Origin: Aquisphaera giovannonii
Lineage (GTDB): Bacteria > Planctomycetota > Planctomycetia > Isosphaerales > Isosphaeraceae
Assembly: GCF_008087625.1 (NCBI RefSeq)
Contig: NZ_CP042997.1
Location: forward strand, 1,178,001-1,242,000
Length of the DNA: 64,000 bases
Direction of reading: 5' to 3'
In this document: positions 1 to 64,000 of the stretch, piece by piece
Layout of the letters: every line of letters begins with the position of its first letter
Position numbering within the stretch: position 1 is the stretch's first letter
The notes under the pieces: generated by a model
What the model was told of the DNA's origin: nothing
What the model saw: only the letters and a program-made list of their open reading frames with translations
The model's database searches: none
Program-made: the position numbers and the translations under genes

Positions 1-128
1 GAGGCCCCCGGGCGTGGGGCCGGATCCGAGGTCGAGGCCCGGGCGATCCAGCACGCCAGCATAGCCGCGACCGGCCCCGAAATCAGCCCCGGGCGGGCCG
101 ACCCGGCCGGCGGGCCGGCCCGGGCGGA

Positions 129-881
129 TCAGTGGTCGATGTCCTCGTGCGGGTCCACGGGGGGGATCGACTCGCCCTGCCGGCCGCGGTATCGCCACCG
201 CAGCAGGTAGGCCATCAGGGCGAGGTCGTAGGTCGCGTGGGTGATCATCGGGGCCAGCAGGTTGCCGGTGAGCAGGTAGAGGGTCCCGAGGTAGGCGCCC
301 AGCACCATCGTGAGGACGACGTAGGGCATCGAGATCGGGTGCAGGATGCCGAAGACGACGCTGGAGACGGCGATGCCCCCCGCGTCCCCCATCCAGGCCG
401 CGAGCGTCCCCTGGATCACGCCGCGGAAGAGCAGCTCCTCCCCCACGCCCGCGGAGATGGAGACCAAAAGCATGTCGGACCAGGAGCTCCCGCTCAGCAG
501 CGGGACGAACTCCTCCTCGCAGAAGGACCGGATCTGCCGCAGCGGGCCGACCGGCCGGTGCAGGATCAGCACGAACAGGCCGACCAGCGGCAGCATGGCC
601 GCGAGGCCGCACAGCGCGTCCTCCAGGCGCCAGGAGAACCGCTCGAGCGGATTGTGCCCCAGCCACCAACCCAGCAGGAGGGAAAGGAAGGCCAGGCCGC
701 CCTCGAAGAAGGCGGCGAAGATGATGATCACGTCAGGACCGGGCAGGTCGTCCGGGCCTTCGGAATCCCGGAGTTCCTCCCGATCCTCCACGGGGGTGGG
801 TGGCTCCAAGTGTCCGTCCTGAGCGTTGCGCTTCGGGAATCCCGGCCCGGCGAGGTGGGCCCAATCGGGTTCCGACTGCAT
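129..881 (-). CDS. CPBP family intramembrane metalloprotease
   Basis: This 250-residue protein is a putative membrane-embedded glutamic/metallo protease of the CPBP (Abi, CAAX-processing-like) family. About 45 hydrophilic residues come first, followed by several hydrophobic helices. The family motifs are in order: EELLFRG (E148, E149, R153), FGILH ending in H181, and THATYD with H215. In the family these glutamates and histidines line the active site inside the membrane. The ATG at 881 has no strong ribosome binding site, so the start is less certain than the family. The substrate is unknown. It stands alone, 281 bases from the end of the HtrA-like gene, which is read in the same direction. 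Confidence 0.9.
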   Translation of the reverse strand: MQSEPDWAHLAGPGFPKRNAQDGHLEPPTPVEDREELRDSEGPDDLPGPDVIIIFAAFFEGGLAFLSLLLGWWLGHNPLERFSWRLEDALCGLAAMLPLVGLFVLILHRPVGPLRQIRSFCEEEFVPLLSGSSWSDMLLVSISAGVGEELLFRGVIQGTLAAWMGDAGGIAVSSVVFGILHPISMPYVVLTMVLGAYLGTLYLLTGNLLAPMITHATYDLALMAYLLRWRYRGRQGESIPPVDPHEDIDH

Positions 882-1162
882 TCAAGCTAGCGGGTGGGGT
901 CCCGGGTGTCGATGCTCTGCCGCTCTCCGTCGAACAAAATGGTCCGACGGCCGGCGCCCCGTGGCGAGAAGTCGACGGCCGCGGGCGCGGGGGCCGCCGG
1001 TCGGAGGGTCGTGGTGGGTGGGGCCGAGGGCCGCCGGGGAGGGGCCGTTGCACTCGGTTCTAACCCGGGCGAGGTGCCGCGGAGAAGCCCCGAGGCCGGG
1101 AATTAACACGCCTCGGGGGGCGGGCCGGCGCCGAGGTCCCGGGGGCCCGCCCCCGACGCCCC

Positions 1163-2605
1163 TCACCGGCTGGACACCTTCCGGGCGCGGGGCTCGGCCA
1201 GGGTGATCTTGCACGGCTGGAGCTCGTTCTTGCGGATCAGGAGGAGCACGGCGCCGCCGCTCTGGATGGCCTCCGGCTGGCGGAGGACGTAGAGGATGTT
1301 GTCCGGGCGGATCGTCTCCCAGTTCCGCGTGCCGACGTTCATCCCGACGAGGATGTCCCCCTTCTGCACGGCGGCCGCGGCGGCGGGGCTGCCCGGCAGG
1401 ACGGCCTCGATGTAGAGCCCGCCCCGGAGCTTCCGCGAGACCGTGGCGACCCATTCCGGCGAGACCGGCATCGTCTTGACCCCGAGGCGCTCCCAGACCT
1501 GGTCGGTCGGCTCCGCGGCGGCCACGGTCATCCCCCGGGGCAGCGGCTGCACGTCCAGGGGGAGCGGCTGCTCCACGCCCCCGCGGCGGACCGTCAGCCG
1601 GGTGGGGTGCCCCGGCCGGGCGTCCAGCAGGCCCCGCTCCAGGTCGATCATGTTGGCGACCGCCAGGTCGCCCACCCGCACCAGCTCGTCCCCCGGCTTG
1701 AACCCGGCCGTCTCGCCGGGGCTGCCGGGCTGCACGCTCGCCAGCACCACGCTCCGCTGCGCGCCGCGGACGAGGTCCTCGGCCACGAGCCCGTGCCACG
1801 TCGAGGCGATCCGGCGGGTGCTGAGCATCTCCGCCGCCACCCGCTTCACCTCGTCGATCGGCAGGGCGAAGCCGATCCCCTGCGCCCCCGCCCTCGTGGC
1901 CACGTTGATCCCGATCAGCTCCCCGTCCACGTTCACCAGCGGCCCGCCCGAGTTCCCCGGGTTGATGCTGGCGTCGGTCTGGATCAGGTTGCGATAGACC
2001 TGCTCGTCGGAGAGCGTCACGTCCCGGTGCAGGGCGCTGACGATCCCCACCGAGACCGTGTTCTCGTAGCCGAAGGCGTTGCCGATCGTGATCACCGTCT
2101 CGCCGACCATGAGGTCCGCGGAGGTCCCCACCGCGATCGCCCGCAGCGGCCGGGCCGGCTCCACCTTCACCAGGGCCAGGTCCATCACCGGGTCGTACTG
2201 GAGGACGCGCCCGGGGTAGGTGGTCCCGTCGGAGAGCTGCACCTCCACGCCCTGCACCTTGTCCACCACGTGGTGGTTGGTCAGGATGTACCCCCGCGGG
2301 TCCACGATCACCCCGCTGCCCATCCCGCTGATCCGCGGCCGCTGGTTCTCCTCCGCCGAGAACGGCCAGCGGCTCGTCGAGGCCGCCTTCTTCTCGCTGG
2401 AGATGTTCACCATGCAGGGCAGCGCCTTCTCCACCGCCTCCACGATCACCGTCCGGCGGTTCGTCGATCCCGCGCCCGGCCCCGCGGCGCCCACGCCCGG
2501 CGCCAGGCAGCCCGCCAGCGCCGCCACGCCCAGGCCCCAGGCGATCCATCCCGGAACTCGCACTCCGCATCGCGACAAGGGCATTGGCACGGTGTTCGTC
2601 CCCAT
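1163..2605 (-). CDS. HtrA/DegP-like trypsin-type serine protease with PDZ domains
   Basis: This is a periplasmic or membrane-anchored protease of the HtrA (S1C) type, 480 residues from the ATG at 2605. That start is chosen because the hydrophobic signal segment with a lipobox-like LAGC follows it directly; in-frame codons further upstream add only basic residues. The catalytic triad is visible: His112 in TNHHVV, Asp142 in MDLALV, and Ser219 in NPGNSGGPL. Two PDZ-like regions follow, one around ELVRVGDLAVANMID and a second around KGDILVGMNVGTR. Proteins of this kind degrade or refold damaged envelope proteins. The gene diverges from the TPR gene at 3031 across a 425-base region with AT-richer stretches. 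Confidence 0.93.
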   Translation of the reverse strand: MGTNTVPMPLSRCGVRVPGWIAWGLGVAALAGCLAPGVGAAGPGAGSTNRRTVIVEAVEKALPCMVNISSEKKAASTSRWPFSAEENQRPRISGMGSGVIVDPRGYILTNHHVVDKVQGVEVQLSDGTTYPGRVLQYDPVMDLALVKVEPARPLRAIAVGTSADLMVGETVITIGNAFGYENTVSVGIVSALHRDVTLSDEQVYRNLIQTDASINPGNSGGPLVNVDGELIGINVATRAGAQGIGFALPIDEVKRVAAEMLSTRRIASTWHGLVAEDLVRGAQRSVVLASVQPGSPGETAGFKPGDELVRVGDLAVANMIDLERGLLDARPGHPTRLTVRRGGVEQPLPLDVQPLPRGMTVAAAEPTDQVWERLGVKTMPVSPEWVATVSRKLRGGLYIEAVLPGSPAAAAAVQKGDILVGMNVGTRNWETIRPDNILYVLRQPEAIQSGGAVLLLIRKNELQPCKITLAEPRARKVSSR

Positions 2606-3030
2606 GGCTTCGGAAACCCGCCCCGGCTTCCTGGTCGTCATGACCCCGGGAGGCCCGCGGTTCCCCACGTTTCCCCCGTTTCCGCGGCTCCTCCCGGCTT
2701 GGTCTTGGATCGGTTACCCTCCTTTCCAGCTTGAACCTTGTCATATCGAAAGCCCCTAGGTTGCCTGGTTCTTGTAATTACCCTTTCAACCCCATCTGCT
2801 CGTCCAGGTTCCCCATCTTTCGGGACGCCGAGGGCTTCTCGGATCGCGACAACCGGGAGATTTGCCCGCGCCTCGCGGCCCGGTCGGGGCGTCTGGTGAT
2901 GCCCGGGGGACTCTTCGTGCCGAGGGCGGGTTGACGCGGCCGCCTCGATCAGCCCACAACGGTAAGGGAGACGGGTCGCGAGGGGGATTCCGGGCGGGCA
3001 AGGCTCCGTCACGAGGGGGGATGGGGGATC
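2606..3030. promoter_or_regulatory. divergent intergenic region (HtrA-like / TPR genes)
   Basis: This 425-base gap separates two divergent genes and should hold both promoters. The stretch 2725-2800 is clearly AT-richer than its surroundings and is the likeliest promoter location. No operator, terminator or repeat was recognised. The ribosome binding site of the rightward gene is the G-rich run just before 3031. Confidence 0.4.
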
Positions 3031-3354
3031 ATGGCGGAGAAGTCGGCGAGGCGGAGGCAGCTCGAGGCGAGCCTGGCGGAGGATCCGGGCGACACCTTCC
3101 TGCGCTACGGGCTGGCGTTGCAGTGCCTCCGCGACGGGGACACGGAGGAGGGCCGCGACCGCCTCCGGGCGCTGATCGCGGATCACCCCGAGGACCAGGT
3201 CGCGGCCTACCAGCAGCTCGGCCAGTCCCACGCCGAGGCCGGCGAGCCCGAGGAGGCGGCCGTCGTCCTGCGGGCCGGGATCGCCAGGGCCCGGGCCCGC
3301 GGCGACCTGCACGCGGCCGCCGAGATGGAAGGCCTGCTGGAGACCCTGGGATAG
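3031..3354 (+). CDS. small tetratricopeptide-repeat protein
   Basis: A 107-residue protein made of TPR-like helix pairs. Recognisable repeats include DTFLRYGLALQCLRDGDTEEG and QVAAYQQLGQSHAEAGEPEE, with the W/L-G-Y-A-type spacing of TPRs. It has no signal peptide, so it is probably a cytoplasmic protein-protein interaction module. A G-rich ribosome binding site lies just before the ATG. Its stop lies 14 bases before the GTG of the iron-dependent alcohol dehydrogenase, so the two genes are probably co-transcribed and translationally linked. The partner and role are unknown. Confidence 0.85.
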   Translation: MAEKSARRRQLEASLAEDPGDTFLRYGLALQCLRDGDTEEGRDRLRALIADHPEDQVAAYQQLGQSHAEAGEPEEAAVVLRAGIARARARGDLHAAAEMEGLLETLG

Positions 3355-3368
3355 CCGGAGGAGCCCTC

Positions 3369-4598
3369 GTGCCCGAGCCCTCGGATTCGACCGACGCCGA
3401 CCTCGAAGCGGCCGGCGCGGCGGCGTCGCCCCCCTCCCCGGCCGCGGAGCCGCCCGCGCCGGCGGTCTTCACGTTCCCCAACCGCGTCCTCTTCGGCGCC
3501 GGGGCGAGGCGCTCGCTGGCGGCGGAGCTGGAGCGGCTGGGGGTCGCCCGGCCCCTGCTCGTGACCGACCCCGGGCTCGTCGCCTGCGGCCTGGCCGGCG
3601 AGGTCGCCGGGCTCGTCGATTCCGCGGCCATCTTCTCCGGCGTCCACGCCAACCCCACGGAGGACGACGTCCTCCGCGGCCTGGAGTGCTACGGCGAGGC
3701 CCGGTGCGACGGCCTGATCGGCCTGGGCGGCGGCTCCGCGATCGACGCGGCGAAGGCCATCCGGCTGCTGGCCACCCACCCCGGCCGCCTCGCCGACTAC
3801 GACCTCACGGCCGGCGGCTCGGCCAGGATCACGGCCGACCTGCCCCCGATGGCGGCCCTGCCGACGACCGCGGGCACCGGCACCGAGGCGGGCCGCGGCA
3901 CCCTGATCCAGCTCCCCCAGACCGGCCGGAAGACGATCGCGCTGTCCCCCCATCTGCTGCCGAGCGTCGCGATCTGCGACCCGGAGCTGACCCTGGGCCT
4001 GCCCCCCGGGCTGACCGCGGCGACGGGGATGGACGCGCTCTCGCACTGCGTGGAGAGCTACCTCTCGACCACCGTCCACCCGATCTGCGACGGGATCGCC
4101 GTGGAGGGGCTGCGGTACGTCTTCCGGGGCCTGGAGGAGGCGGTGCGCGACGGCTCCAACCTCGGGGCCCGGTCCGCGATGATGACCGGGGCCCTGCTCG
4201 GCGGGATCAGCTTCCACAAGGGGCTCGGCGTGGTCCATTCGCTCTCGCACGCCCTGGGGGGCGAGGGGCGGGCCCATCACGGCGCCCTGAACGCGATCCT
4301 CCTCCCGCACGCGCTGCGGTTCAACCGCCCGGCGGCGGAGCCGCGGATCGCGGAGCTGGCCACCCGGGTCGGCCTCGGCCGCGGGGGCGACGAGGCGGGG
4401 CACCTGATCACCCTGGTCCAGCTCGCGCTGGCGAGCCTGCCCCTGCCCCGTCGCCTCGGCGACCTCGAGGCCGACGGCCTGGAGCGGCGGCGGATCCCGC
4501 ATTACGCCCGCCTGGCGATGCTCGACCACTGCCACCGCACCAACCCCCGCCCGTGCACCCTGGCGGACATGGAAGGGCTCCTCGACCGGGCCTGGTGA
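3369..4598 (+). CDS. iron-containing alcohol dehydrogenase
   Basis: A 409-residue group III (iron-dependent) alcohol dehydrogenase that would oxidise or reduce an alcohol/aldehyde with NAD(P). The dinucleotide-binding motif GGGSAIDAAKA is present. The metal ligands expected for the family are in MDALSHCVES (Asp and His), VVHSLSHALGG (His) and HHGALNA (His). The GTG at 3369 is taken as the start because a GGAGGAG ribosome binding site lies six bases upstream and the fold begins soon after (FPNRVLFGAGA). The first 30 residues are a low-complexity Ala/Pro/Glu extension. It is downstream of, and probably co-expressed with, the small TPR protein. Substrate is not predictable. Confidence 0.93.
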   Translation: MPEPSDSTDADLEAAGAAASPPSPAAEPPAPAVFTFPNRVLFGAGARRSLAAELERLGVARPLLVTDPGLVACGLAGEVAGLVDSAAIFSGVHANPTEDDVLRGLECYGEARCDGLIGLGGGSAIDAAKAIRLLATHPGRLADYDLTAGGSARITADLPPMAALPTTAGTGTEAGRGTLIQLPQTGRKTIALSPHLLPSVAICDPELTLGLPPGLTAATGMDALSHCVESYLSTTVHPICDGIAVEGLRYVFRGLEEAVRDGSNLGARSAMMTGALLGGISFHKGLGVVHSLSHALGGEGRAHHGALNAILLPHALRFNRPAAEPRIAELATRVGLGRGGDEAGHLITLVQLALASLPLPRRLGDLEADGLERRRIPHYARLAMLDHCHRTNPRPCTLADMEGLLDRAW

Positions 4599-4694
4599 GC
4601 CGAGGCCGCGCCGGGCCGCGGGCGCCTCGCCTCGCCTCGCCCGTGGGTATCGTGCTCGGATCCCGCGGCCCCATCGAGGCCGGAGGACACGACC

Positions 4695-5132
4695 ATGCTC
4701 CGACGCCGGATCGTCCCGCCCCCGTTCGCCCTGCCCGCCGCCCTGGGCCTGGCTTTCGGCGCCCTGATGGCGTCGCCGGCGGCCTCGCGGCAGGACGCGC
4801 CGAAGGCCCCGTCGCGGCCGCCCGCGCCGACGGAGGCCCGCGTCCAGGCCGCGGCCCGCCAGTTCGACCTGATCTGGCAATACTACAAGCAGAACCGCGT
4901 AGAGCTGTTCGAGGTCTACTGGTGGTCCCGCCTCCTCCTCGAATCCCGGTCGGCCCTCGCCCCCGACGCCCGCGAGGCCGCCTGCGACGAGCACCTCCAG
5001 CACATGAAGGACCTCGAGGCCCTCGTCGCCCGGATCCGCCGCCTGGGCTTCGGCCGCTCGAGCGACGTCGGCGCCTCGCAATACTACCGCATCGAGGCCG
5101 AGTGCTGGCTCGCCGAGGCCCGGCCGAAGTAG
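4695..5132 (+). CDS. hypothetical secreted protein
   Basis: A 145-residue protein not assigned to a named family. It begins with a typical signal peptide (basic MLRRR, then a hydrophobic Ala/Leu core ending near ASPAASRQ). The mature part is helical, with aromatic-rich segments (IWQYYKQNRVELFEVYWW) and ends soon after YYRIEAECWLAEA. A GGAGGA ribosome binding site precedes the ATG. It is probably periplasmic. The alcohol dehydrogenase lies 96 bases upstream, but a functional link is not evident. Confidence 0.75.
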   Translation: MLRRRIVPPPFALPAALGLAFGALMASPAASRQDAPKAPSRPPAPTEARVQAAARQFDLIWQYYKQNRVELFEVYWWSRLLLESRSALAPDAREAACDEHLQHMKDLEALVARIRRLGFGRSSDVGASQYYRIEAECWLAEARPK

Positions 5133-5165
5133 GGCGGATCCCGTGCCCATGAGGCGGTTCCGGCG

Positions 5166-5200
5166 GGCGACCGCGAGCATCGGGGGCTCGCGCGGTCGCC
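5166..5200. other. hairpin downstream of the 4695 gene
   Basis: A near-perfect inverted repeat: GGCGACCGCGAGC pairs with GCTCGCGCGGTCGCC apart from a two-base bulge. It lies 33 bases after a stop codon and just before repeat E1. There is no T-run, so it is not a classical intrinsic terminator, but it could mark the 3' end of the transcript. Confidence 0.4.
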
Positions 5201-5201
5201 T

Positions 5202-5325
5202 CCGGGTGGCTGTGGTGGAGCGCAGCGACACCACGGTCGGGCAGGCCCGCGCGACGGTCGAGCGCCCGCTCGCGGGCCGGGGCGATCCCGCGGCATCGCC
5301 TCCGGCTCTGCCACAGCCACCCGGA
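5202..5325. repeat. repeat family E, copy 1
   Basis: An intergenic element with inverted ends. It begins with GGGTGGCTGTGGTGG, continues with AGCGCAGCGACACCACGG, and ends with CCACAGCCACCCGG. A second copy lies at 27318-27457 and shares both ends and part of the interior (GGCGATCCCG, then TCGCCT). No open reading frame or transposase is inside. Confidence 0.7.
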
Positions 5326-5429
5326 AGCCCTGCGATCCCCCCCCTGGGCGAGCTCCCCCACCACGCCGTCCGTCTGCCCATGCCGTCGGCTCCAGGAGAG
5401 AACGGGGGGCGTCGGCAGTCGGCCGCGGC

Positions 5430-7706
5430 TCACTTCGCGACCTGGCACTCGGCGACCTGCTTCCGGTAGAAGTCGTCGGTGAGGAGGTCCTCCTCGTAGA
5501 GGATCTTGAGCTGGCGGAGCCGGCCGGCGATCTGCCTCTCGGTGAACTTCGGGGCGGCCTTCGCCTTCCGCGTGCCCGCGGCCGTCGTCGCGGCCGCCGG
5601 CGAGGGCTCCGCCTCGGGGGCGAAGGTCAGGGCGATGGCCGGGGCCGGCCGCCTCGGCTTCGGCGCGGCCTCCGGGTCGAAGACGAGGGCCGGCAGGTCG
5701 GACGCGGGGACGAGGTGGCGCCAGAGGAAGGCCTGCATGCGGTCCTCGGCCGGCACCGCCCGGCGGATGACCTCGCGGCCGTCGATGCGGGCGACGCCCT
5801 CCACCGCCAGGGGCACCGGCCCCGGCGTGGCCTCGAGGGTCGTCCGCACGCCCAGGCGCCCCCGGGCCTGGCCGGCCGCCAGGGTCGCCGGCTCGGCGAC
5901 GAAGCCGGCGGGCGAGCCCGCGAGGCGGACCTCGATCCGCCCGATGAAGCCGTCCCGCCGGATCGCGTGGACCTCGAGCGACGCCTCGCCCTCGGCCCGG
6001 AGGGCCAGGCTCGACGGCACCACGCGGAGCGCGAAGTCGGGCCGCGGCGGCCCGACCCGGAGCCGGTACCCGAACGCCTCTCCCCCCGCCCTCGCCGCGT
6101 CCTCCAGCTCGATGCGGTAGGTCCCATCCTCGGGGAGGTCGATCATGATGTAAGAATCGGCGTGATGGGTGTTGGTCCCCGCGCCGGGGTCCTCGCGGTC
6201 GTCGTTGCGCGCCAGGATCTTCCCGGAGGCGTCTTTCAGCGTCAGCACCGAGTCGAGCGGCGAGTCGAGCCGGCGGGCGAGCACCTCGGCGACGACCGCC
6301 TCGCCGGCGCGCCCCCGGAACGCGAAGACGTCGCGGTCCCCCGGCCGGTCGATCCGCCCGTTGACGATGACGGGCGGGGCCAGGGCCTGCGGCCCCCGCG
6401 ACGGCCCGCCCTCCGCCTCGTCCTCGAACGCCTCGGGCAGGGTGTCGATCGCGAACGGGACCGGGTTGGACGCGAACGCGGGGGCCCGGGCCGTCAGGGA
6501 GACCACGCCCGGGGCGGCGTCGGCCGGCGGCGTCTCCAGCGTCGCCCCGTCGAGGTTCCAGCCCGTCATGCCGACCTTCGCGGGCCGGCCGGCAGCGGCG
6601 CCCAGGGGGAAGATGCCGGTGACGAACGGCAGCTCCCCCGCGGTGATCCGGTAGAGGAAGTCCTCGCGTCCGCGGTAGATGGCGTCGGCGATCGCCAGGA
6701 CGTACTCGCCGTCCTTCGGGACCTCGAACAGGATGACGGGATCGGGCATGAAGCGGTAGTCGTCGTCGTAGGCGACCTCGTGGCCCCGGCCGTCGTACAG
6801 GGTCAGCGTGGGCTGGAACCAGCCGGGCACGGCGTCGGCGAGGAACGGGATCAGCCGCCGGGCCGCCGTGGTGAAGACCAGCCGCTGTCCCTTCCTCGCG
6901 GCGAACCGATACCGGTTGACCTCGCCGGAGGCGACCTGGCCGTTGAGCGTGCAGGGGAGCGTCACGCGCTCCTCCACCTCGTCCTCGGGGCGGCTGCGCA
7001 GGGACTGCTCCTCCTTGCCGAGCACCTGGATCGGGGCGCTGTCCATCGCGGGCCGGCGGACCTCCGGCACCTGGCCGATGTCGAAGACGAGCGGGTTGGA
7101 GACGCCCTTCCGCGTCACCAGGCGGATCTCGCGGGGGCCGAGCTCGGCGTCGGCCGCGACGGCCACCTCGATCTCGACGAGGTCGGCGATCGCGTTGCTG
7201 GCCGGCTGCGGCACGTGCGCCTCGAGCCGCGCCCGGACCCGCTCGACGAGCCGCCGCGTCTCGGCCGACAGCGCCGGCCCCGGGGTCGCCCCCTCCGGGT
7301 CCGCCTCCCCGGCGATCGCCGCCGCCGCCGCCGACTTCGCCTTCGGCCTCGCCCTCCCCTTCCCCTTCGCCGCGACGGGCCTCTTCGGCGCCCTCACCCT
7401 CGGCCCGTCGGGGGGGCGGATGCCCATCGACTCGAGCTGCTGGCGGAGGAGCTGGACCTCCTGGGGATTGAGGTGGCGATGGTACTCCAGGACCTTCGCC
7501 TCCACCCCGGTGCCCGACACGATCGCCCGGCCCACCTCGTCGAGCTGCTGGCCCCCCAGGCGGACGTGCACGGTCGTCCCCCGCTGGGCGCCCGCCGGAT
7601 AGGCGTAGCCGATGTAGGGCCTCGGCTGCGCCAGGGCCGCGCCCCCGAGGAGGAGCAGGAACGGGCCGGCCAGGCCCGGGGCCGCGAATCGTCGCACGAT
7701 CGACAT
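5430..7706 (-). CDS. secreted pre-peptidase C-terminal (PPC) domain protein
   Basis: A 758-residue exported protein with a clear signal peptide (MSIVRRF, then a hydrophobic core ending LAQPRPY). The body contains repeated PPC-type beta-sandwich modules, recognisable from segments such as EVNRYRFAARKGQRLVFTTA, DGEYVLAIADAIYRG and DRDVFAFRGRAGEAVVAEV. A basic Ala/Lys-rich stretch lies near residues 110-135. PPC modules usually accompany secreted enzymes, but no catalytic domain is evident. It is the last gene of a three-gene minus-strand series with the DUF1501 gene (280 bases upstream) and the DUF1549/DUF1553 gene. This trio is characteristic of Planctomycetes. The ATG at 7706 is preceded by GAGGGA at good spacing. 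Confidence 0.88.
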   Translation of the reverse strand: MSIVRRFAAPGLAGPFLLLLGGAALAQPRPYIGYAYPAGAQRGTTVHVRLGGQQLDEVGRAIVSGTGVEAKVLEYHRHLNPQEVQLLRQQLESMGIRPPDGPRVRAPKRPVAAKGKGRARPKAKSAAAAAIAGEADPEGATPGPALSAETRRLVERVRARLEAHVPQPASNAIADLVEIEVAVAADAELGPREIRLVTRKGVSNPLVFDIGQVPEVRRPAMDSAPIQVLGKEEQSLRSRPEDEVEERVTLPCTLNGQVASGEVNRYRFAARKGQRLVFTTAARRLIPFLADAVPGWFQPTLTLYDGRGHEVAYDDDYRFMPDPVILFEVPKDGEYVLAIADAIYRGREDFLYRITAGELPFVTGIFPLGAAAGRPAKVGMTGWNLDGATLETPPADAAPGVVSLTARAPAFASNPVPFAIDTLPEAFEDEAEGGPSRGPQALAPPVIVNGRIDRPGDRDVFAFRGRAGEAVVAEVLARRLDSPLDSVLTLKDASGKILARNDDREDPGAGTNTHHADSYIMIDLPEDGTYRIELEDAARAGGEAFGYRLRVGPPRPDFALRVVPSSLALRAEGEASLEVHAIRRDGFIGRIEVRLAGSPAGFVAEPATLAAGQARGRLGVRTTLEATPGPVPLAVEGVARIDGREVIRRAVPAEDRMQAFLWRHLVPASDLPALVFDPEAAPKPRRPAPAIALTFAPEAEPSPAAATTAAGTRKAKAAPKFTERQIAGRLRQLKILYEEDLLTDDFYRKQVAECQVAK

Positions 7707-7818
7707 CGGTGAATCCCTCGGCTATGCGTCTCCCCGCTGTCCCACATTCCACGATGCCCGTCAGCGTCCTGAGCCACTACGGTCCCGGGAGACCAACTCG
7801 ATCGACGCCGTCATTTCT

Positions 7819-7852
7819 GTCCCCTCTCCCGCCGAGCGGGAGAGGGAGAGGA
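7819..7852. repeat. short C-like palindromic repeat
   Basis: An imperfect palindrome, CCCCTCTCCCGCC facing GGCGGGAGAGGG-type sequence. It is related to the copy at 60035-60062 and more loosely to family C. It lies between the DUF1501 and PPC genes. Confidence 0.6.
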
Positions 7853-7985
7853 CTTTCTCCTCCGGTTCGGGCTCACGGGATCCTCGGGGGGCTGTGGCGG
7901 AAGATCCAGCTGCGGGCATGGCAAGGCCCGGGAAGACGGGGGCCGGATCGGATTCCCCTCGCCGGCGGGTCTCCAAACACTGCCG

Positions 7986-9374
7986 CTACATGATCTCCGC
8001 CAGCAGCCCCGCCGCCTTCACCCCCTCCGACGCGGCGGGCAGGACGCGGGCCTCCAGGCCCTCGGGGTGGGGCAGCCGGGCCGTCGCGTCGATCCCGGCG
8101 AGCCGGTAGATGCTGCCCAGGAGGTCCACCGGGTAGACGGGCCGGTCGCGGACCTCCTCGGCCTTGCCGTCCGACTCGCCGACCACGTGGCCCCCCCGGA
8201 AGCCGCCGCCGGCGACGAGCACGCTGAAGACGGCGCCGTGGTGGTTCCGGCCGCCGTTCCACGGGGGCTCCCAGTCCACCTTCGGGCCGCGGCCGAACTC
8301 GCCGCTGCACCAGACGAGCGTCGTCTCCAGCAGCCGACGGTCGTGGAGGTCCGCCAGCAGCGCGGCGAGCCCCTGGTCGAGCTGCGGGCACTGCCGCCGC
8401 ATGGTCGCGAAGTGGTTGCTGTGGGTGTCCCAGCCGCCGGGATAGTTGATCGCCACGTAGGGGACGCCCGATTCGACGAGACGGCGGGCCACCAGGCACT
8501 CCTGGCCGAAGGTGTGGCGGCCGTAGCGGTCCCTCAGGTCGGCCTTCTCCTTCGAGAGGTCGAAGACCTCCTTGCCCTTGCCCAGGATCAGCTCGTCGGC
8601 GCGGGCCTTCGCCTCGCGGGCGGCCTCCAGCTCGGCGTTGCCGGCCATCGCCCGGCCCATGGTGTCCAGGCCGTCCAGCAGGACGCGGCGGGCCTCCTGG
8701 CGGCCGTCGTCGATGCCCCTCGCGATCACCCCCTCGACCTCGAACCGCGGAGCGTTCGGGTCTCCGCCGGTGGCGAACGGCTTGTACCTCGGGCCCAGGA
8801 AGCCCTCCTCGGAGAACCGGCCCGCGGCGCTCGTGAGGACGACGTAGGGCGGGACGATCCCCTTGTAGTCCCTGCCCTTGAACATCGAGAAGACCGCGCC
8901 CACGCTCGGATAGGCCAGCCGCTCGCCCGGGGCGTGGCCGGTCTGCATCAGGTAGGCGGCGGTCTCGTGGCCGTTGTTGCCGTGCGTCATGCTCCGGATC
9001 ATCGAGAACTTGTCGGCCTCCGCCGCCAGCCTCGGGAAGAGCTGGTTGATCCGGAGCCCCGGGACCTTCGTGTCGATCACGCCGGCGAACTCGCCCATGT
9101 AGTCGTACCCGGCGTCGGGCTTCGGGTCCCAGGTGTCGTTGTGCGACATCCCGCCCCAGAGGAAGACCTGGATCACCGACTTCGCCCGGGCCGCCGCGGG
9201 GACCGAGGCGAGGTCGGGGGCCGGGGCCCGAGTCGGGGCGTCGAAGTCGTCGGCAAGGGCGGCGAGGGAGGGCCGGTCGGCCGCCGCCAGGCCGGCCGCG
9301 GCCAGCAGGGCCCGCCGCAACGCCTCGCGTCGGGTCGCGCCGCCCGGGTCGCTGGGGCCTCGGGAAGGATTCAT
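7986..9374 (-). CDS. DUF1501 domain-containing protein (sulfatase-like fold, secreted)
   Basis: A 462-residue DUF1501 protein, a family related to alkaline phosphatase/sulfatase folds and greatly expanded in Planctomycetes. The N-terminus has an RREALRR basic motif followed by an Ala/Leu-rich hydrophobic stretch, which suggests Tat or Sec export. Family landmarks are VIQVFLWGGMSHNDTWDPKP near residue 65, the SMTHGNNGHETAAYLMQTGH segment, NYPGGWDTHSNHF, and VWCSGEFGRGP. A GAGGAT ribosome binding site precedes the ATG. It begins 27 bases after the DUF1549/DUF1553 gene and is almost certainly co-transcribed with it. Its biochemical function is unproven; degradation of complex polysaccharides is a common hypothesis for this gene pair. 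Confidence 0.93.
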   Translation of the reverse strand: MNPSRGPSDPGGATRREALRRALLAAAGLAAADRPSLAALADDFDAPTRAPAPDLASVPAAARAKSVIQVFLWGGMSHNDTWDPKPDAGYDYMGEFAGVIDTKVPGLRINQLFPRLAAEADKFSMIRSMTHGNNGHETAAYLMQTGHAPGERLAYPSVGAVFSMFKGRDYKGIVPPYVVLTSAAGRFSEEGFLGPRYKPFATGGDPNAPRFEVEGVIARGIDDGRQEARRVLLDGLDTMGRAMAGNAELEAAREAKARADELILGKGKEVFDLSKEKADLRDRYGRHTFGQECLVARRLVESGVPYVAINYPGGWDTHSNHFATMRRQCPQLDQGLAALLADLHDRRLLETTLVWCSGEFGRGPKVDWEPPWNGGRNHHGAVFSVLVAGGGFRGGHVVGESDGKAEEVRDRPVYPVDLLGSIYRLAGIDATARLPHPEGLEARVLPAASEGVKAAGLLAEIM

Positions 9375-9401
9375 GATCGGGATCCTCGGCGGTCCAGGCG
9401 A

Positions 9402-11072
9402 TCAGTGCCTGTAAAGGAATTCGTAGCTGTTGATCAAGGCCCAGGGCAGGTCGACGGCCAGGGTGGCCCGCGCCTCCGGGGAGCGGAAGTAGGCCGCGAT
9501 GGCCTTCTTCTCGGCCGCGATCGGGGGGCGGGAGAGGATGGTCATGTAGAGGTCGGCGACGACCTCCGCGGGGCGGCGATCGGGGGCGAGGATCGCCTTG
9601 AGGGCCGGGCCGTCCTCCAGCTTGCGCTGGATGTGCGTCGAGTTCAGGGTCTCGAGCCACTGGGACGGCATCGTCCGGCTTTTCCGCTCGCCCTCCAGGC
9701 CGGTGGCCCGCGCCGAGCGGCCGAAGAGCGTCAGGAACGGGCTGGTGATGCTGCCGTCGGCGATCGCGATCGCCGGCATGTCGCGGGGGATGTACGTGAA
9801 CGGCTCGGGAATCGGGCTGGTGTAGAGCTCGGCGGTCCCCGTGACCTTGTTGATGGCGTCGATCAGGACCTCGGCGTCGAGCCGCCGGACCGGGTAGCTG
9901 GCGAAGTTCGCCGCGGCGGCGGGGTCGTCCGACCGGGAGATCGACGAGAGCTGATACGTCTGGCTGTTCAGGACCGTCCGGTAGAACCGCTTCAGGTCGA
10001 AGTGCCCGTCGATCATCGCCCGCTCCAGGCAGGCGAGCAGCTCCGGGTTGCTCGGGGGATTGTCGTCGCGGAAGTCGTCGGGCTCGTGCACGACGCCCCG
10101 GCCGAGCAGCCAGGACCAGATGCGGTTGGCGATCGCGCGGGCGAACCACGGGTTCTCCGGCCGGACCAGCCAGTCGGCGAAGACCTCGCGCGGGTCGCGG
10201 TCGGGCGGGATCGTGACGGCCTTGCCATCGGGGAAGACCGCGACGAGCGGCTGGGGGACCAGGGGCGGCGGCTCGTCGTCGAAGCCCCGCGGCATCTCGT
10301 CCCCGGCGGCCGCCCGGGCCAGCGTGTGGAAGGGATCCCAGACGACGCATTGCTCCTTCCACTCGCGCGTCGGCTTGTAGCCGACCTGGGAGAAGAAGGC
10401 GGCCATGCCCCTGAGCCGCCCCGGGGGCCAGGCGTCGGTGCGGGCGCCCATCAGGGTCAGGGCCGCGGCGGAGGCGAGGCCCTCGGGCGTCCGGTTCTGC
10501 ACCGCCCGGTAGAAGTTCACGGGGCCGACGCGGAAGTTGCTGCCGCTGGACGTCAGCAGCTCCCGGGCGAACCGGTCGTACGGCTTGTTCGCGGCGATCG
10601 ACTCCCGCACCCAGCGGTGGTACGCCTGGGCGGCGTTGGGCCAGAGGTTCACCGGGAACTCGGCCTTGATCCGGAGCACGTCCCCCCAGCGCATCGCCTG
10701 GTAGGCGGCGAACTCGTCGCGCTCGAGCAGGCGGTCGATCAGGGCGGCCCGCCTGTGCGTGGAGTCGTTGAGGAAGTGGCGGACCTCGGCCGCGGTGGGG
10801 AGCGTGCCGATCACGTCGAGGTACGCGCGCCGGACGAACACCGTGTCCGAGCAGAGCACCGGCTCGATGCCGAGCTCCGCCAGCCTCGCGAAGACCGCCC
10901 GGTCGATCGGGCCCGCCGGCTCCGGCTTCCGGACCGACTCGTACAGCGGGTCGATCGGCCGCCTGTGGGCGCGTGCCCTCGACTCCGGGGGCGCGGTCTG
11001 GGCCGCCGCCTGGCCGATCGAGACGACCAGGAGGATCACCGCCGGGACAAGGCGAGACGTCGTCGTCGCCAT
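9402..11072 (-). CDS. DUF1549 and DUF1553 domain-containing secreted protein
   Basis: A 556-residue protein with a signal peptide (hydrophobic LVPAVILLVVSIGQAAAQ). DUF1549 comes first, recognisable by DRAVFARLAELGIEP, RRAYLDVIGTLPTAAEVRHF and DRLLERDEFA. DUF1553 follows, with WLVRPENPWFARAIANRIW, GRGVVHEPDDFRDDNPPSNP and YQLSS. No cytochrome CXXCH motif is seen, unlike many relatives that begin with a PSCyt domain. A GAGGAAG ribosome binding site precedes the ATG. It leads the three-gene operon with DUF1501 and the PPC protein. Its role is unknown but the family is close to exclusive to the Planctomycetes-Verrucomicrobia group. Confidence 0.93.
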   Translation of the reverse strand: MATTTSRLVPAVILLVVSIGQAAAQTAPPESRARAHRRPIDPLYESVRKPEPAGPIDRAVFARLAELGIEPVLCSDTVFVRRAYLDVIGTLPTAAEVRHFLNDSTHRRAALIDRLLERDEFAAYQAMRWGDVLRIKAEFPVNLWPNAAQAYHRWVRESIAANKPYDRFARELLTSSGSNFRVGPVNFYRAVQNRTPEGLASAAALTLMGARTDAWPPGRLRGMAAFFSQVGYKPTREWKEQCVVWDPFHTLARAAAGDEMPRGFDDEPPPLVPQPLVAVFPDGKAVTIPPDRDPREVFADWLVRPENPWFARAIANRIWSWLLGRGVVHEPDDFRDDNPPSNPELLACLERAMIDGHFDLKRFYRTVLNSQTYQLSSISRSDDPAAAANFASYPVRRLDAEVLIDAINKVTGTAELYTSPIPEPFTYIPRDMPAIAIADGSITSPFLTLFGRSARATGLEGERKSRTMPSQWLETLNSTHIQRKLEDGPALKAILAPDRRPAEVVADLYMTILSRPPIAAEKKAIAAYFRSPEARATLAVDLPWALINSYEFLYRH

Positions 11073-11366
11073 GATCGGTCTTCCTCATTCGGGTGGCATG
11101 CCGCCGACGCAGGCGACTCCGCCAGACGCGGCGGTCGGGGTGGGACGAGCGTCCGGTCGTCCCCTCGATGGAACACCGCCCGCCGCCCCCCGGTATCGCG
11201 GCCGGCCGTGGCGGTGCTCACGCGTCCGCCCTGCCTCCCCGCGGGCAGGAGGAGGGCGAAGCGCCATTAGGATTCTAGCATGTCACGATCGCCGCGTCAT
11301 GGGTGGAGTCGGCCGCCTGGTCCCGGCGACCCCACGCCGACGCGCGGGCAGACCCGCCGCCGGCCG

Positions 11367-13001
11367 TCACGGGCTCGCCCCGGGGGGATCCGCGGGGCGG
11401 GACGGCCCCTCCTGCGCCGCGCTCGGCTCCGCCTGCCTCTCCATCTGCATATGCATCTGCTCCTGCCGCTCCTTCTCCTTCTGCCTCTGCTTCGCCCGGC
11501 GGCGCTCATACTTGCCGTAGTCCGGGGCGCGGCCCATGGGGGTGTCCAGGGCGATGGACAGCATCTCGGCGAACTTCCGCTTCTCCGCCTGCGCCAGCGT
11601 CTCGCCGTGGCTTCGGTCGTCGGGCACGCGAGCCGCCTTCGCCTCCAGGAACCACCGCTCGAATGCCTCGAACGTCCCGGGCGCCGGCGGCTCCCCCTCC
11701 GGCTCCTGCACCCCCTCGCCGTCGTCCTCCGGGACCGGCGGCTCCGGCTCGTCCTCGACGATCACGATCGGGGCACGCTCCCACAGGTCGGCCTCGGCCT
11801 CGGGGTCGGCCTCGGGGTCGGGCTCGGCCTCGGCCTCGGCCTCGATCTTCGCCTCCCCGTGGGAGCCGCCTCCGTGCGGCGACCGGGTGAGCCCCGGGTC
11901 GTCGCATCCGCCTTCATCGGGGATGGTGAGGGCGGGCCCCGGCTCATCGCTCCCATCTTCATCGGGAAGGGCGTCCGCGGGCGAGGGCTCGCCGGACTGC
12001 CCGCGGGGGCCGGCGCCGCGGTCCTTGCGGAGCTTGCGGAGCTGGTCGAGCACCTGCATCAGCTCCCGCGTCCTCGCCGCGGCGGCACGACGGTGGCCGC
12101 CCAGCTCCAGCTCCGCCGCGAAGGCCACCGCGTCCGGGTCGGGGCCCTCGGCGTCCTCGCAGAGCATCGCCGCCAGGCGGGCCATCTGCGACTCGGCGTC
12201 GCGCAGCAGCACCGCCATCGCCTCCTCCGGCGTCGCCGGCAACGGCGCGAAGGTCCGCCACTGCCGCTGCTGCTCGAAGAGCCGCCAGTCCTCCGAGTGC
12301 AGCTCGGCCAGGAACCGCTTGTAGACCGCCCGGCCGCACCACGGCCAGGCCACCTCCACCGCCGCCATCACGGCGTTGAGGTCCAGGTCCCACGACAGGT
12401 CCGTCACCCGCCGGCCGTGCAGGCGGATGAAGCGGTAGAAGTCGCCGACGGGCATATCCCCCCCGGCGACGAGGTAGGCCCGGATGCTCCGCCACTGCTC
12501 CAGCAGCCAGCGGCGGCCCTCGGCGGTCTCCTCCAGGCCGGCGAGGGCCGCCGCCGGGTCGTCGCGCCAGTCGGCGTCGCGGTACTCGTGGGGCGAGAGC
12601 GGGTGGAACAGCTCGGCGGCCAGCCGGGTGACGCGGCGGCAGCGATCCTCGGTGGCGCCTTCGCGATCGGCCCGGTCGACGGCCGATTTCCTGACGGCGT
12701 CGGCGAGGTAGGCGGACTCGGCGCGATCGGAGCGTTCGATGGCCCGGGTGAGCCGCGCGGCGTGCTCCAGCAGCGAGCGCTCCATGGAATCGGCGGGGTC
12801 GCCGTCGCGGACGAAGCGGTCGACGAACAGGGCCAGCTCCCTGGGGTCCTCCTGCGGCAGGGCCGGCATGGGGAGGAGCTTCGAGCGCCGGCCGTGCCTC
12901 ATGCCGTTGAGGCGGGAGGCGGCCTTGCCCTCCGCGGTGCGGGGCCCGGTGGACCGCTGCGCGTTGCGGCGGTTGGCGGCCAGCTTGGCGTCGGAGATCA
13001 T
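11367..13001 (-). CDS. hypothetical planctomycete protein with RRNAQRSTGP motif and acidic linker
   Basis: A 544-residue protein. The start at 13001 is chosen because a GGAGG ribosome binding site lies eight bases upstream and the conserved family N-terminus (NRRNAQRSTGPRTAEGKAAS) follows at once. That motif occurs at the start of many uncharacterised bacterial proteins. The middle is alpha-helical and tryptophan-containing. A long acidic Glu/Asp/Pro linker lies around residues 380-450 and a Lys/Gln/Met-rich basic helix is at the C-terminus. The linker contains a copy of intergenic repeat A, translated as part of SPHGGGSHGE. No catalytic motif is apparent. Function unknown. Confidence 0.78.
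   Translation of the reverse strand: MISDAKLAANRRNAQRSTGPRTAEGKAASRLNGMRHGRRSKLLPMPALPQEDPRELALFVDRFVRDGDPADSMERSLLEHAARLTRAIERSDRAESAYLADAVRKSAVDRADREGATEDRCRRVTRLAAELFHPLSPHEYRDADWRDDPAAALAGLEETAEGRRWLLEQWRSIRAYLVAGGDMPVGDFYRFIRLHGRRVTDLSWDLDLNAVMAAVEVAWPWCGRAVYKRFLAELHSEDWRLFEQQRQWRTFAPLPATPEEAMAVLLRDAESQMARLAAMLCEDAEGPDPDAVAFAAELELGGHRRAAAARTRELMQVLDQLRKLRKDRGAGPRGQSGEPSPADALPDEDGSDEPGPALTIPDEGGCDDPGLTRSPHGGGSHGEAKIEAEAEAEPDPEADPEAEADLWERAPIVIVEDEPEPPVPEDDGEGVQEPEGEPPAPGTFEAFERWFLEAKAARVPDDRSHGETLAQAEKRKFAEMLSIALDTPMGRAPDYGKYERRRAKQRQKEKERQEQMHMQMERQAEPSAAQEGPSRPADPPGASP
11857..11897. repeat. repeat family A half-copy inside a coding sequence
   Basis: A 41-base copy of one arm of the family A element (GGGAGCCGCCTCC, then GTGCGGCGACCGGGTGAGCC). 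It sits in frame within the hypothetical gene 11367-13001. The other family copies in the window are intergenic. Confidence 0.8.
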
Positions 13002-13149
13002 CGGGCGGGCCTCCGGGTGGGTGAGGTCGCCGCGGGCATCGCCGCCGGCGCGGGATTGCGCGGGGGCGTTCCTCGCAGCTTTTACCCAACACGGTCCGCA
13101 TGCCCGTCGGCCGGATTTCACCGGAGCAAGGAAAGCGCCCCGGCCCTTC

Positions 13150-13316
13150 TTTTGTAGGGTGCGTCAAGCGGAGCGCGGACGCACCGGATCGCCGCGTCAC
13201 CCGGGCCGAGCCGGGACGAGGAGATCCGAACTCCTCGCATTCGAGGGGAGCCGGCGCCGTCCGCGATGACGAGCCGATCCGGTGCGTCCGCGCTCCGCTT
13301 GACGCACCCTACAAAA
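13150..13316. repeat. repeat family B pair with perfect 42-base inverted ends
   Basis: The left arm (13150-13191) begins TTTTGTAGGGTGCGTC and the right arm (13275-13316) is its exact reverse complement over 42 bases. The 83 bases between are unique. Each arm also contains an internal GTGCGTC...GACGCAC dyad. The segment contains no recognisable gene and lies upstream of the hypothetical gene ending the minus-strand block. Confidence 0.85.
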
Positions 13317-13564
13317 CTCGACGCACCGGACCGCCGCGTCATGTGGGCGACGCGGCGATCAGTGGGGACGTGCGCCGCCGTGCGAGTCGGCCGAGGCCCT
13401 TCGAGGTGCCGGGCCGGTTTTTTGTAGGGTGCGTCTCGACGCACCGGACCGCCGCGTCATGTGGGCGATGCGGCGATGAGGGTGGACGTGCGCCGCCGTG
13501 CGAGTCGGCCGCGGCCCTTCGCGGTGCCGGGCCGGTCCGGTGCGTCGAGACGCACCCTACAAAA
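13317..13564. repeat. repeat family B second pair with tandem 102-base direct repeat
   Basis: A second inverted pair has perfect 31-base arms at 13420-13450 and 13534-13564, again with TTTTGTAGGGTGCGTC ends. A direct repeat of about 102 bases overlaps it: 13317-13418 and 13435-13536, offset by 118 bases and differing at only a handful of positions. The arrangement suggests duplication of a whole repeat unit. Confidence 0.8.
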
Positions 13565-13631
13565 GTCGGCCGCCTTTCTCGCCGGGCTCTTCGAGTGATC
13601 CGAGCATGGCGAGGGACCAGGCTCGGATCCG

Positions 13632-13803
13632 CACTTCGCCGCGGTGGCCCTGGTCTACCGCCGGGCGCTGCTGGAATCGAAGCAGGCCCCGGCCGCGGCG
13701 GAGGGCCCGACGAGCCCGACGATGCATCGCGGGCTGCTGTTCAAGAGCGTCGCGGTGACCCTCGGCGTGGTCGCCCTCTTCTTCACCGGGGCGCCGATCG
13801 CCG
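13632..13803 (+). pseudogene. fragment of an SLC13/ArsB-type transporter gene
   Basis: Translated on the plus strand this stretch reads FAAVALVYRRALLES and then HRGLLFKSVAVTLGVVALFF. That matches an internal section of the complete transporter at 15228-16472 (FAVVALVYRRALLES, then the same HRGLLFKSVAVTLG). Over the last 60 bases only about three differ. Homology stops abruptly on both sides, there is no start codon or remaining domain, and only about 57 codons are covered. It is best read as a decayed or partial duplicate, in opposite orientation to the intact gene 1.4 kb away and 40 bases beyond the MFS gene stop. Confidence 0.85.
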
Positions 13804-13843
13804 ACGACCGAGGACAACACGCCTCACACCCGACAGGTCCTCC

Positions 13844-15220
13844 CTACCCCGCCTCCTCCGCGAGGTAGCGATCCAGGCCGGCCGGCTGGTTCCTCGGGAC
13901 GCGGCCGGCGCGTCCCGCGACCCTCTCACCGCTCGTCTCGTGGAGCGTCTCCGGCATGGCGACGAAGAAGAAGGCGGCGGCGGCCGCGGCGACGGCGGCG
14001 AGGAAGAGGAAGCCGGCGTCGAAGCCGGCGGCGTTCACGAGGAAGCCGGCCAGGACGTTGCTGAGCCCGGCGCCGATGCCCGTGGCGGTGGCGATCGCGC
14101 CTTGCGCGAGGTTGAACCGGCCCGTGCCCTTCGTCAGGTCGGCGATCACCAGCACCGAGACCACGCCGAAGATCCCCGCGCCGATTCCGTCTAATAGCTG
14201 GACGCCGACGAGGTACGCCGGGTTCACGCTCAGGCAGTAGAGGAGGCCGCGGATCGGCAGCACGGCGAAGCCGATCAGGAAGACCGGCTTGCGGCCCCAG
14301 GTCGCGGCCAGGCGGCTGGCGGCGATCGCGACCGGGATCATCACGACCTGGGCGGCGATGATGCAGGCCGACATCAAGACCGCCGCCCCCTCCTTCATCC
14401 CGTCGGCCGCCTTCTGGCCGACGAGCGGCAGCATCGCCGCGTTCGCGAAGTGGAACAGCACCACGGAGGCCGCGAACACCAGGATGCGACGGTCCTTCAG
14501 CAGCACCGAGACCCCCGCGGCCGCGTGCGGGTGGGCGGGGTCGTGGACCGTCTCCGTCGGCCCCTCGTCGGCCCCCCGGGCCAGCTCGTGGTCGATGTCC
14601 TTCTCGCGGATCCGCATGACGGCGAAGGCGCTGCCGGCGGCCATCGCCGAGACCAGGGCGAACATCGCGCCGTAGCCGAAGAGATAGGCGAAGCCCCCCG
14701 CGAGCGCCGCGGCGACGACGTTGCCGCCGTGGTTCAGGGCCTCGTTGCGGCCCGTCCGGCTCGCCATCGCGGCGCGGCCGACGACGCCCAGGGTGATCGC
14801 CGCCACGGCCGGCGGGAAGACCGCGGCCATCGCCCCGATCAGGGCCTGCGCCGCGACCACGACCGGCAGCACCGGCGCGAGGTAGAGCAAGATGCAGCCG
14901 CCGGCCACCGCCGCCGCCGCGACCGCCACCGCCAGCCGCTTCCAGCGGATCCTGTCGATGATCGCGCCGGCGGGCGTCTGGGCCAGCACGGTCCCGATCT
15001 GGGAGGCCGCCATGGCGATCCCGACCCGGCCCGCGTCCCAGTGATGGGCGTCCCGCAGGAACGTCCCCAGGAACGGCCCCATGCCGTCGCGGACGTCGGC
15101 CAGGAAGAAGTTCAGGGCGTCGAGCCCCCGCAGGCTGGCCGGGGACGGGTTGCGCGCCCCGGCCTCGACCGGGGCCGGGGCGTCGGGGGTCTCGAGCGTG
15201 GTCGTCTCGTGGGTCGTCAT
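13844..15220 (-). CDS. MFS transporter
   Basis: A 458-residue major facilitator superfamily permease with about twelve hydrophobic helices in two halves separated by a charged loop near residues 210-235. After a soluble 30-residue N-terminus the first helices read LDALNFFLADVRDGMGPFLG. The loop motifs between helices 2-3 (GAIIDRIRWKR) and 8-9 (SRLAATWGRKP) fit the family. The substrate is unknown; relatives with this N-terminal pattern are poorly characterised. It begins seven bases after the SLC13/ArsB-type transporter ends, so the two are co-transcribed and probably translationally coupled, although its own ribosome binding site is weak. Confidence 0.9.
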   Translation of the reverse strand: MTTHETTTLETPDAPAPVEAGARNPSPASLRGLDALNFFLADVRDGMGPFLGTFLRDAHHWDAGRVGIAMAASQIGTVLAQTPAGAIIDRIRWKRLAVAVAAAAVAGGCILLYLAPVLPVVVAAQALIGAMAAVFPPAVAAITLGVVGRAAMASRTGRNEALNHGGNVVAAALAGGFAYLFGYGAMFALVSAMAAGSAFAVMRIREKDIDHELARGADEGPTETVHDPAHPHAAAGVSVLLKDRRILVFAASVVLFHFANAAMLPLVGQKAADGMKEGAAVLMSACIIAAQVVMIPVAIAASRLAATWGRKPVFLIGFAVLPIRGLLYCLSVNPAYLVGVQLLDGIGAGIFGVVSVLVIADLTKGTGRFNLAQGAIATATGIGAGLSNVLAGFLVNAAGFDAGFLFLAAVAAAAAAFFFVAMPETLHETSGERVAGRAGRVPRNQPAGLDRYLAEEAG

Positions 15221-15227
15221 ATTGGTA

Positions 15228-16472
15228 TCAATAGCTCGTGAACTTCAGCCAGGCGACGCCGGCCAGGGTGGTGAGGATGGTCAGCGGGACTCCGACCTTC
15301 AGGTACTCGCGGAAGCTCAGCTCGGTGCCGGCCCGGCGGGCGTTCTCGACGACGATGAGGTTCGCCACCGAGCCCAGCACGGTGAGGTTCCCCGCCAGGG
15401 TGCTGGACATCGCCAGCGAGAGCCAGCCGAGCTCCTTCTCCGGCATGGCGTCCATGAGCGGCCGGAACAGCAGCACGGCGGGCACGTTCGAGACCAGGTT
15501 GGACAGGAACACCGAGAGCCCGCTCACGAGCACCACCGGCGACTCCAGCAGCGCATGCCAGCGCTCGATGCCCCAGGTCCGCACCACGTTCACCTCGAAC
15601 GCGTGCACGACGATGAACAGGCCGCAGAACATCACGAGCAGGGGCCAGTCCACCGAGCGGTACACCTTCTCCGGCCGCACCCGGCCGAGCATCAGCGTCG
15701 CCGCCCCGCCCAGCGCCACCAGCGCGATCGGCGCCCCGGTGAAGAACAGGGCGACGACGCCGAGGGTCACCGCGACGCTCTTGAACAGCAGCCCGCGATG
15801 GACCCGAGGGCCCGACGGGATCTCGCCGGAGGGGGCCGCCTTGCTCGATTCCAGGAGCGCCCGGCGATAGACCAGGGCCACCACGGCGAAGTTCAGCACC
15901 AGGCCGATGGCGGCCACCGGCGCGAGCCGCGACGCGAAGCGAAGATAGGAAATATGAGAGAGCGAGCCGATGATGATGTTCTGGGGGTTCCCCGTGATCG
16001 TCGCCACCGAGCCGACGTTCGACGCCGTGGCCAGCCCGACGAGGTACGGGATCGGCGGGCGCTTCAGGCGCTGGCAGAGGTTCAGCACCAGCGGCGTGAG
16101 CGCGACGCAGACGACGTCGTTGACCAGGAACGCGGAGAGCACGCCGGACAGCGCGATCACGGTCGCCAGCAGCGTGAACGGCCCGGAGAACCGGCCGGCG
16201 ATGTGGTCCGTGGCCATCGCGAAGAAGCCGGCCAGCCGGAGGTAGCCGACCACGACCATCATGCCGAACAGGAGGATGATCGTCTCGTGGTCGATGGCCC
16301 GGACGCCCTCGTCGAGCGAGAGCACGCCCGCGGCCATCATGGCCGTCGCGCCGACGAGCGCGATCCCCGCGCGGTCGATCCGGAGGCTGGGCACCTCGCC
16401 GACGGCGAGGGCCAGGTAGGTCAGCCCGAAGAGGGTGGAGACGAGCGGTATGGAGGCCGGTTGGGACGTCAC
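15228..16472 (-). CDS. SLC13/ArsB/CitM-superfamily anion transporter
   Basis: A 414-residue ion transporter superfamily permease with about ten to eleven TM helices. Typical elements are AIDHETIILLFGMMVVVGYL near residue 60, FLVNDVVCVALTPLVL, and NVGSVATITGNPQNIIIGS, the conserved repeat of the ArsB/SLC13 fold that binds the anion and cation. The likely substrate is an inorganic or dicarboxylate anion; arsenite export cannot be claimed because no ars genes are nearby. A CAGGAAG ribosome binding site precedes the ATG. It is the first gene of a pair with the MFS transporter. An internal part is duplicated at 13632-13803. Confidence 0.9.
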   Translation of the reverse strand: MTSQPASIPLVSTLFGLTYLALAVGEVPSLRIDRAGIALVGATAMMAAGVLSLDEGVRAIDHETIILLFGMMVVVGYLRLAGFFAMATDHIAGRFSGPFTLLATVIALSGVLSAFLVNDVVCVALTPLVLNLCQRLKRPPIPYLVGLATASNVGSVATITGNPQNIIIGSLSHISYLRFASRLAPVAAIGLVLNFAVVALVYRRALLESSKAAPSGEIPSGPRVHRGLLFKSVAVTLGVVALFFTGAPIALVALGGAATLMLGRVRPEKVYRSVDWPLLVMFCGLFIVVHAFEVNVVRTWGIERWHALLESPVVLVSGLSVFLSNLVSNVPAVLLFRPLMDAMPEKELGWLSLAMSSTLAGNLTVLGSVANLIVVENARRAGTELSFREYLKVGVPLTILTTLAGVAWLKFTSY

Positions 16473-16789
16473 GGTTTCTACTTCCTGCGGGGCGAGTGTG
16501 AGGATGGTCCGGGGTGATCGGGGTCAAGAAGACGGCGGTGCTACGGCGGCCAGGGGCGGCCATCGAATCCCTCCGAACCTCCCCTTCACCAGGGACCTCG
16601 ATCCGGTTCTCCCCCTTACCAAGGGGGAATTGGAGGGGGTGGATTGGTCAGGCCGAGGCGATCGAAATCACCCCCCCTGTATCCCCCCTTCGTAAGGGGC
16701 GAATCGAGATCGGACTCCCGCGCTTGCGAGCAGACTCAGGGGAGGCTCCGGAATCCATGCTGCTGTCCATCCGCGGGATGACTCCAGGT
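16473..16789. other. intergenic gap containing repeat D1
   Basis: This 317-base gap lies between the second MFS gene and the SLC13/ArsB-type gene, both read leftward. Repeat D1 occupies 16601-16712. The rest carries no gene, terminator or operator that I can recognise. Confidence 0.5.
16601..16712. repeat. repeat family D, copy 1
   Basis: A 112-base element with facing ends of the type CTCCCCCTTACCAAGGGGG and CCCCCCTTCGTAAGGGGCG. A central box GGCCGAGGCGATCGAAATCA lies between them. Related copies are at 18167-18267 and 51129-51245. It is a non-coding palindromic element without its own transposase. Confidence 0.75.
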
Positions 16790-18040
16790 TCACGGCACGG
16801 TCGAGAGGTCCGACGTCGTCCCCATCGGCTCGACGGTGCCGTCGTCGTCCACCTCGTCGTGGTTGCGGAGGGTCTCCGGGACGAGGAAGACGACGATCGC
16901 CGTGGCGAGGAGGCCGACCCCGGCCAGGACGGCGAACAGGCCCCGGTAGCCGAGCGGGTCCACGAGGAAGCCGGCGGCGGCCGGGCCGATCGCGGAGCCG
17001 AGCACCAGGCAGGAGCCGACGATCACCTGGGCCTCGCCGGCCCGCCTCGGGTCGGCCAGTCGGTCGGTCACCCACGCGGCGGCGAGCACCGCGAAGAGGC
17101 CGTTGCCCAGGCCGTCGAGCGCCTGGTTCGCCACCGCGAGCCAGGGGGAGTTGATCATCGCCACCAGCCCGAGCCGGACCGCCATGATCGTCCAGCCGGC
17201 GATCAGCAGCGGCTTGCGGCCCAGGCGGTCGGCGAGCCGGCCGGCGGGCCAGACGACGAGCATCCAGGCGACCATGCTGACGGCGAACGCATAGGCGAGC
17301 ATCCGCTCCGGGGCGTGCAGGTCCCGCTTGAGGAAGAGGCCCAGGTACACGCCGCCCGGCGCGTTCGCCGCGTGGTAGAGGACCATCGCCGCGACGAACG
17401 CCCAGAGCGCGGGGTCCTTCGGCACCCAGCCGCCGGCGGGGACGCGAGCGTCGGCCTCGCGGGCATCGGGCTTGGCCTCGCCCTGCCCCTTGGACTCGTG
17501 GATGAGGAGGGCGAAGGCGACGGCCAGGCCCTGGGCGACGGCCAGCGGGACGAGGATGGAATCGACGCCGTACTCCTCCGACATCCAGCTCCCGAGCAGC
17601 GCCACCAGGACGATGCCGATGGGCTTCCAGAAGCGGAGCGCGCCGAGGGCCGCGCCGACGCCCCCCTTCGGGGCGAGCGCCGCGGCCTCGGCCCCGGAGA
17701 GGCTCTCGACGACGGCGCGGCCGATGCCGTTCTCGGCGAAGAGGATCACGAGGAAGCCGAGCCAGGCGACGCCCTCGGCGTTGCGGATGAGCAGGGTCGC
17801 CACCGCCGTGACCGCCAGGGCCGCGACCAGGAACGGCTTCCTCCCGACCCGGTCGGACCAGAGCCCGACCGGGAACTGGGCCAGCCCCGAGAGCGCCGCG
17901 AGCGTGGAGACGATCCCGATCGCGCGGTCGGAGAGCCCCTTCTCGCCCAGGAAGAGCGGCAGGTACGGGAGCGTGAACCCGATCGCCGCCATCCCGAAGA
18001 AATAGGAGCCGTACAATCCGATCCGATTCCGCAGGTCCAT
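16790..18040 (-). CDS. MFS transporter (second, distinct)
   Basis: A 416-residue major facilitator permease. The ATG at 18040 is preferred over upstream in-frame codons because the first TM helix (RIGLYGSYFFGMAAIGFTLP) starts right after it and an AGGAGA site lies upstream. About twelve helices are visible. The two characteristic loops read GLWSDRVGRKPFLV and GRLADRLGRKPLLI, matching the family DRxGRK motif. It is only distantly similar to the MFS protein at 13844-15220. Export of a small molecule is likely, but the substrate is unknown. It is flanked by two D-family repeats, one on each side. Confidence 0.92.
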   Translation of the reverse strand: MDLRNRIGLYGSYFFGMAAIGFTLPYLPLFLGEKGLSDRAIGIVSTLAALSGLAQFPVGLWSDRVGRKPFLVAALAVTAVATLLIRNAEGVAWLGFLVILFAENGIGRAVVESLSGAEAAALAPKGGVGAALGALRFWKPIGIVLVALLGSWMSEEYGVDSILVPLAVAQGLAVAFALLIHESKGQGEAKPDAREADARVPAGGWVPKDPALWAFVAAMVLYHAANAPGGVYLGLFLKRDLHAPERMLAYAFAVSMVAWMLVVWPAGRLADRLGRKPLLIAGWTIMAVRLGLVAMINSPWLAVANQALDGLGNGLFAVLAAAWVTDRLADPRRAGEAQVIVGSCLVLGSAIGPAAAGFLVDPLGYRGLFAVLAGVGLLATAIVVFLVPETLRNHDEVDDDGTVEPMGTTSDLSTVP

Positions 18041-18166
18041 GTTGGGTCTCGTCTCCTGGGGCGTTGCCGACGCGGGGCGGTGCGGTCGCTCGATTGCGGG
18101 GGACATCGAAGGCAAGGCGGGTGGCATCAACCCTAGAGCGCCTTGCAGGGGGTTGATGGTGAATTC

Positions 18167-18267
18167 GTTCCCCCCTCACGGAGGGGGGATTCAGGGGGGT
18201 GGATTCGATCGCCGGGGCTTGCGCGATCCACCCCCTCCAACTCCCCCTTCGTAAGGGGGAGAGCCGG
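18167..18267. repeat. repeat family D, copy 2
   Basis: A 101-base palindromic element with ends CCCCCCTCACGGAGGGGGG and CTCCCCCTTCGTAAGGGGG. The inner part contains GATCGCC and a GGTGGATTCGATC stretch. It lies between the second MFS gene and the secreted hypothetical gene ending at 18309. Confidence 0.75.
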
Positions 18268-18308
18268 ATTTGTTGCCCACACCTTGCGAGGGTGAGGGCG
18301 GCAGATCC

Positions 18309-19106
18309 TCAGTCCAGCGGCGGAGGCAGCTCCCGGCCGCGGGGCCCGGGGCGCTCGGCCTCCTTGGGCGGGGGCGGGTCGAAGAGGCCTCGCGGCCCCC
18401 GCTTCTCCTTGGCTTCCTCGAACTTCTTCTTGGGCGGCTCATCCTTCGCGGGCGGGCCGTCCGGATCGCCGGCATTGGCCAGGTGCTCGGGGACGTGGGT
18501 CATGGCCTCGGCGGCGCGGGCGAGCTCGCCCCCGCGCTCCGTGCGGCCGGCCTCGACGTCGCGACGGGCGGCGTTGTAGAGGTCGCGAGCACCTCGCAAG
18601 TAGAGTGCCGAGTCGGGGACGGAACCGTACGAATCGGCGTCCTTGATGCGACGGTAGGCGTGGTGCAGGTCGCGGAGCGTCCGCTCGCTCAGGTCCTCGG
18701 GGCCGTCGTCCTCCGGCGGCGGGGGCAGGTCCGGGTCGGTCCGGTCGAGCCGGGCCGCGTTGCGGGCGTGGTCCACGACGCGGGCGAGGTCGTGCGAGGC
18801 GACGGCGAGCTCCCTGGCCCTGCGCCGCTCCCCGTCCTCCCGGGCGCGGAGGGCCTTCCGGTAGAGCTCGGTGGCGCGGTCGGTCCAGTCCTTGATCCGC
18901 TCCTCGGTGCGCCCGCCGTCGGAGCCGGAGCGGACCCGGCGGAGGATGTCGTACGTCTTCCGGAGCTCGTCGCCCGGCGCGCCCTTCTTGCCCTTCGCCT
19001 TCTCCGGGGGCGTCGGGGGCCCGTCCGGGGGCTGCGGGCCCCCGAGGAATCCCGCGATCCCGATTCCGAGGAGGCTCGAGAGCCCCATCGCGATCAGCTT
19101 CATCAT
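18309..19106 (-). CDS. hypothetical secreted helical protein
   Basis: A 265-residue protein. The start at 19106 is chosen because GGGAGGGA precedes it and the translation begins with a signal peptide (MMKLIAMGLSSLLGIGIAG). The mature part is charged and helical, with repeated segments rich in Arg, Glu and Ala (for example AYRRIKDADSYGSV and LYLRGARDLYNAARRDVEAG). Pro/Lys-rich linkers lie at both ends. The helical repeats resemble TPR-like scaffolds but no named family is certain. It diverges from the sensor kinase gene across a 407-base gap and might be linked to that system. Confidence 0.72.
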   Translation of the reverse strand: MMKLIAMGLSSLLGIGIAGFLGGPQPPDGPPTPPEKAKGKKGAPGDELRKTYDILRRVRSGSDGGRTEERIKDWTDRATELYRKALRAREDGERRRARELAVASHDLARVVDHARNAARLDRTDPDLPPPPEDDGPEDLSERTLRDLHHAYRRIKDADSYGSVPDSALYLRGARDLYNAARRDVEAGRTERGGELARAAEAMTHVPEHLANAGDPDGPPAKDEPPKKKFEEAKEKRGPRGLFDPPPPKEAERPGPRGRELPPPLD

Positions 19107-19513
19107 GGCGTCCCTCCCTACTTTCATTCTGGGCCGTGGTTGGGTCGTCGGGGACCGTTCCCCGCTCGTCGTCGGTTGGCAATAGCAGCAACGATGCCAG
19201 TGCGAAAAACGCCGGATTTCCGGCAATTTCTTGAGAAATCCGCCCGATTCTGGGCGGAAACCGCCCACCGGCGGCGGGGGGATTCCGCCCGAGGCCCGGG
19301 GCGAGGACGCGGAGGGCCCGAGCCTGGTGAGGGGCGGAGCGTCCGGGCGGCCGCGGCGTCGCTCCGCCCCGCCACGGCCGCCCGAATCGTGATCCTGCCG
19401 GTTGGCCGGGCGATCGCCCGGCTCGGCGGCGAGTGCGCCGCGATGGTGCCGGGCCTTCCGGCCCGCCGATTGCATGGCAGGACGGCGGGACGATCCACGC
19501 GGAGGTGGCCCGG
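19107..19513. promoter_or_regulatory. divergent intergenic region (secreted protein / sensor kinase)
   Basis: A 407-base gap between divergent genes. The stretch 19175-19255 is AT-richer (runs of A and T around GCGAAAAACG and CAATTTCTTGAGAAATC). It contains the small dyad TTTCTTGAGAAA, which could be a promoter or operator. The rest is GC-rich with no recognised feature. Confidence 0.4.
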
Positions 19514-20952
19514 ATGGGCAGGCTGAGGTTGGAATGGCCGCTGGCGGTCCAGGTGGGCGCGGTGGTCGCGCTGTTCGGCGCGGCGCTCGGGACGCTCTGG
19601 TACACGGGCGCGCGGGTCGTCGAGCGCGAGGACCGGCGGACGCGGGCGAACGCGCGGCTGAAGGAGGCGAGCGACGAGCTCGAGTCCCGCGGCAGGGACG
19701 CGCTGGCGGGCGTCCGGCCGTTCCCGGACTTCATGACGCCCGCCGACTGGTCCGCGCTCGATCTCCGGCTCTCCGAGACGGCCTCGAGGATCGGCGAGGG
19801 CCGGCCGGGCGTCGAGGGGGGATACTACGTCCCCTCGAGGACGGCCCGCCCGTTCATCCCCCCCCTGCCCCACGAGCCGATCGGGGGCGATCCCGGCCCG
19901 GCCACGGGCCCGGCCTCACCGGCCGCCGCCCCGTCGCGGGCGTCGCGGAGCCTCTACGACTACGTGGACACGCAGGTGGACGCGGCCTACCGGAAGAGGA
20001 CCGAGCTGTCGGTCGTGGAGGACGTGAGCCCGTACACGATCGCCATCCGGACCGCGCCGGTGCGCGTGGACGGCCGCGTCGTCGCGGCGACCTGGACGAT
20101 GACCCGGCTGGTGGACCCGATCTACAACGACCAGTCGGCGCGGGGCTATCGGTGGTTCGCCGGGCTGAGCCTGGCGGGCCTCGCCCTGTCCCTCGTCCTG
20201 ACGTTCCGGCTGGCCGGCACGGTGCGCAGGCAGGCGGCGGAGCGGGAGCGGCTGCGGACCGACCTGCGGCGGAGCGAACGCCTCGCGGCGCTCGGCAAGC
20301 TGCTGGCCGGCGTGGCGCACGAGGTCCGCAACCCGCTGGCCGGGATCCGCGGCATCACCCAGCTCTGGCAGAAGGGCCTGGGCCAGAACGAGGAGGGATT
20401 CCGCCACCTGATCGACGAGGTGGACCGGCTGGAGGGGATCGTCTCCCGCCTGCTCCAGTTCTCCCGGGCGGACGCCCAGGACCTGGCCCCCGGCGACCTC
20501 AACGAGGTGGCCGCGGAGGCCGCCCGGCTCGCCGAGGGGAGCGCCCTGGAGCAGGGCGTCCGCGTGGTGCTCGACCTGGAGCCCGGCCTGCCGCCGGTCT
20601 CGATGGCCCGCCCCGCGCTCGTGCAGGTCCTCCGCAACCTGACCGCCAACGCCCTCCAGGTCATGTCGGCCGGGGGCGTCCTCCGGATCGCGACCCGCCG
20701 AGGCGACGCCGGCGGCACCGTGGCGGCGAGCGTCGCCGACGACGGCCCGGGGCTCTCCCCGGAGGTCCAGGCGCACCTGTTCGAGCCCTTCTTCACCACC
20801 AAGGCCGAGGGGACCGGGCTGGGCCTGGCGATCGCCCGCGAGATCGCCCTGGCCCACCGCGGCGAGCTGCGGGCGGCCAACCGGTCCGGCGGCGGCGCCG
20901 AGTTCACCCTCACGCTCCCCGTACTCAACGCCACCGCGAAGGGAGCCCGCTG

Positions 20953-20953
<1 letters not shown>
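19514..20953 (+). CDS. membrane sensor histidine kinase (NtrB-like)
   Basis: A 479-residue kinase of a two-component system. The ATG at 19514 is used because GGAGGTGG lies just upstream and the first TM helix follows (LAVQVGAVVALFGAALGTLWY). An extracytoplasmic domain of about 150 residues leads to a second TM helix (WFAGLSLAGLALSLVLTFRLAG). The dimerisation and phospho-acceptor segment is LAGVAHEVRNPLAGIRG, with the H-box histidine. The ATPase domain shows NLTANALQVM (N box), VADDGPGLS (G1) and FFTTKAEGTGLGLAIA (F/G2). Its stop overlaps the start of the NtrC-like regulator by one base, so they form one operon. The sensed signal is unknown. Confidence 0.93.
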
Positions 20954-22386
<1,433 letters not shown>

Positions 22387-22507
22387 GGGCGAAGTCGCGG
22401 GAAGATGCCTCGCCAGCCGCCCGCGCCGGGAATAACCTGGATACCTGGCCGATCCCCTCGCCGGGCGGCATTCGCGGCCCGGCGGACCCGACCGAGGAGC
22501 CCCTCCC

Positions 22508-22825
22508 GTGAGCCCGGACCCGAACGAGACGTCCCGCCCCGAAGGGCCCCCCGCGCCGGAGCCCGAGTCGTCGCGGCTCGCCGAGCTGCCCCGCGAGGCG
22601 GGCGTCATGCTGGTCGCCGTGGGCGTGCTCGGCTTCGTGATGCCGGCCATCGCCGGGATCCCGGCCCTCATGGCCGGGGGCCTCGTCCTCTGGCCGAGGA
22701 CCTTCCGCCCGGTCGAGCGCTGGGTCGCCGGCCGATTCCCGGCGACCTATCGCGAGGGGATGCGGCAGATGGACCGCTACCTCGACGACCTGGAGCGGCG
22801 ATACCCCAACTCGACCCGCGCCTGA
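22508..22825 (+). CDS. small membrane protein, tandem paralogue 1
   Basis: A 105-residue protein starting at a GTG preceded by GAGGAG. A soluble Pro/Glu-rich N-terminus leads to one hydrophobic hairpin, EAGVMLVAVGVLGFVMPAIA and PALMAGGLVLWP, and then an amphipathic basic tail ending MRQMDRYLDDLERRYP. It is clearly homologous to the next gene over the hydrophobic region and tail. The topology recalls small PGPGW-like membrane proteins, but that is only a resemblance. It lies 121 bases downstream of the NtrC-like gene. Function unknown. Confidence 0.78.
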   Translation: MSPDPNETSRPEGPPAPEPESSRLAELPREAGVMLVAVGVLGFVMPAIAGIPALMAGGLVLWPRTFRPVERWVAGRFPATYREGMRQMDRYLDDLERRYPNSTRA

Positions 22826-22853
22826 CGCGCCGACTCCCGGAGAGGCCAAGCCC

Positions 22854-23177
22854 ATGCCGCCCTCACCTCACGGAACCGCCGGCACCGACGACCTCGACGC
22901 GGCGGAGGCCTCCGAGGCCGAGCAGTTGCACCGCATCGAGGCACTCCCGAAGGAGGTGGGCGTCCTCCTCATCGTCGCCGGGATGGGCGGCATCCTCCTG
23001 CCCGGCCCCGTCGGCTCGCCCTTCCTGATCCTCGGCGGGGTGGTCCTCTGGCCGGACGGGTTCCGGCGGGTGGAGGACTGGTTCGTGAGGCGCTTCCCGG
23101 ACCTGCATCGCAAGAGCGTCCGCCAGATCGGCCGCTTCCTGGACGACCTCGATCGCCGCTACCCGCCCGCCAGGTGA
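22854..23177 (+). CDS. small membrane protein, tandem paralogue 2
   Basis: A 107-residue paralogue of the preceding protein, 28 bases downstream, with GGAGAGG before its ATG. The hydrophobic part reads EVGVLLIVAGMGGILLPGPV and SPFLILGGVVLWP, and the tail ends VRQIGRFLDDLDRRYP. The shared pattern LPxExGVxL...GGxVLWPxxFRxVExW...FLDDLxRRYP shows a tandem duplication. The conserved RFLDDLDRRYP tail suggests a common cytoplasmic partner or self-assembly. Function unknown. Confidence 0.78.
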   Translation: MPPSPHGTAGTDDLDAAEASEAEQLHRIEALPKEVGVLLIVAGMGGILLPGPVGSPFLILGGVVLWPDGFRRVEDWFVRRFPDLHRKSVRQIGRFLDDLDRRYPPAR

Positions 23178-23482
23178 CCGGACGATCCCCGCCGCGACCC
23201 CGGGAATACGCCCTTCGCAGTACGCCGCCGCAGCCGTCTTGATGCGTCCCGCCCGCCGGGCCGGATAGGACTCGGCAGCTCCCGCCGCGGGATGCGAGGC
23301 GGGCCGGCAGACGGCCCGGACCGGGACGTCCGGCGCGTGGCCCACCTCTCTTCACGAGCGCCTCGTCACCCGTAGGTGGAGCCGAGCAGCCGTCCTCATC
23401 CCCTCCCCCGCGGCCGGAGGAAGGGGACCGGAGCGTCTCGTCTCCGCTCGTGGATCGATGACGAGCTTGGTTCGAAACGATG
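23178..23482. other. intergenic region with a weak C-like palindrome
   Basis: A 305-base gap between convergent genes. Around 23399-23430 lies CCCCTCCCCCGCGGCC followed by GGAGGAAGGGG, a degenerate form of the C-type palindrome. No intrinsic terminator with a T-run was found. Confidence 0.4.
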
Positions 23483-24037
23483 TCAGCGGCCACCGGGGCC
23501 GGCCGCCGGGCCGGCGCCTCCGCCGACCCCGAGCGCGGCCGCCCCCGCGTTCGTTATCCCCGCGGCACCGCGGGCGGCGGGGACGCCATAGCCGCTACCG
23601 CCCGGGGCGGGCGTGCCATAACCGCTGCCATACGCCGGCATGCCGTACCCGCCGCCGCGGTATCCCGGCGAGCCATACCCGCCGCCGTATCCCGTCATTC
23701 CGTAGCTGCCGCCGCCGTACGCCGGCGTCCCGTAGCTGCCGTATCCCGGCTGGGCGTAGCCGCCGCCGAAGGTCGGCGTGCCGAAGCGACCGCCGCCGAA
23801 TCCCGGCATGCCGAAGCGACCGCCGCCGAATCCCGGCTGGGCGTAGCCGCCGTATCCGCCGAATCCCGGCTGGGCGTAGCCGCCGCCCATGGCCATGCCG
23901 GGACCGCCGTATCCCCCGTAGCATGCCGAGCCGTATGCTCTCCCGCGGTGGCCGCACCTGTGGCAGGCCTCGGACGTCCCGACCAGCACCGTACTCGACA
24001 GGAGGGCCGTCGAGAGCACCAACAATGCCCGTCTCAT
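23483..24037 (-). CDS. Gly/Tyr-rich repetitive secreted protein
   Basis: A 184-residue exported protein. The start at 24037 has GGGAGA upstream and gives a signal peptide (MRRALLVLSTALLSSTVLVG) followed by CHRCGHRGRAYGSACYG, which has three cysteines and several histidines. The remainder is low-complexity repeats of the types YAQPGFGGYGG, GGRFGMPGFGG and YGTPAYGGGSYG. Such Gly-Tyr-Gly-Pro repeats form flexible or adhesive surface proteins. The CxxC and His could bind metal. The family is not identified. The coding sequence contains many direct repeats of 15-30 bases, which makes length variation likely. Confidence 0.75.
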   Translation of the reverse strand: MRRALLVLSTALLSSTVLVGTSEACHRCGHRGRAYGSACYGGYGGPGMAMGGGYAQPGFGGYGGYAQPGFGGGRFGMPGFGGGRFGTPTFGGGYAQPGYGSYGTPAYGGGSYGMTGYGGGYGSPGYRGGGYGMPAYGSGYGTPAPGGSGYGVPAARGAAGITNAGAAALGVGGGAGPAAGPGGR

Positions 24038-24406
24038 GAGTGTCGTCTCCCTGGACCAAGGATGTTCCACGGACGCATGGCCCGACGCCGAAGCCGGGCG
24101 CGGCGATTCCTGCCGTCTGGGCAAAAAGCAGGGCATGCACCGCATGTGCCGATTGGTGCGGTTGGAGAGGTCGGCCCCCGGCCCGGGAGGCCGAGGCGAC
24201 CGACTTGGCAACGCTCGACGGTCGCAAGTCCCGGCGAGGGAAGATCCTTGCGATCAGCATGAAATGCGATTTATCCGGGAGATGAGTGGAGCCATCCCGG
24301 CGCGGGCCTATCCCCGCCTCGCGACGGGACGTCCGCCGTGCAGGGCCCTCCCGACGGGTGCGGGCCGGGACGATGCCGGCGGGGCCACCCGGGCCTCCCC
24401 GCTCGC
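24038..24406. other. intergenic region upstream of the Gly/Tyr-rich gene
   Basis: A 369-base gap, both neighbours read leftward. It should contain the promoter of the Gly/Tyr-rich gene. The segment 24245-24290 is slightly AT-richer. No repeat, terminator or RNA gene was recognised. Confidence 0.35.
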
Positions 24407-27127
24407 TCAGGCGGCGCCGGACTTCTGGCCGCGGCGGGAGATCGGGCCGTACTCGACTCGGGAGAGCGAGGTGGGCTTGAGGCGGTCGCGGGCGGCCTGG
24501 CGGACCTGGGCCGGGGTGACGGCGGCGATCCGGTCGGGCCAGAGGATCGGCTCGTCCAGGGGGAGCGAGAGGCGCTCCAGCTCGTAGAGGCGGTCGGCCC
24601 GCTGCTCGACGGTCTGGAGGTCGAAGACGTGGGCCCCGGTGAGATACCGGCGGGCGCGGTCCACCTCGTCGTCGGAGAAGGCCCCCTCGTGCATGGCGCG
24701 GACCTGGCCGGCGATGGCGGCGGCGACGCGGTCGGCCTCCTCGGGGCGGGTGCCGGCGTAGACGCGGAAGAGGCCCGGCAGGAGGTCGGCCGTGTCGGCG
24801 ATGCCGCCGCCGATCGTGTAGACCAGCCCCATCTCGTCGCGGACGATCCGCCCGAGCCGGTCCGCGAAGCCCGGGCCGCTGCCGAAGATGTGGTCCAGGA
24901 CCACCAGGGCGTGGTAGTCCGGCACGTCGCGCGGGACGCCCAGGTGGCCGATGAGGATGTGGACCTGCTCGCCGTCCGACTCGACCCGGCGGACCTTCCG
25001 CCGCGACGCGGGGGGCACCGGCGGGAGCGGGCCGGCCGGGGCGGCCGCGGGCGACCACGAGCCGAAGTGGGCCTTCACCAGCCTGGCGAGGGCCCGGGGG
25101 TCGAAGTCCCCCGCGGCGACGAGGAACGAGCGGTCCGCCGCGTAATGGGCGCGGTGGTGCGCCCGGACGTCCTCGAGGGTCAGCGCGCGGACCTCTCGCG
25201 CGGTGCCCCGGGGGTCCCGGCCCATCGGGTGGGAGCCGTAGATCAGGCCCCGGAAGAGGCCGTCGGCGTGGAAGGCCGGGTCGTCGCGGTCGGCCTTCAG
25301 CTCGGCGAGCAGCCGCTGCACGGTCCAGTCCATCGCGTCGGCCGGGAAGGCCGGCTCGCGGGCGAGGTCCGCCATCAGCCCGACGGCCATCGCCAGGTCC
25401 TCGGCGCGGACGCGGAGCGAGACGCCGGTGGACGAGGTCTCGAGCGAGCCGCCGGCGTCCTCGACGGCCGCCGCGATGTCGGCCATCGACCGGGACGTCG
25501 TCCCCTCCTCGAGCAGCCGGCCGGTCAGCACGGCGACGCCCGGGCGGGCCTCGCGGAGCCAGCCGGCGTCGACGTGGAGGTCGAGCGCCACGACGCCCGT
25601 GCCGGGGCGGGCCTCGTGGACGACGCGGAGGCCGTTGGGCAGCCGGGACCGCCTCGGCCGGTAGTCGACGAGCCGGGTGACGCTGCGGGGGACCTCGATC
25701 ATCGGGCCCGGGTCGCCGGCGAGCGTCGCCTCGGGGGTCGCCGGCGAGGGCACGGCACGCGGGGCCGGCCGCCGGGCCACGGGCCTCGCGGCGACGGCAT
25801 CCGGGGCGGGCGACGCGGCCGCGACCGCGGGCCGGGATCGGCCCCGCCGCGGCACGGACCAGCCGACGGTGAGCGTCTCCTCCACGAGGTAGCGCGCCGC
25901 GGCCTTCCGGACCGCCCCGGCCGTGACGCCGAGCGCCGCGCGATGCTCCCGCGCGTACTCCCGCCAGTCGCCCCGGAGCGCCGCCTGGCCGATCCCGGCG
26001 GCGAGCCCGGCGAGGTCCCCCTGCTCCCATCGCCAGCCGGCCTCCAGCCGGTTGCGGGCGCGGGCGAGCTCCTCGTCGGTCGGCCCGTCGGCGGCGAGGT
26101 CCTCGATCACGCCGAGGATCCGCGCCTCCAGCTCCGCCGGCTTCGCGCCGGGGGCGGCCTCGACGTGGATGAAGAGCTGCCCGGCGCGATGGGCCGGCGC
26201 GTGCGAGGCCTCCACCCAGGTGGCCAGCCGCTCCTCCTCGACGAGCGTCTCCCAGAGCCGCGACCGCCGCCCCGCGCTGATCAGGTCCGCCAGCACGTCC
26301 AGCGCCGGGGCGTCGCGATGGCCTCGGGGGACGGTGTGCCAGCCGAGGAGCCCGCGGGTCAGCGATTCCGACTCCACCAGGGTGAACTCGCGGCGGCCCG
26401 CCTGCGGCCGCTCGTCCCACGACCTCGGGCACGGCTCGCCCCGTCGCCGGGGGATCCTCCCGAAATGGGCCCGGACGCGCTCCATGGCCTTACGCGGGTC
26501 GAGGTCGCCGGCCAGGACGAGCACGGCGTCGTCCGGCCGGTAGTGGCGGTCGTAGAACGCCCGCAGGTCGTCCGCGGAGATCCGCGCGAGGTCCTCCGGC
26601 CAGCCGAGCACCGGGTTGCGATACGGGTGGTTGAGGTACGAGAGCATCAGGTGCGCCTGGTCGAGCCGGACCTGGGGCGACTCCGCGTCGCGGGCCCTCT
26701 CTTCGCCGATGACGGCGCGTTCGGCCTCGACCTCCTCGGCGACGATCCGGGCCAGGGCCATCCGGTCGGCCTCGACCTGGAGGGCGATCTCCCAGCGGTC
26801 CGACGGCAGGAGGAACCAGTAATGCGTGAAGTCCTCGCCCGTCTCCGCGTTCGCCTGCCCGCCCGCGACGAAGGCGAGCTGGTCGATCTGGCCCTTGGGG
26901 AACCGGTCGGTCCCCTTGAACAGCATGTGCTCCAGGAAGTGGGCCAGCCCCGTCTGCCCGGGGGGCTCGTCGAACGAGCCGACCGGGAAGTACAGGTCGC
27001 AAACCACGATGGGGACGTCGGATCGGGGCAGGATCAGGGCCCGCAGCCCGTTGCCCAGCACCTCTTCGAAGACGGGCAAGTCGCCCGGCGTCGGGGCCTT
27101 CAGGCGCCCCCCGAGTCGTCGCGCCAT
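24407..27127 (-). CDS. M16 family (insulinase-type) zinc peptidase, double-domain
   Basis: A 906-residue protein built from two fused M16 units. The start at 27127 has GGGGAGGA nine bases upstream. The first unit carries the inverted zinc motif HFLEH (H63, E66, H67) in GLAHFLEHMLFKGTDRFP, followed by the downstream glutamate region AEEVEAERAVIGEE. An Ala/Pro-rich linker lies near residue 450. The second unit begins SRLPNGLRVVHEARPGTGVV, but the zinc motif position reads VAVLTGRLLEEGTTSRS, so the HxxEH is lost. One active and one structural half is the usual M16 arrangement. No signal peptide is seen, so it is probably cytoplasmic. Confidence 0.93.
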   Translation of the reverse strand: MARRLGGRLKAPTPGDLPVFEEVLGNGLRALILPRSDVPIVVCDLYFPVGSFDEPPGQTGLAHFLEHMLFKGTDRFPKGQIDQLAFVAGGQANAETGEDFTHYWFLLPSDRWEIALQVEADRMALARIVAEEVEAERAVIGEERARDAESPQVRLDQAHLMLSYLNHPYRNPVLGWPEDLARISADDLRAFYDRHYRPDDAVLVLAGDLDPRKAMERVRAHFGRIPRRRGEPCPRSWDERPQAGRREFTLVESESLTRGLLGWHTVPRGHRDAPALDVLADLISAGRRSRLWETLVEEERLATWVEASHAPAHRAGQLFIHVEAAPGAKPAELEARILGVIEDLAADGPTDEELARARNRLEAGWRWEQGDLAGLAAGIGQAALRGDWREYAREHRAALGVTAGAVRKAAARYLVEETLTVGWSVPRRGRSRPAVAAASPAPDAVAARPVARRPAPRAVPSPATPEATLAGDPGPMIEVPRSVTRLVDYRPRRSRLPNGLRVVHEARPGTGVVALDLHVDAGWLREARPGVAVLTGRLLEEGTTSRSMADIAAAVEDAGGSLETSSTGVSLRVRAEDLAMAVGLMADLAREPAFPADAMDWTVQRLLAELKADRDDPAFHADGLFRGLIYGSHPMGRDPRGTAREVRALTLEDVRAHHRAHYAADRSFLVAAGDFDPRALARLVKAHFGSWSPAAAPAGPLPPVPPASRRKVRRVESDGEQVHILIGHLGVPRDVPDYHALVVLDHIFGSGPGFADRLGRIVRDEMGLVYTIGGGIADTADLLPGLFRVYAGTRPEEADRVAAAIAGQVRAMHEGAFSDDEVDRARRYLTGAHVFDLQTVEQRADRLYELERLSLPLDEPILWPDRIAAVTPAQVRQAARDRLKPTSLSRVEYGPISRRGQKSGAA

Positions 27128-27555
27128 GGCCCCGCCGTCCTCCCCCTGCCCCGCACCGAGAGGGCGTCGCAGATTGCCTCGCTGACGCGGGCCGACGCCA
27201 CCGGAGAATTGTATCATCCGGCCGGGGGTTTGGTCAGGACAATCGAGGGCCGGAGTGCCTCAGAGTTGGCCACGTGGAAACCGGCTGCGTCCAGCGACCT
27301 TGCGAGCCGCGACGGGCCCGGGTGGCTGTGGTGGAGCGTAGCGACACCACGGGACCGCCGTGATTGAGGGACGGCCGGTGTCGCGCTCCGGCCGGGCCTC
27401 GTCCGGGATGCCCTGGCGATCCCGGGGCGTCGCCTGCGGCTCCTCCCCAGCCACCCGAACCAGGGACGGCGATGGCCCCTGGCCCAAGCCGACAAGAACA
27501 ACCGTGGTGAGGGACCCGCATCTCCACCACGGTCGTCCCGCCGCCCTTTCGCCGA
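27128..27555. other. intergenic region with repeat E2 and a hairpin
   Basis: A 428-base gap between two leftward genes. Repeat E2 fills 27318-27457. A nine-base perfect hairpin (ACCGTGGTG at 27501-27509 with CACCACGGT at 27525-27533) lies just beyond the radical SAM gene stop. It has no T-run but may protect the transcript end. The promoter of the M16 gene is presumably in 27128-27300. Confidence 0.45.
27318..27457. repeat. repeat family E, copy 2
   Basis: The second copy of the element seen at 5202-5325. It starts GGGTGGCTGTGGTGGAGCG, continues TAGCGACACCACGG, and ends CCCAGCCACCCG. The inner GGCGATCCCG stretch is also shared. Both copies are intergenic. Confidence 0.7.
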
Positions 27556-29067
27556 TCAAACCCCCGCGGAGACGACGCATCCGGCGGCTTCCGAGGCGAG
27601 GATCGACGATCGCTCCAGCCGCCGCCGGAACCGCAGGTGCCGCCGCCGGGACCATTCGACGAGGGGCCTCCAGGCCGGGCCGGTCAGGCGGTGGCGGATC
27701 AGGGTGTGCCAGATCCGGTTCGACTTCTTGTAGAGGTACGACATCGCCAGGTAGGGAGGCACGGCCCGCCGGTCGGCGGGACGCCGCCGCCAGATCGAGG
27801 CGTGCGAGAAGAGCCGCTCGTAGCAGCGGGCGTAGCCGGCCTCCAGTTCCTCCGGCGTCATGTGGCGGGGGCGGAAGACGGCGTGCGAGGTGTCATACAG
27901 GCTCCAGTCGCGGTGCAGGAGCCGGCCTTCCTCCTCCATCGACCGGAAGAGGGGCGTGCCCGGGTAGGGCGTGAGGATGTGGAACGTGGCGCACTCGAGC
28001 CGGGCGTCCTCGATCCAGGCGACGGTTCGGTCGAAGACGTCCGCCCGGTCGTGGTCGAACCCGAGCACGAAGCTGCCGTTCACCTGGATGCCATGGTCGT
28101 GGAGGATCCGCACCCGCCTCGCGTAGTCGGCCGGCCGGGGCGACTTCTTGCCCGCGTCGTCGAGGTTCTCCCCGGCCAGCGACTCGAAGCCGATGAACAC
28201 GCCCGTGCAGCCGGCCAGGGCCATCTCGCGGACGATCGACGGGTCGTCCGTCACGTCGATCGTCACCGCCGCGCTCCAGATGATTTCCAGCGGACGCAGG
28301 GCCGCGCAGAGCCGTCGCAGGTACTCGGGCCGCGAGCCCAGGTTGTTGTCGATGAAGACCGCGTACGGCTGGCCGTCCGCCCGGATCTCCTCCGCGACCT
28401 GCTCCGCGTCGCGGACCTGATACGGCATCTGGAGCGCGTCGGTCGCCAGGTAGCAGAAGCCGCAGCGATTGTGGCAGCCGCGGGTGGCGATCACGCTGGT
28501 CGTCGTCAGGAACCCCCGGCGCGGGATCAGGTCGCGTCGCGGCGGCGGCTCCTCGCGATATGGGGCGCGGTAGGAGCCCCGGTAGACGGGCCGCAGCGTC
28601 CCGGCCTCCACGTCCCGGAGGATCTCCGGCCAGATCCGCACCCCCTCGCCGATCGCCAGCGCGTCCGCGTGCGGCGCCGCCTCGTCCGGGCAGGACAGCA
28701 CGTGCAGGCCGCCGAGCACGACCGTCGCCCCCCGCCCGCGATACCAGGCCGCCAGCTCGTAGGCCCGGGCCGCGAACGTCAGGTGGACCGTGATCCCGAC
28801 CACCCGCGGGAACGGCTCCCACGGCGGCGGCCCCTGGAGCAGGTTCTCGTCCCAGTACGCGACCTCCCAGCCCTCGGGCGTCGCCCCCGCGATGCTCGTG
28901 AGCGCGAGCGACGGCGTGAGCACGTGCTTGCCGAAGCTCGCGTGCGGATCCTTCGCGTAGAAGGGATTGATCAGCAGGGCCCGTCGCGGGCTAACCTCGC
29001 CGGGCCGGATCGACGGATCGAGCCGAGGCGCCTCCCTCAGCGCGCGGGGAATCCACGGGGACTTCAT
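27556..29067 (-). CDS. B12-binding-domain radical SAM protein
   Basis: A 503-residue radical S-adenosylmethionine enzyme. The start at 29067 (ATG) has an AGAGAGG-type site upstream; the TTG two codons earlier is less likely. The N-terminal part (RRALLINPFYAKDPHASFG to VLGGLHV) resembles a cobalamin-binding Rossmann-like domain, though the classical DxHxxG motif is not evident. The radical SAM domain has the 4Fe-4S ligands in CHNRCGFC near residue 200. Then come VFIDNNLGSRPEYLRRL, and GCTGVFIGFESLAGENLDDA. The family includes methylases of lipids and hopanoids, but substrate cannot be assigned. A 15-base perfect dyad lies 49-85 bases upstream of the start. Confidence 0.9.
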   Translation of the reverse strand: MKSPWIPRALREAPRLDPSIRPGEVSPRRALLINPFYAKDPHASFGKHVLTPSLALTSIAGATPEGWEVAYWDENLLQGPPPWEPFPRVVGITVHLTFAARAYELAAWYRGRGATVVLGGLHVLSCPDEAAPHADALAIGEGVRIWPEILRDVEAGTLRPVYRGSYRAPYREEPPPRRDLIPRRGFLTTTSVIATRGCHNRCGFCYLATDALQMPYQVRDAEQVAEEIRADGQPYAVFIDNNLGSRPEYLRRLCAALRPLEIIWSAAVTIDVTDDPSIVREMALAGCTGVFIGFESLAGENLDDAGKKSPRPADYARRVRILHDHGIQVNGSFVLGFDHDRADVFDRTVAWIEDARLECATFHILTPYPGTPLFRSMEEEGRLLHRDWSLYDTSHAVFRPRHMTPEELEAGYARCYERLFSHASIWRRRPADRRAVPPYLAMSYLYKKSNRIWHTLIRHRLTGPAWRPLVEWSRRRHLRFRRRLERSSILASEAAGCVVSAGV

Positions 29068-29115
29068 GGGCAAGCCTCTCTTCGCCGAGATCGAATTGAC
29101 GGCCGGCGGACACAG

Positions 29116-29152
29116 CTTTGCGATGCAAAGGAGTTAGCTTTGCATCGCAAAG
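29116..29152. promoter_or_regulatory. perfect 15-base inverted repeat, candidate operator
   Basis: CTTTGCGATGCAAAG (29116-29130) and CTTTGCATCGCAAAG (29138-29152) are exact reverse complements around a seven-base spacer. Each arm is itself a TTTGCnnnGCAAA dyad, so it could be two adjacent binding sites for a dimeric repressor or one RNA hairpin. It lies 49-85 bases upstream of the radical SAM start codon and is AT-richer than its surroundings. Confidence 0.6.
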
Positions 29153-29229
29153 TGGCCGTGTCAAGGCGATCCTCGCGAGGCTGCCCGCGTGCGGCGGCCG
29201 GGCGGGCCGAGGCCGGCGAACCACTTTTA

Positions 29230-29353
29230 GGAGCCGCCTCCGTGCGGCGACCGCGTGAGCCCCGTCCGGCGCGGTCGCCGCACAGAGGCGGCTCCCACGG
29301 GGGCTGCGCCGGGTGAGCCCCGGCCGGCGCGGCCGCCGCACGGAGGCGGCTCC
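29230..29353. repeat. repeat family A, palindrome plus extra arm
   Basis: 29230-29300 is a palindrome with arms GGAGCCGCCTCCGTGCGGCG and CGCCGCACAGAGGCGGCTCC. A third arm of the same type (GTGAGCCCCGG ... CGCACGGAGGCGGCTCC) follows at 29311-29353. It is intergenic between the hydrolase and radical SAM genes. Confidence 0.8.
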
Positions 29354-29431
29354 TCCGGGATTGAGGCGCGCAGGTCCCTGCCGACGAGGTCAGCGTACGG
29401 AAACACCGCCAGCGGGACCCTGCCCGGTGTG

Positions 29432-30214
29432 TCAGGCGACCGACACGCGCTCCAGGGACTTGCCGACGGGCGGCATGTACTTCTGGAGCCACTCCAGGGT
29501 CAGTCGCCGGGATTCGACGTCGGCCGGGCCGCCGGGGGTGAAGATGTGGTTGGCGGCCTGGGGGTCGGGGTTGGTCTCGGTATATTCCCGGTAATCGTGG
29601 TCGATGGGCTTGAGCTTGGCCCCGCTCCCCGACCTGTTGTGGGCCTCCACCGCCCGGTCGTGCTCGACGAGTGCCTTCTCGAGGAGGCGGGAATTCATGG
29701 CGGGATCGACGAACCGCTTGTCGTTGGTGTTGTGGAACATGATGGTCGGCGGGAGCTTGGCGACCCCGGCGCCTAGCAGCGGATTGACGTAGCCGTAGAA
29801 GTCGGCGAAGGCCTTGACCCGTCCCATGGGGGACTTCTGGATGTAGGCCATGGCGATGCCGCTGCCCAGGCAGAATCCCACCAGGGCGAGGCGATCGACG
29901 TCTGCGTTCGACGCGTGCTTTTGCTTGATGTGCTCGATCGCGGCCTCCAGGACGGGGACCTTGTGGGTGATGTCCGCGTCGTACAGGTGCGGCACGCTGT
30001 CGGAGTACATGCACGGCAGCGCCGTGAGGTAGCCGAGGGCGCCGATCGATTCCGCGAACCCCTCGAGCTGCTTCCCGCAATCCCCCGCGAGGCCGGAGGT
30101 CCCGTGGACGAGGACCACCACGGGATACTTCTTGCCGTCGCGGGGCGCCTTGGCGATGCGGATCGGGTGCGATTGGCCGGCCGGATATTCGAACGATTCG
30201 GACGAGAGGGCCAT
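29432..30214 (-). CDS. dienelactone hydrolase family protein
   Basis: A 260-residue alpha/beta hydrolase of the dienelactone hydrolase type. The start at 30214 is supported by AAGGAG nine bases upstream. The strand-loop VVVLVHGTSGLAGD carries the oxyanion region. The nucleophile elbow reads GFCLGSG, so the nucleophile is cysteine, as in classical dienelactone hydrolases. The acid is probably the Asp in HNTNDKRFVDP and the base a histidine in IDHDYRE or ANHIFTP. No signal peptide is present from this start. Hydrolysis of an ester or lactone is expected, but no pathway context is visible. Upstream in-frame codons add a Cys/Arg-rich extension that looks non-coding. Confidence 0.88.
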   Translation of the reverse strand: MALSSESFEYPAGQSHPIRIAKAPRDGKKYPVVVLVHGTSGLAGDCGKQLEGFAESIGALGYLTALPCMYSDSVPHLYDADITHKVPVLEAAIEHIKQKHASNADVDRLALVGFCLGSGIAMAYIQKSPMGRVKAFADFYGYVNPLLGAGVAKLPPTIMFHNTNDKRFVDPAMNSRLLEKALVEHDRAVEAHNRSGSGAKLKPIDHDYREYTETNPDPQAANHIFTPGGPADVESRRLTLEWLQKYMPPVGKSLERVSVA

Positions 30215-30379
30215 GGTTCGAAGCTCCTTGCGAGTGCACGACGAAGCGGACGGGAGACGGGTGTCGCGGCATGATAGCACGACGGACGTGCGTGCGCAAG
30301 GGTTTTTCAGGGCGGGCTGACCTGTCGATATGGCCACCGCGTGCACGGCGGGCCCGCGGGGATCGCGGGCGGAGCCGCG

Positions 30380-32224
30380 TCACTTCGCCGCGGGCTTCGC
30401 CGACTCTTCCTTGTACCTCCGGTTCAGCTCGCGGATGACCTCCTGGGTGAGGTCGTTGGCGGGGTCGGCGTAGAGGACCGATCGCTTGACGGCTTCCTGG
30501 ACGTCGGCGGGATTGGCGGCGTTGGCCGGGCCGGAAGAGACCCTGAGGACGTAATTCAGGCCCTTCGCCCTCGCCACCGCGGCCACCGCCCGTTCGACCT
30601 CGTCCAGGAAGGAGGCCATGCTGCGGGCCTCACGCTCGGCGAACTCGCGTCCGGCCGCTTCGCGTTCGGCCTCGAACATGGACTTCAGTTGTGTTGCGCG
30701 TGCTTCGTGCACCTTGAAGTCCTCGGTGCCCGGGACCAACTTGGCGAGATGCTCCGCCTCGCCCCTCGCCGCGGCCTGGAGCTTCAGGAGATCGGCCTTG
30801 CGGCCGTCGGCGGCCGACCGGAGCTCCTCGGACGTCATCCTGAGCTTCTCGTATCTATCGAGGGCCGCTTTCATGTCGATCGAGCCGATGCGCGGGGCCG
30901 GGGCCTGGGCTCCGGGGGCCTCCGCCTTCGGCCCCCGCGGGGCACCGGGATTGGCCATCGAATCGGCCGCCTTCGGCGCGTCGCCCCTGCGATTGCGGGC
31001 CTCGGCCATCTCCCGCCGCGCGGCGGCCAGGGCCAGGGATTTGGCCTCGTAGCTCTTGCGGGCCTCGTCGTAGGCCTCGACGGCCTGCTTCGCCTCGGTG
31101 GAGTCGGCGTTCCGCCGGTACTGGAACTTGTATCGCATCGTGTCCTTGACGTGATTCCGGAGGATGGCCACCTCCTGTTCCAGGAGCTCGATGTCGATCC
31201 GCCGCCGCACCTCCGCGTCCGTTTCCAGCGCGTCGTCGTCGGCCCTGGCCGCGGCCGCTGCCGCGGGCGGCGCATACCGAGGGAAGGGGTCCATGTCCTC
31301 GGGGGCCGTCGGCGTCGCCGTCGCCGCGACGGCCGCGGGCCGGGGACCCCTGCCTGGCCCCTGGGCCGACGTCCGGGCCAGGGCAATGCCGCCGACGGCG
31401 AGGCCGACGCAGGCGATCGCGGCGAGCTTGATCCGGGTCAGGAACATGGCGTTCAGCGCTCCTTCGACGAGGACCGAGACCGACGGCGGGACCATCCCGG
31501 CCGTCTTCCAGGCGGTTGCAGACGAGACCGCCGCGCGAACCGTCGCGGCAGCGAGCGCAGGCGGGACCGCGGCGCGGGCGGCCTCGTCCGCGGCCCAAAT
31601 CGCCGCGATCGCCGGCGCGACGCCGCGGCGGATGAGCCGGCCGCGGAGCCGCTCGCGGCCGCGGGAGAGGCGGCTGCGGACGGTGCCGACCGGCCAGGCG
31701 AGGGCCTCGGCCGCCTGCTCGTGGGAGAGGCCCTCCAGGTGGCAGAGGAGGATCGGCGCCCGGAGTCGCTCGGGGAGCCGGTCCAACTCCTCGTGGAGCA
31801 CGCCGGCCAGGTCGTCGGTCGGCTCGGAGAGGACGGCGAGCTTGAGCATCCCGGCCGCGGCCCGCTCGTGGCGGCGGCGCCTGGCGGCGGCGGCCCGGGC
31901 ACAGCCGGCGGTGCGGGCGGCCGCGCCGTGGAGCCAGCTCGCCAGCGAGGCTTGCTTGCGGATCGAGCCGGCCCGGCGGGCCAGGACCAGGAACGTGGCC
32001 TGGAAGGCGTCCTCGGCGTCGTGCGGCTCGCCGAGGACGGACCGGCAGACGCGGAGGACCATCGGCCCGTGCCGCTCCACGAGCGCCGCGAACGCGACCT
32101 CGGCCGCCTCCGCCGGCCCGGCCAGGAACCGCTCCAGCAGCTCCGCGTCCGGCACCCCGGCCGCCGTCCCGGCGTCGAAGAGCGCCCGGATCGGCCCCAT
32201 CATTTCGCGGCTGGTCCTGGACAC
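30380..32224 (-). CDS. ECF sigma factor fused to a transmembrane segment and Skp/OmpH-like domain
   Basis: A 614-residue fusion. Residues 43-110 are sigma region 2 (AFAALVERHGPMVLRVCRSV, DAEDAFQATFLVLARRA). Residues 142-195 are region 4 (LPERLRAPILLCHLEGLSHE, PVGTVRSRLSRGRERLR). A hydrophobic helix at 261-283 (LTRIKLAAIACVGLAVGGIA) follows a spacer. Beyond it come a Pro/Ala linker, a coiled coil (335-412) and a Skp/OmpH-like module (444-605): it begins IGSIDMKAALDRYEKLR and ends SVLYADPANDLTQEVIRELN, a typical OmpH ending. The GTG at 32224 has GGAGG at good spacing; ATG at 32203 is the alternative. If membrane-inserted, the chaperone part would be periplasmic and the sigma part cytoplasmic, suggesting envelope-stress sensing without a separate anti-sigma factor. 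Confidence 0.85.
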   Translation of the reverse strand: MSRTSREMMGPIRALFDAGTAAGVPDAELLERFLAGPAEAAEVAFAALVERHGPMVLRVCRSVLGEPHDAEDAFQATFLVLARRAGSIRKQASLASWLHGAAARTAGCARAAAARRRRHERAAAGMLKLAVLSEPTDDLAGVLHEELDRLPERLRAPILLCHLEGLSHEQAAEALAWPVGTVRSRLSRGRERLRGRLIRRGVAPAIAAIWAADEAARAAVPPALAAATVRAAVSSATAWKTAGMVPPSVSVLVEGALNAMFLTRIKLAAIACVGLAVGGIALARTSAQGPGRGPRPAAVAATATPTAPEDMDPFPRYAPPAAAAAARADDDALETDAEVRRRIDIELLEQEVAILRNHVKDTMRYKFQYRRNADSTEAKQAVEAYDEARKSYEAKSLALAAARREMAEARNRRGDAPKAADSMANPGAPRGPKAEAPGAQAPAPRIGSIDMKAALDRYEKLRMTSEELRSAADGRKADLLKLQAAARGEAEHLAKLVPGTEDFKVHEARATQLKSMFEAEREAAGREFAEREARSMASFLDEVERAVAAVARAKGLNYVLRVSSGPANAANPADVQEAVKRSVLYADPANDLTQEVIRELNRRYKEESAKPAAK

Positions 32225-32722
32225 GCGATCGGCCTCCGCCCCGCTGGCCCCTCGTCGGATATCCGGCAGTAGTGTAACGGGGAGGCGGATCCAATCCGAC
32301 TTTTTCGCGATAGCTTGCCGTCGGGCGGGATCGCTGTTTCGGAGGCCTCCATGTGGGCAGGAGTTGTGGGAGCCGGCTCCGCCCGGCGACCGGGTGAGCC
32401 TGGGCCCTCACGGTCTTCCCTTGCAGGGCAACCGGTCGCGTATCAGGGGACCGACTCGCGATCATCGGCTCACCCGGTCGCCGGACGGAGCCGGCTCCCA
32501 CGGGGAATCCGTCCCGCCGGCGGAGGTCGGCCTCCGGAACCGCGCTCGAGGGGGATCCTCGCGCCGGTCCCACCGGCGGTGGTCGCTGGCCTTCGCCCCG
32601 CGTGGCGGGTAAGACGGTAGGTAGAGCGGGCGCGGACGAGCGAGGGCGTCCCGCTCGCCGTGCGCCATCGCCGCCCTCGCCGTGAACGACCGAGCATCAG
32701 GACGAGGACGAGGAAGACGACG
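32225..32722. other. divergent intergenic region with repeat A4
   Basis: A 498-base gap between the leftward sigma factor gene and the rightward L-fucose isomerase gene. Repeat A4 occupies 32366-32501. The AT-richer stretch 32270-32320 (TAGTGTAACGGGG, TTTTTCGCGATAG) lies upstream of the sigma gene and may hold its promoter. Nothing else was recognised. Confidence 0.4.
32366..32501. repeat. repeat family A, full element with 35-base inverted ends
   Basis: Arms at 32366-32400 and 32467-32501 match at 34 of 35 positions after reverse complementing (GTGGGAGCCGGCTCC, then CGGCGACCGGGTGAGCC). The 66-base interior is unique. This is the best-preserved complete copy of family A in the window. Confidence 0.85.
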
Positions 32723-34504
32723 ATGACGACACCCTGGATCGGGACCCCGCCGCGGATCGGGATCCGCCCCGTGATCGACGGCCGCGAGCGAGGCGTCCGC
32801 GAGTCGCTCGAGGAGCAGGTCATGGCGATGGCGAAGAACGCCGCCGCGTTCCTCTCCGAGAACCTGAGGTACCCGGACGGCACCCCGGTCCAGTGCGTCG
32901 TGGCCGACTCGAACATCGGCGGCGTCGCCGAGGCCGCCGCCTGCGCCGCGAAGTTCGCCCGCGAGGGCGTCGGCGTGTCCCTCACGGTCACGCCCTGCTG
33001 GTGCTACGGCAGCGAGACCATGGACATGGACCCGCTGATGCCCAAGGCCGTCTGGGGCTTCAACGGCACCGAGCGCCCGGGCGCCGTGTACCTCGCGGCC
33101 GTGCTCGCGGCCCACAACCAGAAGGGCCTGCCCGCCTTCGGCATCTACGGCCGGGAGGTCCAGGACGCCGGCGACGCGACGATCCCGGACGACGTCCGCG
33201 AGAAACTCCTCCGGTTCGCGAAGGCCGGCCTGGCCGTCGCCACGATGCGAGGGAAGTCGTACCTGTCGATCGGCGGCGTCTCCATGGGGATCGCCGGGTC
33301 GATCGTGGACCAGCCCTTCTTCGAGCAGTACCTCGGCATGCGCGTCGAGTGCGTGGACATGTCCGAGGTCACGCGCCGGATCGAGGAGGAGATCTACGAC
33401 AAGGACGAGTACGCCCGCGCCCTCGCCTGGACGAAGGAGCATTGCAAGGAGGGCAAGGACTACAACCCGAAGGACCGCCAGAAGTCGGCCGCGGCCAAGG
33501 CGAAGGACTGGGAGACCGTGGTCAAGATGACGCTGATCATCCGCGACCTGATGATCGGCAACCCGAAGCTGGCCGGCCGCGGGTACGGCGAGGAGGCCCT
33601 CGGCCACAACGCGATCGCCGGCGGGTTCCAGGGCCAGCGGGCCTGGACCGACCACTTCCCCAACGGGGACTTCCCCGAGGCCATCCTCACGTCGTCGTTC
33701 GACTGGAACGGCATCCGGATGCCCTACGTGGTGGCCACGGAGAACGACAGCCTCAACGGCGTCGGCATGCTCTTCAACTACCTGCTGACGAACACGGCCC
33801 AGATCTTCGCCGATGTCCGCACCTTCTGGAGTCCCGAGGCCGTGAAGCGGGCCACCGGCCACACCCTGGAGGGCGCGGCGGCCGGCGGGATCATCCACCT
33901 GATCAACTCCGGCGCCGCGACGCTGGACGGCACCGGCGAGCAGTCCCGCGACGGCAAGCCGGCGATGAAGCCGTTCTGGGAGATCACCGAGGACGAGGCG
34001 AAGAAGTGCCTGGCCGCCACGACCTGGCCGACGGCCATGCTCGAGTACTTCCGCGGCGGCGGCTACTCCTCGTGCTTCCTGTCGCGCGGGGGCATGCCGC
34101 TGACCATGATGCGGCTCAGCCTGGTGAAGGGCCTGGGCCCCGTCATCCAGATCGCCGAGGGGCATTCCGTGGACCTGCCGCCGAAGGTCCACGAGGCCCT
34201 CAACGAGCGCACCAACCCCACCTGGCCGACCACCTGGTTCGCGCCGAACGTCACCGGCTCCGGGCCGTTCCGGGATGTTTACACCGTGATGAACAACTGG
34301 AGCGCCAACCACGGCGCCATCAGCTACGGCCACATCGGGGCCGACCTCATCGCGCTCGCCTCCCTCCTTCGGATCCCGATCGCCATGCACAACGTCCCCG
34401 AGGAGCGGATCTTCCGCCCCAGCACCTGGAGCCTCTTCGGGGCGAACGAGCCCCAGGCGGCGGACTACCGCGCCTGCGCCAACTTCGGGCCGCTCTACGG
34501 CTGA
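32723..34504 (+). CDS. fucI: L-fucose isomerase
   Basis: A 593-residue enzyme that interconverts L-fucose and L-fuculose (also D-arabinose and ribulose), the first step of the phosphorylative fucose pathway. The start at 32723 has AGGAAG upstream. Strongly conserved segments span the protein: [76 protein letters not shown] (catalytic Glu region), [12 protein letters not shown] (catalytic Asp region) and [18 protein letters not shown] (catalytic His region). The length matches the family (about 590). It is followed by an alpha-L-fucosidase gene, which fits use of fucosylated polysaccharides. No fuculokinase is visible in the window. Confidence 0.95.
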
Positions 34505-34566
34505 AGACGCAACAGCCAGACTCTGGGGCCATGCGAGGTCCACATGCCGGCGCCCGCCGAACTCCG

Positions 34567-34732
34567 GTCCCCTCCCCCCACCGCGGGGGAGGGCCAGGGA
34601 GAGGGGGCGACCGCCCCGGACATGCGAGGATACGGCGGCGCGAGAACCGGCCCTCCTCGATCATCGGCCGGCGCCGCGATCGTCGGCCCACCGGCCCCCT
34701 CTCCCTAACCCTCCCCCACGGTGGGGGGAGGG
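34567..34732. repeat. repeat family C, copy 1
   Basis: A 166-base element. The left end is CCCCTCCCCCCACCGCGGGG then GAGGGCCAGGGAGAGGGGG; the right end mirrors it (CCCCCTCTCCCTAACCCTCC, CCCACGGTGGGGGGAGGG). It lies between the fucose isomerase and fucosidase genes, so any co-transcript would carry a long GC-rich hairpin. Confidence 0.75.
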
Positions 34733-34802
34733 CGTGTTCGCATGCCGTGGCCTCTACGTTCGCTCCCCTTCCTCCAGATCCCTCCCACCCCGAGATCCCC
34801 CC

Positions 34803-36527
34803 ATGAAACACACCCCCCTTGCCCTCCTCCTCACGATGGCCCTCGCGGCCCCCGCATCGGCCCAGTCCCCGCTCATTGACGAGACCCCCGCCCAGCACGA
34901 CGCCCGGATGGCCTGGTTCCGCGACGCGCGCTTCGGCATGTTCATCCACTGGGGCGTCTACTCGGTCCCGGCCGGGGAGTACAAGGACCAGAAGGACCAC
35001 GCCGAGTGGTTCCTCGAGACCACCCGCATGCCGGTCTCGGAATATGAGAAGTTCGCGGCGCAGTTCAACCCGACGAAGTTCGACGCCCACGCGTGGGCCG
35101 CGCTGGCGAAGCGGGCGGGGATGAAGTACCTGGTCATCACCTCCAAGCACCACGACGGGTTCGCGATCTATCCCTCCGCGCTGACCGACTGGTGCATCAA
35201 GGACACCCCCTTCGGCAAGGCCGGCCGCGACCCGCTGAAGGAGCTGGCCGAGGCCTGCAAGGACGAGGGGATCCGCTTCTGCACGTACCACTCGATCATG
35301 GACTGGCACCACCCCGACTGGGGCATCCGCCGCGCCTGGAACGACAAGGCGACGGGCACGCCGGACATGGACCGGTTCGACGCGTACCTGAAGGGCCAGG
35401 TGGCCGAGGTCGTCAAGAACTACCACCCCGGCATCATGTGGTTCGACGGCCAGTGGGAGGGCCCCTGGACCGAGGCCCGCGGCAAGGACATGTACGCCTA
35501 CCTGCGGAAGCTCGACCCGCAGCTCATCATCAACAACCGGGTCGGCGGCGGCACGGGCGACTACGGCACCCCCGAGCAGACGATCCCCGCCACCGGCTTC
35601 GGCCCCGGCGTGGACTGGGAATCGTGCATGACGCTGAATGACCACTGGGGCTACAACAAGAACGACCACAACTGGAAGTCGGTCACGACGATCATCCGCA
35701 ACCTGGTGGACTGCGCCAGCAAGGGGGGCAACTACCTCCTCAACGTCGGCCCGACCGCCGAGGGCGTCATCCCCGCGGAGAGCGTGGAGCGGCTGACGAA
35801 GGTCGGCGACTGGATGAAGGTCAACGGCGAGTCGATCTACCGGACAACCGCCAGCCCGTTCCGGAAGACACCCTGGGGCCGTTGCACCCGCAAGGGCAGC
35901 ACGCTGTACCTACACGTCTTCGGGCGGCCCGAGGGCGGCTCGCTCGTCGTGCCGATGTCCAACAAGGTCCGGAAGGCCTCCTTCCTGGCGGACTCCTCGC
36001 TGCCGATCTACGCCGGATCGCAGGCGGACGGGCAGCACCTGGCGCTCCCGCCGGACCTGCCCGACGCGGAGGATTCGGTGATCGCCGTGACGGTGGACGG
36101 CGAGGTCGAGCCGATCGTCGTCCGGATCCCGCAGGACGCCGACGGGAAGGTCACGCTGAAGGCGGCCGACGCCGACCTCGCCGGCGGCGTCCAGGCCGAG
36201 CACGAGCCGCCCAACATCGGCTTCTGGACGACCGCCGAGGGCGCCGCCTCGTGGCCGATCGAGGTCTCCCGCCCCGGCACGTTCGCGGTGAGCCTCGACT
36301 ACGCCGTCCCCCCCGCCGGCGCCCCGAGCGCGTTCGTCCTGACCGCGGGCGAGGGGACGCTCTCCGCCACCGCCGCACCGACGAAGGGCTTCGACGATTA
36401 CACCCGCGCCGAGGTCGGCACGATCACCCTCGCGAAAGGCCCGGCGACCCTGACCATCAAGCCCGCGAAGGCCGTCCCGAGCGGCCTGATGAACCTCCGG
36501 GCCGTGACCCTGACGCCCCGGCCGTGA
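34803..36527 (+). CDS. alpha-L-fucosidase, GH29
   Basis: A 574-residue secreted glycoside hydrolase that releases L-fucose from fucosylated glycans with retention. The ATG at 34803 begins a signal peptide (MKHTPLALLLTMALAAPASA). GH29 landmarks are RFGMFIHWGVYSVPAGE, YLVITSKHHDGFAIYPS, and YHPGIMWFDGQWEG, where the Asp of WFDG is the expected nucleophile. AKGGNYLLNVGP-type sequence (SKGGNYLLNVGPTAEG) follows. A C-terminal beta-sandwich region with weaker similarity starts near residue 360. Upstream in-frame codons lie in repeat C1 territory and are unlikely to be used. The pairing with L-fucose isomerase suggests a fucose release-and-use unit. Confidence 0.94.
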   Translation: MKHTPLALLLTMALAAPASAQSPLIDETPAQHDARMAWFRDARFGMFIHWGVYSVPAGEYKDQKDHAEWFLETTRMPVSEYEKFAAQFNPTKFDAHAWAALAKRAGMKYLVITSKHHDGFAIYPSALTDWCIKDTPFGKAGRDPLKELAEACKDEGIRFCTYHSIMDWHHPDWGIRRAWNDKATGTPDMDRFDAYLKGQVAEVVKNYHPGIMWFDGQWEGPWTEARGKDMYAYLRKLDPQLIINNRVGGGTGDYGTPEQTIPATGFGPGVDWESCMTLNDHWGYNKNDHNWKSVTTIIRNLVDCASKGGNYLLNVGPTAEGVIPAESVERLTKVGDWMKVNGESIYRTTASPFRKTPWGRCTRKGSTLYLHVFGRPEGGSLVVPMSNKVRKASFLADSSLPIYAGSQADGQHLALPPDLPDAEDSVIAVTVDGEVEPIVVRIPQDADGKVTLKAADADLAGGVQAEHEPPNIGFWTTAEGAASWPIEVSRPGTFAVSLDYAVPPAGAPSAFVLTAGEGTLSATAAPTKGFDDYTRAEVGTITLAKGPATLTIKPAKAVPSGLMNLRAVTLTPRP

Positions 36528-36539
36528 GGAATCCGAAGA

Positions 36540-36998
36540 ATGGTGGATGACGTCGCGATCGACGTGCAGACGAGCGATTCGCCTCTCGTCGATTTCCCGG
36601 GCGAGGGCGTCGCCATGCCCGTCGCGGTCGAGAAGGTGGGCGATCGGCTCTACCGGCTCATCGGCGTGCCCGTCCTGGCGGAGTCGGCCTCGTTCGGGGA
36701 CGTCATCGAGGCCGAGCCGGTCGAGGGGGGCGGGCTGCGGTTCGTCCGGGTCGCCGAGCCGGGCGGCTGGCGGACGTTCCTGTATGCCCTGCCAGCGTAC
36801 AAGCTCGACGGCGCGTGGGCATGGGCCCTCCTCGAAGAGCTGACGGCCCGGGGAGGGCACTGGGAGCAGGTCCTCTTCGGGCTACTGTTCCTCTGCCTGC
36901 CTCCCGGCCTGGACCTGGATCCCACGCCCTGGGTCGAGTCGGTCTGGCCGTGGCCGCTCGTCGCGGAGGAAGTCCCGTCGAAGTCCGCACCCAACTAA
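36540..36998 (+). CDS. DUF4265-like protein
   Basis: A 152-residue cytoplasmic protein beginning 12 bases after the fucosidase stop, with GAGGA before its ATG. The segment DRLYRLIGVPVLAESASFGDVIEAEPVEGGGLRFVRVAEPGGWRTF (quoted here only as landmarks YRLIGVPV, FGDVIEAEP and RFVRV) has the order typical of DUF4265. The C-terminus contains a hydrophobic and aromatic segment (LLFLCLPPGLDLDPTPWVES). Function is unknown. Co-transcription with the fucosidase is plausible from spacing, but a functional link is not implied by the family. Confidence 0.72.
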   Translation: MVDDVAIDVQTSDSPLVDFPGEGVAMPVAVEKVGDRLYRLIGVPVLAESASFGDVIEAEPVEGGGLRFVRVAEPGGWRTFLYALPAYKLDGAWAWALLEELTARGGHWEQVLFGLLFLCLPPGLDLDPTPWVESVWPWPLVAEEVPSKSAPN

Positions 36999-37163
36999 CA
37001 CGAGACCAACCCCGCGGGGGCTGAGACACCGGCATGATCGCTGGAGGCATGGCGCGGCGGGCGTTAGCATCGGCCTGTCGCGAAGCGGTTGCGCCTCCGC
37101 CCCCCGCGACGTCGATGCCTGACCCCGACTCCGGACACGAATCTTTCTGCGAGGCTTCAGACG

Positions 37164-37907
37164 ATGGCTGACTCGAACGCGGCGACGGTGGCGCTCGTGA
37201 CGGGGGCCGGGCGGGAACAAGGGCTGGGATTCGAGGTCTGCCGGCAACTGGCGCGGGGCGGGGCGACGGTCATCCTGACCGCCCGGGATCGGGGGAAGGC
37301 GGAGCGGGCGGCCGCGAAGCTCGCGGGAGACGGGACGGTTCACGGGATGGCGCTGGATGTGGACGACGACGCGAGCGTCCTGGCGGCGGCCGAGGATGTC
37401 GCCCAGCGATTCGGTTCCTTGACGGCCCTCATCCACAATGCGGTCGGCGGCTTCGACGTCCGGACCCCGACGGCGGACGCGACCATCGCGGACGCGAAGG
37501 CGGCGATGGAGACGACCCTGTTCGGGGCGTGGCGGCTCATCCGCGCGTTCGCCCCGCTCCTGGTCCGCAGCGGGCGGGGGCGGATCGTCAACGTCTCCAG
37601 CGAGGCCGGCTCGTTCGGCTCGGCGAAGGGCCTCGGCTCCGAGGAGTATGCCCAGGCGATCGCGACGTATGCCGTGGCGAAGGCGGCGCTCAACGCGCTC
37701 ACCCTGAAGTTCGCCGCGGCCCTCAAGGGCCAGGGGGTGCTCGTGAATGCCGTCTGCCCGGGCTTCACGGCCACTCACCCGGGCCTCGCCGAGATGGGCG
37801 CCCGGCCGGTCCCCGAGGGCGCGGCGGGCGTGGTCTGGGCCGCGACCCTGCCGGACGACGGGCCGACGGGAGGATTCTTCCGGGACGGCCGGCGCCTCCC
37901 CTGGTAG
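37164..37907 (+). CDS. short-chain dehydrogenase/reductase (SDR)
   Basis: A 247-residue NAD(P)-dependent oxidoreductase. The start at 37164 has GAGG upstream. The nucleotide-binding motif is VTGAGREQGLGFEV (TGxxxGxG). The LIHNAVGG segment corresponds to the NNAG motif. The catalytic serine is in VNVSSEAGSFG and the Tyr-Lys pair in YAVAKAAL. The coenzyme-binding PGFTATHPG segment follows. The arrangement and length are those of classical SDRs, close to carbonyl-reductase-like members by the TGAGREQGLG form. Substrate unknown; no obvious pathway partner lies beside it. Confidence 0.92.
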   Translation: MADSNAATVALVTGAGREQGLGFEVCRQLARGGATVILTARDRGKAERAAAKLAGDGTVHGMALDVDDDASVLAAAEDVAQRFGSLTALIHNAVGGFDVRTPTADATIADAKAAMETTLFGAWRLIRAFAPLLVRSGRGRIVNVSSEAGSFGSAKGLGSEEYAQAIATYAVAKAALNALTLKFAAALKGQGVLVNAVCPGFTATHPGLAEMGARPVPEGAAGVVWAATLPDDGPTGGFFRDGRRLPW

Positions 37908-38022
37908 CAGTCGCCCGTCATCGCGGCGACGCGACCCGCCCCGCGGCCCCTTCATTCGGACCGGGCAGGTGCATCGGGGTGAGCCGCGGGGGGAATCATG
38001 ATGTCGGCGAGGAGCGAGCCCC

Positions 38023-38094
38023 GTGGGAGCCGGCTCCGTCCGGCGACCGCGAAGGCCTCGGCTCACCCGGTCCCGGGACGGAGCCGGCTCCCAC
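38023..38094. repeat. repeat family A, compact palindrome
   Basis: A 72-base palindrome with ends GTGGGAGCCGGCTCCGTCC and GGGACGGAGCCGGCTCCCAC, and the internal GGCGACCGC and GGCTCACCCGG boxes of the family. It lies between the SDR gene and the shortened VOC gene, 40 bases from the latter's start. Confidence 0.8.
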
Positions 38095-38133
38095 GGGGCG
38101 GGCGGACCTCCCAGCCGGGCCGGCCTCCCCTCC

Positions 38134-38490
38134 ATGAACCGTCCCGTCGCGACGCGGCCGAGGTGCCAGCTGTGGAACCTCGGGCCGGTGGCCGGGCTGG
38201 AGATCCCCGGGGCGCCCTTCTTCGTGGGCCAGCCGGAGGACAACGGCTGGGAGAGCCCCGCGAGGCTCGGCATCACGACCGCTCGCATCGAGGTATTCTG
38301 CGACGACCCGGACGCGTTCATCGCCCGCGCCGTGGAGGCCGGGGCGGACGGGAGCCGGGACGCGATCCGCGACCACGAGGCGCCCTGGGGCGTGCATCGG
38401 CAGGGCGGCTTCGTCGACCCCTTCGGGCACATCTGGCTCGTCGGCGACCGGTCGCCGCTGGTCGCCCGCCCGGGCGGTCCCTCGCGCTGA
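38134..38490 (+). CDS. VOC (glyoxalase/PhnB-like) protein lacking the N-terminal module
   Basis: A 118-residue protein that matches the C-terminal part of PhnB-like VOC proteins: LEIPGAPFFVGQPEDNG, ITTARIEVFCDDPDAFIARA, WGVHRQGGFVDPFGHIWLVG. Complete members also have an N-terminal beta-alpha-beta-beta-beta module beginning with a FYxxAFG motif, which is absent here. The region just upstream is filled by a family A repeat. It may be a 5'-truncated gene or an unusually short member pairing with another subunit. The ATG at 38134 has only a weak ribosome binding site. If translated, the missing half would leave an incomplete metal site. Confidence 0.6.
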   Translation: MNRPVATRPRCQLWNLGPVAGLEIPGAPFFVGQPEDNGWESPARLGITTARIEVFCDDPDAFIARAVEAGADGSRDAIRDHEAPWGVHRQGGFVDPFGHIWLVGDRSPLVARPGGPSR

Positions 38491-38503
38491 CCGCGCGGCG
38501 CGG

Positions 38504-39985
38504 TCACTTCGTGACGACGATCCGGTCCAGCTCCTCGCCGTCGGCCGAGACCTGCCGGAGCGTCAGCTTCGAATCGTCGACGTCCACCACGGTCAGCGAG
38601 TGGACCCTGGAGATGTGCTTGACGGTGAACGGCTGCCAGGAGGACGGGTCGTCCTGCTGCTCGGGGTTGTAGAGGCGGTTGCCCCCGGCGCCGGTGACGA
38701 TGTAGATGACGCCCTCGGGCGTCGTGTCGTCCTTGCCGTCGAACGACCGGTCGAGCGTGAGCCGGCCGTTCGATTTGTGGGAGGGGACCATGCGGCCGTT
38801 CTCGTCGAAGGCCGGGGCCTCGACCTGGACCGGCGTCGGGGCGAAGCGGAGCGGGTACGACCGCTGGTAGTTGTGCACGTGCCCGTTGAACACGAGGTCC
38901 ACCTTGCCGGCCTCGAACACCGGGGACAGCACCCTCGTGTGCTGCTCGTCGAAGTGGCTGCGGGAGGAGTTGAAGCCGGGCTGATGGTAGCAGACGAACC
39001 GCCAGCGCGCGTCCTTCGCGGCGGCCAGGTCATCCTCGACCCATCTGCGGAATGCGGGATCGGCCCAGTCCACCGTGGCGTTGGCGTCCAGGACGATCCA
39101 GTGGGCGTTGCCGTAGTCGAACGAGAAGTTCGCCATCCGCGGGAAGGCCTCGCCCGCGGCGTCGAGGAACGCCTTCTTCTGCTCCGGGCTGCCGGTCACC
39201 GGTGCGACGAGCGGGCCCCCCTCGGGGCCGGTCGGGCCGTTCAGCGGCTGGCACCAGTAGTAGAAGTACGCCAGGCCGTCCGGGTACTTGGCCAGGTCCC
39301 GCGCGGCGATGTCGTGGTTCCCGGCGGCCGCGACGAAGAGCGTCGATCGCAGCAGCGGGGCGCCGGCGTCCGGCGCGGGGCGGTCGGCGTTGTACGCGGG
39401 CCAGAACCGCGTCCGGTACTCGGACGCGCGGCCCCGGTCGTAGATGATGTCGCCCGGGATCATGACGAAGTCCGGCTTCTCCTCGAAGGTCCGGTGGGCG
39501 ATCCGCCGCTCCTCGGGCGTGCCGGCGCCGCAGTCGCCGAAGACCGCGAAGCGGTGGGGCTGCGAGGCCGACTTCGGCGCCAGGGCCTCGGCCTCGAAGT
39601 CGGCCCCCTTCCCGTCGCGGACGCGATACGCGAAGCGGCCGCCGGGCGCACCGGCCCTGAGCGTCGCCCGGTAGACGCGATGCGGCTCGACGCCGGCGAC
39701 CGCGACGCGGCGGAATTTCGGGGGCTCCATGGGACGCCACGACGACTCGCCGTCGGGCCGGACGTCGACGGCCCACCCGGCGTCGACGTCGTCGGCGTGC
39801 CAGACGACCGCGAGCTCGCCGGCGCGGGGCGCCTCGCCGAACTGGAGGTAGGGCTTCACCACGAACGGTCCCTGGCGGGCGGCGCGTTCGGGCCCCGCGG
39901 CCCCCGGGGATGCGCCGTGGCTGCAGGCCAACGCCGTGAAGGAGAGCAACACCCACGCAGCGGTCGATGCCCGGGCCGCGATCAT
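38504..39985 (-). CDS. secreted metallophosphoesterase (purple acid phosphatase-like)
   Basis: A 493-residue exported phosphoesterase. The start at 39985 has GGGAG upstream and opens a signal peptide (STAAWVLLSFTALACSHG). A fibronectin-like N-terminal domain of the purple acid phosphatase type (VKPYLQFGEAPRAGELAVVW, then HRVYRATLRAG) precedes the catalytic domain. Metal-binding motifs are AVFGDCGAG, MIPGDIIYDRG, AAGNHDIA, CYHQPGFNSS and FNGHVHNYQR. The C-terminal segment (YIVTGAGGNRLY) completes the fold. It would hydrolyse phosphate esters outside the cytoplasm, possibly for phosphate acquisition. It converges with the VOC gene with only 13 bases between the stops. Confidence 0.93.
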   Translation of the reverse strand: MIAARASTAAWVLLSFTALACSHGASPGAAGPERAARQGPFVVKPYLQFGEAPRAGELAVVWHADDVDAGWAVDVRPDGESSWRPMEPPKFRRVAVAGVEPHRVYRATLRAGAPGGRFAYRVRDGKGADFEAEALAPKSASQPHRFAVFGDCGAGTPEERRIAHRTFEEKPDFVMIPGDIIYDRGRASEYRTRFWPAYNADRPAPDAGAPLLRSTLFVAAAGNHDIAARDLAKYPDGLAYFYYWCQPLNGPTGPEGGPLVAPVTGSPEQKKAFLDAAGEAFPRMANFSFDYGNAHWIVLDANATVDWADPAFRRWVEDDLAAAKDARWRFVCYHQPGFNSSRSHFDEQHTRVLSPVFEAGKVDLVFNGHVHNYQRSYPLRFAPTPVQVEAPAFDENGRMVPSHKSNGRLTLDRSFDGKDDTTPEGVIYIVTGAGGNRLYNPEQQDDPSSWQPFTVKHISRVHSLTVVDVDDSKLTLRQVSADGEELDRIVVTK

Positions 39986-40251
39986 CAAGCAGACTCCCTC
40001 GTTCAGCGATCTGAGGACCTTCCGCGGACGTCCTCGTGGCGGGCACGAACCGTCATGCCCCGGCGACACATTCTGGGGGAGGGCGGCCATCCTGTAAAGG
40101 AAGACCGGGCGAGGGCACCACGCCGGTGGCCCTCGGCCGTCCCGTCGATCCGGGGTGACCCCGTGGAATGCCTCCGCGACTTGCGCTATGATCGGGGGCG
40201 CCCCCCGCGGTGCCGCCCGCCGCCTCGCTTCCGACCCGATGGAGCCCGACG

Positions 40252-42669
40252 ATGCCCCGCTTGCAATCGGCCGCCCGATCCCCCCTCGCGACGAGGCTCG
40301 CCCCGGCCCTCGCGGCCTGGGCCGCCGTCGCGGCGATGCGTCCCGCCGCCGCGGAGCCCCCCAGGCCGACGATCACCGTCCACGCCGACAGGCCCGGCCA
40401 CCCGGTCAGCCCCACGCTCTACGGGATCTTCTTCGAGGACATCAACTGCTCGGCCGACGGCGGGATCTACGCGGAGCTCGTCCGCAACCGCTCGTTCGAG
40501 GACGCCGCGAAGCCGGAGCACTGGACGATCTCCGGCGACGAGAAGCGGGTGAAGGCCGTCATCGACGAGTCGAGGCCGGCGAGCCCGAAGAACCGCCGGT
40601 CGCTGAAGGTCTCGCTCGGCGGCGGGGGGCTCACGCCGGCGACCGTGAGCAACGAGGGCTTCTGGGGCATCCCCGTCAAGGAAGGGGCGTCGTATCGGCT
40701 CTCCTTCCTCGCCCGGGTCGAGGGGGGCCTCCGCATGACGCCGGCCGTGTCCCTGGTCGGCGACAAGGGGCGGGCCTACGCGACCGAGCGATTCGTGGGC
40801 CTGACGCCCGAGTGGAAGGCGTACTCCTGCACGCTCCGGCCGAACGCGACCGACCCGAAGGCCCATCTCAGCATCCAGCTCGTCGGCTCCGGCGACGTCT
40901 GGCTCGACATGGTCTCCCTCTTCCCGGAGGAGACCTGGAAGGGCCGCCCCGGCGGCCTGCGGCCCGACCTGGCGGATCGGCTGGCCGAGCTGCGCCCGGC
41001 GTTCGTCCGCTTCCCCGGCGGGTGCTGGGTCGAGGGGGACACCATGAAGTTCGCCTACCGCTGGAAGGAGACGATCGGCGACCCCTCCGAGCGGCGGACG
41101 CAGTACAACATCTGGAACTACCACGCGACGCACGGCCTGGGGTTCCATGAGTACCTCCAGATGTGCGAGGACCTGAAGGCCGAGCCCCTCTTCGTCATCA
41201 ACTGCGGGATGTCCCACCGCGAGGTCGTCCCGATGGACAAAATGGCGGAGTTCGTCCAGGACGCGCTCGACGCCATCGAGTACTGCAACGGGCCGGCCGA
41301 CAGCGCGTGGGGCTCGGTCCGCGCCCGCAACGGCCACCCGGCCCCGTTCCACCTGAAGTACATGGAGATCGGCAACGAGAACGGCGGGCCGCCCTACCAG
41401 GAGCGGTATGCGCTCTTCCACGACGCGATCAGGAAGGCCCACCCGGGGATCACCCTCATCGCCAACGTCCCCACGGAGAAGCGCCCGGCGGACGTCGTGG
41501 ACGAGCACTACTACAACACGCCGGAGTTCTTCCTCCAGCAGGCGAACCGGTACGACGACTACGACCGCAAGGGGCCGAAGATCTACGTCGGCGAGTACGC
41601 CACCACGGTCGGCGTCGGCCAGGGGAACCTCCGCGGGGCGGTCGGCGAGGCGGCCTTCATGCTGGGCATGGAGCGGAACTCCGACGTCGTCGCGATGTCG
41701 TCGTACGCCCCGCTGTTCGTGAACGTGAACCACCGCGGCTGGAACCCGGACCTGATCAACTTCGACGCCGTGCGGTCGTACGGCATCCCCTCGTTTTACG
41801 TCCAGAAGCTGTTCGCGGAGAACCTCGGCGACGCGACCGTGCCCGTGGACGTGCAGGCCGACGCGGTCGAGGTCGCGCCGCCGGGCGGGGCGGTCGGCGT
41901 CGGGACGTGGCTGACGCGGGCGGAGTTCAAGGACATGAAGGTCACGAGGGGAGACGAGGTCCTCTGGTCCGCCGACCTCTCGCACGGCCTGTCGGGCTGG
42001 AAGGCCGTGAGCGGCAGGTGGGACGTCGCGGGCGGGGCGCTCCGCCAGACGGACCCGGGCGAGAACATGCGGGCGGTCGCCGGGGACAAGAACTGGACGG
42101 ACTACACGTTCAGCCTGAAGGCGCGGAAGCTCGGCGGCGCGGAGGGGTTCCTGATCCTCTTCCGGGTCCGCGACGAGGGCGAGAAGTCGTGGTGGAACCT
42201 CGGCGGCTGGGGAAACACCCGGCACGCGATCGAGGTGGGCGGCGAGATCGGCCGCAGCGTCCCGGGCCGCATCGAGGACGGCCGCTGGTATGACATCAAG
42301 GTGGACGTGGAAGGGTCGCGGATCCGCTGCTACCTCGACGGGCAGCTCGTCCACGACGTGAAGACCCCAGCCGTCCGTCCGATCCACGCCTCGGCGACCC
42401 GGGCCTCGGCAACCGGCGAGATCATCCTCAAAATCGTGAACGCCGCCGCCGGGCCGGTCGCCACGACCGTCGAGTTCGCGGGCCTCGCGGGGTTGCCGGC
42501 CACCATCAAGGCCCAGGTCCTCTCCTCGGACCACCCCACGGACGAGAACTCGCTGGAGCTGCCCGAGAAGGTCGCTCCGAGGGAGGTGACCCTGTCCGCC
42601 TCCGGCTCGAGGATCACCCATGCGTTCCCCGGCAACTCCGTCACCGTCGCGCGGATCAAGAAGGACTAA
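40252..42669 (+). CDS. alpha-L-arabinofuranosidase, GH51, secreted
   Basis: An 805-residue glycoside hydrolase that would release L-arabinofuranosyl residues from hemicellulose-type glycans. A signal-like N-terminus (basic, then APALAAWAAVAAM) leads to the GH51 start (GHPVSPTLYGIFFEDINCSA). A carbohydrate-binding-like insertion follows (residues about 60-240). The acid/base Glu is in KYMEIGNENGG and the nucleophile Glu in IYVGEYATT. A further beta-sandwich (LWSADLSHGLSGWKAVSG to RCYLDGQLVHDVK) lies near the C-terminus, resembling a concanavalin-like module. Several in-frame ATG codons exist; 40252 is the best compromise. Its stop codon lies within a repeated sequence that recurs 113 bases downstream. 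Confidence 0.93.
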   Translation: MPRLQSAARSPLATRLAPALAAWAAVAAMRPAAAEPPRPTITVHADRPGHPVSPTLYGIFFEDINCSADGGIYAELVRNRSFEDAAKPEHWTISGDEKRVKAVIDESRPASPKNRRSLKVSLGGGGLTPATVSNEGFWGIPVKEGASYRLSFLARVEGGLRMTPAVSLVGDKGRAYATERFVGLTPEWKAYSCTLRPNATDPKAHLSIQLVGSGDVWLDMVSLFPEETWKGRPGGLRPDLADRLAELRPAFVRFPGGCWVEGDTMKFAYRWKETIGDPSERRTQYNIWNYHATHGLGFHEYLQMCEDLKAEPLFVINCGMSHREVVPMDKMAEFVQDALDAIEYCNGPADSAWGSVRARNGHPAPFHLKYMEIGNENGGPPYQERYALFHDAIRKAHPGITLIANVPTEKRPADVVDEHYYNTPEFFLQQANRYDDYDRKGPKIYVGEYATTVGVGQGNLRGAVGEAAFMLGMERNSDVVAMSSYAPLFVNVNHRGWNPDLINFDAVRSYGIPSFYVQKLFAENLGDATVPVDVQADAVEVAPPGGAVGVGTWLTRAEFKDMKVTRGDEVLWSADLSHGLSGWKAVSGRWDVAGGALRQTDPGENMRAVAGDKNWTDYTFSLKARKLGGAEGFLILFRVRDEGEKSWWNLGGWGNTRHAIEVGGEIGRSVPGRIEDGRWYDIKVDVEGSRIRCYLDGQLVHDVKTPAVRPIHASATRASATGEIILKIVNAAAGPVATTVEFAGLAGLPATIKAQVLSSDHPTDENSLELPEKVAPREVTLSASGSRITHAFPGNSVTVARIKKD

Positions 42670-42813
42670 CCACAGAGGCACGGAGGGCACGGAGAAGAGG
42701 GGAAGAGGAGATGGACAGAAGTATGTGAATTTGTAGGGTGCGTCTTGACGCACCGATCCGGCTTGCGGCCGGGGAGGACTAACCACAGAGGCACGGAGGA
42801 CACAGAGAAGAGG
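42662..42813. repeat. repeat family F, two direct copies
   Basis: AGGACTAACCACAGAGGCAC then GGAGG occurs at 42662 and again at 42775, each running into GAGAAGAGGGG. The first copy includes the last codons and stop of the GH51 gene. ACCACAGAGGCACxGAG-type sequences are a common repeat in many bacterial genomes. Confidence 0.75.
42730..42761. repeat. repeat family B, single copy
   Basis: TTTGTAGGGTGCGTCTTGAC then GCACCGATCCGG, a short stand-alone copy with the same GTGCGTC...GACGCAC dyad as the copies near 13.2 kb. It lies between the two family F copies. Confidence 0.8.
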
Positions 42814-42913
42814 GGGAGGAGGAGAAAGGGGGAGGAGGAGAAAGAGGGAGGAGGAGAAAGAGGGAGGAGGAGAAAGGGGAGGAGGAGAAAGGGGGAGGAG
42901 GAGAAAGGGAGGA
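42804..42913. repeat. 110-base uninterrupted purine tract
   Basis: No pyrimidine occurs on the plus strand for 110 bases. The tract is built of GGAGGAGAAAG units. Such tracts can form triplex or slipped structures and vary in length. It is unusual in this otherwise mixed GC-rich sequence. Confidence 0.85.
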
Positions 42914-43043
42914 TCAAGGAGGGGAAATCAAGGAAGAGTCAGGAGAAGGGATCGAGGAAGGGGCGAACATCGTGGGGCCGGCCCGGCCGGCGGCCGGGCG
43001 AGGCAGGGTCGGCGGGCGCAAGGCGCCAGGTCGGCTGGCTGGC

Positions 43044-46403
<3,360 letters not shown>

Positions 46404-47022
46404 GCTGCGAACACCAGAGGTAGGTACATCAGGAGGGCATCGAGGGCCATTCCGCACGGCCCGTGGAGCGTTCAGGAGCCAGTCTCTGCAAGTCTCGCAT
46501 CTTCACCAGCTTCCTGACCGCCTCACTTCCAGCTTACTGGATCGGCGCCGAAAGACAAGCGCCGGAGTGTCGGGATGTCGACGATGCGGCCGGTCGGCGC
46601 CGAGAAATGGGCATCTCGAATTGCCGAGGAGGTTGTCGAGCTTTTCCCAGGATTGCTCCGCTCACACTCAGGGATCAGCCCCCGCTAGAAACCCCTGTGG
46701 GGACAAACAATCGTAATATGGGATAGATGGGTAATTTTTGATGGAGACGCGGGGCTGTTTGTCGTGTCAAGTTGTCGAAATTTCGGCGCCGACGTCCGGC
46801 GCGGGGAGGCGAAATTTGGTGTCGAATTCGCGCCGAATGGGGCCTGGAAGCCGCCCGGAGGAGGGGGGCTGGCGGACTTCTTTTCGTCGGCACGGCAGAT
46901 GCGATTCTTAAGGAATCTTGTCCGGGCCCATCGCCTTCTCGGCGGTGTCCCGGATGGGCTTCCACAGGTGCCGCAACAGAGAGTCGCCCGTTCGATCGAC
47001 CGCTTCGACGCGAGGAGACAGC
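46404..47022. promoter_or_regulatory. divergent regulatory region with three TCGGCGCCGA palindromes
   Basis: A 619-base gap between the divergent sigma-54 activator and alpha/beta hydrolase genes. The ten-base palindrome TCGGCGCCGA occurs at 46542-46551, 46594-46603 and 46783-46792. The stretch 46690-46790 is the most AT-rich in the neighbourhood (includes CGTAATATGGGATAG and GTAATTTTTGATGG) and is the likely promoter zone. A TAATAT at 46714-46719 could be a -10 element, but no good -35 was found. Confidence 0.5.
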
Positions 47023-47904
47023 ATGAGGTTAGCAGCCAGGTGGCAGGACGCCCTGTCGACATCGCTCTCGATCCCCGGTGGCGAAGGCGTCCGGCGGACG
47101 CAGGTCCGGCTGGGGGGCGAGCGAGTCGAGGTGGTGCGACTGGGGCGGGGCGAGCCGCTGGTGATGGTCCCGGGGCTGGCGGGGAGCTGGAGGCTGCTCC
47201 TGCCGCTGGCCCGCCGGCTGGCCCGGCGGTATGAGGTGATCACCTACGGCCTGCGGGATGAAGGGGTGCCGGGGTTCGGCATCGGCGGGCTGCGGTCCGG
47301 GCTGTGGGACATCGGCGGGCATGCGGACGACGTCGCCTCGCTCATCGACCAGCTCGGGCTCGAATCGCCGACGGTCCTGGGGGTCTCCTTCGGCGGCGTG
47401 ATCGCCCTCCAGGCGGCCGTCGACCACCCGCGGTCGGTGGGCGCCCTGATCGTGCACGGGGCGGAGGCCAAATTCCACGCGACGATCGGCTCCAAGATCG
47501 CCCGGCGGGTGCTCGAGCGGTTCCCGCTCCCGACGGACAATCGGTTCGTCAACCAGTTCTTCAACCTCCTCCACGGCGCGAAGCCGGAGCCGGGGCCGCT
47601 CGTCGATTTCGTCGTCGAGCGGATCTGGGAGACCGACCAGAGCGTGATGGCCCGCCGGCTGGCGCAGCTCGAGGGCTTCGACGTCTCCGATCAACTCTGG
47701 AAGGTGGAGGCCCCGACCCTCGTCCTGGCCGGCGCCAAGGACGTCATCGTCCCGGCCGCCCGCCAGAGGCGCCTGGCCGAGGGCATCGCCGGGGCCCGCT
47801 TCGAGGCCCTCGAAGGCGCCGGGCACATCGGCTTCCTCACCCACCGTCGCGAGTTCGCCCGCCAGGTCGTGAAGCACCTCCGCGAGGTCAAGGCCGCCGT
47901 CTGA
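47023..47904 (+). CDS. alpha/beta hydrolase
   Basis: A 293-residue alpha/beta hydrolase fold protein. The start at 47023 has GAGGAG six bases upstream. The oxyanion region is PLVMVPGLAGSW. The nucleophile elbow is GVSFGG (Ser), the acid is the Asp in LAGAKDVIVPA, and the base is the His in LEGAGHIGFLTH. The order and spacing of the triad are normal. No signal peptide is present, so it is cytoplasmic. Relatives include esterases, haloperoxidase-like and lactone hydrolases; the substrate cannot be predicted. It diverges from the sigma-54 activator gene and may share its control region. Confidence 0.9.
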   Translation: MRLAARWQDALSTSLSIPGGEGVRRTQVRLGGERVEVVRLGRGEPLVMVPGLAGSWRLLLPLARRLARRYEVITYGLRDEGVPGFGIGGLRSGLWDIGGHADDVASLIDQLGLESPTVLGVSFGGVIALQAAVDHPRSVGALIVHGAEAKFHATIGSKIARRVLERFPLPTDNRFVNQFFNLLHGAKPEPGPLVDFVVERIWETDQSVMARRLAQLEGFDVSDQLWKVEAPTLVLAGAKDVIVPAARQRRLAEGIAGARFEALEGAGHIGFLTHRREFARQVVKHLREVKAAV

Positions 47905-48407
47905 TCCGGCGATCGCCGCGACTTCATGCCGCGAATCATCCTCAGGATGTCTCCCCTTCGTCCGATTCGGCCCGGGCGGAGGGGAGCTCCTTTTTCGAAG
48001 CCGGGGGGCGGTGGCTCCCCGGGCGCGGTGGGATGGAGCCCGATCCGGGAACGCACAGGCGCGTCGGGGCCCGCGACCGCCGCGACTCCGCGGGAAGATT
48101 GACGCCGCGTCGCGTCGCATCCATGCGGTCGCGACGTGCGCGGGGCATCGTTGGTTGCGGGCCCGTGCCCGCGCGATGCTTGCCCGCTCGCGGCGGCCCG
48201 ACTCGCGGCCGGCCACGCGGGATTGCGAGGAGTCGCCGTGGCGGGACCCGTACCATCAACGCTACCAATTCCTTCGGACAGAAGGCGGGAAATCCGGGGC
48301 CACGACCCCCGCGGACGTCGCTTTCGATCCACAAGGGATAGTGGCGACCGGTCGTCGAGAAGGTCCGGCGGGTGTTCGTCGAAATGCCAAAGTGTGGGTA
48401 AGCGTCC
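47905..48407. other. intergenic region, no recognised feature
   Basis: A 503-base gap between two rightward genes. I saw no gene with convincing coding character, no terminator with a T-run, and no member of the repeat families A to F. Confidence 0.35.
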
Positions 48408-48608
48408 ATGCTCCTCGCCTATTTCGCGCCCGAGGTCGCCATGCCGGTGGCCTCGGTCGTCGCAACCGTGACCGGCTTCTTGCTGGCGGGCGGCCGCCCC
48501 GTGATCTCGTGGGTGGCCCGTCGCCTCCGGGGTCAGAAGCAGGCCGGCCCTGGGGACGTTCCGTCCAATTCGGAGAATCCAGCCGGGCGATCGAACGAGC
48601 TGCGATGA
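48408..48608 (+). CDS. small membrane protein, hypothetical
   Basis: A 66-residue protein with one strong TM helix near the N-terminus (AMPVASVVATVTGFLLAGGR) followed by an Arg/Lys-rich stretch and a polar Asn/Ser/Pro tail. The MLLAYFxPEV opening resembles small uncharacterised membrane proteins I associate with planctomycetes, which is recollection and not shown by the sequence. The ribosome binding site is weak. It lies upstream of the sulfatase-fold gene, with 116 bases between, and could be expressed with it. Confidence that it is translated is moderate. Confidence 0.5.
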   Translation: MLLAYFAPEVAMPVASVVATVTGFLLAGGRPVISWVARRLRGQKQAGPGDVPSNSENPAGRSNELR

Positions 48609-48724
48609 GGCGGTTGCCGCACCCGGGTCGGACGGCCGGCCGTCCGACGCGAGGGTGAAGGCGGGTTCGAAAGCCGCGCATGGTTCGGCGAAGCATGGGT
48701 TTTTTAGCAACGAGGTCGCTCCTC

Positions 48725-50755
48725 ATGGGTGATGCTGCGCCCCGGACGCCGCCGGATGAGCCGGCCCGACTCCGGCTCGGTCCAGCCGTCACGCTCTCGA
48801 TGGCCGTCTGGCTGGGCCTGTGCGCGGGGTACCTGGACCTCTCGCTGATCGTGGTCAAGAAGCTGGCGTTGAACAAGGAAGGGTCCTTCCGGGCCGCGCG
48901 GGACTTCCCCTGGACGGTGCCGCTCGGCCACGTGGTCCTGATGCTCGCGCTGGGGGCGGTGGTGGCGTTCGTGTCGTGGCGGCGGCCGCGATGGACGCCG
49001 CCCTGGGCGGCGGCGTGGCTCATGGGGATGATGGCCTTCTGGGCCGCCCTGCTCCGCCTGCCGATCAGCCCGTGGGCCGGCCTGGCGCTGGCCTTCGGGA
49101 TGGGGAAGCTCTTCAGCGACCTCGTGGCGGCCCGAGGCTTCGGCCCCCGCGTGGGCTGGACGCGGAGGAGCCTGGCGGTGTTCGCCTGCGTGCTGGCCGC
49201 GTGCTTCGCCGGCAGCACGGGCCGGCGGATGATCGGCGAGGTGAGGGCGGTCGCCGGGCTGCCCCCCGCGCCGGCGTCGGCGCCCAACGTCCTGTTCGTC
49301 GTCTGGGACACGGTCCGGAGCGTCAGCCTCAGCTCGTACGGATATGAGCCCGAGACGACGCCGAACCTGTCGCGATGGGCGCAACGGGGCGTGCAGTTCG
49401 AGAAGGCGCTGGCGCCGTCCCCGTGGACCTACCCCTCGCACGCGAGCTTCTTCACGGGCCGCTGGCCGTTCCAGATCAATGCCCAGTGGAAGTTCTCGCT
49501 CGACACGCCGGACCCCACGCTCGCGGAATACCTGCAGTCTCGCGGCTACCAGACGGCGGGGTTCGTGGGGAACACGAACTCGTGCAATTACGAGACGGCC
49601 CTCGACCGGGGCTTCATCCATTACGACGACTACGCGCTGACGCCGCGGGCCCTGCTCACGCGCACCGTGCCGGGCCGGTGGATGCTCGAGAACCTGCTCC
49701 TGCTGGTCGATCCTTACGAGCGGAAGTGGGCCAACCTCCAGTCCCGCGGGGCGGAGGGGATCAACGGGGCCTTCCTGGGGTGGCTGGACCGGAGGCGGGC
49801 CGACCGCCCGTTCTTCGCGTTCCTGAACTTCTTCGACGCCCACGAGCCGTACGTCGCCCCCGCCGGCTTCGCCGGGCGGTTCGGGGTCGCCCCGCAGGGC
49901 CTGAAGGACCAGCAGATGCTCGTCGACTTCATCGGGATGCCGAAGCAGCTGTTGACTCCCCGCGACCTGGAGATGCTCCGGGGCTCCTACGAGAGCTGCA
50001 TCGCCTCCCTCGACGACCGGTTCGGCCGCCTGATGGACTCGCTGGAGGAGAAGGGCCTCCTGCAAAATACGATCGTGGTCCTGACCGCCGACCACGGCGA
50101 GGCCTTCGCGGAGCACGGCATCTTCACGCACTCGTACGCGGTCGAGATCCAGGAGGTGGGGGTCCCGCTGCTGATCCTCGCGCCCGGGGCGCCCGGGGGG
50201 CGGAAGGAGCCGACGGCCGTGAGCCTCCGCGACCTGCCCGCGACGGTGGTCGAGCTGGCGGGGCTGGGGGACGGCTCGCCGTTCCCGGGCCGCTCGCTGG
50301 CGGCCTGCTGGCGGGCCCCGGCCGGGCAGCCCCCCGATCAGCCCCCCAGCCCCGCCCTCTCGGAGAAGGCCGACGAGACCGTCTTCCCCTCGCCGCACGG
50401 CGAGGGCCCCAACCTCGGCAACGTGCAGTTCTCGGTGGTCTCGCCGTTCGGGATCCAGTACGTCCGGAATGGCGACGGGCGCGAGTCGATCTACAACCTG
50501 TGGCGGGATCCCGCCGCGGGGGTCAACATGATCTCCTTCCCCGAGATGGCGCCCTTGCTGCCCAAGCTCCGGGGGATGCTCCTGGATGTGATCACGGCCG
50601 AACGCGCCTCGGCCGAGGTCGAGGGGGGCTACATGGCGGCCTATCGCGACCGCCTCGCCGACGTCGTCCGGGCGGACGCCGGCCGGGCCGTCACGCCGAC
50701 GGAGGGCGTGGCGACGGAGGCGGGGGCGTCGGGTGCCGAGGCGGGAGGCCAGTAG
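48725..50755 (+). CDS. membrane-anchored sulfatase-fold protein with Thr in place of the formylglycine Cys
   Basis: A 676-residue protein (from the ATG at 48725, which has GAGG nine bases upstream; ATG at 48680 is an alternative). Four or five TM helices occupy the first 170 residues. The soluble alkaline-phosphatase/sulfatase-fold domain starts at NVLFVVWDTVRSVSLSSYGY. The position that carries Cys/Ser-x-Pro-x-Arg in true sulfatases reads WTYPSHASFFTG, so it has Thr and His. The metal-site motifs FFDAHEPY and LTADHGEAFAEHG are present. Thr nucleophiles are used by phosphoglycerol and phosphoethanolamine transferases of this superfamily, so a transfer or phosphodiester reaction is as likely as sulfate hydrolysis. 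Confidence 0.88.
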   Translation: MGDAAPRTPPDEPARLRLGPAVTLSMAVWLGLCAGYLDLSLIVVKKLALNKEGSFRAARDFPWTVPLGHVVLMLALGAVVAFVSWRRPRWTPPWAAAWLMGMMAFWAALLRLPISPWAGLALAFGMGKLFSDLVAARGFGPRVGWTRRSLAVFACVLAACFAGSTGRRMIGEVRAVAGLPPAPASAPNVLFVVWDTVRSVSLSSYGYEPETTPNLSRWAQRGVQFEKALAPSPWTYPSHASFFTGRWPFQINAQWKFSLDTPDPTLAEYLQSRGYQTAGFVGNTNSCNYETALDRGFIHYDDYALTPRALLTRTVPGRWMLENLLLLVDPYERKWANLQSRGAEGINGAFLGWLDRRRADRPFFAFLNFFDAHEPYVAPAGFAGRFGVAPQGLKDQQMLVDFIGMPKQLLTPRDLEMLRGSYESCIASLDDRFGRLMDSLEEKGLLQNTIVVLTADHGEAFAEHGIFTHSYAVEIQEVGVPLLILAPGAPGGRKEPTAVSLRDLPATVVELAGLGDGSPFPGRSLAACWRAPAGQPPDQPPSPALSEKADETVFPSPHGEGPNLGNVQFSVVSPFGIQYVRNGDGRESIYNLWRDPAAGVNMISFPEMAPLLPKLRGMLLDVITAERASAEVEGGYMAAYRDRLADVVRADAGRAVTPTEGVATEAGASGAEAGGQ

Positions 50756-51295
50756 GGGGAGCCTCGGTCGAGTCGCGAGGGGGCTCGCCCCGCGGACCCG
50801 CACGGCCCGCCCGGCACCCCGCCGGCCGAGCTCCACGCGGGCACCCCAGCCGGTGCCCCGTCCCTCGCCCCGACCGGGGCGCCCCGGGCCCCGCGGCCGA
50901 CGCCCGCCGGTTCTGCCGGGCAGATTCGGCCGCCACGCCGGGCATGCGGGACTCTCCCAGGCTCAGCCCCTGATCCGGGTGCCGGGACGGCCGCCGGTCG
51001 GGTCTGCAGGCGAGAGGCCGGGCCGGGCCCGACCGCTCAGTGACGGGCCCGCCCGCTCAGTGACGGTCCCACGAGTCCTGTACCCCAAGCAGCGTCTCGT
51101 CGCGACCAGTCTCCGGCAAGCGGCAGGTCCGGATCCGCTTCCCCCTCTTGCGAAGGGGGGATCCAGGGGGTGATTTCGATCGCCTCGGCCCGGATCCATA
51201 CACCCCCTCTGGCTCCCCCTTCGTAAGAGGGAGAACCGGGATCGGCTCGCCTTCTCGAGGGGGATTTCACGAAGCGTTGCTTATGGGGCAGACCC
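50756..51295. other. convergent intergenic region with repeat D3
   Basis: A 540-base gap between convergent genes. Repeat D3 (51129-51245) is the only recognised element. A doubled CACTGAGCGG-type segment lies near 51035-51065 (GACGGGCCCGCCCGCTCAGT preceded by a similar CGCTCAGTGACGGG). No gene or T-run terminator was found. Confidence 0.4.
51129..51245. repeat. repeat family D, copy 3
   Basis: A 117-base element with ends CCCCCTCTTGCGAAGGGGGG and CTCCCCCTTCGTAAGAGGGAG. The inner GATTTCGATCGCCTCGGCC is the reverse complement of the D1 core, so the two copies are in opposite orientation. Confidence 0.75.
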
Positions 51296-52555
51296 TCAAT
51301 CCCGATACGGGTGCTTCCCCTGATAGAGGAGGAGGCGGCGGCGGCACCGGGACCAGGTCTCCTCGTCCTTCTCGCGGTCCAGGAGCCGGACGGCCTGCTC
51401 CTGCCAACGGACGGCGGAGGCGAAGTCGCCGGCCTCGGCGCAGGCGGCGCCCAGGGCGTCGAGGCAGGCGGGGTCCCGGTAGCGGGTCAGCTCGCAGGCG
51501 GCGGTCGCCTCGGCCACGGCGCGGGGGCCGTCGCGGCTGACGGCGTCGGGGACGGTGGCGAGCAGCCAGGCGAGGACGCGGTGCGGCTCCGGGTCCTCCG
51601 GCGAGGCGCGGCGGGCGGCCTCGGCGGCGTCGGCGACCGCGCGGGCGTGGTCGAATCGCTGCTTCCAGGACTTCGACCGCAGCAGGAGCGCCCGCGTGCA
51701 GGAGGGGTCGAGCTCCAGGGCCCGGGTGAAGTCGGCGATGGCCGCCCGCGAGTTCAGGTCGGCGAGGAAGCCCTCGCCGCGGAGGATGTAGCTCTCCGGG
51801 TCGGCCGGGCGCATCCGGAGGATCTGGTCGAAGTCGGCCATCGCCTGGTTGCGCCGCCCCCGCGCCGAGCAGATCCTCGCCCGCGTCGCCAGGGAGGCGA
51901 GCCCGGCCGGGTCCAGCCGGACGGCCTCGTTCAGGTCCGCGAGGGCCTCCGGGAAGTAACGCCGGGCGTCCTGGGCGACGGCCCGGTCGCGGTAGGCCGC
52001 GGCGAGGCCCGGGTCGAGGCGGATCGCCTCGGTGAACGCGTCGACGGCCGGCCGGTACGACCGCTGCCCGAGGAGCGCCAGGCCCCTCAGGTGATGGCCC
52101 CTGGGGTCCCCGGGCTCGATCCGGATGGCGGCGTCGGCGTCGGCGAGGGCCCGCGCCCAGTCCCCCGCCTCCATCCGCACCTTCGCGCGGCTGCGGAGGG
52201 CCTCGGAGTCCTTCGGGTCCGCGTCGATCCGCCGGCCGAGGTAGTCGCCGGCGGATTCCAGGGGGAGGATCTGGTCCATCCCGATCCAGCCGCGGACCCC
52301 GCCGCCGTCGGCCTCGATGTCCGCCATGCCCTCGCCCAGCCGGGCGACCCGGAAGAGGCATTCGCCCTTGCCGTCCAGCTCCTTCTCGCCGTCCCGCAGC
52401 GGCGTGTCCGGGTCCTTGAGCAGCACCCTGGAGCCGACGGCGATCGGCTCGCCGCCCGCCCCGGCCGCCGCGGCCGGCCGCGCGCCGGCCGCGGCGAGCA
52501 AGAGGAGGAAGAGGGACGTCCGGGCAAGGTGGGATGGTCGGGCGGGCTTCGGCAT
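51296..52555 (-). CDS. alternative: TPR protein from an internal start
   Basis: If the proline-coding G-tract contains an indel, or an internal start is used, this 419-residue protein would be separate. From the ATG at 52555 it has its own signal peptide (basic MPKPARPSHLARTS then LFLLLLAAAGARPAAA), an SH3-like segment (VGSRVLLKDPDTPLRDGEKE) and TPRs to the end. It would be periplasmic. No strong ribosome binding site precedes 52555, which argues against an efficient internal start. Confidence 0.4.
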   Translation of the reverse strand: MPKPARPSHLARTSLFLLLLAAAGARPAAAAGAGGEPIAVGSRVLLKDPDTPLRDGEKELDGKGECLFRVARLGEGMADIEADGGGVRGWIGMDQILPLESAGDYLGRRIDADPKDSEALRSRAKVRMEAGDWARALADADAAIRIEPGDPRGHHLRGLALLGQRSYRPAVDAFTEAIRLDPGLAAAYRDRAVAQDARRYFPEALADLNEAVRLDPAGLASLATRARICSARGRRNQAMADFDQILRMRPADPESYILRGEGFLADLNSRAAIADFTRALELDPSCTRALLLRSKSWKQRFDHARAVADAAEAARRASPEDPEPHRVLAWLLATVPDAVSRDGPRAVAEATAACELTRYRDPACLDALGAACAEAGDFASAVRWQEQAVRLLDREKDEETWSRCRRRLLLYQGKHPYRD

Positions 52556-53692
52556 CGCGGTCTTCGGGGTCGAGGGGCGGGCGGGGTTCCTTCCTATCCC
52601 TGCCGTAGCGTCATCCGGGCCGGCACCGGCCGGGAAAGCCGCGGAGGGCGGGGGCGGGGGTGGGGGCGGGGCGACGCGCGTCAGCCTGTCCACGGCGCCG
52701 GCCATGAGGTGCTGGACCAGCGTGTAGGCGATGATCGGCAGGAGGACGCGGGGGTGGCCGGCCATGGCCATGGAGGCCAGGACCATGCCGGTGCCGTTGT
52801 TGCTCATGCCGAGGCCGAAGACGAGGGCGACGCGGCGGTCGCGGCCCGACCGGAGGGCCGCGGCGACGGCCCATCCGGAGGCGAACATGACGGCGCAGAG
52901 GCCCGCGACGACCGCCAGGGTGAGGCCCAGGAACCGGGCGTCGCGCCCGGCGACGGCGTGCGGCAGCGCGATCGCCGAGTTCGCGTAGTTGAGCAGGAGC
53001 AGCATGAGGATGTTGGAGGCCTTCAGCAGGGGCCTCGCCGCCGCGGCCCGCCGCTCGCCGATCAGGCGGCGGGCGAGGACGCCGGCGAAGGTGGGCAGGA
53101 CCACGGCCGCGGCCAGGAACGCCTCCGCGCCGCCGTCGGCCAGGCCGCGGAGGTCCCTCGCGTAGTCGCCGCTCGCCAGCAGCCCGGCGGCGTGCAGGAC
53201 CGCCGGGGTCGTCAGCGGGCTGAGGATCGTCGAGCCGAGCACCAGCCCCAGGCTCATCGCGAGGTCGCCGTCGGCGTTCTGCGACCAGGCGGTGGAGGCG
53301 CCGGCGATGGGCATCGCGGCCACCAGGGCCAGGCCGACGAGGAGGCTCTGCACCTCGTCCGGGTGCCCCCAGCCCGACAGCGCCAGATGCACGCCCCCGA
53401 GGTAGATCAGCGGCGCGGCGAGGTTGGCGGCCAGGCCGACGAGCATGGGCCCGGGGCCCCTCGCCAGGGTCCGGAACTGGCCGGTCCGCACCCCGAGGCC
53501 GGCGTTGAACAGGAGGAAGGCCAGGACCAGGAGCGGCGGCGACAGCTCGAGCGATCCGCCCAGGATCGCGACCCTCCCGGCGGAGAGGGCGCGGATCGAG
53601 ATCCCGGGCCCCGGGAAGGCGGCGGCCGCCGCGTAGGCGCCCACGAGCAGCGTGAGGAAATGGGCCTGGAGGAGGCCCGCGAGCTTGGCCAT
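51296..53692 (-). CDS. BASS-family transporter open in frame into a secreted-type TPR protein
   Basis: A 798-residue continuous reading frame holding two apparent proteins. Residues 1-335 are a bile acid:sodium symporter (BASS) family permease with about ten helices (PPLLVLAFLLFNAGLGVRTG; family motif in FGLGMSNNGTGMVLAS). A run of prolines (G-tract 52646-52672 on the plus strand) follows. At residue 380 a Met begins a signal-peptide-like segment (LARTSLFLLLLAAAGARPAA), then an SH3-like region and about eight TPRs (ARALADADAAIRIEPGDPRG, RAAIADFTRALELDPSC). Either this is a true fusion, or one indel in the G-tract joined two genes. One frame over, stops (TGA, TAG) lie directly after the G-tract. 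Confidence 0.8.
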   Translation of the reverse strand: MAKLAGLLQAHFLTLLVGAYAAAAAFPGPGISIRALSAGRVAILGGSLELSPPLLVLAFLLFNAGLGVRTGQFRTLARGPGPMLVGLAANLAAPLIYLGGVHLALSGWGHPDEVQSLLVGLALVAAMPIAGASTAWSQNADGDLAMSLGLVLGSTILSPLTTPAVLHAAGLLASGDYARDLRGLADGGAEAFLAAAVVLPTFAGVLARRLIGERRAAAARPLLKASNILMLLLLNYANSAIALPHAVAGRDARFLGLTLAVVAGLCAVMFASGWAVAAALRSGRDRRVALVFGLGMSNNGTGMVLASMAMAGHPRVLLPIIAYTLVQHLMAGAVDRLTRVAPPPPPPPPSAAFPAGAGPDDATAGIGRNPARPSTPKTAMPKPARPSHLARTSLFLLLLAAAGARPAAAAGAGGEPIAVGSRVLLKDPDTPLRDGEKELDGKGECLFRVARLGEGMADIEADGGGVRGWIGMDQILPLESAGDYLGRRIDADPKDSEALRSRAKVRMEAGDWARALADADAAIRIEPGDPRGHHLRGLALLGQRSYRPAVDAFTEAIRLDPGLAAAYRDRAVAQDARRYFPEALADLNEAVRLDPAGLASLATRARICSARGRRNQAMADFDQILRMRPADPESYILRGEGFLADLNSRAAIADFTRALELDPSCTRALLLRSKSWKQRFDHARAVADAAEAARRASPEDPEPHRVLAWLLATVPDAVSRDGPRAVAEATAACELTRYRDPACLDALGAACAEAGDFASAVRWQEQAVRLLDREKDEETWSRCRRRLLLYQGKHPYRD

Positions 53693-53922
53693 CGAGTCGT
53701 TCCGGTCGGCGGGATGGGGGGCCCCTCGCCGCCCGCGGGGAGGTCGTGCGGGGGGGCGAGGCCCGGGTGAAGTCCGTGCTATTGTAGCCGAGGCCGTCCC
53801 CCGGATCGATCGCCGCTTCGCGGGCCTGGCGCCGGGGTCGTCCCCGCATCCTTCCTTGCCGCCCCGGCCGGTCGCGCGAAGAATGCAGGATATCCCCGAC
53901 CCGTCGAGACTGCGGAGGCACG

Positions 53923-55785
53923 ATGGACAACCACTCGCCACGGGACGTGGCGGAAGGCGTCACGCCGAGTGAGGATGCGACGAGGAGCTGGCATCCCGGC
54001 GACGGCGAGTCCCCGCGCGGGGCGGCCGGGGCCGCGGACTCGGGCGGGTTCACGCCCCGGGCGGCGATCGCCCGGCATGCCGCCCGGCCGGGGGCGGCCG
54101 GGGTCCGCTCGGCGATCCGCTCCCGGCTCGGCGAGCTGCCGGTGGTCTACCTCCTCCTGCTGGGCCTGTCGATCTCCTGGCGCGTGCTGATCGGCCGGGA
54201 GGATTGGATGCTCCTCGAGGTGGACCTGGCCCTGATCGCCAGCCTCGTGGCGTTCATGGCGGTGCTCTGGAGCCGCTGGCCCCTCTCCTCGACCTGGCTG
54301 AAGGGCATCGAGCTGGGGATGGTCGGCATGATCGCGGCGCGGAACGTCTTCGTCCAGTTCCACATGATGCTCGGCTACTCGCTGCTCCGCGACCGGATGA
54401 TGGCCCAGCTCACGATGAAGAACGTGGTGCTGCTGGACGCCGTGCTGATCCTCACCTACGGGCTCTACGTCCCGAAGGGCTGGCGGCGGGCGGCGGCGAT
54501 CGTCTTCCCCCTGGCCCTGATCCCCTTCGCCACGCTGCTGGTGCTGGTGCTCCGCTATCCCGAGCCGATGGGCTGGCTCTGGCTCGGCTGGAGCGGCAGC
54601 ACGACGCCCCGGCTCTACCTCTTCGCGTTCGACGCCACCGTGCTGCTCATCCTGGCCGTCGGCGCGACCCTGGGCGCCTTGATGGTGGGGCGGCTCCGCC
54701 GCGAGGTGGACGAGGCGCGGCAGCTCGGGCAGTACCGCCTGGAGGGGAAGATCGGCTCCGGCGGCATGGGCGAGGTCTACCTGGCCGAGCACGCGCTCCT
54801 GAAGCGCCCCTGCGCCGTGAAGCTGATCCGCCCGAGGGAGGCGGCCGACCCGGACGCCCTGGAGCGGTTCGAGCACGAGGTCCGGATCACGGCGACGCTC
54901 TCGCACCCCAACACGGTGGAGATCTACGACTACGGCCGGACCGAGGACGGCCTGTACTACTACGTGATGGAATACCTGCCGGGCCTGAACCTGGCGGAGC
55001 TCGTCCGGCGGCACGGGCCCCTGCCCCCGGCCCGCGCGGCCCACCTGCTGCGGCAGGTCTGCGGGGCGGTGCAGGAGGCGCACGAGGCGGGCCTGATCCA
55101 CCGGGACATCAAGCCGTCGAACATCGTGGCCTCGCGGCGGGGCGGCGTCTGCGACGTGGCGAAGCTGCTGGACTTCGGGCTGGTCCGGTCCTCGCCCTCG
55201 CACCGCGCCGGGGCCGCGGGCGGGGCGGCCCGGGTCTTCGGGACGCCGCTATTCATGTCACCGGAGCAGGCCGTCGGGGCCCCCGAGCTGGACCCCCGCA
55301 GCGACATCTACTCGCTCGGCGCCGTGGCCTATTTCCTGCTGACCGGGCGGCCGCCGTTCCAGGGCGACCGGGGCCTGACGGTGATGCTCGCCCACGCCCG
55401 AGAGCCGGTCACCCCCCCTTCCCAGCTCGTCGCGGGCCTGCCGACGGACCTGGAGCGCGTGGTCCTCCGCTGCATGGCCAAGGACCGCGAGGACCGCTAT
55501 CGCGACGCCGACTCCCTGGAGCGGGCCCTGGCCGCCTGCGCCTGCGCCGACGGCTGGGACCACCGCGTCGCCGCCCTCTGGTGGGCCGAGGTCGATCGGC
55601 GCGACGCCGGCGCCTCCTCGCCCCTCCGGCCCCCGCCGCGCCCGCCCGCGAGCCCGGATCGCACCGGGCCGCCGCCCGCCCCGCCCTCCGCCGCCGCAGG
55701 GCCCAGTCCCGACCGCCCGGCGGTGCGCCGGCCCGCGGTGCCGGGGGCTTCGTCGTTCCGGAGAAACCGCGGACCGGACGGTTGA
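53923..55785 (+). CDS. serine/threonine protein kinase with six-helix N-terminal membrane domain
   Basis: A 620-residue eukaryotic-like kinase. A soluble 70-residue Ala/Arg-rich head leads to six TM helices (from LPVVYLLLLGLSISW to LLILAVGATLGALMVG), so the membrane domain precedes the kinase, unlike PknB types where a TM helix follows it. The kinase domain begins YRLEGKIGSGGMGEVYLAEH (glycine loop). It then has CAVKLI (Lys), HRDIKPSNIV (catalytic loop), LLDFGLV (DFG) and GTPLFMSPEQA (activation segment end). The C-terminal 80 residues are Pro/Arg-rich and disordered. A GGAGG site precedes the ATG. It diverges from the BASS-TPR gene; the ligand or substrate is unknown. Confidence 0.93.
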   Translation: MDNHSPRDVAEGVTPSEDATRSWHPGDGESPRGAAGAADSGGFTPRAAIARHAARPGAAGVRSAIRSRLGELPVVYLLLLGLSISWRVLIGREDWMLLEVDLALIASLVAFMAVLWSRWPLSSTWLKGIELGMVGMIAARNVFVQFHMMLGYSLLRDRMMAQLTMKNVVLLDAVLILTYGLYVPKGWRRAAAIVFPLALIPFATLLVLVLRYPEPMGWLWLGWSGSTTPRLYLFAFDATVLLILAVGATLGALMVGRLRREVDEARQLGQYRLEGKIGSGGMGEVYLAEHALLKRPCAVKLIRPREAADPDALERFEHEVRITATLSHPNTVEIYDYGRTEDGLYYYVMEYLPGLNLAELVRRHGPLPPARAAHLLRQVCGAVQEAHEAGLIHRDIKPSNIVASRRGGVCDVAKLLDFGLVRSSPSHRAGAAGGAARVFGTPLFMSPEQAVGAPELDPRSDIYSLGAVAYFLLTGRPPFQGDRGLTVMLAHAREPVTPPSQLVAGLPTDLERVVLRCMAKDREDRYRDADSLERALAACACADGWDHRVAALWWAEVDRRDAGASSPLRPPPRPPASPDRTGPPPAPPSAAAGPSPDRPAVRRPAVPGASSFRRNRGPDG

Positions 55786-55934
55786 ATTGGGGGGGCGTCG
55801 CCGCTAAAGTTACTCTGTCGTTCCGAGCCCCACACACGCTCGGTCGACTTTCGGGTCGCACTACCGTGGTGCGACGGACTAGAGCCCGCTCCCGCGCGAG
55901 GCTGGACTCCCGCGGGCCCGGGGAGGCTAGAACG

Positions 55935-55982
55935 AAAGGAGGTGATCGCGTGTGTAGTGATAACCAGGAGCGGCTCGCCTAA
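55935..55982 (+). promoter_or_regulatory. perfect Shine-Dalgarno sequence with ten-codon reading frame
   Basis: AAAGGAGGTGATC (55935-55947) is the exact complement of the 3' end of 16S rRNA, far stronger than any other site in the window. Two bases later a GTG opens a ten-codon frame, MCSDNQERLA, ending at TAA (55980-55982). An eight-pair hairpin (CCGACGGG, TTG loop, CCCGTCGG, 55989-56007) follows seven bases on. It could be a translated upstream frame or a ribosome standby/stall site; a true small protein is less likely. Confidence 0.5.
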
Positions 55983-56166
55983 CGGCCGCCGACGGGTTGC
56001 CCGTCGGGCAGCCGCATCTTCGACCAATACCTTACGGTTTGGTTCGGCCAGGCCCGCGGCCACAAGCCCGGGCCTGGCTGGATTCCCGTTCGTGAGATTC
56101 TCGCATAGATTCGCTCGCCTCGTCGGTCGTGTTCTCCGGCGGCCATGCCGCCGGACCTGGGGTCCC

Positions 56167-56289
56167 ATGACTCTCCTCCTGACGCCGGCCCATACCTACG
56201 GCCCGAGCATCAACCGCGGATGGTGCCGGTCCTGGGCGTTTACCAGGCCACAACCAGGTCCCCGGCCCGAGGAGGGTGCACGCGTCTGA
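56167..56289 (+). CDS. putative Trp-rich leader peptide of the DAHP synthase attenuator
   Basis: A 40-residue frame starting ATG at 56167 (a GGGG lies five bases before it). It contains Tyr at codon 11 and the cluster GWCRSWAF, with two Trp codons at 56221-56223 and 56233-56235 and Phe at 56239-56241. The rest is Pro/Arg/Glu-rich, and it ends with TGA at 56287-56289, 31 bases before the terminator. The second Trp codon is inside stem strand 1 (56226-56235). A stalled ribosome there would leave strand 2 (56254-56265) free. Codon bias alone would not single it out; the evidence is position plus competing stems. Confidence 0.45.
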   Translation: MTLLLTPAHTYGPSINRGWCRSWAFTRPQPGPRPEEGARV

Positions 56290-56358
56290 CCCCGCCCTCC
56301 ACCTTTCAGGCACACATTCCAGCCCCGGGACCTGGCCTTCAGGTCCCGGGGCTTTTTT
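56226..56358 (+). terminator. attenuator: competing stems and Rho-independent terminator
   Basis: The terminator is a perfect 13-pair stem (AGCCCCGGGACCT at 56321-56333 with AGGTCCCGGGGCT at 56341-56353, seven-base loop) followed by six T (56353-56358). Upstream, AGGTCCCCGG at 56256-56265 can pair with the terminator's 5' arm (seven contiguous pairs plus two past a bulge), forming an antiterminator. That same strand also pairs with CCGG and CCTGG at 56226-56235. The three mutually exclusive stems match the 1:2, 2:3, 3:4 logic of amino-acid attenuators. It stands 105 bases before the DAHP synthase start. Confidence 0.7.
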
Positions 56359-56463
56359 CGTTCCCGACCCCCACGCAATCACGATTCGTACCCGACCTGT
56401 ACCAGCCCCGGCCGACGGCGGAGTGGCCGCCGCGGCCGATCCATCCTTGGGAGACGGTGGACC

Positions 56464-57477
56464 ATGATCGTGGTCATGAAACCGGACGCGACGATGACGC
56501 AGATCGAGCACATGGCGGAGCACATCACCGGACTCGGCCTGACGCCCCAGGTGATCCACGGCAAGCACCAGACGGTGATCGCCGCGCTCGGCGAGGAGCG
56601 GCAGGGGCTGCTCGAGGCGCTCGAGCCGGGCGAGGGCGTCGAGAAGGTCCTGCCGATCATGGCCCCGTACAAGCGGGCCAGCTCCGAGCTGAAGAAGGAG
56701 CGGACCGTCGTCTCCACCCGGGACCTCGTGGTCGGCGGGGGGCGGATCGCGATGATCGCGGGCCCCTGCTCCGTCGAGAGCGAGGAGCAGATCGTCTCCA
56801 TCGCGAAGACGCTCCGGGCCCTGGGCGCCACCGGCCTGCGGGGCGGCGCCTTCAAGCCCAGGACCAGCCCGTACAGCTTCCAGGGCCACAAGGAGGACGG
56901 CCTGAAGATGCTGGCCGCCGCCCGCGCCGAGACCGGCCTGGCGATCGTCACCGAGGTCATGGCCCCCGAGCACGTGCCGATGGTCGCGGAGTACGCCGAC
57001 GTGCTCCAGATCGGCGCGCGGAACATGCAGAACTACCAGCTCCTCCAGGCGGTCGGCGACTCGGGCAAGCCGGCGCTGCTGAAGCGGGGCATGAGCGCGA
57101 CGGTCGAGGAGTTCCTCCTGGCCGCCGAGTACATCCTCGACCGCGGCAATCCCAACGTCATGCTCTGCGAGCGCGGGATCCGGACCTTCGAGGACCACAC
57201 CCGGTTCACCCTCCCGCTGGCCACCGTGCCCTACCTGAACGAGAAGAGCCACCTGCCGGTCGTCGTCGACCCGTCGCACGGCACGGGCAAGTCGAGGCTG
57301 GTCGCCCCGATGGCCCGCGCGGCCGTCGCCGCCGGCGCCGACGCCCTGATCCTCGAGGTCCACGACGACCCCGAGCACGCCATGAGCGACGGCGCCCAGT
57401 CGATCACCCCCGCGACCTTCAGCCAGCTCGTCGAGCAGTGCCGCCGCGTCGCCGCGGCCGTGGATCGGTCGGTCTGA
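56464..57477 (+). CDS. aroF: 3-deoxy-7-phosphoheptulonate (DAHP) synthase
   Basis: A 337-residue enzyme that condenses phosphoenolpyruvate with erythrose 4-phosphate, the first step of the shikimate pathway to Phe, Tyr and Trp. An N-terminal ferredoxin-like regulatory domain (residues 1-68, [20 protein letters not shown]) precedes the TIM barrel. This is the arrangement in which aromatic amino acids inhibit the enzyme allosterically in Thermotoga-type DAHP synthases. Barrel motifs are [51 protein letters not shown] and [17 protein letters not shown] precedes the ATG. The leader upstream may add attenuation by aromatic amino acids. Confidence 0.95.
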
Positions 57478-57608
57478 CCCGGAGGGATCGGATCGGCTCC
57501 TCCCCCGCACAAACGGGTCGCTGGCACGAGCTCCGACACTCGAATACGCCCTGTATTCGCTCCAGTTAGGAGCCTCGTCGCCCCATCCCGAGGCCGGCGG
57601 TCATACCT

Positions 57609-57780
57609 GTCCCCTCCCCCCACCGTGGGGGAGGGCTAGGGAGAGGGGGCAACCGCCTCCGACATGCGAAGAAGCCTCGGGATGGTCCGTGCGGGCCCGC
57701 TCCTGTTCACCGGCTCGCGAGACATCCGAGGGCCTTTCGGACCCCCTCTCCCTAGCCCTCCCCCACGGTGGGGGGAGGGG
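57609..57780. repeat. repeat family C, copy 2
   Basis: A 172-base element with ends CCCCTCCCCCCACCGTGGGG, GAGGGCTAGGGAGAGGGGGC and the mirrored CCCCCTCTCCCTAGCCCTCC, CCCACGGTGGGGGGAGGGG. It matches C1 at 34567-34732 in both ends and length. Confidence 0.75.
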
Positions 57781-57820
57781 ACCGGAATGGTCCCTCGCCT
57801 CGATCTGTGGGTGAAGCAAA

Positions 57821-57844
57821 GCCCGCCGTGGGGGGAGGGGACCA
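57821..57844. repeat. repeat family C, solitary half
   Basis: GCCCGCCGTGGGGGGAGGGG then ACC, the right end of family C, standing alone 41 bases beyond the complete copy. Confidence 0.6.
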
Positions 57845-58192
57845 GAGTGTCGCGTCCCCACTCGTGGGCGGTGACGAGCCTCGAGGGGGAGCCAGTTCGC
57901 GCTCCTACCCTCGGCGAGCCGGGGCAGGAGGAGAGCCTGGGCTCCACGGCGTTGGGCCGGCGCGACAGGCACGGCCGCAGGCCTCGATCGCGACCCTCGC
58001 CCCGCCCCCACCTCCGCGCCTCCCCGCCCGCGCCTCTCCGACGGGCGCGGCGCAACCCCCATGTCGCCCTCGGATTCACGCGGGTCAAAACGTTCGGCAT
58101 TTGATTTGCTTATGCGAGTGGCGAGGCACGCGAGGCCTCGACGCCGCGGCGGCTTGCCACGACCCGACACCCCCACCCGATCCGAGGACACC

Positions 58193-58660
58193 ATGACCCA
58201 GTCGAAGAAGCGGAAGAGCACGCTCGAGCGGGTGACCGAGCCCGTCGCCGAGGTCGCCGGCGCGATCGGCCACGCGATCGCGGAGGGGGCGGAGGCCGCC
58301 CGCGAGGCCGGGGCCAAGGCCGTCCGCGCCGTGACCGGCGGCTCGAAGCCCAAGGCGAAGGCGACGGCGACGGCGAAGAAGTCCGCGGGGCCCAAGGCCT
58401 CCTCGACGGCCGCGGGCTCGGGCGGGGCCGCGAAGGCGTCCCGGACGAAGGCGAGCCCCAAGGCGTCCGCCGGGCCCAAGGCCTCGCCGTCCGGCTCGGC
58501 GGCGAAGGCCGGCCCCAAGGCGGCGAAGGCCGGCCCCAAGGCGCCGAAGGCCAAGATGCCGGCCGTGAAGGCGAAGGCCGCGAAGGCCCCCGCCTCCAGG
58601 TCGTCGTCGACGGCCAAGGTGAAGGCCAAGGCGGCGCCCAAGAAGACGAGCAAGTCGTGA
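58193..58660 (+). CDS. histone H1-like Lys/Ala/Pro-rich protein
   Basis: A 155-residue basic protein. After a short helical head (RVTEPVAEVAGAIGHAIAEG) it is almost entirely AAKAGPKA-type and AKAKAAPKK-type repeats, like the C-terminal tail of histone H1 and bacterial HC1/AlgP-type proteins. It should bind DNA or another polyanion without sequence specificity. The start at 58193 has GAGGA upstream. Its stop overlaps the GTG of the next gene by four bases (GTGA), so it begins a tightly coupled three-gene operon with a holin-like protein and a DUF3618-like protein. Confidence 0.82.
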   Translation: MTQSKKRKSTLERVTEPVAEVAGAIGHAIAEGAEAAREAGAKAVRAVTGGSKPKAKATATAKKSAGPKASSTAAGSGGAAKASRTKASPKASAGPKASPSGSAAKAGPKAAKAGPKAPKAKMPAVKAKAAKAPASRSSSTAKVKAKAAPKKTSKS

Positions 58661-59127
58661 CCGAGGTCGGGCCCGAGGGCCGGGCCGAGGGCGAGGAGGC
58701 GACGCCCGTGGCCGAACGCGACCTGAAGACGGCGGCCGGCGAGGCCGCGGAGCTGGCCGGCCTGATCGCCAGGGACGCCGGACGCCTCCTCGATCAGCAC
58801 GGCCGCCTCATCCGGGGCGAGATCCGCCGCGGCGTCCGCTCGGCCGTGCCGGGCGTCGCCATGGTGGGCGCGGGGGCCGGCCTCGCCGCGGTCGGCGGCG
58901 GCCTCGGCGCGCTCATGGTCGTTCACGCGTTGAATCGATTCACGCGCATCCCGCTCTGGGGATGCTATGCTCTGGTTGGCGGCGCGGCGGCGACCGCCGG
59001 GGCCGGCCTGATGGCCGGGGGGGCGAGGCGGATCGGCGCCATCGACCTCGTGCCCAGGCGGACCCTCGGCGCCCTGAAGGAGGACGTCTCGTGGATCAAG
59101 AGCCGGTTGATCCAGCCTCCGAGCTGA
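58657..59127 (+). CDS. phage-holin/YqjE-like membrane protein
   Basis: A 156-residue protein with a GTG start overlapping the previous stop by four bases. An N-terminal amphipathic helix (TAAGEAAELAGLIARDAGRL, LIRGEIRRG) leads to two TM helices (VAMVGAGAGLAAVGGGLGAL and LWGCYALVGGAAATAGAGLM). This is the layout of the phage holin 3_6 / DUF1469 (YqjE) family, which is chromosomal in most bacteria and not a lysis protein. In other bacteria YqjE-type genes sit beside YqjD/ElaB-type or DUF3618 genes, as here. Confidence 0.8.
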   Translation: MTEVGPEGRAEGEEATPVAERDLKTAAGEAAELAGLIARDAGRLLDQHGRLIRGEIRRGVRSAVPGVAMVGAGAGLAAVGGGLGALMVVHALNRFTRIPLWGCYALVGGAAATAGAGLMAGGARRIGAIDLVPRRTLGALKEDVSWIKSRLIQPPS

Positions 59128-59942
59128 GCGCCGACCGGGGCGCGGCCCCCGATCGCGTGCCCGGTCCGGATCCCGATCCCGAGGACCTCCGCGCCTCGAT
59201 GATCGAGACCCGCGAGTCGCTCGCCCGCCACCTCCACGCGCTCCGGGACCTGTTGCTCCATCCGTTCGACGCCACCCGAAAGACCGAGGAATCCCCCATG
59301 GCCGCCGCCAAGAAGAGCCACGCGAAACCCGCCGCCGAGGCCAAGCCCAAGCCCGCCTCCAAGCCCGCCAAGAACGGCAAGGTCGAGGCGAAGGCCGGGA
59401 TCAAGGCCGGCACCAAGGCCGCCGCGAAGCCCGCCACGAAGGCCGTCACCCAGGCCAAGGCCGACGCCAAGTCGAAGCCCGCCCCCGCGCCCGCCGCCCT
59501 CAAGGGGAAGACGGCCGGCAAGGCCCACGAGAGGAACGGCAAGGCCGCCTCCAAGCCCAAGGCCCCGGCCCGCAAGCCGAAGGCCCCCGGCAAGGTCAAG
59601 ACGCTGATCGCGAAGACCGGCGAGGCCCTCGACCCGGTCGTCGCCGGGGCGCTCGTCGGCGCCATCACCGGCGCCGCCCGCGAGCTCTCGGCCGAGCCCA
59701 CCGCCATCCCGCCCGCCGCCGGCCAGCCCCAGGCCCTCGTCGGCTCCGCCGAGGGGCCGAGCACCGGCGAGGTCCTGGGCGACGCGGCATCCGGCGCCGC
59801 CATGGGTGCCCTCAGCGGCGTCGCCCGCGCCGTCGCCGGGGAGGCCTCCGAGGTCGCCGAGTCCTCGTCCGCCAAGACCAAGGTCAAGGCCCCCAAGGCG
59901 AAGGCCGCGGTGAAGCCGAAGGCCAAGTCGAAGTCGAAGTGA
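59091..59942 (+). CDS. DUF3618-like protein with histone H1-like tail
   Basis: A 283-residue protein. The GTG at 59091 is preferred because AAGGAGGA lies eight bases upstream, inside the previous gene, giving a 37-base overlap. The N-terminal 70 residues hold a DUF3618-like helix (EDLRASMIETRESLARHLHA LRDLL pattern, quoted in parts). From residue 70 (ATG 59298) comes a Lys/Ala/Pro-rich H1-like stretch. A Gly/Ala-rich hydrophobic segment (VVAGALVGAITGAARELSAE and GDAASGAAMGALSGVARAVA) follows, and the C-terminus is again KAKSKSK. It may link the membrane (through the holin-like partner) to DNA or polyphosphate. Starting only at 59298 would miss the DUF3618 part. Confidence 0.75.
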   Translation: MDQEPVDPASELSADRGAAPDRVPGPDPDPEDLRASMIETRESLARHLHALRDLLLHPFDATRKTEESPMAAAKKSHAKPAAEAKPKPASKPAKNGKVEAKAGIKAGTKAAAKPATKAVTQAKADAKSKPAPAPAALKGKTAGKAHERNGKAASKPKAPARKPKAPGKVKTLIAKTGEALDPVVAGALVGAITGAARELSAEPTAIPPAAGQPQALVGSAEGPSTGEVLGDAASGAAMGALSGVARAVAGEASEVAESSSAKTKVKAPKAKAAVKPKAKSKSK

Positions 59943-60034
59943 GCCGGCCGGGGCCCGAATCGACGGCCCCCGGCATCCCCGCGTCATACCCCCGAGAAGC
60001 GGCTCCCCACCCGCGAGTGCGGCCGCCAATCTTC

Positions 60035-60062
60035 GTCCCCTCTCCCGCCCGGCGGGAGAGGG
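60035..60062. repeat. short C-like palindromic repeat, second copy
   Basis: GTCCCCTCTCCCGCCCGGCG then GGAGAGGG, an almost perfect palindrome related to 7819-7852. It lies after the DUF3618-like gene and could serve as a transcript-end hairpin, though no T-run follows. Confidence 0.6.
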
Positions 60063-60186
60063 CGTCGTCTCTTCGACCCTGCGCCGGGCCATGGAACCCT
60101 CATCGGCCCCGGCGTGGTCTCGCTCGTGGGCTCGCCCACCCGCGAGGGGCCGGGCCGCGGCCGCGGGCCTCAACACCTCCGCCGCC

Positions 60187-60510
60187 TCACGCGCCGCCGC
60201 CCTGCGCCTCCCGGGCCGCGGCCCGCTCCTCGCGGCGGGCCGCCAGGACCTCGCCGATCCGCGCCACCCGGTCCTTGCCCCGATCGGCCGGATCCTGAAG
60301 CTCGCCGGCGATGTACTTCAGCCGCCGCGCCAGCTCGCCGTAGCGATGGCCCATCTCCCGGAGCTGGCCGATCACCCGCCGCGAATCCGGGTCGTTCCGT
60401 TCCCGGTCCAGCGAGTCGATCAGCTCCGCCGCGTCCCGGACCAGCACCGCGTCCACGCCCAGCCTTCGCGCACTTTCCAGGAGCATCCGCCCCGTATAGT
60501 TGCCGTCCAA
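60187..60510 (-). CDS. hypothetical helical protein
   Basis: A 107-residue cytoplasmic protein, not assigned to a family. It is charged and almost wholly helical (DAAELIDSLDRERNDPDSRR, GQLREMGHRYGELARRLKYI), ending in an Arg/Ala/Glu-rich helix. The TTG at 60510 has GGGGAGG seven bases upstream and is preferred; the ATG at 60486 would shorten it by eight residues. It lies between the H1-like operon and the divergent asparagine-synthetase-like gene. Confidence 0.65.
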   Translation of the reverse strand: MDGNYTGRMLLESARRLGVDAVLVRDAAELIDSLDRERNDPDSRRVIGQLREMGHRYGELARRLKYIAGELQDPADRGKDRVARIGEVLAARREERAAAREAQGGGA

Positions 60511-60542
60511 GGTGCCGCCTCCCCTTCAAGGGTAGTGTTCGT

Positions 60543-60716
60543 ATGTATCCTATTATGGGGACCGGCAGTCCGGTTGTCACCAGGAACCGGATGGATTTAC
60601 CGCGATCCATGGTCGCGAGGCATCGGGCGGGCAAATCCCCCGCTCGGATCGCATCGAGATTCCTTGCCCGCAGGGTGCCGGCGCCGCCACAATCCCGGGG
60701 GCGGGATGAGGGCTGA
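60543..60716 (+). CDS. small basic reading frame upstream of the asparagine-synthetase-like gene
   Basis: A 57-codon frame (begins MYPIMGTGSPVVTRNRMDLP, ends RGRDEG) stopping 24 bases before the ATG of the next gene. It is Arg-rich and lies in a less GC-biased stretch. It could be a leader or precursor peptide for the cluster, but it lacks Cys, and nothing else supports coding. Listed only because of position. Confidence 0.2.
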   Translation: MYPIMGTGSPVVTRNRMDLPRSMVARHRAGKSPARIASRFLARRVPAPPQSRGRDEG

Positions 60717-60740
60717 TCCTTCGGGCACGGGGACCACGCG

Positions 60741-62453
60741 ATGTTCGGCGTCTACCAGCCGGACCATGGCGAAGGAGGCGGCCACGACGGCTCGCGTCGT
60801 TGCGAGATCGCGGATGGGCCGCTCAGGCTGTTCGACCCCGTCCTCGGCCTCAAGCAGATCGTCGAGGATCCCGCGAGGCGGTGGACGGTCTACGCGTTCG
60901 GTCGACTCCTGGATGCCGGCCCGCGAGGGCTGCTGGGGCTGGGCGAGGCCCTCGACGCGGGAGAGGCGGACCCGCTGGCGACGCTCAACGGCTCGTTCGC
61001 CCTCGTCGTGCACCTTCGGGCGAAGGGGGAGGTGCTGCTCGTCACCGACCGGACCGGCAGCCGGCGGTTGTACTACGGCGAGCGCGACGGCCGCCTCTGG
61101 TTCAGCTCCCGATTGGCCCGGCTCCGCGGGTGCGGCTTCCGGCTTCGCCTGACCGACGGCCGGCTGATCCAGTACCTGACGTTCCGATGCGTCCTGGATG
61201 GGACGATCCTCGAAGGCGTGGACCGCCTGCCCGGCGCATCCGTCCTGCGATGGTCGACCGGGGGATCGTCGGTGCATCGCTACTGGGGGTGGGACTTCGA
61301 GGAGGACGAGCCACCCCCGGGCGAATCGTCCGCATCGTCGGACCGGATGGAGGAGCTCTCGAGCCTGTGGACCGGGGCGGTCTCGCGATGGATCCTCCCG
61401 GGCTCCGACCCCCTGCTCTCCCTCAGCGGCGGGCTCGACTCGCGGCTGATCCTGGTGGAGATGCTGCGCCACCTCGCCCCGGGGCAGTTCAGGACGATGA
61501 CGTATGGCACGCCGGGCAGCTTCGATTACGAGATCGCCCGGCTGATCGCCTCGCGACGCGGCCTGCGCCACCGGTCCTTCGACCTCTCGCGGGAGGGCGA
61601 CTACGACCGCCTCTTCTCCGAGGCCTGCCTGGAAACGGACGGGATGATCGACCTGGTCAACGCCGTGAACGACAGCCATCGGGCGTTGGGGGACGATCAA
61701 CGCGAGCTGGTCGTCGGCTATTTCGCGGATTCGATCACCGGCCGGGTCTGCTTGCCGGACGTCATGCTCGATCGCCGCCTCGAGGGACGGCCGGACCGGG
61801 GGTCGGCGACCCGATATCTCCTGGATCGGTTCAGCATGGGGCTGTGGCTCCAGGTCCCCTGGCTGGTCGAGCGGCCGCCGGACTGGTGCTTCGAGGAGAT
61901 GGTCCGCGTGCTGGGCGGCGAGGGGAGCGGAGGCCCGCGGCCCTCGCTCGCGTCGGCCCTCGCCCGATTCCACTGCGAGCGGCTCGCCCCGCGATTCGAT
62001 CTCCTCTGCCTGGGCAAGGGGGACGACACCATCGAGAGGATCTGCCCGTTCCTGGACATCCACTGGATCGACTTCTGGCGGCGGGTTCCGCCGTCCCTCC
62101 GGAACGAGGGCCGCCTCTACAAGGAATTCCTCGCGTGGCGTGCCCCGGAGTTGTACGCGCTGCCGCTGCGCGGCCTCAGGGGGCGCGGCCTCGTCGAGGG
62201 GCGACGGGTCTGGGACCTGGGTCTCCGGCCCAACCCCGAGATCGGCCTGGTCGATTACGAGGGATGGCTCAGGGGGGGCGGGCCGTTCGCGACCTTAATC
62301 CGGGATCTCCTCACGGCCGTCGGCGATCGCGGCATCCTGAGGAGGGAGGCCATCGACCGGTACTGGGACGAGCATCAGTCGGGATCCTGCGAGAACACGT
62401 TCATGCTCCTCCGCGCGGCCAGCCTCGAGATGATCCTCCGGACCTTCGGCTGA
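60741..62453 (+). CDS. asparagine synthetase-like amidotransferase lacking the glutaminase cysteine
   Basis: A 570-residue ATP-dependent amide-forming enzyme. Asparagine synthetase B starts MCG, with Cys2 as glutaminase nucleophile; this protein starts MFGVYQ, so Gln hydrolysis is not expected. The rest of the N-terminal domain is kept in part (LNGSFALVVHLRAKGEVLLV, DRTGSRRLYYG). The synthetase domain has the PP-loop LSLSGGLDSRLILVEML (SGGxDS), which activates a carboxylate by adenylation. Similar loss of Cys occurs in beta-lactam synthetase and lasso-peptide cyclases, where the enzyme joins an internal amine. It heads the putative cluster continuing with the phosphorylase and radical SAM genes. 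Confidence 0.88.
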   Translation: MFGVYQPDHGEGGGHDGSRRCEIADGPLRLFDPVLGLKQIVEDPARRWTVYAFGRLLDAGPRGLLGLGEALDAGEADPLATLNGSFALVVHLRAKGEVLLVTDRTGSRRLYYGERDGRLWFSSRLARLRGCGFRLRLTDGRLIQYLTFRCVLDGTILEGVDRLPGASVLRWSTGGSSVHRYWGWDFEEDEPPPGESSASSDRMEELSSLWTGAVSRWILPGSDPLLSLSGGLDSRLILVEMLRHLAPGQFRTMTYGTPGSFDYEIARLIASRRGLRHRSFDLSREGDYDRLFSEACLETDGMIDLVNAVNDSHRALGDDQRELVVGYFADSITGRVCLPDVMLDRRLEGRPDRGSATRYLLDRFSMGLWLQVPWLVERPPDWCFEEMVRVLGGEGSGGPRPSLASALARFHCERLAPRFDLLCLGKGDDTIERICPFLDIHWIDFWRRVPPSLRNEGRLYKEFLAWRAPELYALPLRGLRGRGLVEGRRVWDLGLRPNPEIGLVDYEGWLRGGGPFATLIRDLLTAVGDRGILRREAIDRYWDEHQSGSCENTFMLLRAASLEMILRTFG

Positions 62454-62688
62454 GCCGCGGGCCGGCGGCGCCCGGAGATCCCGAGGAACCGGCCGAATTT
62501 CCGTGATCGTCCGCCGGCGGCGGGGTTATACTCGCGGGCCGTACCGCTCGCCGCCGGCCTGCGTCCCCGCCGGCGGCCCTCCCGGGCGGACGGCCCGCCG
62601 TCGTCCGCGACGCGCGGCCCCTCGCCCGGAGCGGCTTCATCTCGCCGGCCTGGGGGCGTCGAACGGCTCTCGCGACGTGGGGTGACGA

Positions 62689-63528
62689 GTGGTCGAGAAG
62701 CCTCTCTCTGTCGGGGTCATCGGCGGCGGCGCTCTCGCGACCCAGTGGGGCCTGCCGTCGGAGCTGCTCGACGTCGAGACCCCGCACGGCGAGCCCTCGA
62801 GCCGGATCTCGAAGATCGCGATCGGCGAGCAGGTATCGGTGTTCGCGATCCTCAGGCACGGCGAGCAACACGCGCGAGGCGCGGAGATCAACCATCGCGC
62901 GAACGTGGAGGCGCTCCGCCGGCTCGGATGCGACCTGGTGATCTCGGTCTCGCTCGCGGGGGCGATCTCCGGCCGCTTCGACACGGGCATGACCGTGATC
63001 TACGACGACGTGCTCGACTTCCGCCGGAGCACGCAGTCGTTCTTCGGGCCGAGGGACGCGTGCCACGTCTCCATGTCGCCCATGGTCTGCCCGCCGCTGG
63101 CGGCGCAGTTGAGCCGGGTCGCCGCCGGGCTCGAGCTCCCCTACGGCGGCACGATGGTGGTCATGGAAGGGCCGCGGTTCTCCACCCGGGCGGAGAGCAA
63201 GATGTACGCGGCGGTGGGCGGTGAGCTCATCTGCCAGACGATCGCCCCGGAGTGCTTCCTGGTGCGCGAGCGTGGGATGTGCTGGGCCGGCGTCTGCCTG
63301 GTGACCGACCGCGACACCAGGGACCCCGCGCATCCCGTCTCGACCCCGCTGATCTTCGCGAACCTGGATCGATTCCGGGCCCGCAACGCCCGGAATCTGC
63401 TCGGGATCCTCTCCGGGCTGCGGCCCTACGACTGCCCGTGCCGGTCCGCCGAGCATGCGGTCCCGAAGGACCTGACGGAGGGCCTCGGGCCGCGTCGCCC
63501 CCCAAGCCGGGAAGGAGACGACTCATGA
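62689..63528 (+). CDS. MTA phosphorylase/purine nucleoside phosphorylase family protein
   Basis: A 279-residue member of the PNP/MTAP family. Conserved segments are TPHGEPSS, FAILRHGEQH (phosphate/substrate histidine), NHRANVEALRRLG, VVMEGPRFSTRAESKMY, and VTDRDTRD, equivalent to the MTAP TDxD base-binding motif. The family cleaves 5'-methylthioadenosine with phosphate and several members also accept 5'-deoxyadenosine, the by-product of radical SAM enzymes. A GTG start at 62689 is used. The C-terminal 25 residues are an Arg/Pro-rich extension. Its stop overlaps the start of the radical SAM gene by four bases (ATGA), so both are translated together. Confidence 0.88.
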   Translation: MVEKPLSVGVIGGGALATQWGLPSELLDVETPHGEPSSRISKIAIGEQVSVFAILRHGEQHARGAEINHRANVEALRRLGCDLVISVSLAGAISGRFDTGMTVIYDDVLDFRRSTQSFFGPRDACHVSMSPMVCPPLAAQLSRVAAGLELPYGGTMVVMEGPRFSTRAESKMYAAVGGELICQTIAPECFLVRERGMCWAGVCLVTDRDTRDPAHPVSTPLIFANLDRFRARNARNLLGILSGLRPYDCPCRSAEHAVPKDLTEGLGPRRPPSREGDDS

Positions 63529-64000
63529 TCGAGCACCCGCCCGACGACGGGACGGCCTACCCCCGGACGATGATCATCGAATCGTCATCCCGATGCAATT
63601 TCCTCTGCCCGCTGTGCCTGTGGACGCACAACCGCCATCACGGGTACCTGTCGGCCGAGACCTACGCCCGCTTCATCGAGCAGGCCGCCCCGTTCCTGCA
63701 ACGCGTCTGCTTCGCCGGCCGCGGCGAGCCGACCCTGAACCCCCGGCTCGCCGAGATCCTGGCGATCTCCGCACGGTCCGGGGTCGTCACGGACCTCGCG
63801 ACCAACGGATCGAGCCTGATCCGCGACGGCGACGCCCTCCTGGACACCGGCATCGACGCGGTGAACGTCTCGATCGAGGCGGACACGGCCGACGACTTCG
63901 TCCGCTACCGCATCCGCGGGGACTTCGATTCGGTCGTGGAGGGGATGCGACGCATCGCCCTCCGGAAGCGGCAGCGGGGCCTCGACCGGCCCCGCCTGCG
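63525..64000 (+). CDS. radical SAM enzyme, 3' end beyond the window
   Basis: The first 158 codons of a radical S-adenosylmethionine protein. The 4Fe-4S ligands are in CNFLCPLC (residues about 24-31), preceded by MIIESSSR, and the SAM-contact segment is FAGRGEPTLNP. ATNGS follows, as in SPASM/Twitch-type enzymes that modify peptides or sugars. The ATG overlaps the phosphorylase stop by four bases. Whether a SPASM domain is present cannot be seen because the window ends. It is part of the cluster with the asparagine-synthetase-like enzyme. Confidence 0.9.
   Translation, partial: MIEHPPDDGTAYPRTMIIESSSRCNFLCPLCLWTHNRHHGYLSAETYARFIEQAAPFLQRVCFAGRGEPTLNPRLAEILAISARSGVVTDLATNGSSLIRDGDALLDTGIDAVNVSIEADTADDFVRYRIRGDFDSVVEGMRRIALRKRQRGLDRPRL

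Follow-up and report, generated by a model that had tools for sequence, protein, structure and literature searches.

A predicted transcription attenuator responsive to aromatic amino acids ahead of DAHP synthase in planctomycetes

The DAHP synthase locus and its leader

The window analysed here is a stretch of 64,000 nt from the Aquisphaera giovannonii contig NZ_CP042997.1 (1,178,001-1,242,000), and all coordinates are positions in that window. It contains a gene for DAHP synthase (3-deoxy-7-phosphoheptulonate synthase), identified by the NCBIfam profiles PRK08673 (480 bits) and TIGR01361 (390 bits) and by Pfam PF00793 and PF18152, with an N-terminal ferredoxin-like domain. The features that concern us are this gene and the elements ahead of it:

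55782-55810, +, putative promoter of the R1 RNA, perhaps of the whole leader (TTGAAT-N17-TAAAGT, from sequence)
55851-56011, +, single-copy structured RNA, model R1 (covarying stems; extended unit about 55815-56085)
56167-56289, +, leader peptide frame of 40 codons, with homologous frames in relatives
56214-56224, +, strand 1, overlapping the first Trp codon and predicted to pair with strand 2 in the minimum free energy (MFE) structure
56253-56265, +, strand 2, the putative antiterminator arm, within the leader frame, complementary to 56321-56335 and covarying with strand 3
56321-56334, +, strand 3, 5' arm of the terminator (fold and terminator scan)
56340-56358, +, strand 4 (56340-56353) and T6 (56353-56358), completing the intrinsic terminator (sequence and fold)
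56464-57477, +, DAHP synthase, the gene proposed to be controlled (NCBIfam and Pfam matches)

The upstream neighbour (53923-55785, +) is a predicted protein kinase (Pfam PF00069) in which hydrophobic stretches can be seen by eye N-terminal to the kinase domain, and 3' of the DAHP synthase gene, at 57620-57845, there are inverted and repeated GTGGGGGAGGG/CCCTCCCCCAC elements, likewise noted by eye.

The leader frame runs from an ATG at 56167-56169 to a TGA at 56287-56289 and encodes MTLLLTPAHTYGPSINRGWCRSWAFTRPQPGPRPEEGARV, in which the control codons are those for Tyr11 (56197-56199), Trp19 (56221-56223), Trp23 (56233-56235) and Phe25 (56239-56241). An earlier, sequence-only reading of this locus had described a short frame with Tyr and GWCRSWAF, three mutually exclusive stems and a 13-pair terminator with T6. 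The frame and the stems are present, as judged from the sequence, the MFE structure and the fold of a truncated transcript, and so is the terminator, whose arms AGCCCCGGGACCUG and CAGGUCCCGGGGCU form 14 pairs when the basal A-U is counted with the 13, closing a 5-nt loop and leading into T6. In the MFE structure of 56167-56360 (z -3.5 relative to dinucleotide shuffles) strand 1 (56214-56224) is paired to strand 2 (56253-56265); in a transcript that stops short of strand 4, the partner of 56253-56265 is 56321-56335. This truncated-transcript fold of the window leader does not contain the strand 1:2 pairing, which is the least supported part of the attenuator.

Taken singly, the window leader has three aromatic residues in its best 10 codons, a clustering that is non-significant and is reached by approximately 44% of shuffles (p ~0.44), and its strand 2:3 complementarity has p ~0.1 compared to shuffles. 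That the feature exceeds chance is therefore concluded from its conservation in relatives, and not from its own sequence.

Conservation of leader, terminator and antiterminator

The DAHP synthase protein was matched in 45 of the 45 Isosphaeraceae genomes searched. Most of them encode two versions, one closely orthologous (about 76-94% identity) and the other diverged (about 50%). A leader with Trp, Phe and Tyr codons, such as YQGWWFWFT or YRGWWWYPVF, precedes approximately 35 of 39 Isosphaeraceae orthologues, and VTLGLFATYFAGSYQGWWFWFTSATSGRRAVCGGVV, LFSYRGWWWYPVFTGSTTSGRRAEGGI and YSFTFGYWWWARSFTEWTAAGRRAMLGL are examples with the same layout as in the window. Among the orthologue upstream regions, the frame is missing in three genomes of genus g18 and in genome G011; at the g18 loci L035, L037 and L038, the R1 RNA gene and its U-tract hairpin stand directly 5' of DAHP synthase, with no aromatic leader between. 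The regions upstream of the diverged second DAHP synthase have no aromatic leader, their mean best score being 2.5 versus 2.2 in shuffles. The sister species and most genera carry more control codons than the window copy, and two genomes of the same genus have GWWRSWSF and GWWWSRAF where the window has GWCRSWAF, suggesting that the latter has probably lost Trp codons and, from the sequences compared, is probably an eroded form of the leader.

Similar leaders are found beyond this family. In other Planctomycetia families, 60 upstream regions were compared and more than half of them contain an aromatic frame, for example MNSAATTYWFWFYFTPTGRGAGGGI, MNTFAASQFGFWWFFSPPGRGAGGGV and MRHRYFSYRYWYFYFSPPDHRAGAVL, and in some genomes of other Planctomycetota classes leaders like YYFRYYYKRGG are followed by U-tract terminators. 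In f3 genera that possess diverged copies alone, those DAHP synthase genes that were readable lack the leader. In a sample of 59 loci from outside the planctomycetes, 13 have similar frames ahead of DAHP synthase, compared to 4 when the reverse strand is scored; they are clearest in Geobacteraceae and Acidobacteria, those of AT-rich Clostridia being less certain. Individual loci with aromatic-rich short frames 5' of DAHP synthase include L203, L204, L227 and L240 (Geobacteraceae and relatives), L230 and L231 (Acidobacteria), L255 (Verrucomicrobiales) and L262 (Lachnospiraceae), and several of the non-planctomycete frames stand before U-tract hairpins.

The mean best count of Phe, Tyr and Trp per 10 codons is 5.0 in Isosphaeraceae and 5.0 in the other families. 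The reverse strand yields 2.2-2.3, with no value above 4, and shuffles yield 2.8-2.9. Individually, 13 of 39 Isosphaeraceae regions and 27 of 60 regions from other families reach p<=0.01 for aromatic content. Across 64 leaders, which were picked by aromatic content and underlie the residue and codon counts, Trp occurs in 62, Phe in 64 and Tyr in 61. Codons for Phe and Tyr are as important as those for Trp. In the Isosphaeraceae leaders, Phe is encoded by TTT in 61% of cases and Tyr by TAT in 65%, versus 9% and 17%, respectively, in the DAHP synthase genes of the same family.

Among 68 leaders examined, 64 are followed by a terminator (-15 to -33 kcal/mol) that starts 11-48 nt past the stop codon. 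In 48 leaders deduplicated at 80% identity, by which kinship is only partly controlled, the strand 2:3 energy beats that obtained with permuted strand 3 (z -7.0; p 0.0002, the lowest value that 5000 permutations allow), and several pair types occur at each of strand-3 positions 4-9 in a pair table limited to pairs formed by RNAduplex. Against shuffles of single leaders, 26 of 64 reach p<=0.05; this single-leader signal is weak in GC-rich sequence, hence the need for the cross-species permutation test. In 35 of the 48 deduplicated leaders, the 3' end of strand 2 falls 15-23 nt short of the last nucleotide of the stop codon. The C-terminal part of the peptide is conserved as GRGAGGG or GRRAEGG and, since strand 2 matches the 5' arm of the terminator, this conservation is best understood as the imprint of strand 2 on the coding sequence. 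The aromatic residues vary in number and order between leaders.

Ribosome positions were simulated in ViennaRNA with strand 3 emerged and strand 4 absent, using a simple footprint and equilibrium folding. For free RNA the mean 2:3 probability is 0.26 in Isosphaeraceae and 0.36 in the others; it becomes 0.57 and 0.53, respectively, when the last aromatic codon is occupied by a ribosome, and 0.28 and 0.22 when the stop is occupied; stalling at the best codon gives 0.65, a figure that is a maximum over codons. On average this agrees with the direction expected from sequestration by strand 1, and the window copy does so weakly. The sequence-only reading had proposed that a ribosome stalled at Trp frees strand 2 for antitermination, a direction recovered in the relatives, while for the window itself the contrast is small (0.65 free, 0.76 stalled, 0.66 with the ribosome at the stop). 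As these values differ little, the window copy may switch weakly, or else co-transcriptional order may escape the simulation. The sequence-only reading had also anticipated aromatic codons and covarying stems across Isosphaeraceae, and in most of these genomes, and well outside the family, the codons, the terminator and the covarying 2:3 pairing are indeed kept, the 1:2 pairing being predicted only.

Promoters and the upstream structured RNA

Outside Isosphaeraceae, a promoter of the form CTTG[CT]-N16-18-xAnnnT precedes the leader start in 17 of 31 leaders, where shuffles lead one to expect 0.05. The start codon lies 5-8 nt past the sigma70-like -10 box, and 6-7 nt past it in nearly all cases, from which a leaderless control peptide is predicted in these families. 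The same promoter is found in 0 of 33 Isosphaeraceae leaders, and these are mostly without a clear ribosome binding site.

In Isosphaeraceae, transcription of the leader may be supplied by the R1 RNA. A -10-like box stands at the same place as that of the putative R1 promoter in many aligned relatives. The R1 hairpin of this family is mostly followed by few T, although some loci were missed by the hairpin finder. Given the absence of a local promoter and the poor U-tract after the R1 hairpin, we infer that transcription starting at the R1 promoter probably continues into the leader.

The stems of R1 show two-sided changes in 15 of 35 pairs, and the model has hits in 163 of 248 Planctomycetia genomes, nearly always a single one per genome; a few genomes from beyond Planctomycetia also have it. 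Except in Isosphaeraceae and some f3 genera, the RNA lies away from DAHP synthase, among unlike neighbours, and most of the unlinked copies have a U-tract terminator of their own. The window copy has its own hairpin (56046-56079), a short frame of about 10 codons (55950-55982, MCSDNQERLA), the length of which varies in steps of three, and a segment, AAAGGAGGTGATC, that is a 13-nt complement of the 16S rRNA 3' tail. No Rfam family matches R1 at gathering or permissive thresholds. Its identity as 6S RNA is disfavoured, there being a weak sub-threshold 6S candidate elsewhere in the genome, and a role as a second attenuator of DAHP synthase was set aside, as R1 occurs once per genome and at other loci in most families. 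Being single-copy and mostly unlinked to DAHP synthase, it is probably not part of the attenuator mechanism. It may be a conserved small RNA or an RNA of dual function, and may correspond to the ‘Rhodopirellula-1’ motif listed in PMC2864571.

Proposed mechanism, alternatives and significance

In the trp, phe and his attenuators of E. coli, a leader peptide with control codons overlaps a four-strand RNA in which terminator and antiterminator are alternatives, and a ribosome at the leader stop favours termination. The proposed logic of the planctomycete leader is the same, with the difference that strand 2 lies inside the leader frame and not past its stop, and its target is the first common step of the shikimate pathway, unlike those of the E. 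coli systems. The Trp leader of Rfam is RF00513, and the planctomycete leader has no Rfam match. What is observed is a frame rich in codons for the end products, an intrinsic terminator before the gene, and a covarying antiterminator that excludes the terminator, in an arrangement of rather constant spacing and, in other families, with a promoter of its own at the leader start codon. On this comparative evidence the attenuator is real, and we regard it as very probable that DAHP synthase is under ribosome-mediated transcription attenuation of the trp/phe type, responsive to Trp, Phe and Tyr. The suggestion that trp-type logic is applied at the first shikimate step thus gains support from the conserved codons, the terminator and the covarying 2:3 pairing, with Phe and Tyr codons added to those for Trp.

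In the window, the leader at 56167-56289 would be translated by a ribosome following RNA polymerase at short distance. A shortage of any of the three charged tRNAs, for Trp, Phe or Tyr, would make it stall in the aromatic codons, leaving strand 2 free to pair with the emerging strand 3, so that no terminator forms and transcription continues into DAHP synthase. With an ample supply of all three amino acids, the ribosome would reach the stop with its footprint over the 3' part of strand 2, strands 3 and 4 would pair, and transcription would end at approximately 56358. Translation of the frame, its coupling to transcription, the response to the amino acids and, in Isosphaeraceae, transcription from the promoter of the upstream RNA gene are the inferred parts of this scheme.

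Other explanations for the arrangement can be considered. The hairpin could be an ordinary terminator of the R1 RNA or of other upstream transcription, with the DAHP synthase promoter within 56358-56464 and the aromatic frame a coincidence. An RNA gene does sit upstream, and the window sequence alone shows no significant aromatic clustering; however, aromatic frame and terminator co-occur in most relatives, including those where the RNA gene is elsewhere, while a separate hairpin, at 56046-56079, belongs to the R1 RNA, the unlinked copies of which mostly have U-tract terminators of their own, and coincidence gives no reason for the covariation of strands 2 and 3. This explanation is thus very improbable, and the concern raised with the sequence-only reading, that the terminator might belong solely to an upstream transcript, is unlikely to apply, because the hairpin stays near the aromatic frame also where the RNA gene is elsewhere.

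It is equally hard to credit that a T-box or riboswitch, i.e. binding of tRNA or a ligand in place of ribosome position, governs the terminator. Such switches share the architecture of terminator and antiterminator, but no Rfam family reaches its gathering score in the whole window, and permissive searches of the leader gave weak sub-threshold matches, none of them to a T-box or amino acid leader. Moreover, it is codons and amino acids that are conserved, and no fixed aptamer, and the rare Phe and Tyr codons in the leaders and the promoter placed at the start codon also speak against such a switch. The richness of the leaders in Trp, Phe and Tyr, together with the conserved C-terminal GRGAGGG or GRRAEGG, could instead recall TnaC-like arrest, in which an aromatic nascent peptide, the exit tunnel and a ligand stall the ribosome, and not uncharged tRNA. 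Yet arrest that requires the amino acid would turn a biosynthetic gene up just when its product is plentiful, opposite to the direction that the observed pairing implies; RNA strand 2 accounts for the conserved C-terminus, and the aromatic residues vary in order and number, leaving arrest of this kind with a very small probability. Attenuation by ribosome position remains the preferred reading.

Proposals of a similar kind exist in other bacteria. In Corynebacterium glutamicum, a short leader peptide with Phe-Tyr-Phe has been proposed as an attenuator before the DAHP synthase gene aroF (PMC4046766); the likeness is a short leader with aromatic codons before a DAHP synthase gene, and the differences are the phylum and the use of Phe and Tyr, planctomycete leaders nearly all having Trp, Phe and Tyr. 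The uORFC-13-1 motif of Acholeplasma, with 24 representatives and no planctomycetes reported, consists of a uORF just 5' of a terminator, exclusively before aroF, with at least one Phe codon, a ribosome binding site and possible -10/-35 boxes (PMC8632094). By its published description, it has the same uORF-terminator-aroF layout as the planctomycete leader. The earlier remark that no such system was known from a planctomycete agrees with the literature searched, which covered few subscription papers and yielded no description of a DAHP synthase attenuator in these bacteria. Considering the Corynebacterium and Acholeplasma proposals, the planctomycete attenuator would be a new and widespread branch of an already known kind.

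We see about even chances for a broader view, in which the pan-aromatic attenuator is an old, general control of shikimate entry that goes with this kind of DAHP synthase, in much of Planctomycetota and in Geobacteraceae, Acidobacteria, Clostridia and Verrucomicrobiales, and also provides genomic evidence of coupled transcription and translation in planctomycetes. Since the mechanism depends on a ribosome that trails RNA polymerase closely, its conservation bears on the question of a separation between transcription and translation in these membrane-rich bacteria. For Gemmata obscuriglobus the two processes have been reported to be compartmentalized, as cited in PMC5287468; the coupling argument is not extended to Gemmata itself, the leader not having been found in the large-genome f3 genus examined. 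Through an attenuator of this type, apparently undescribed there in the literature searched, planctomycetes would gain a concrete mechanism of gene control for aromatic synthesis.
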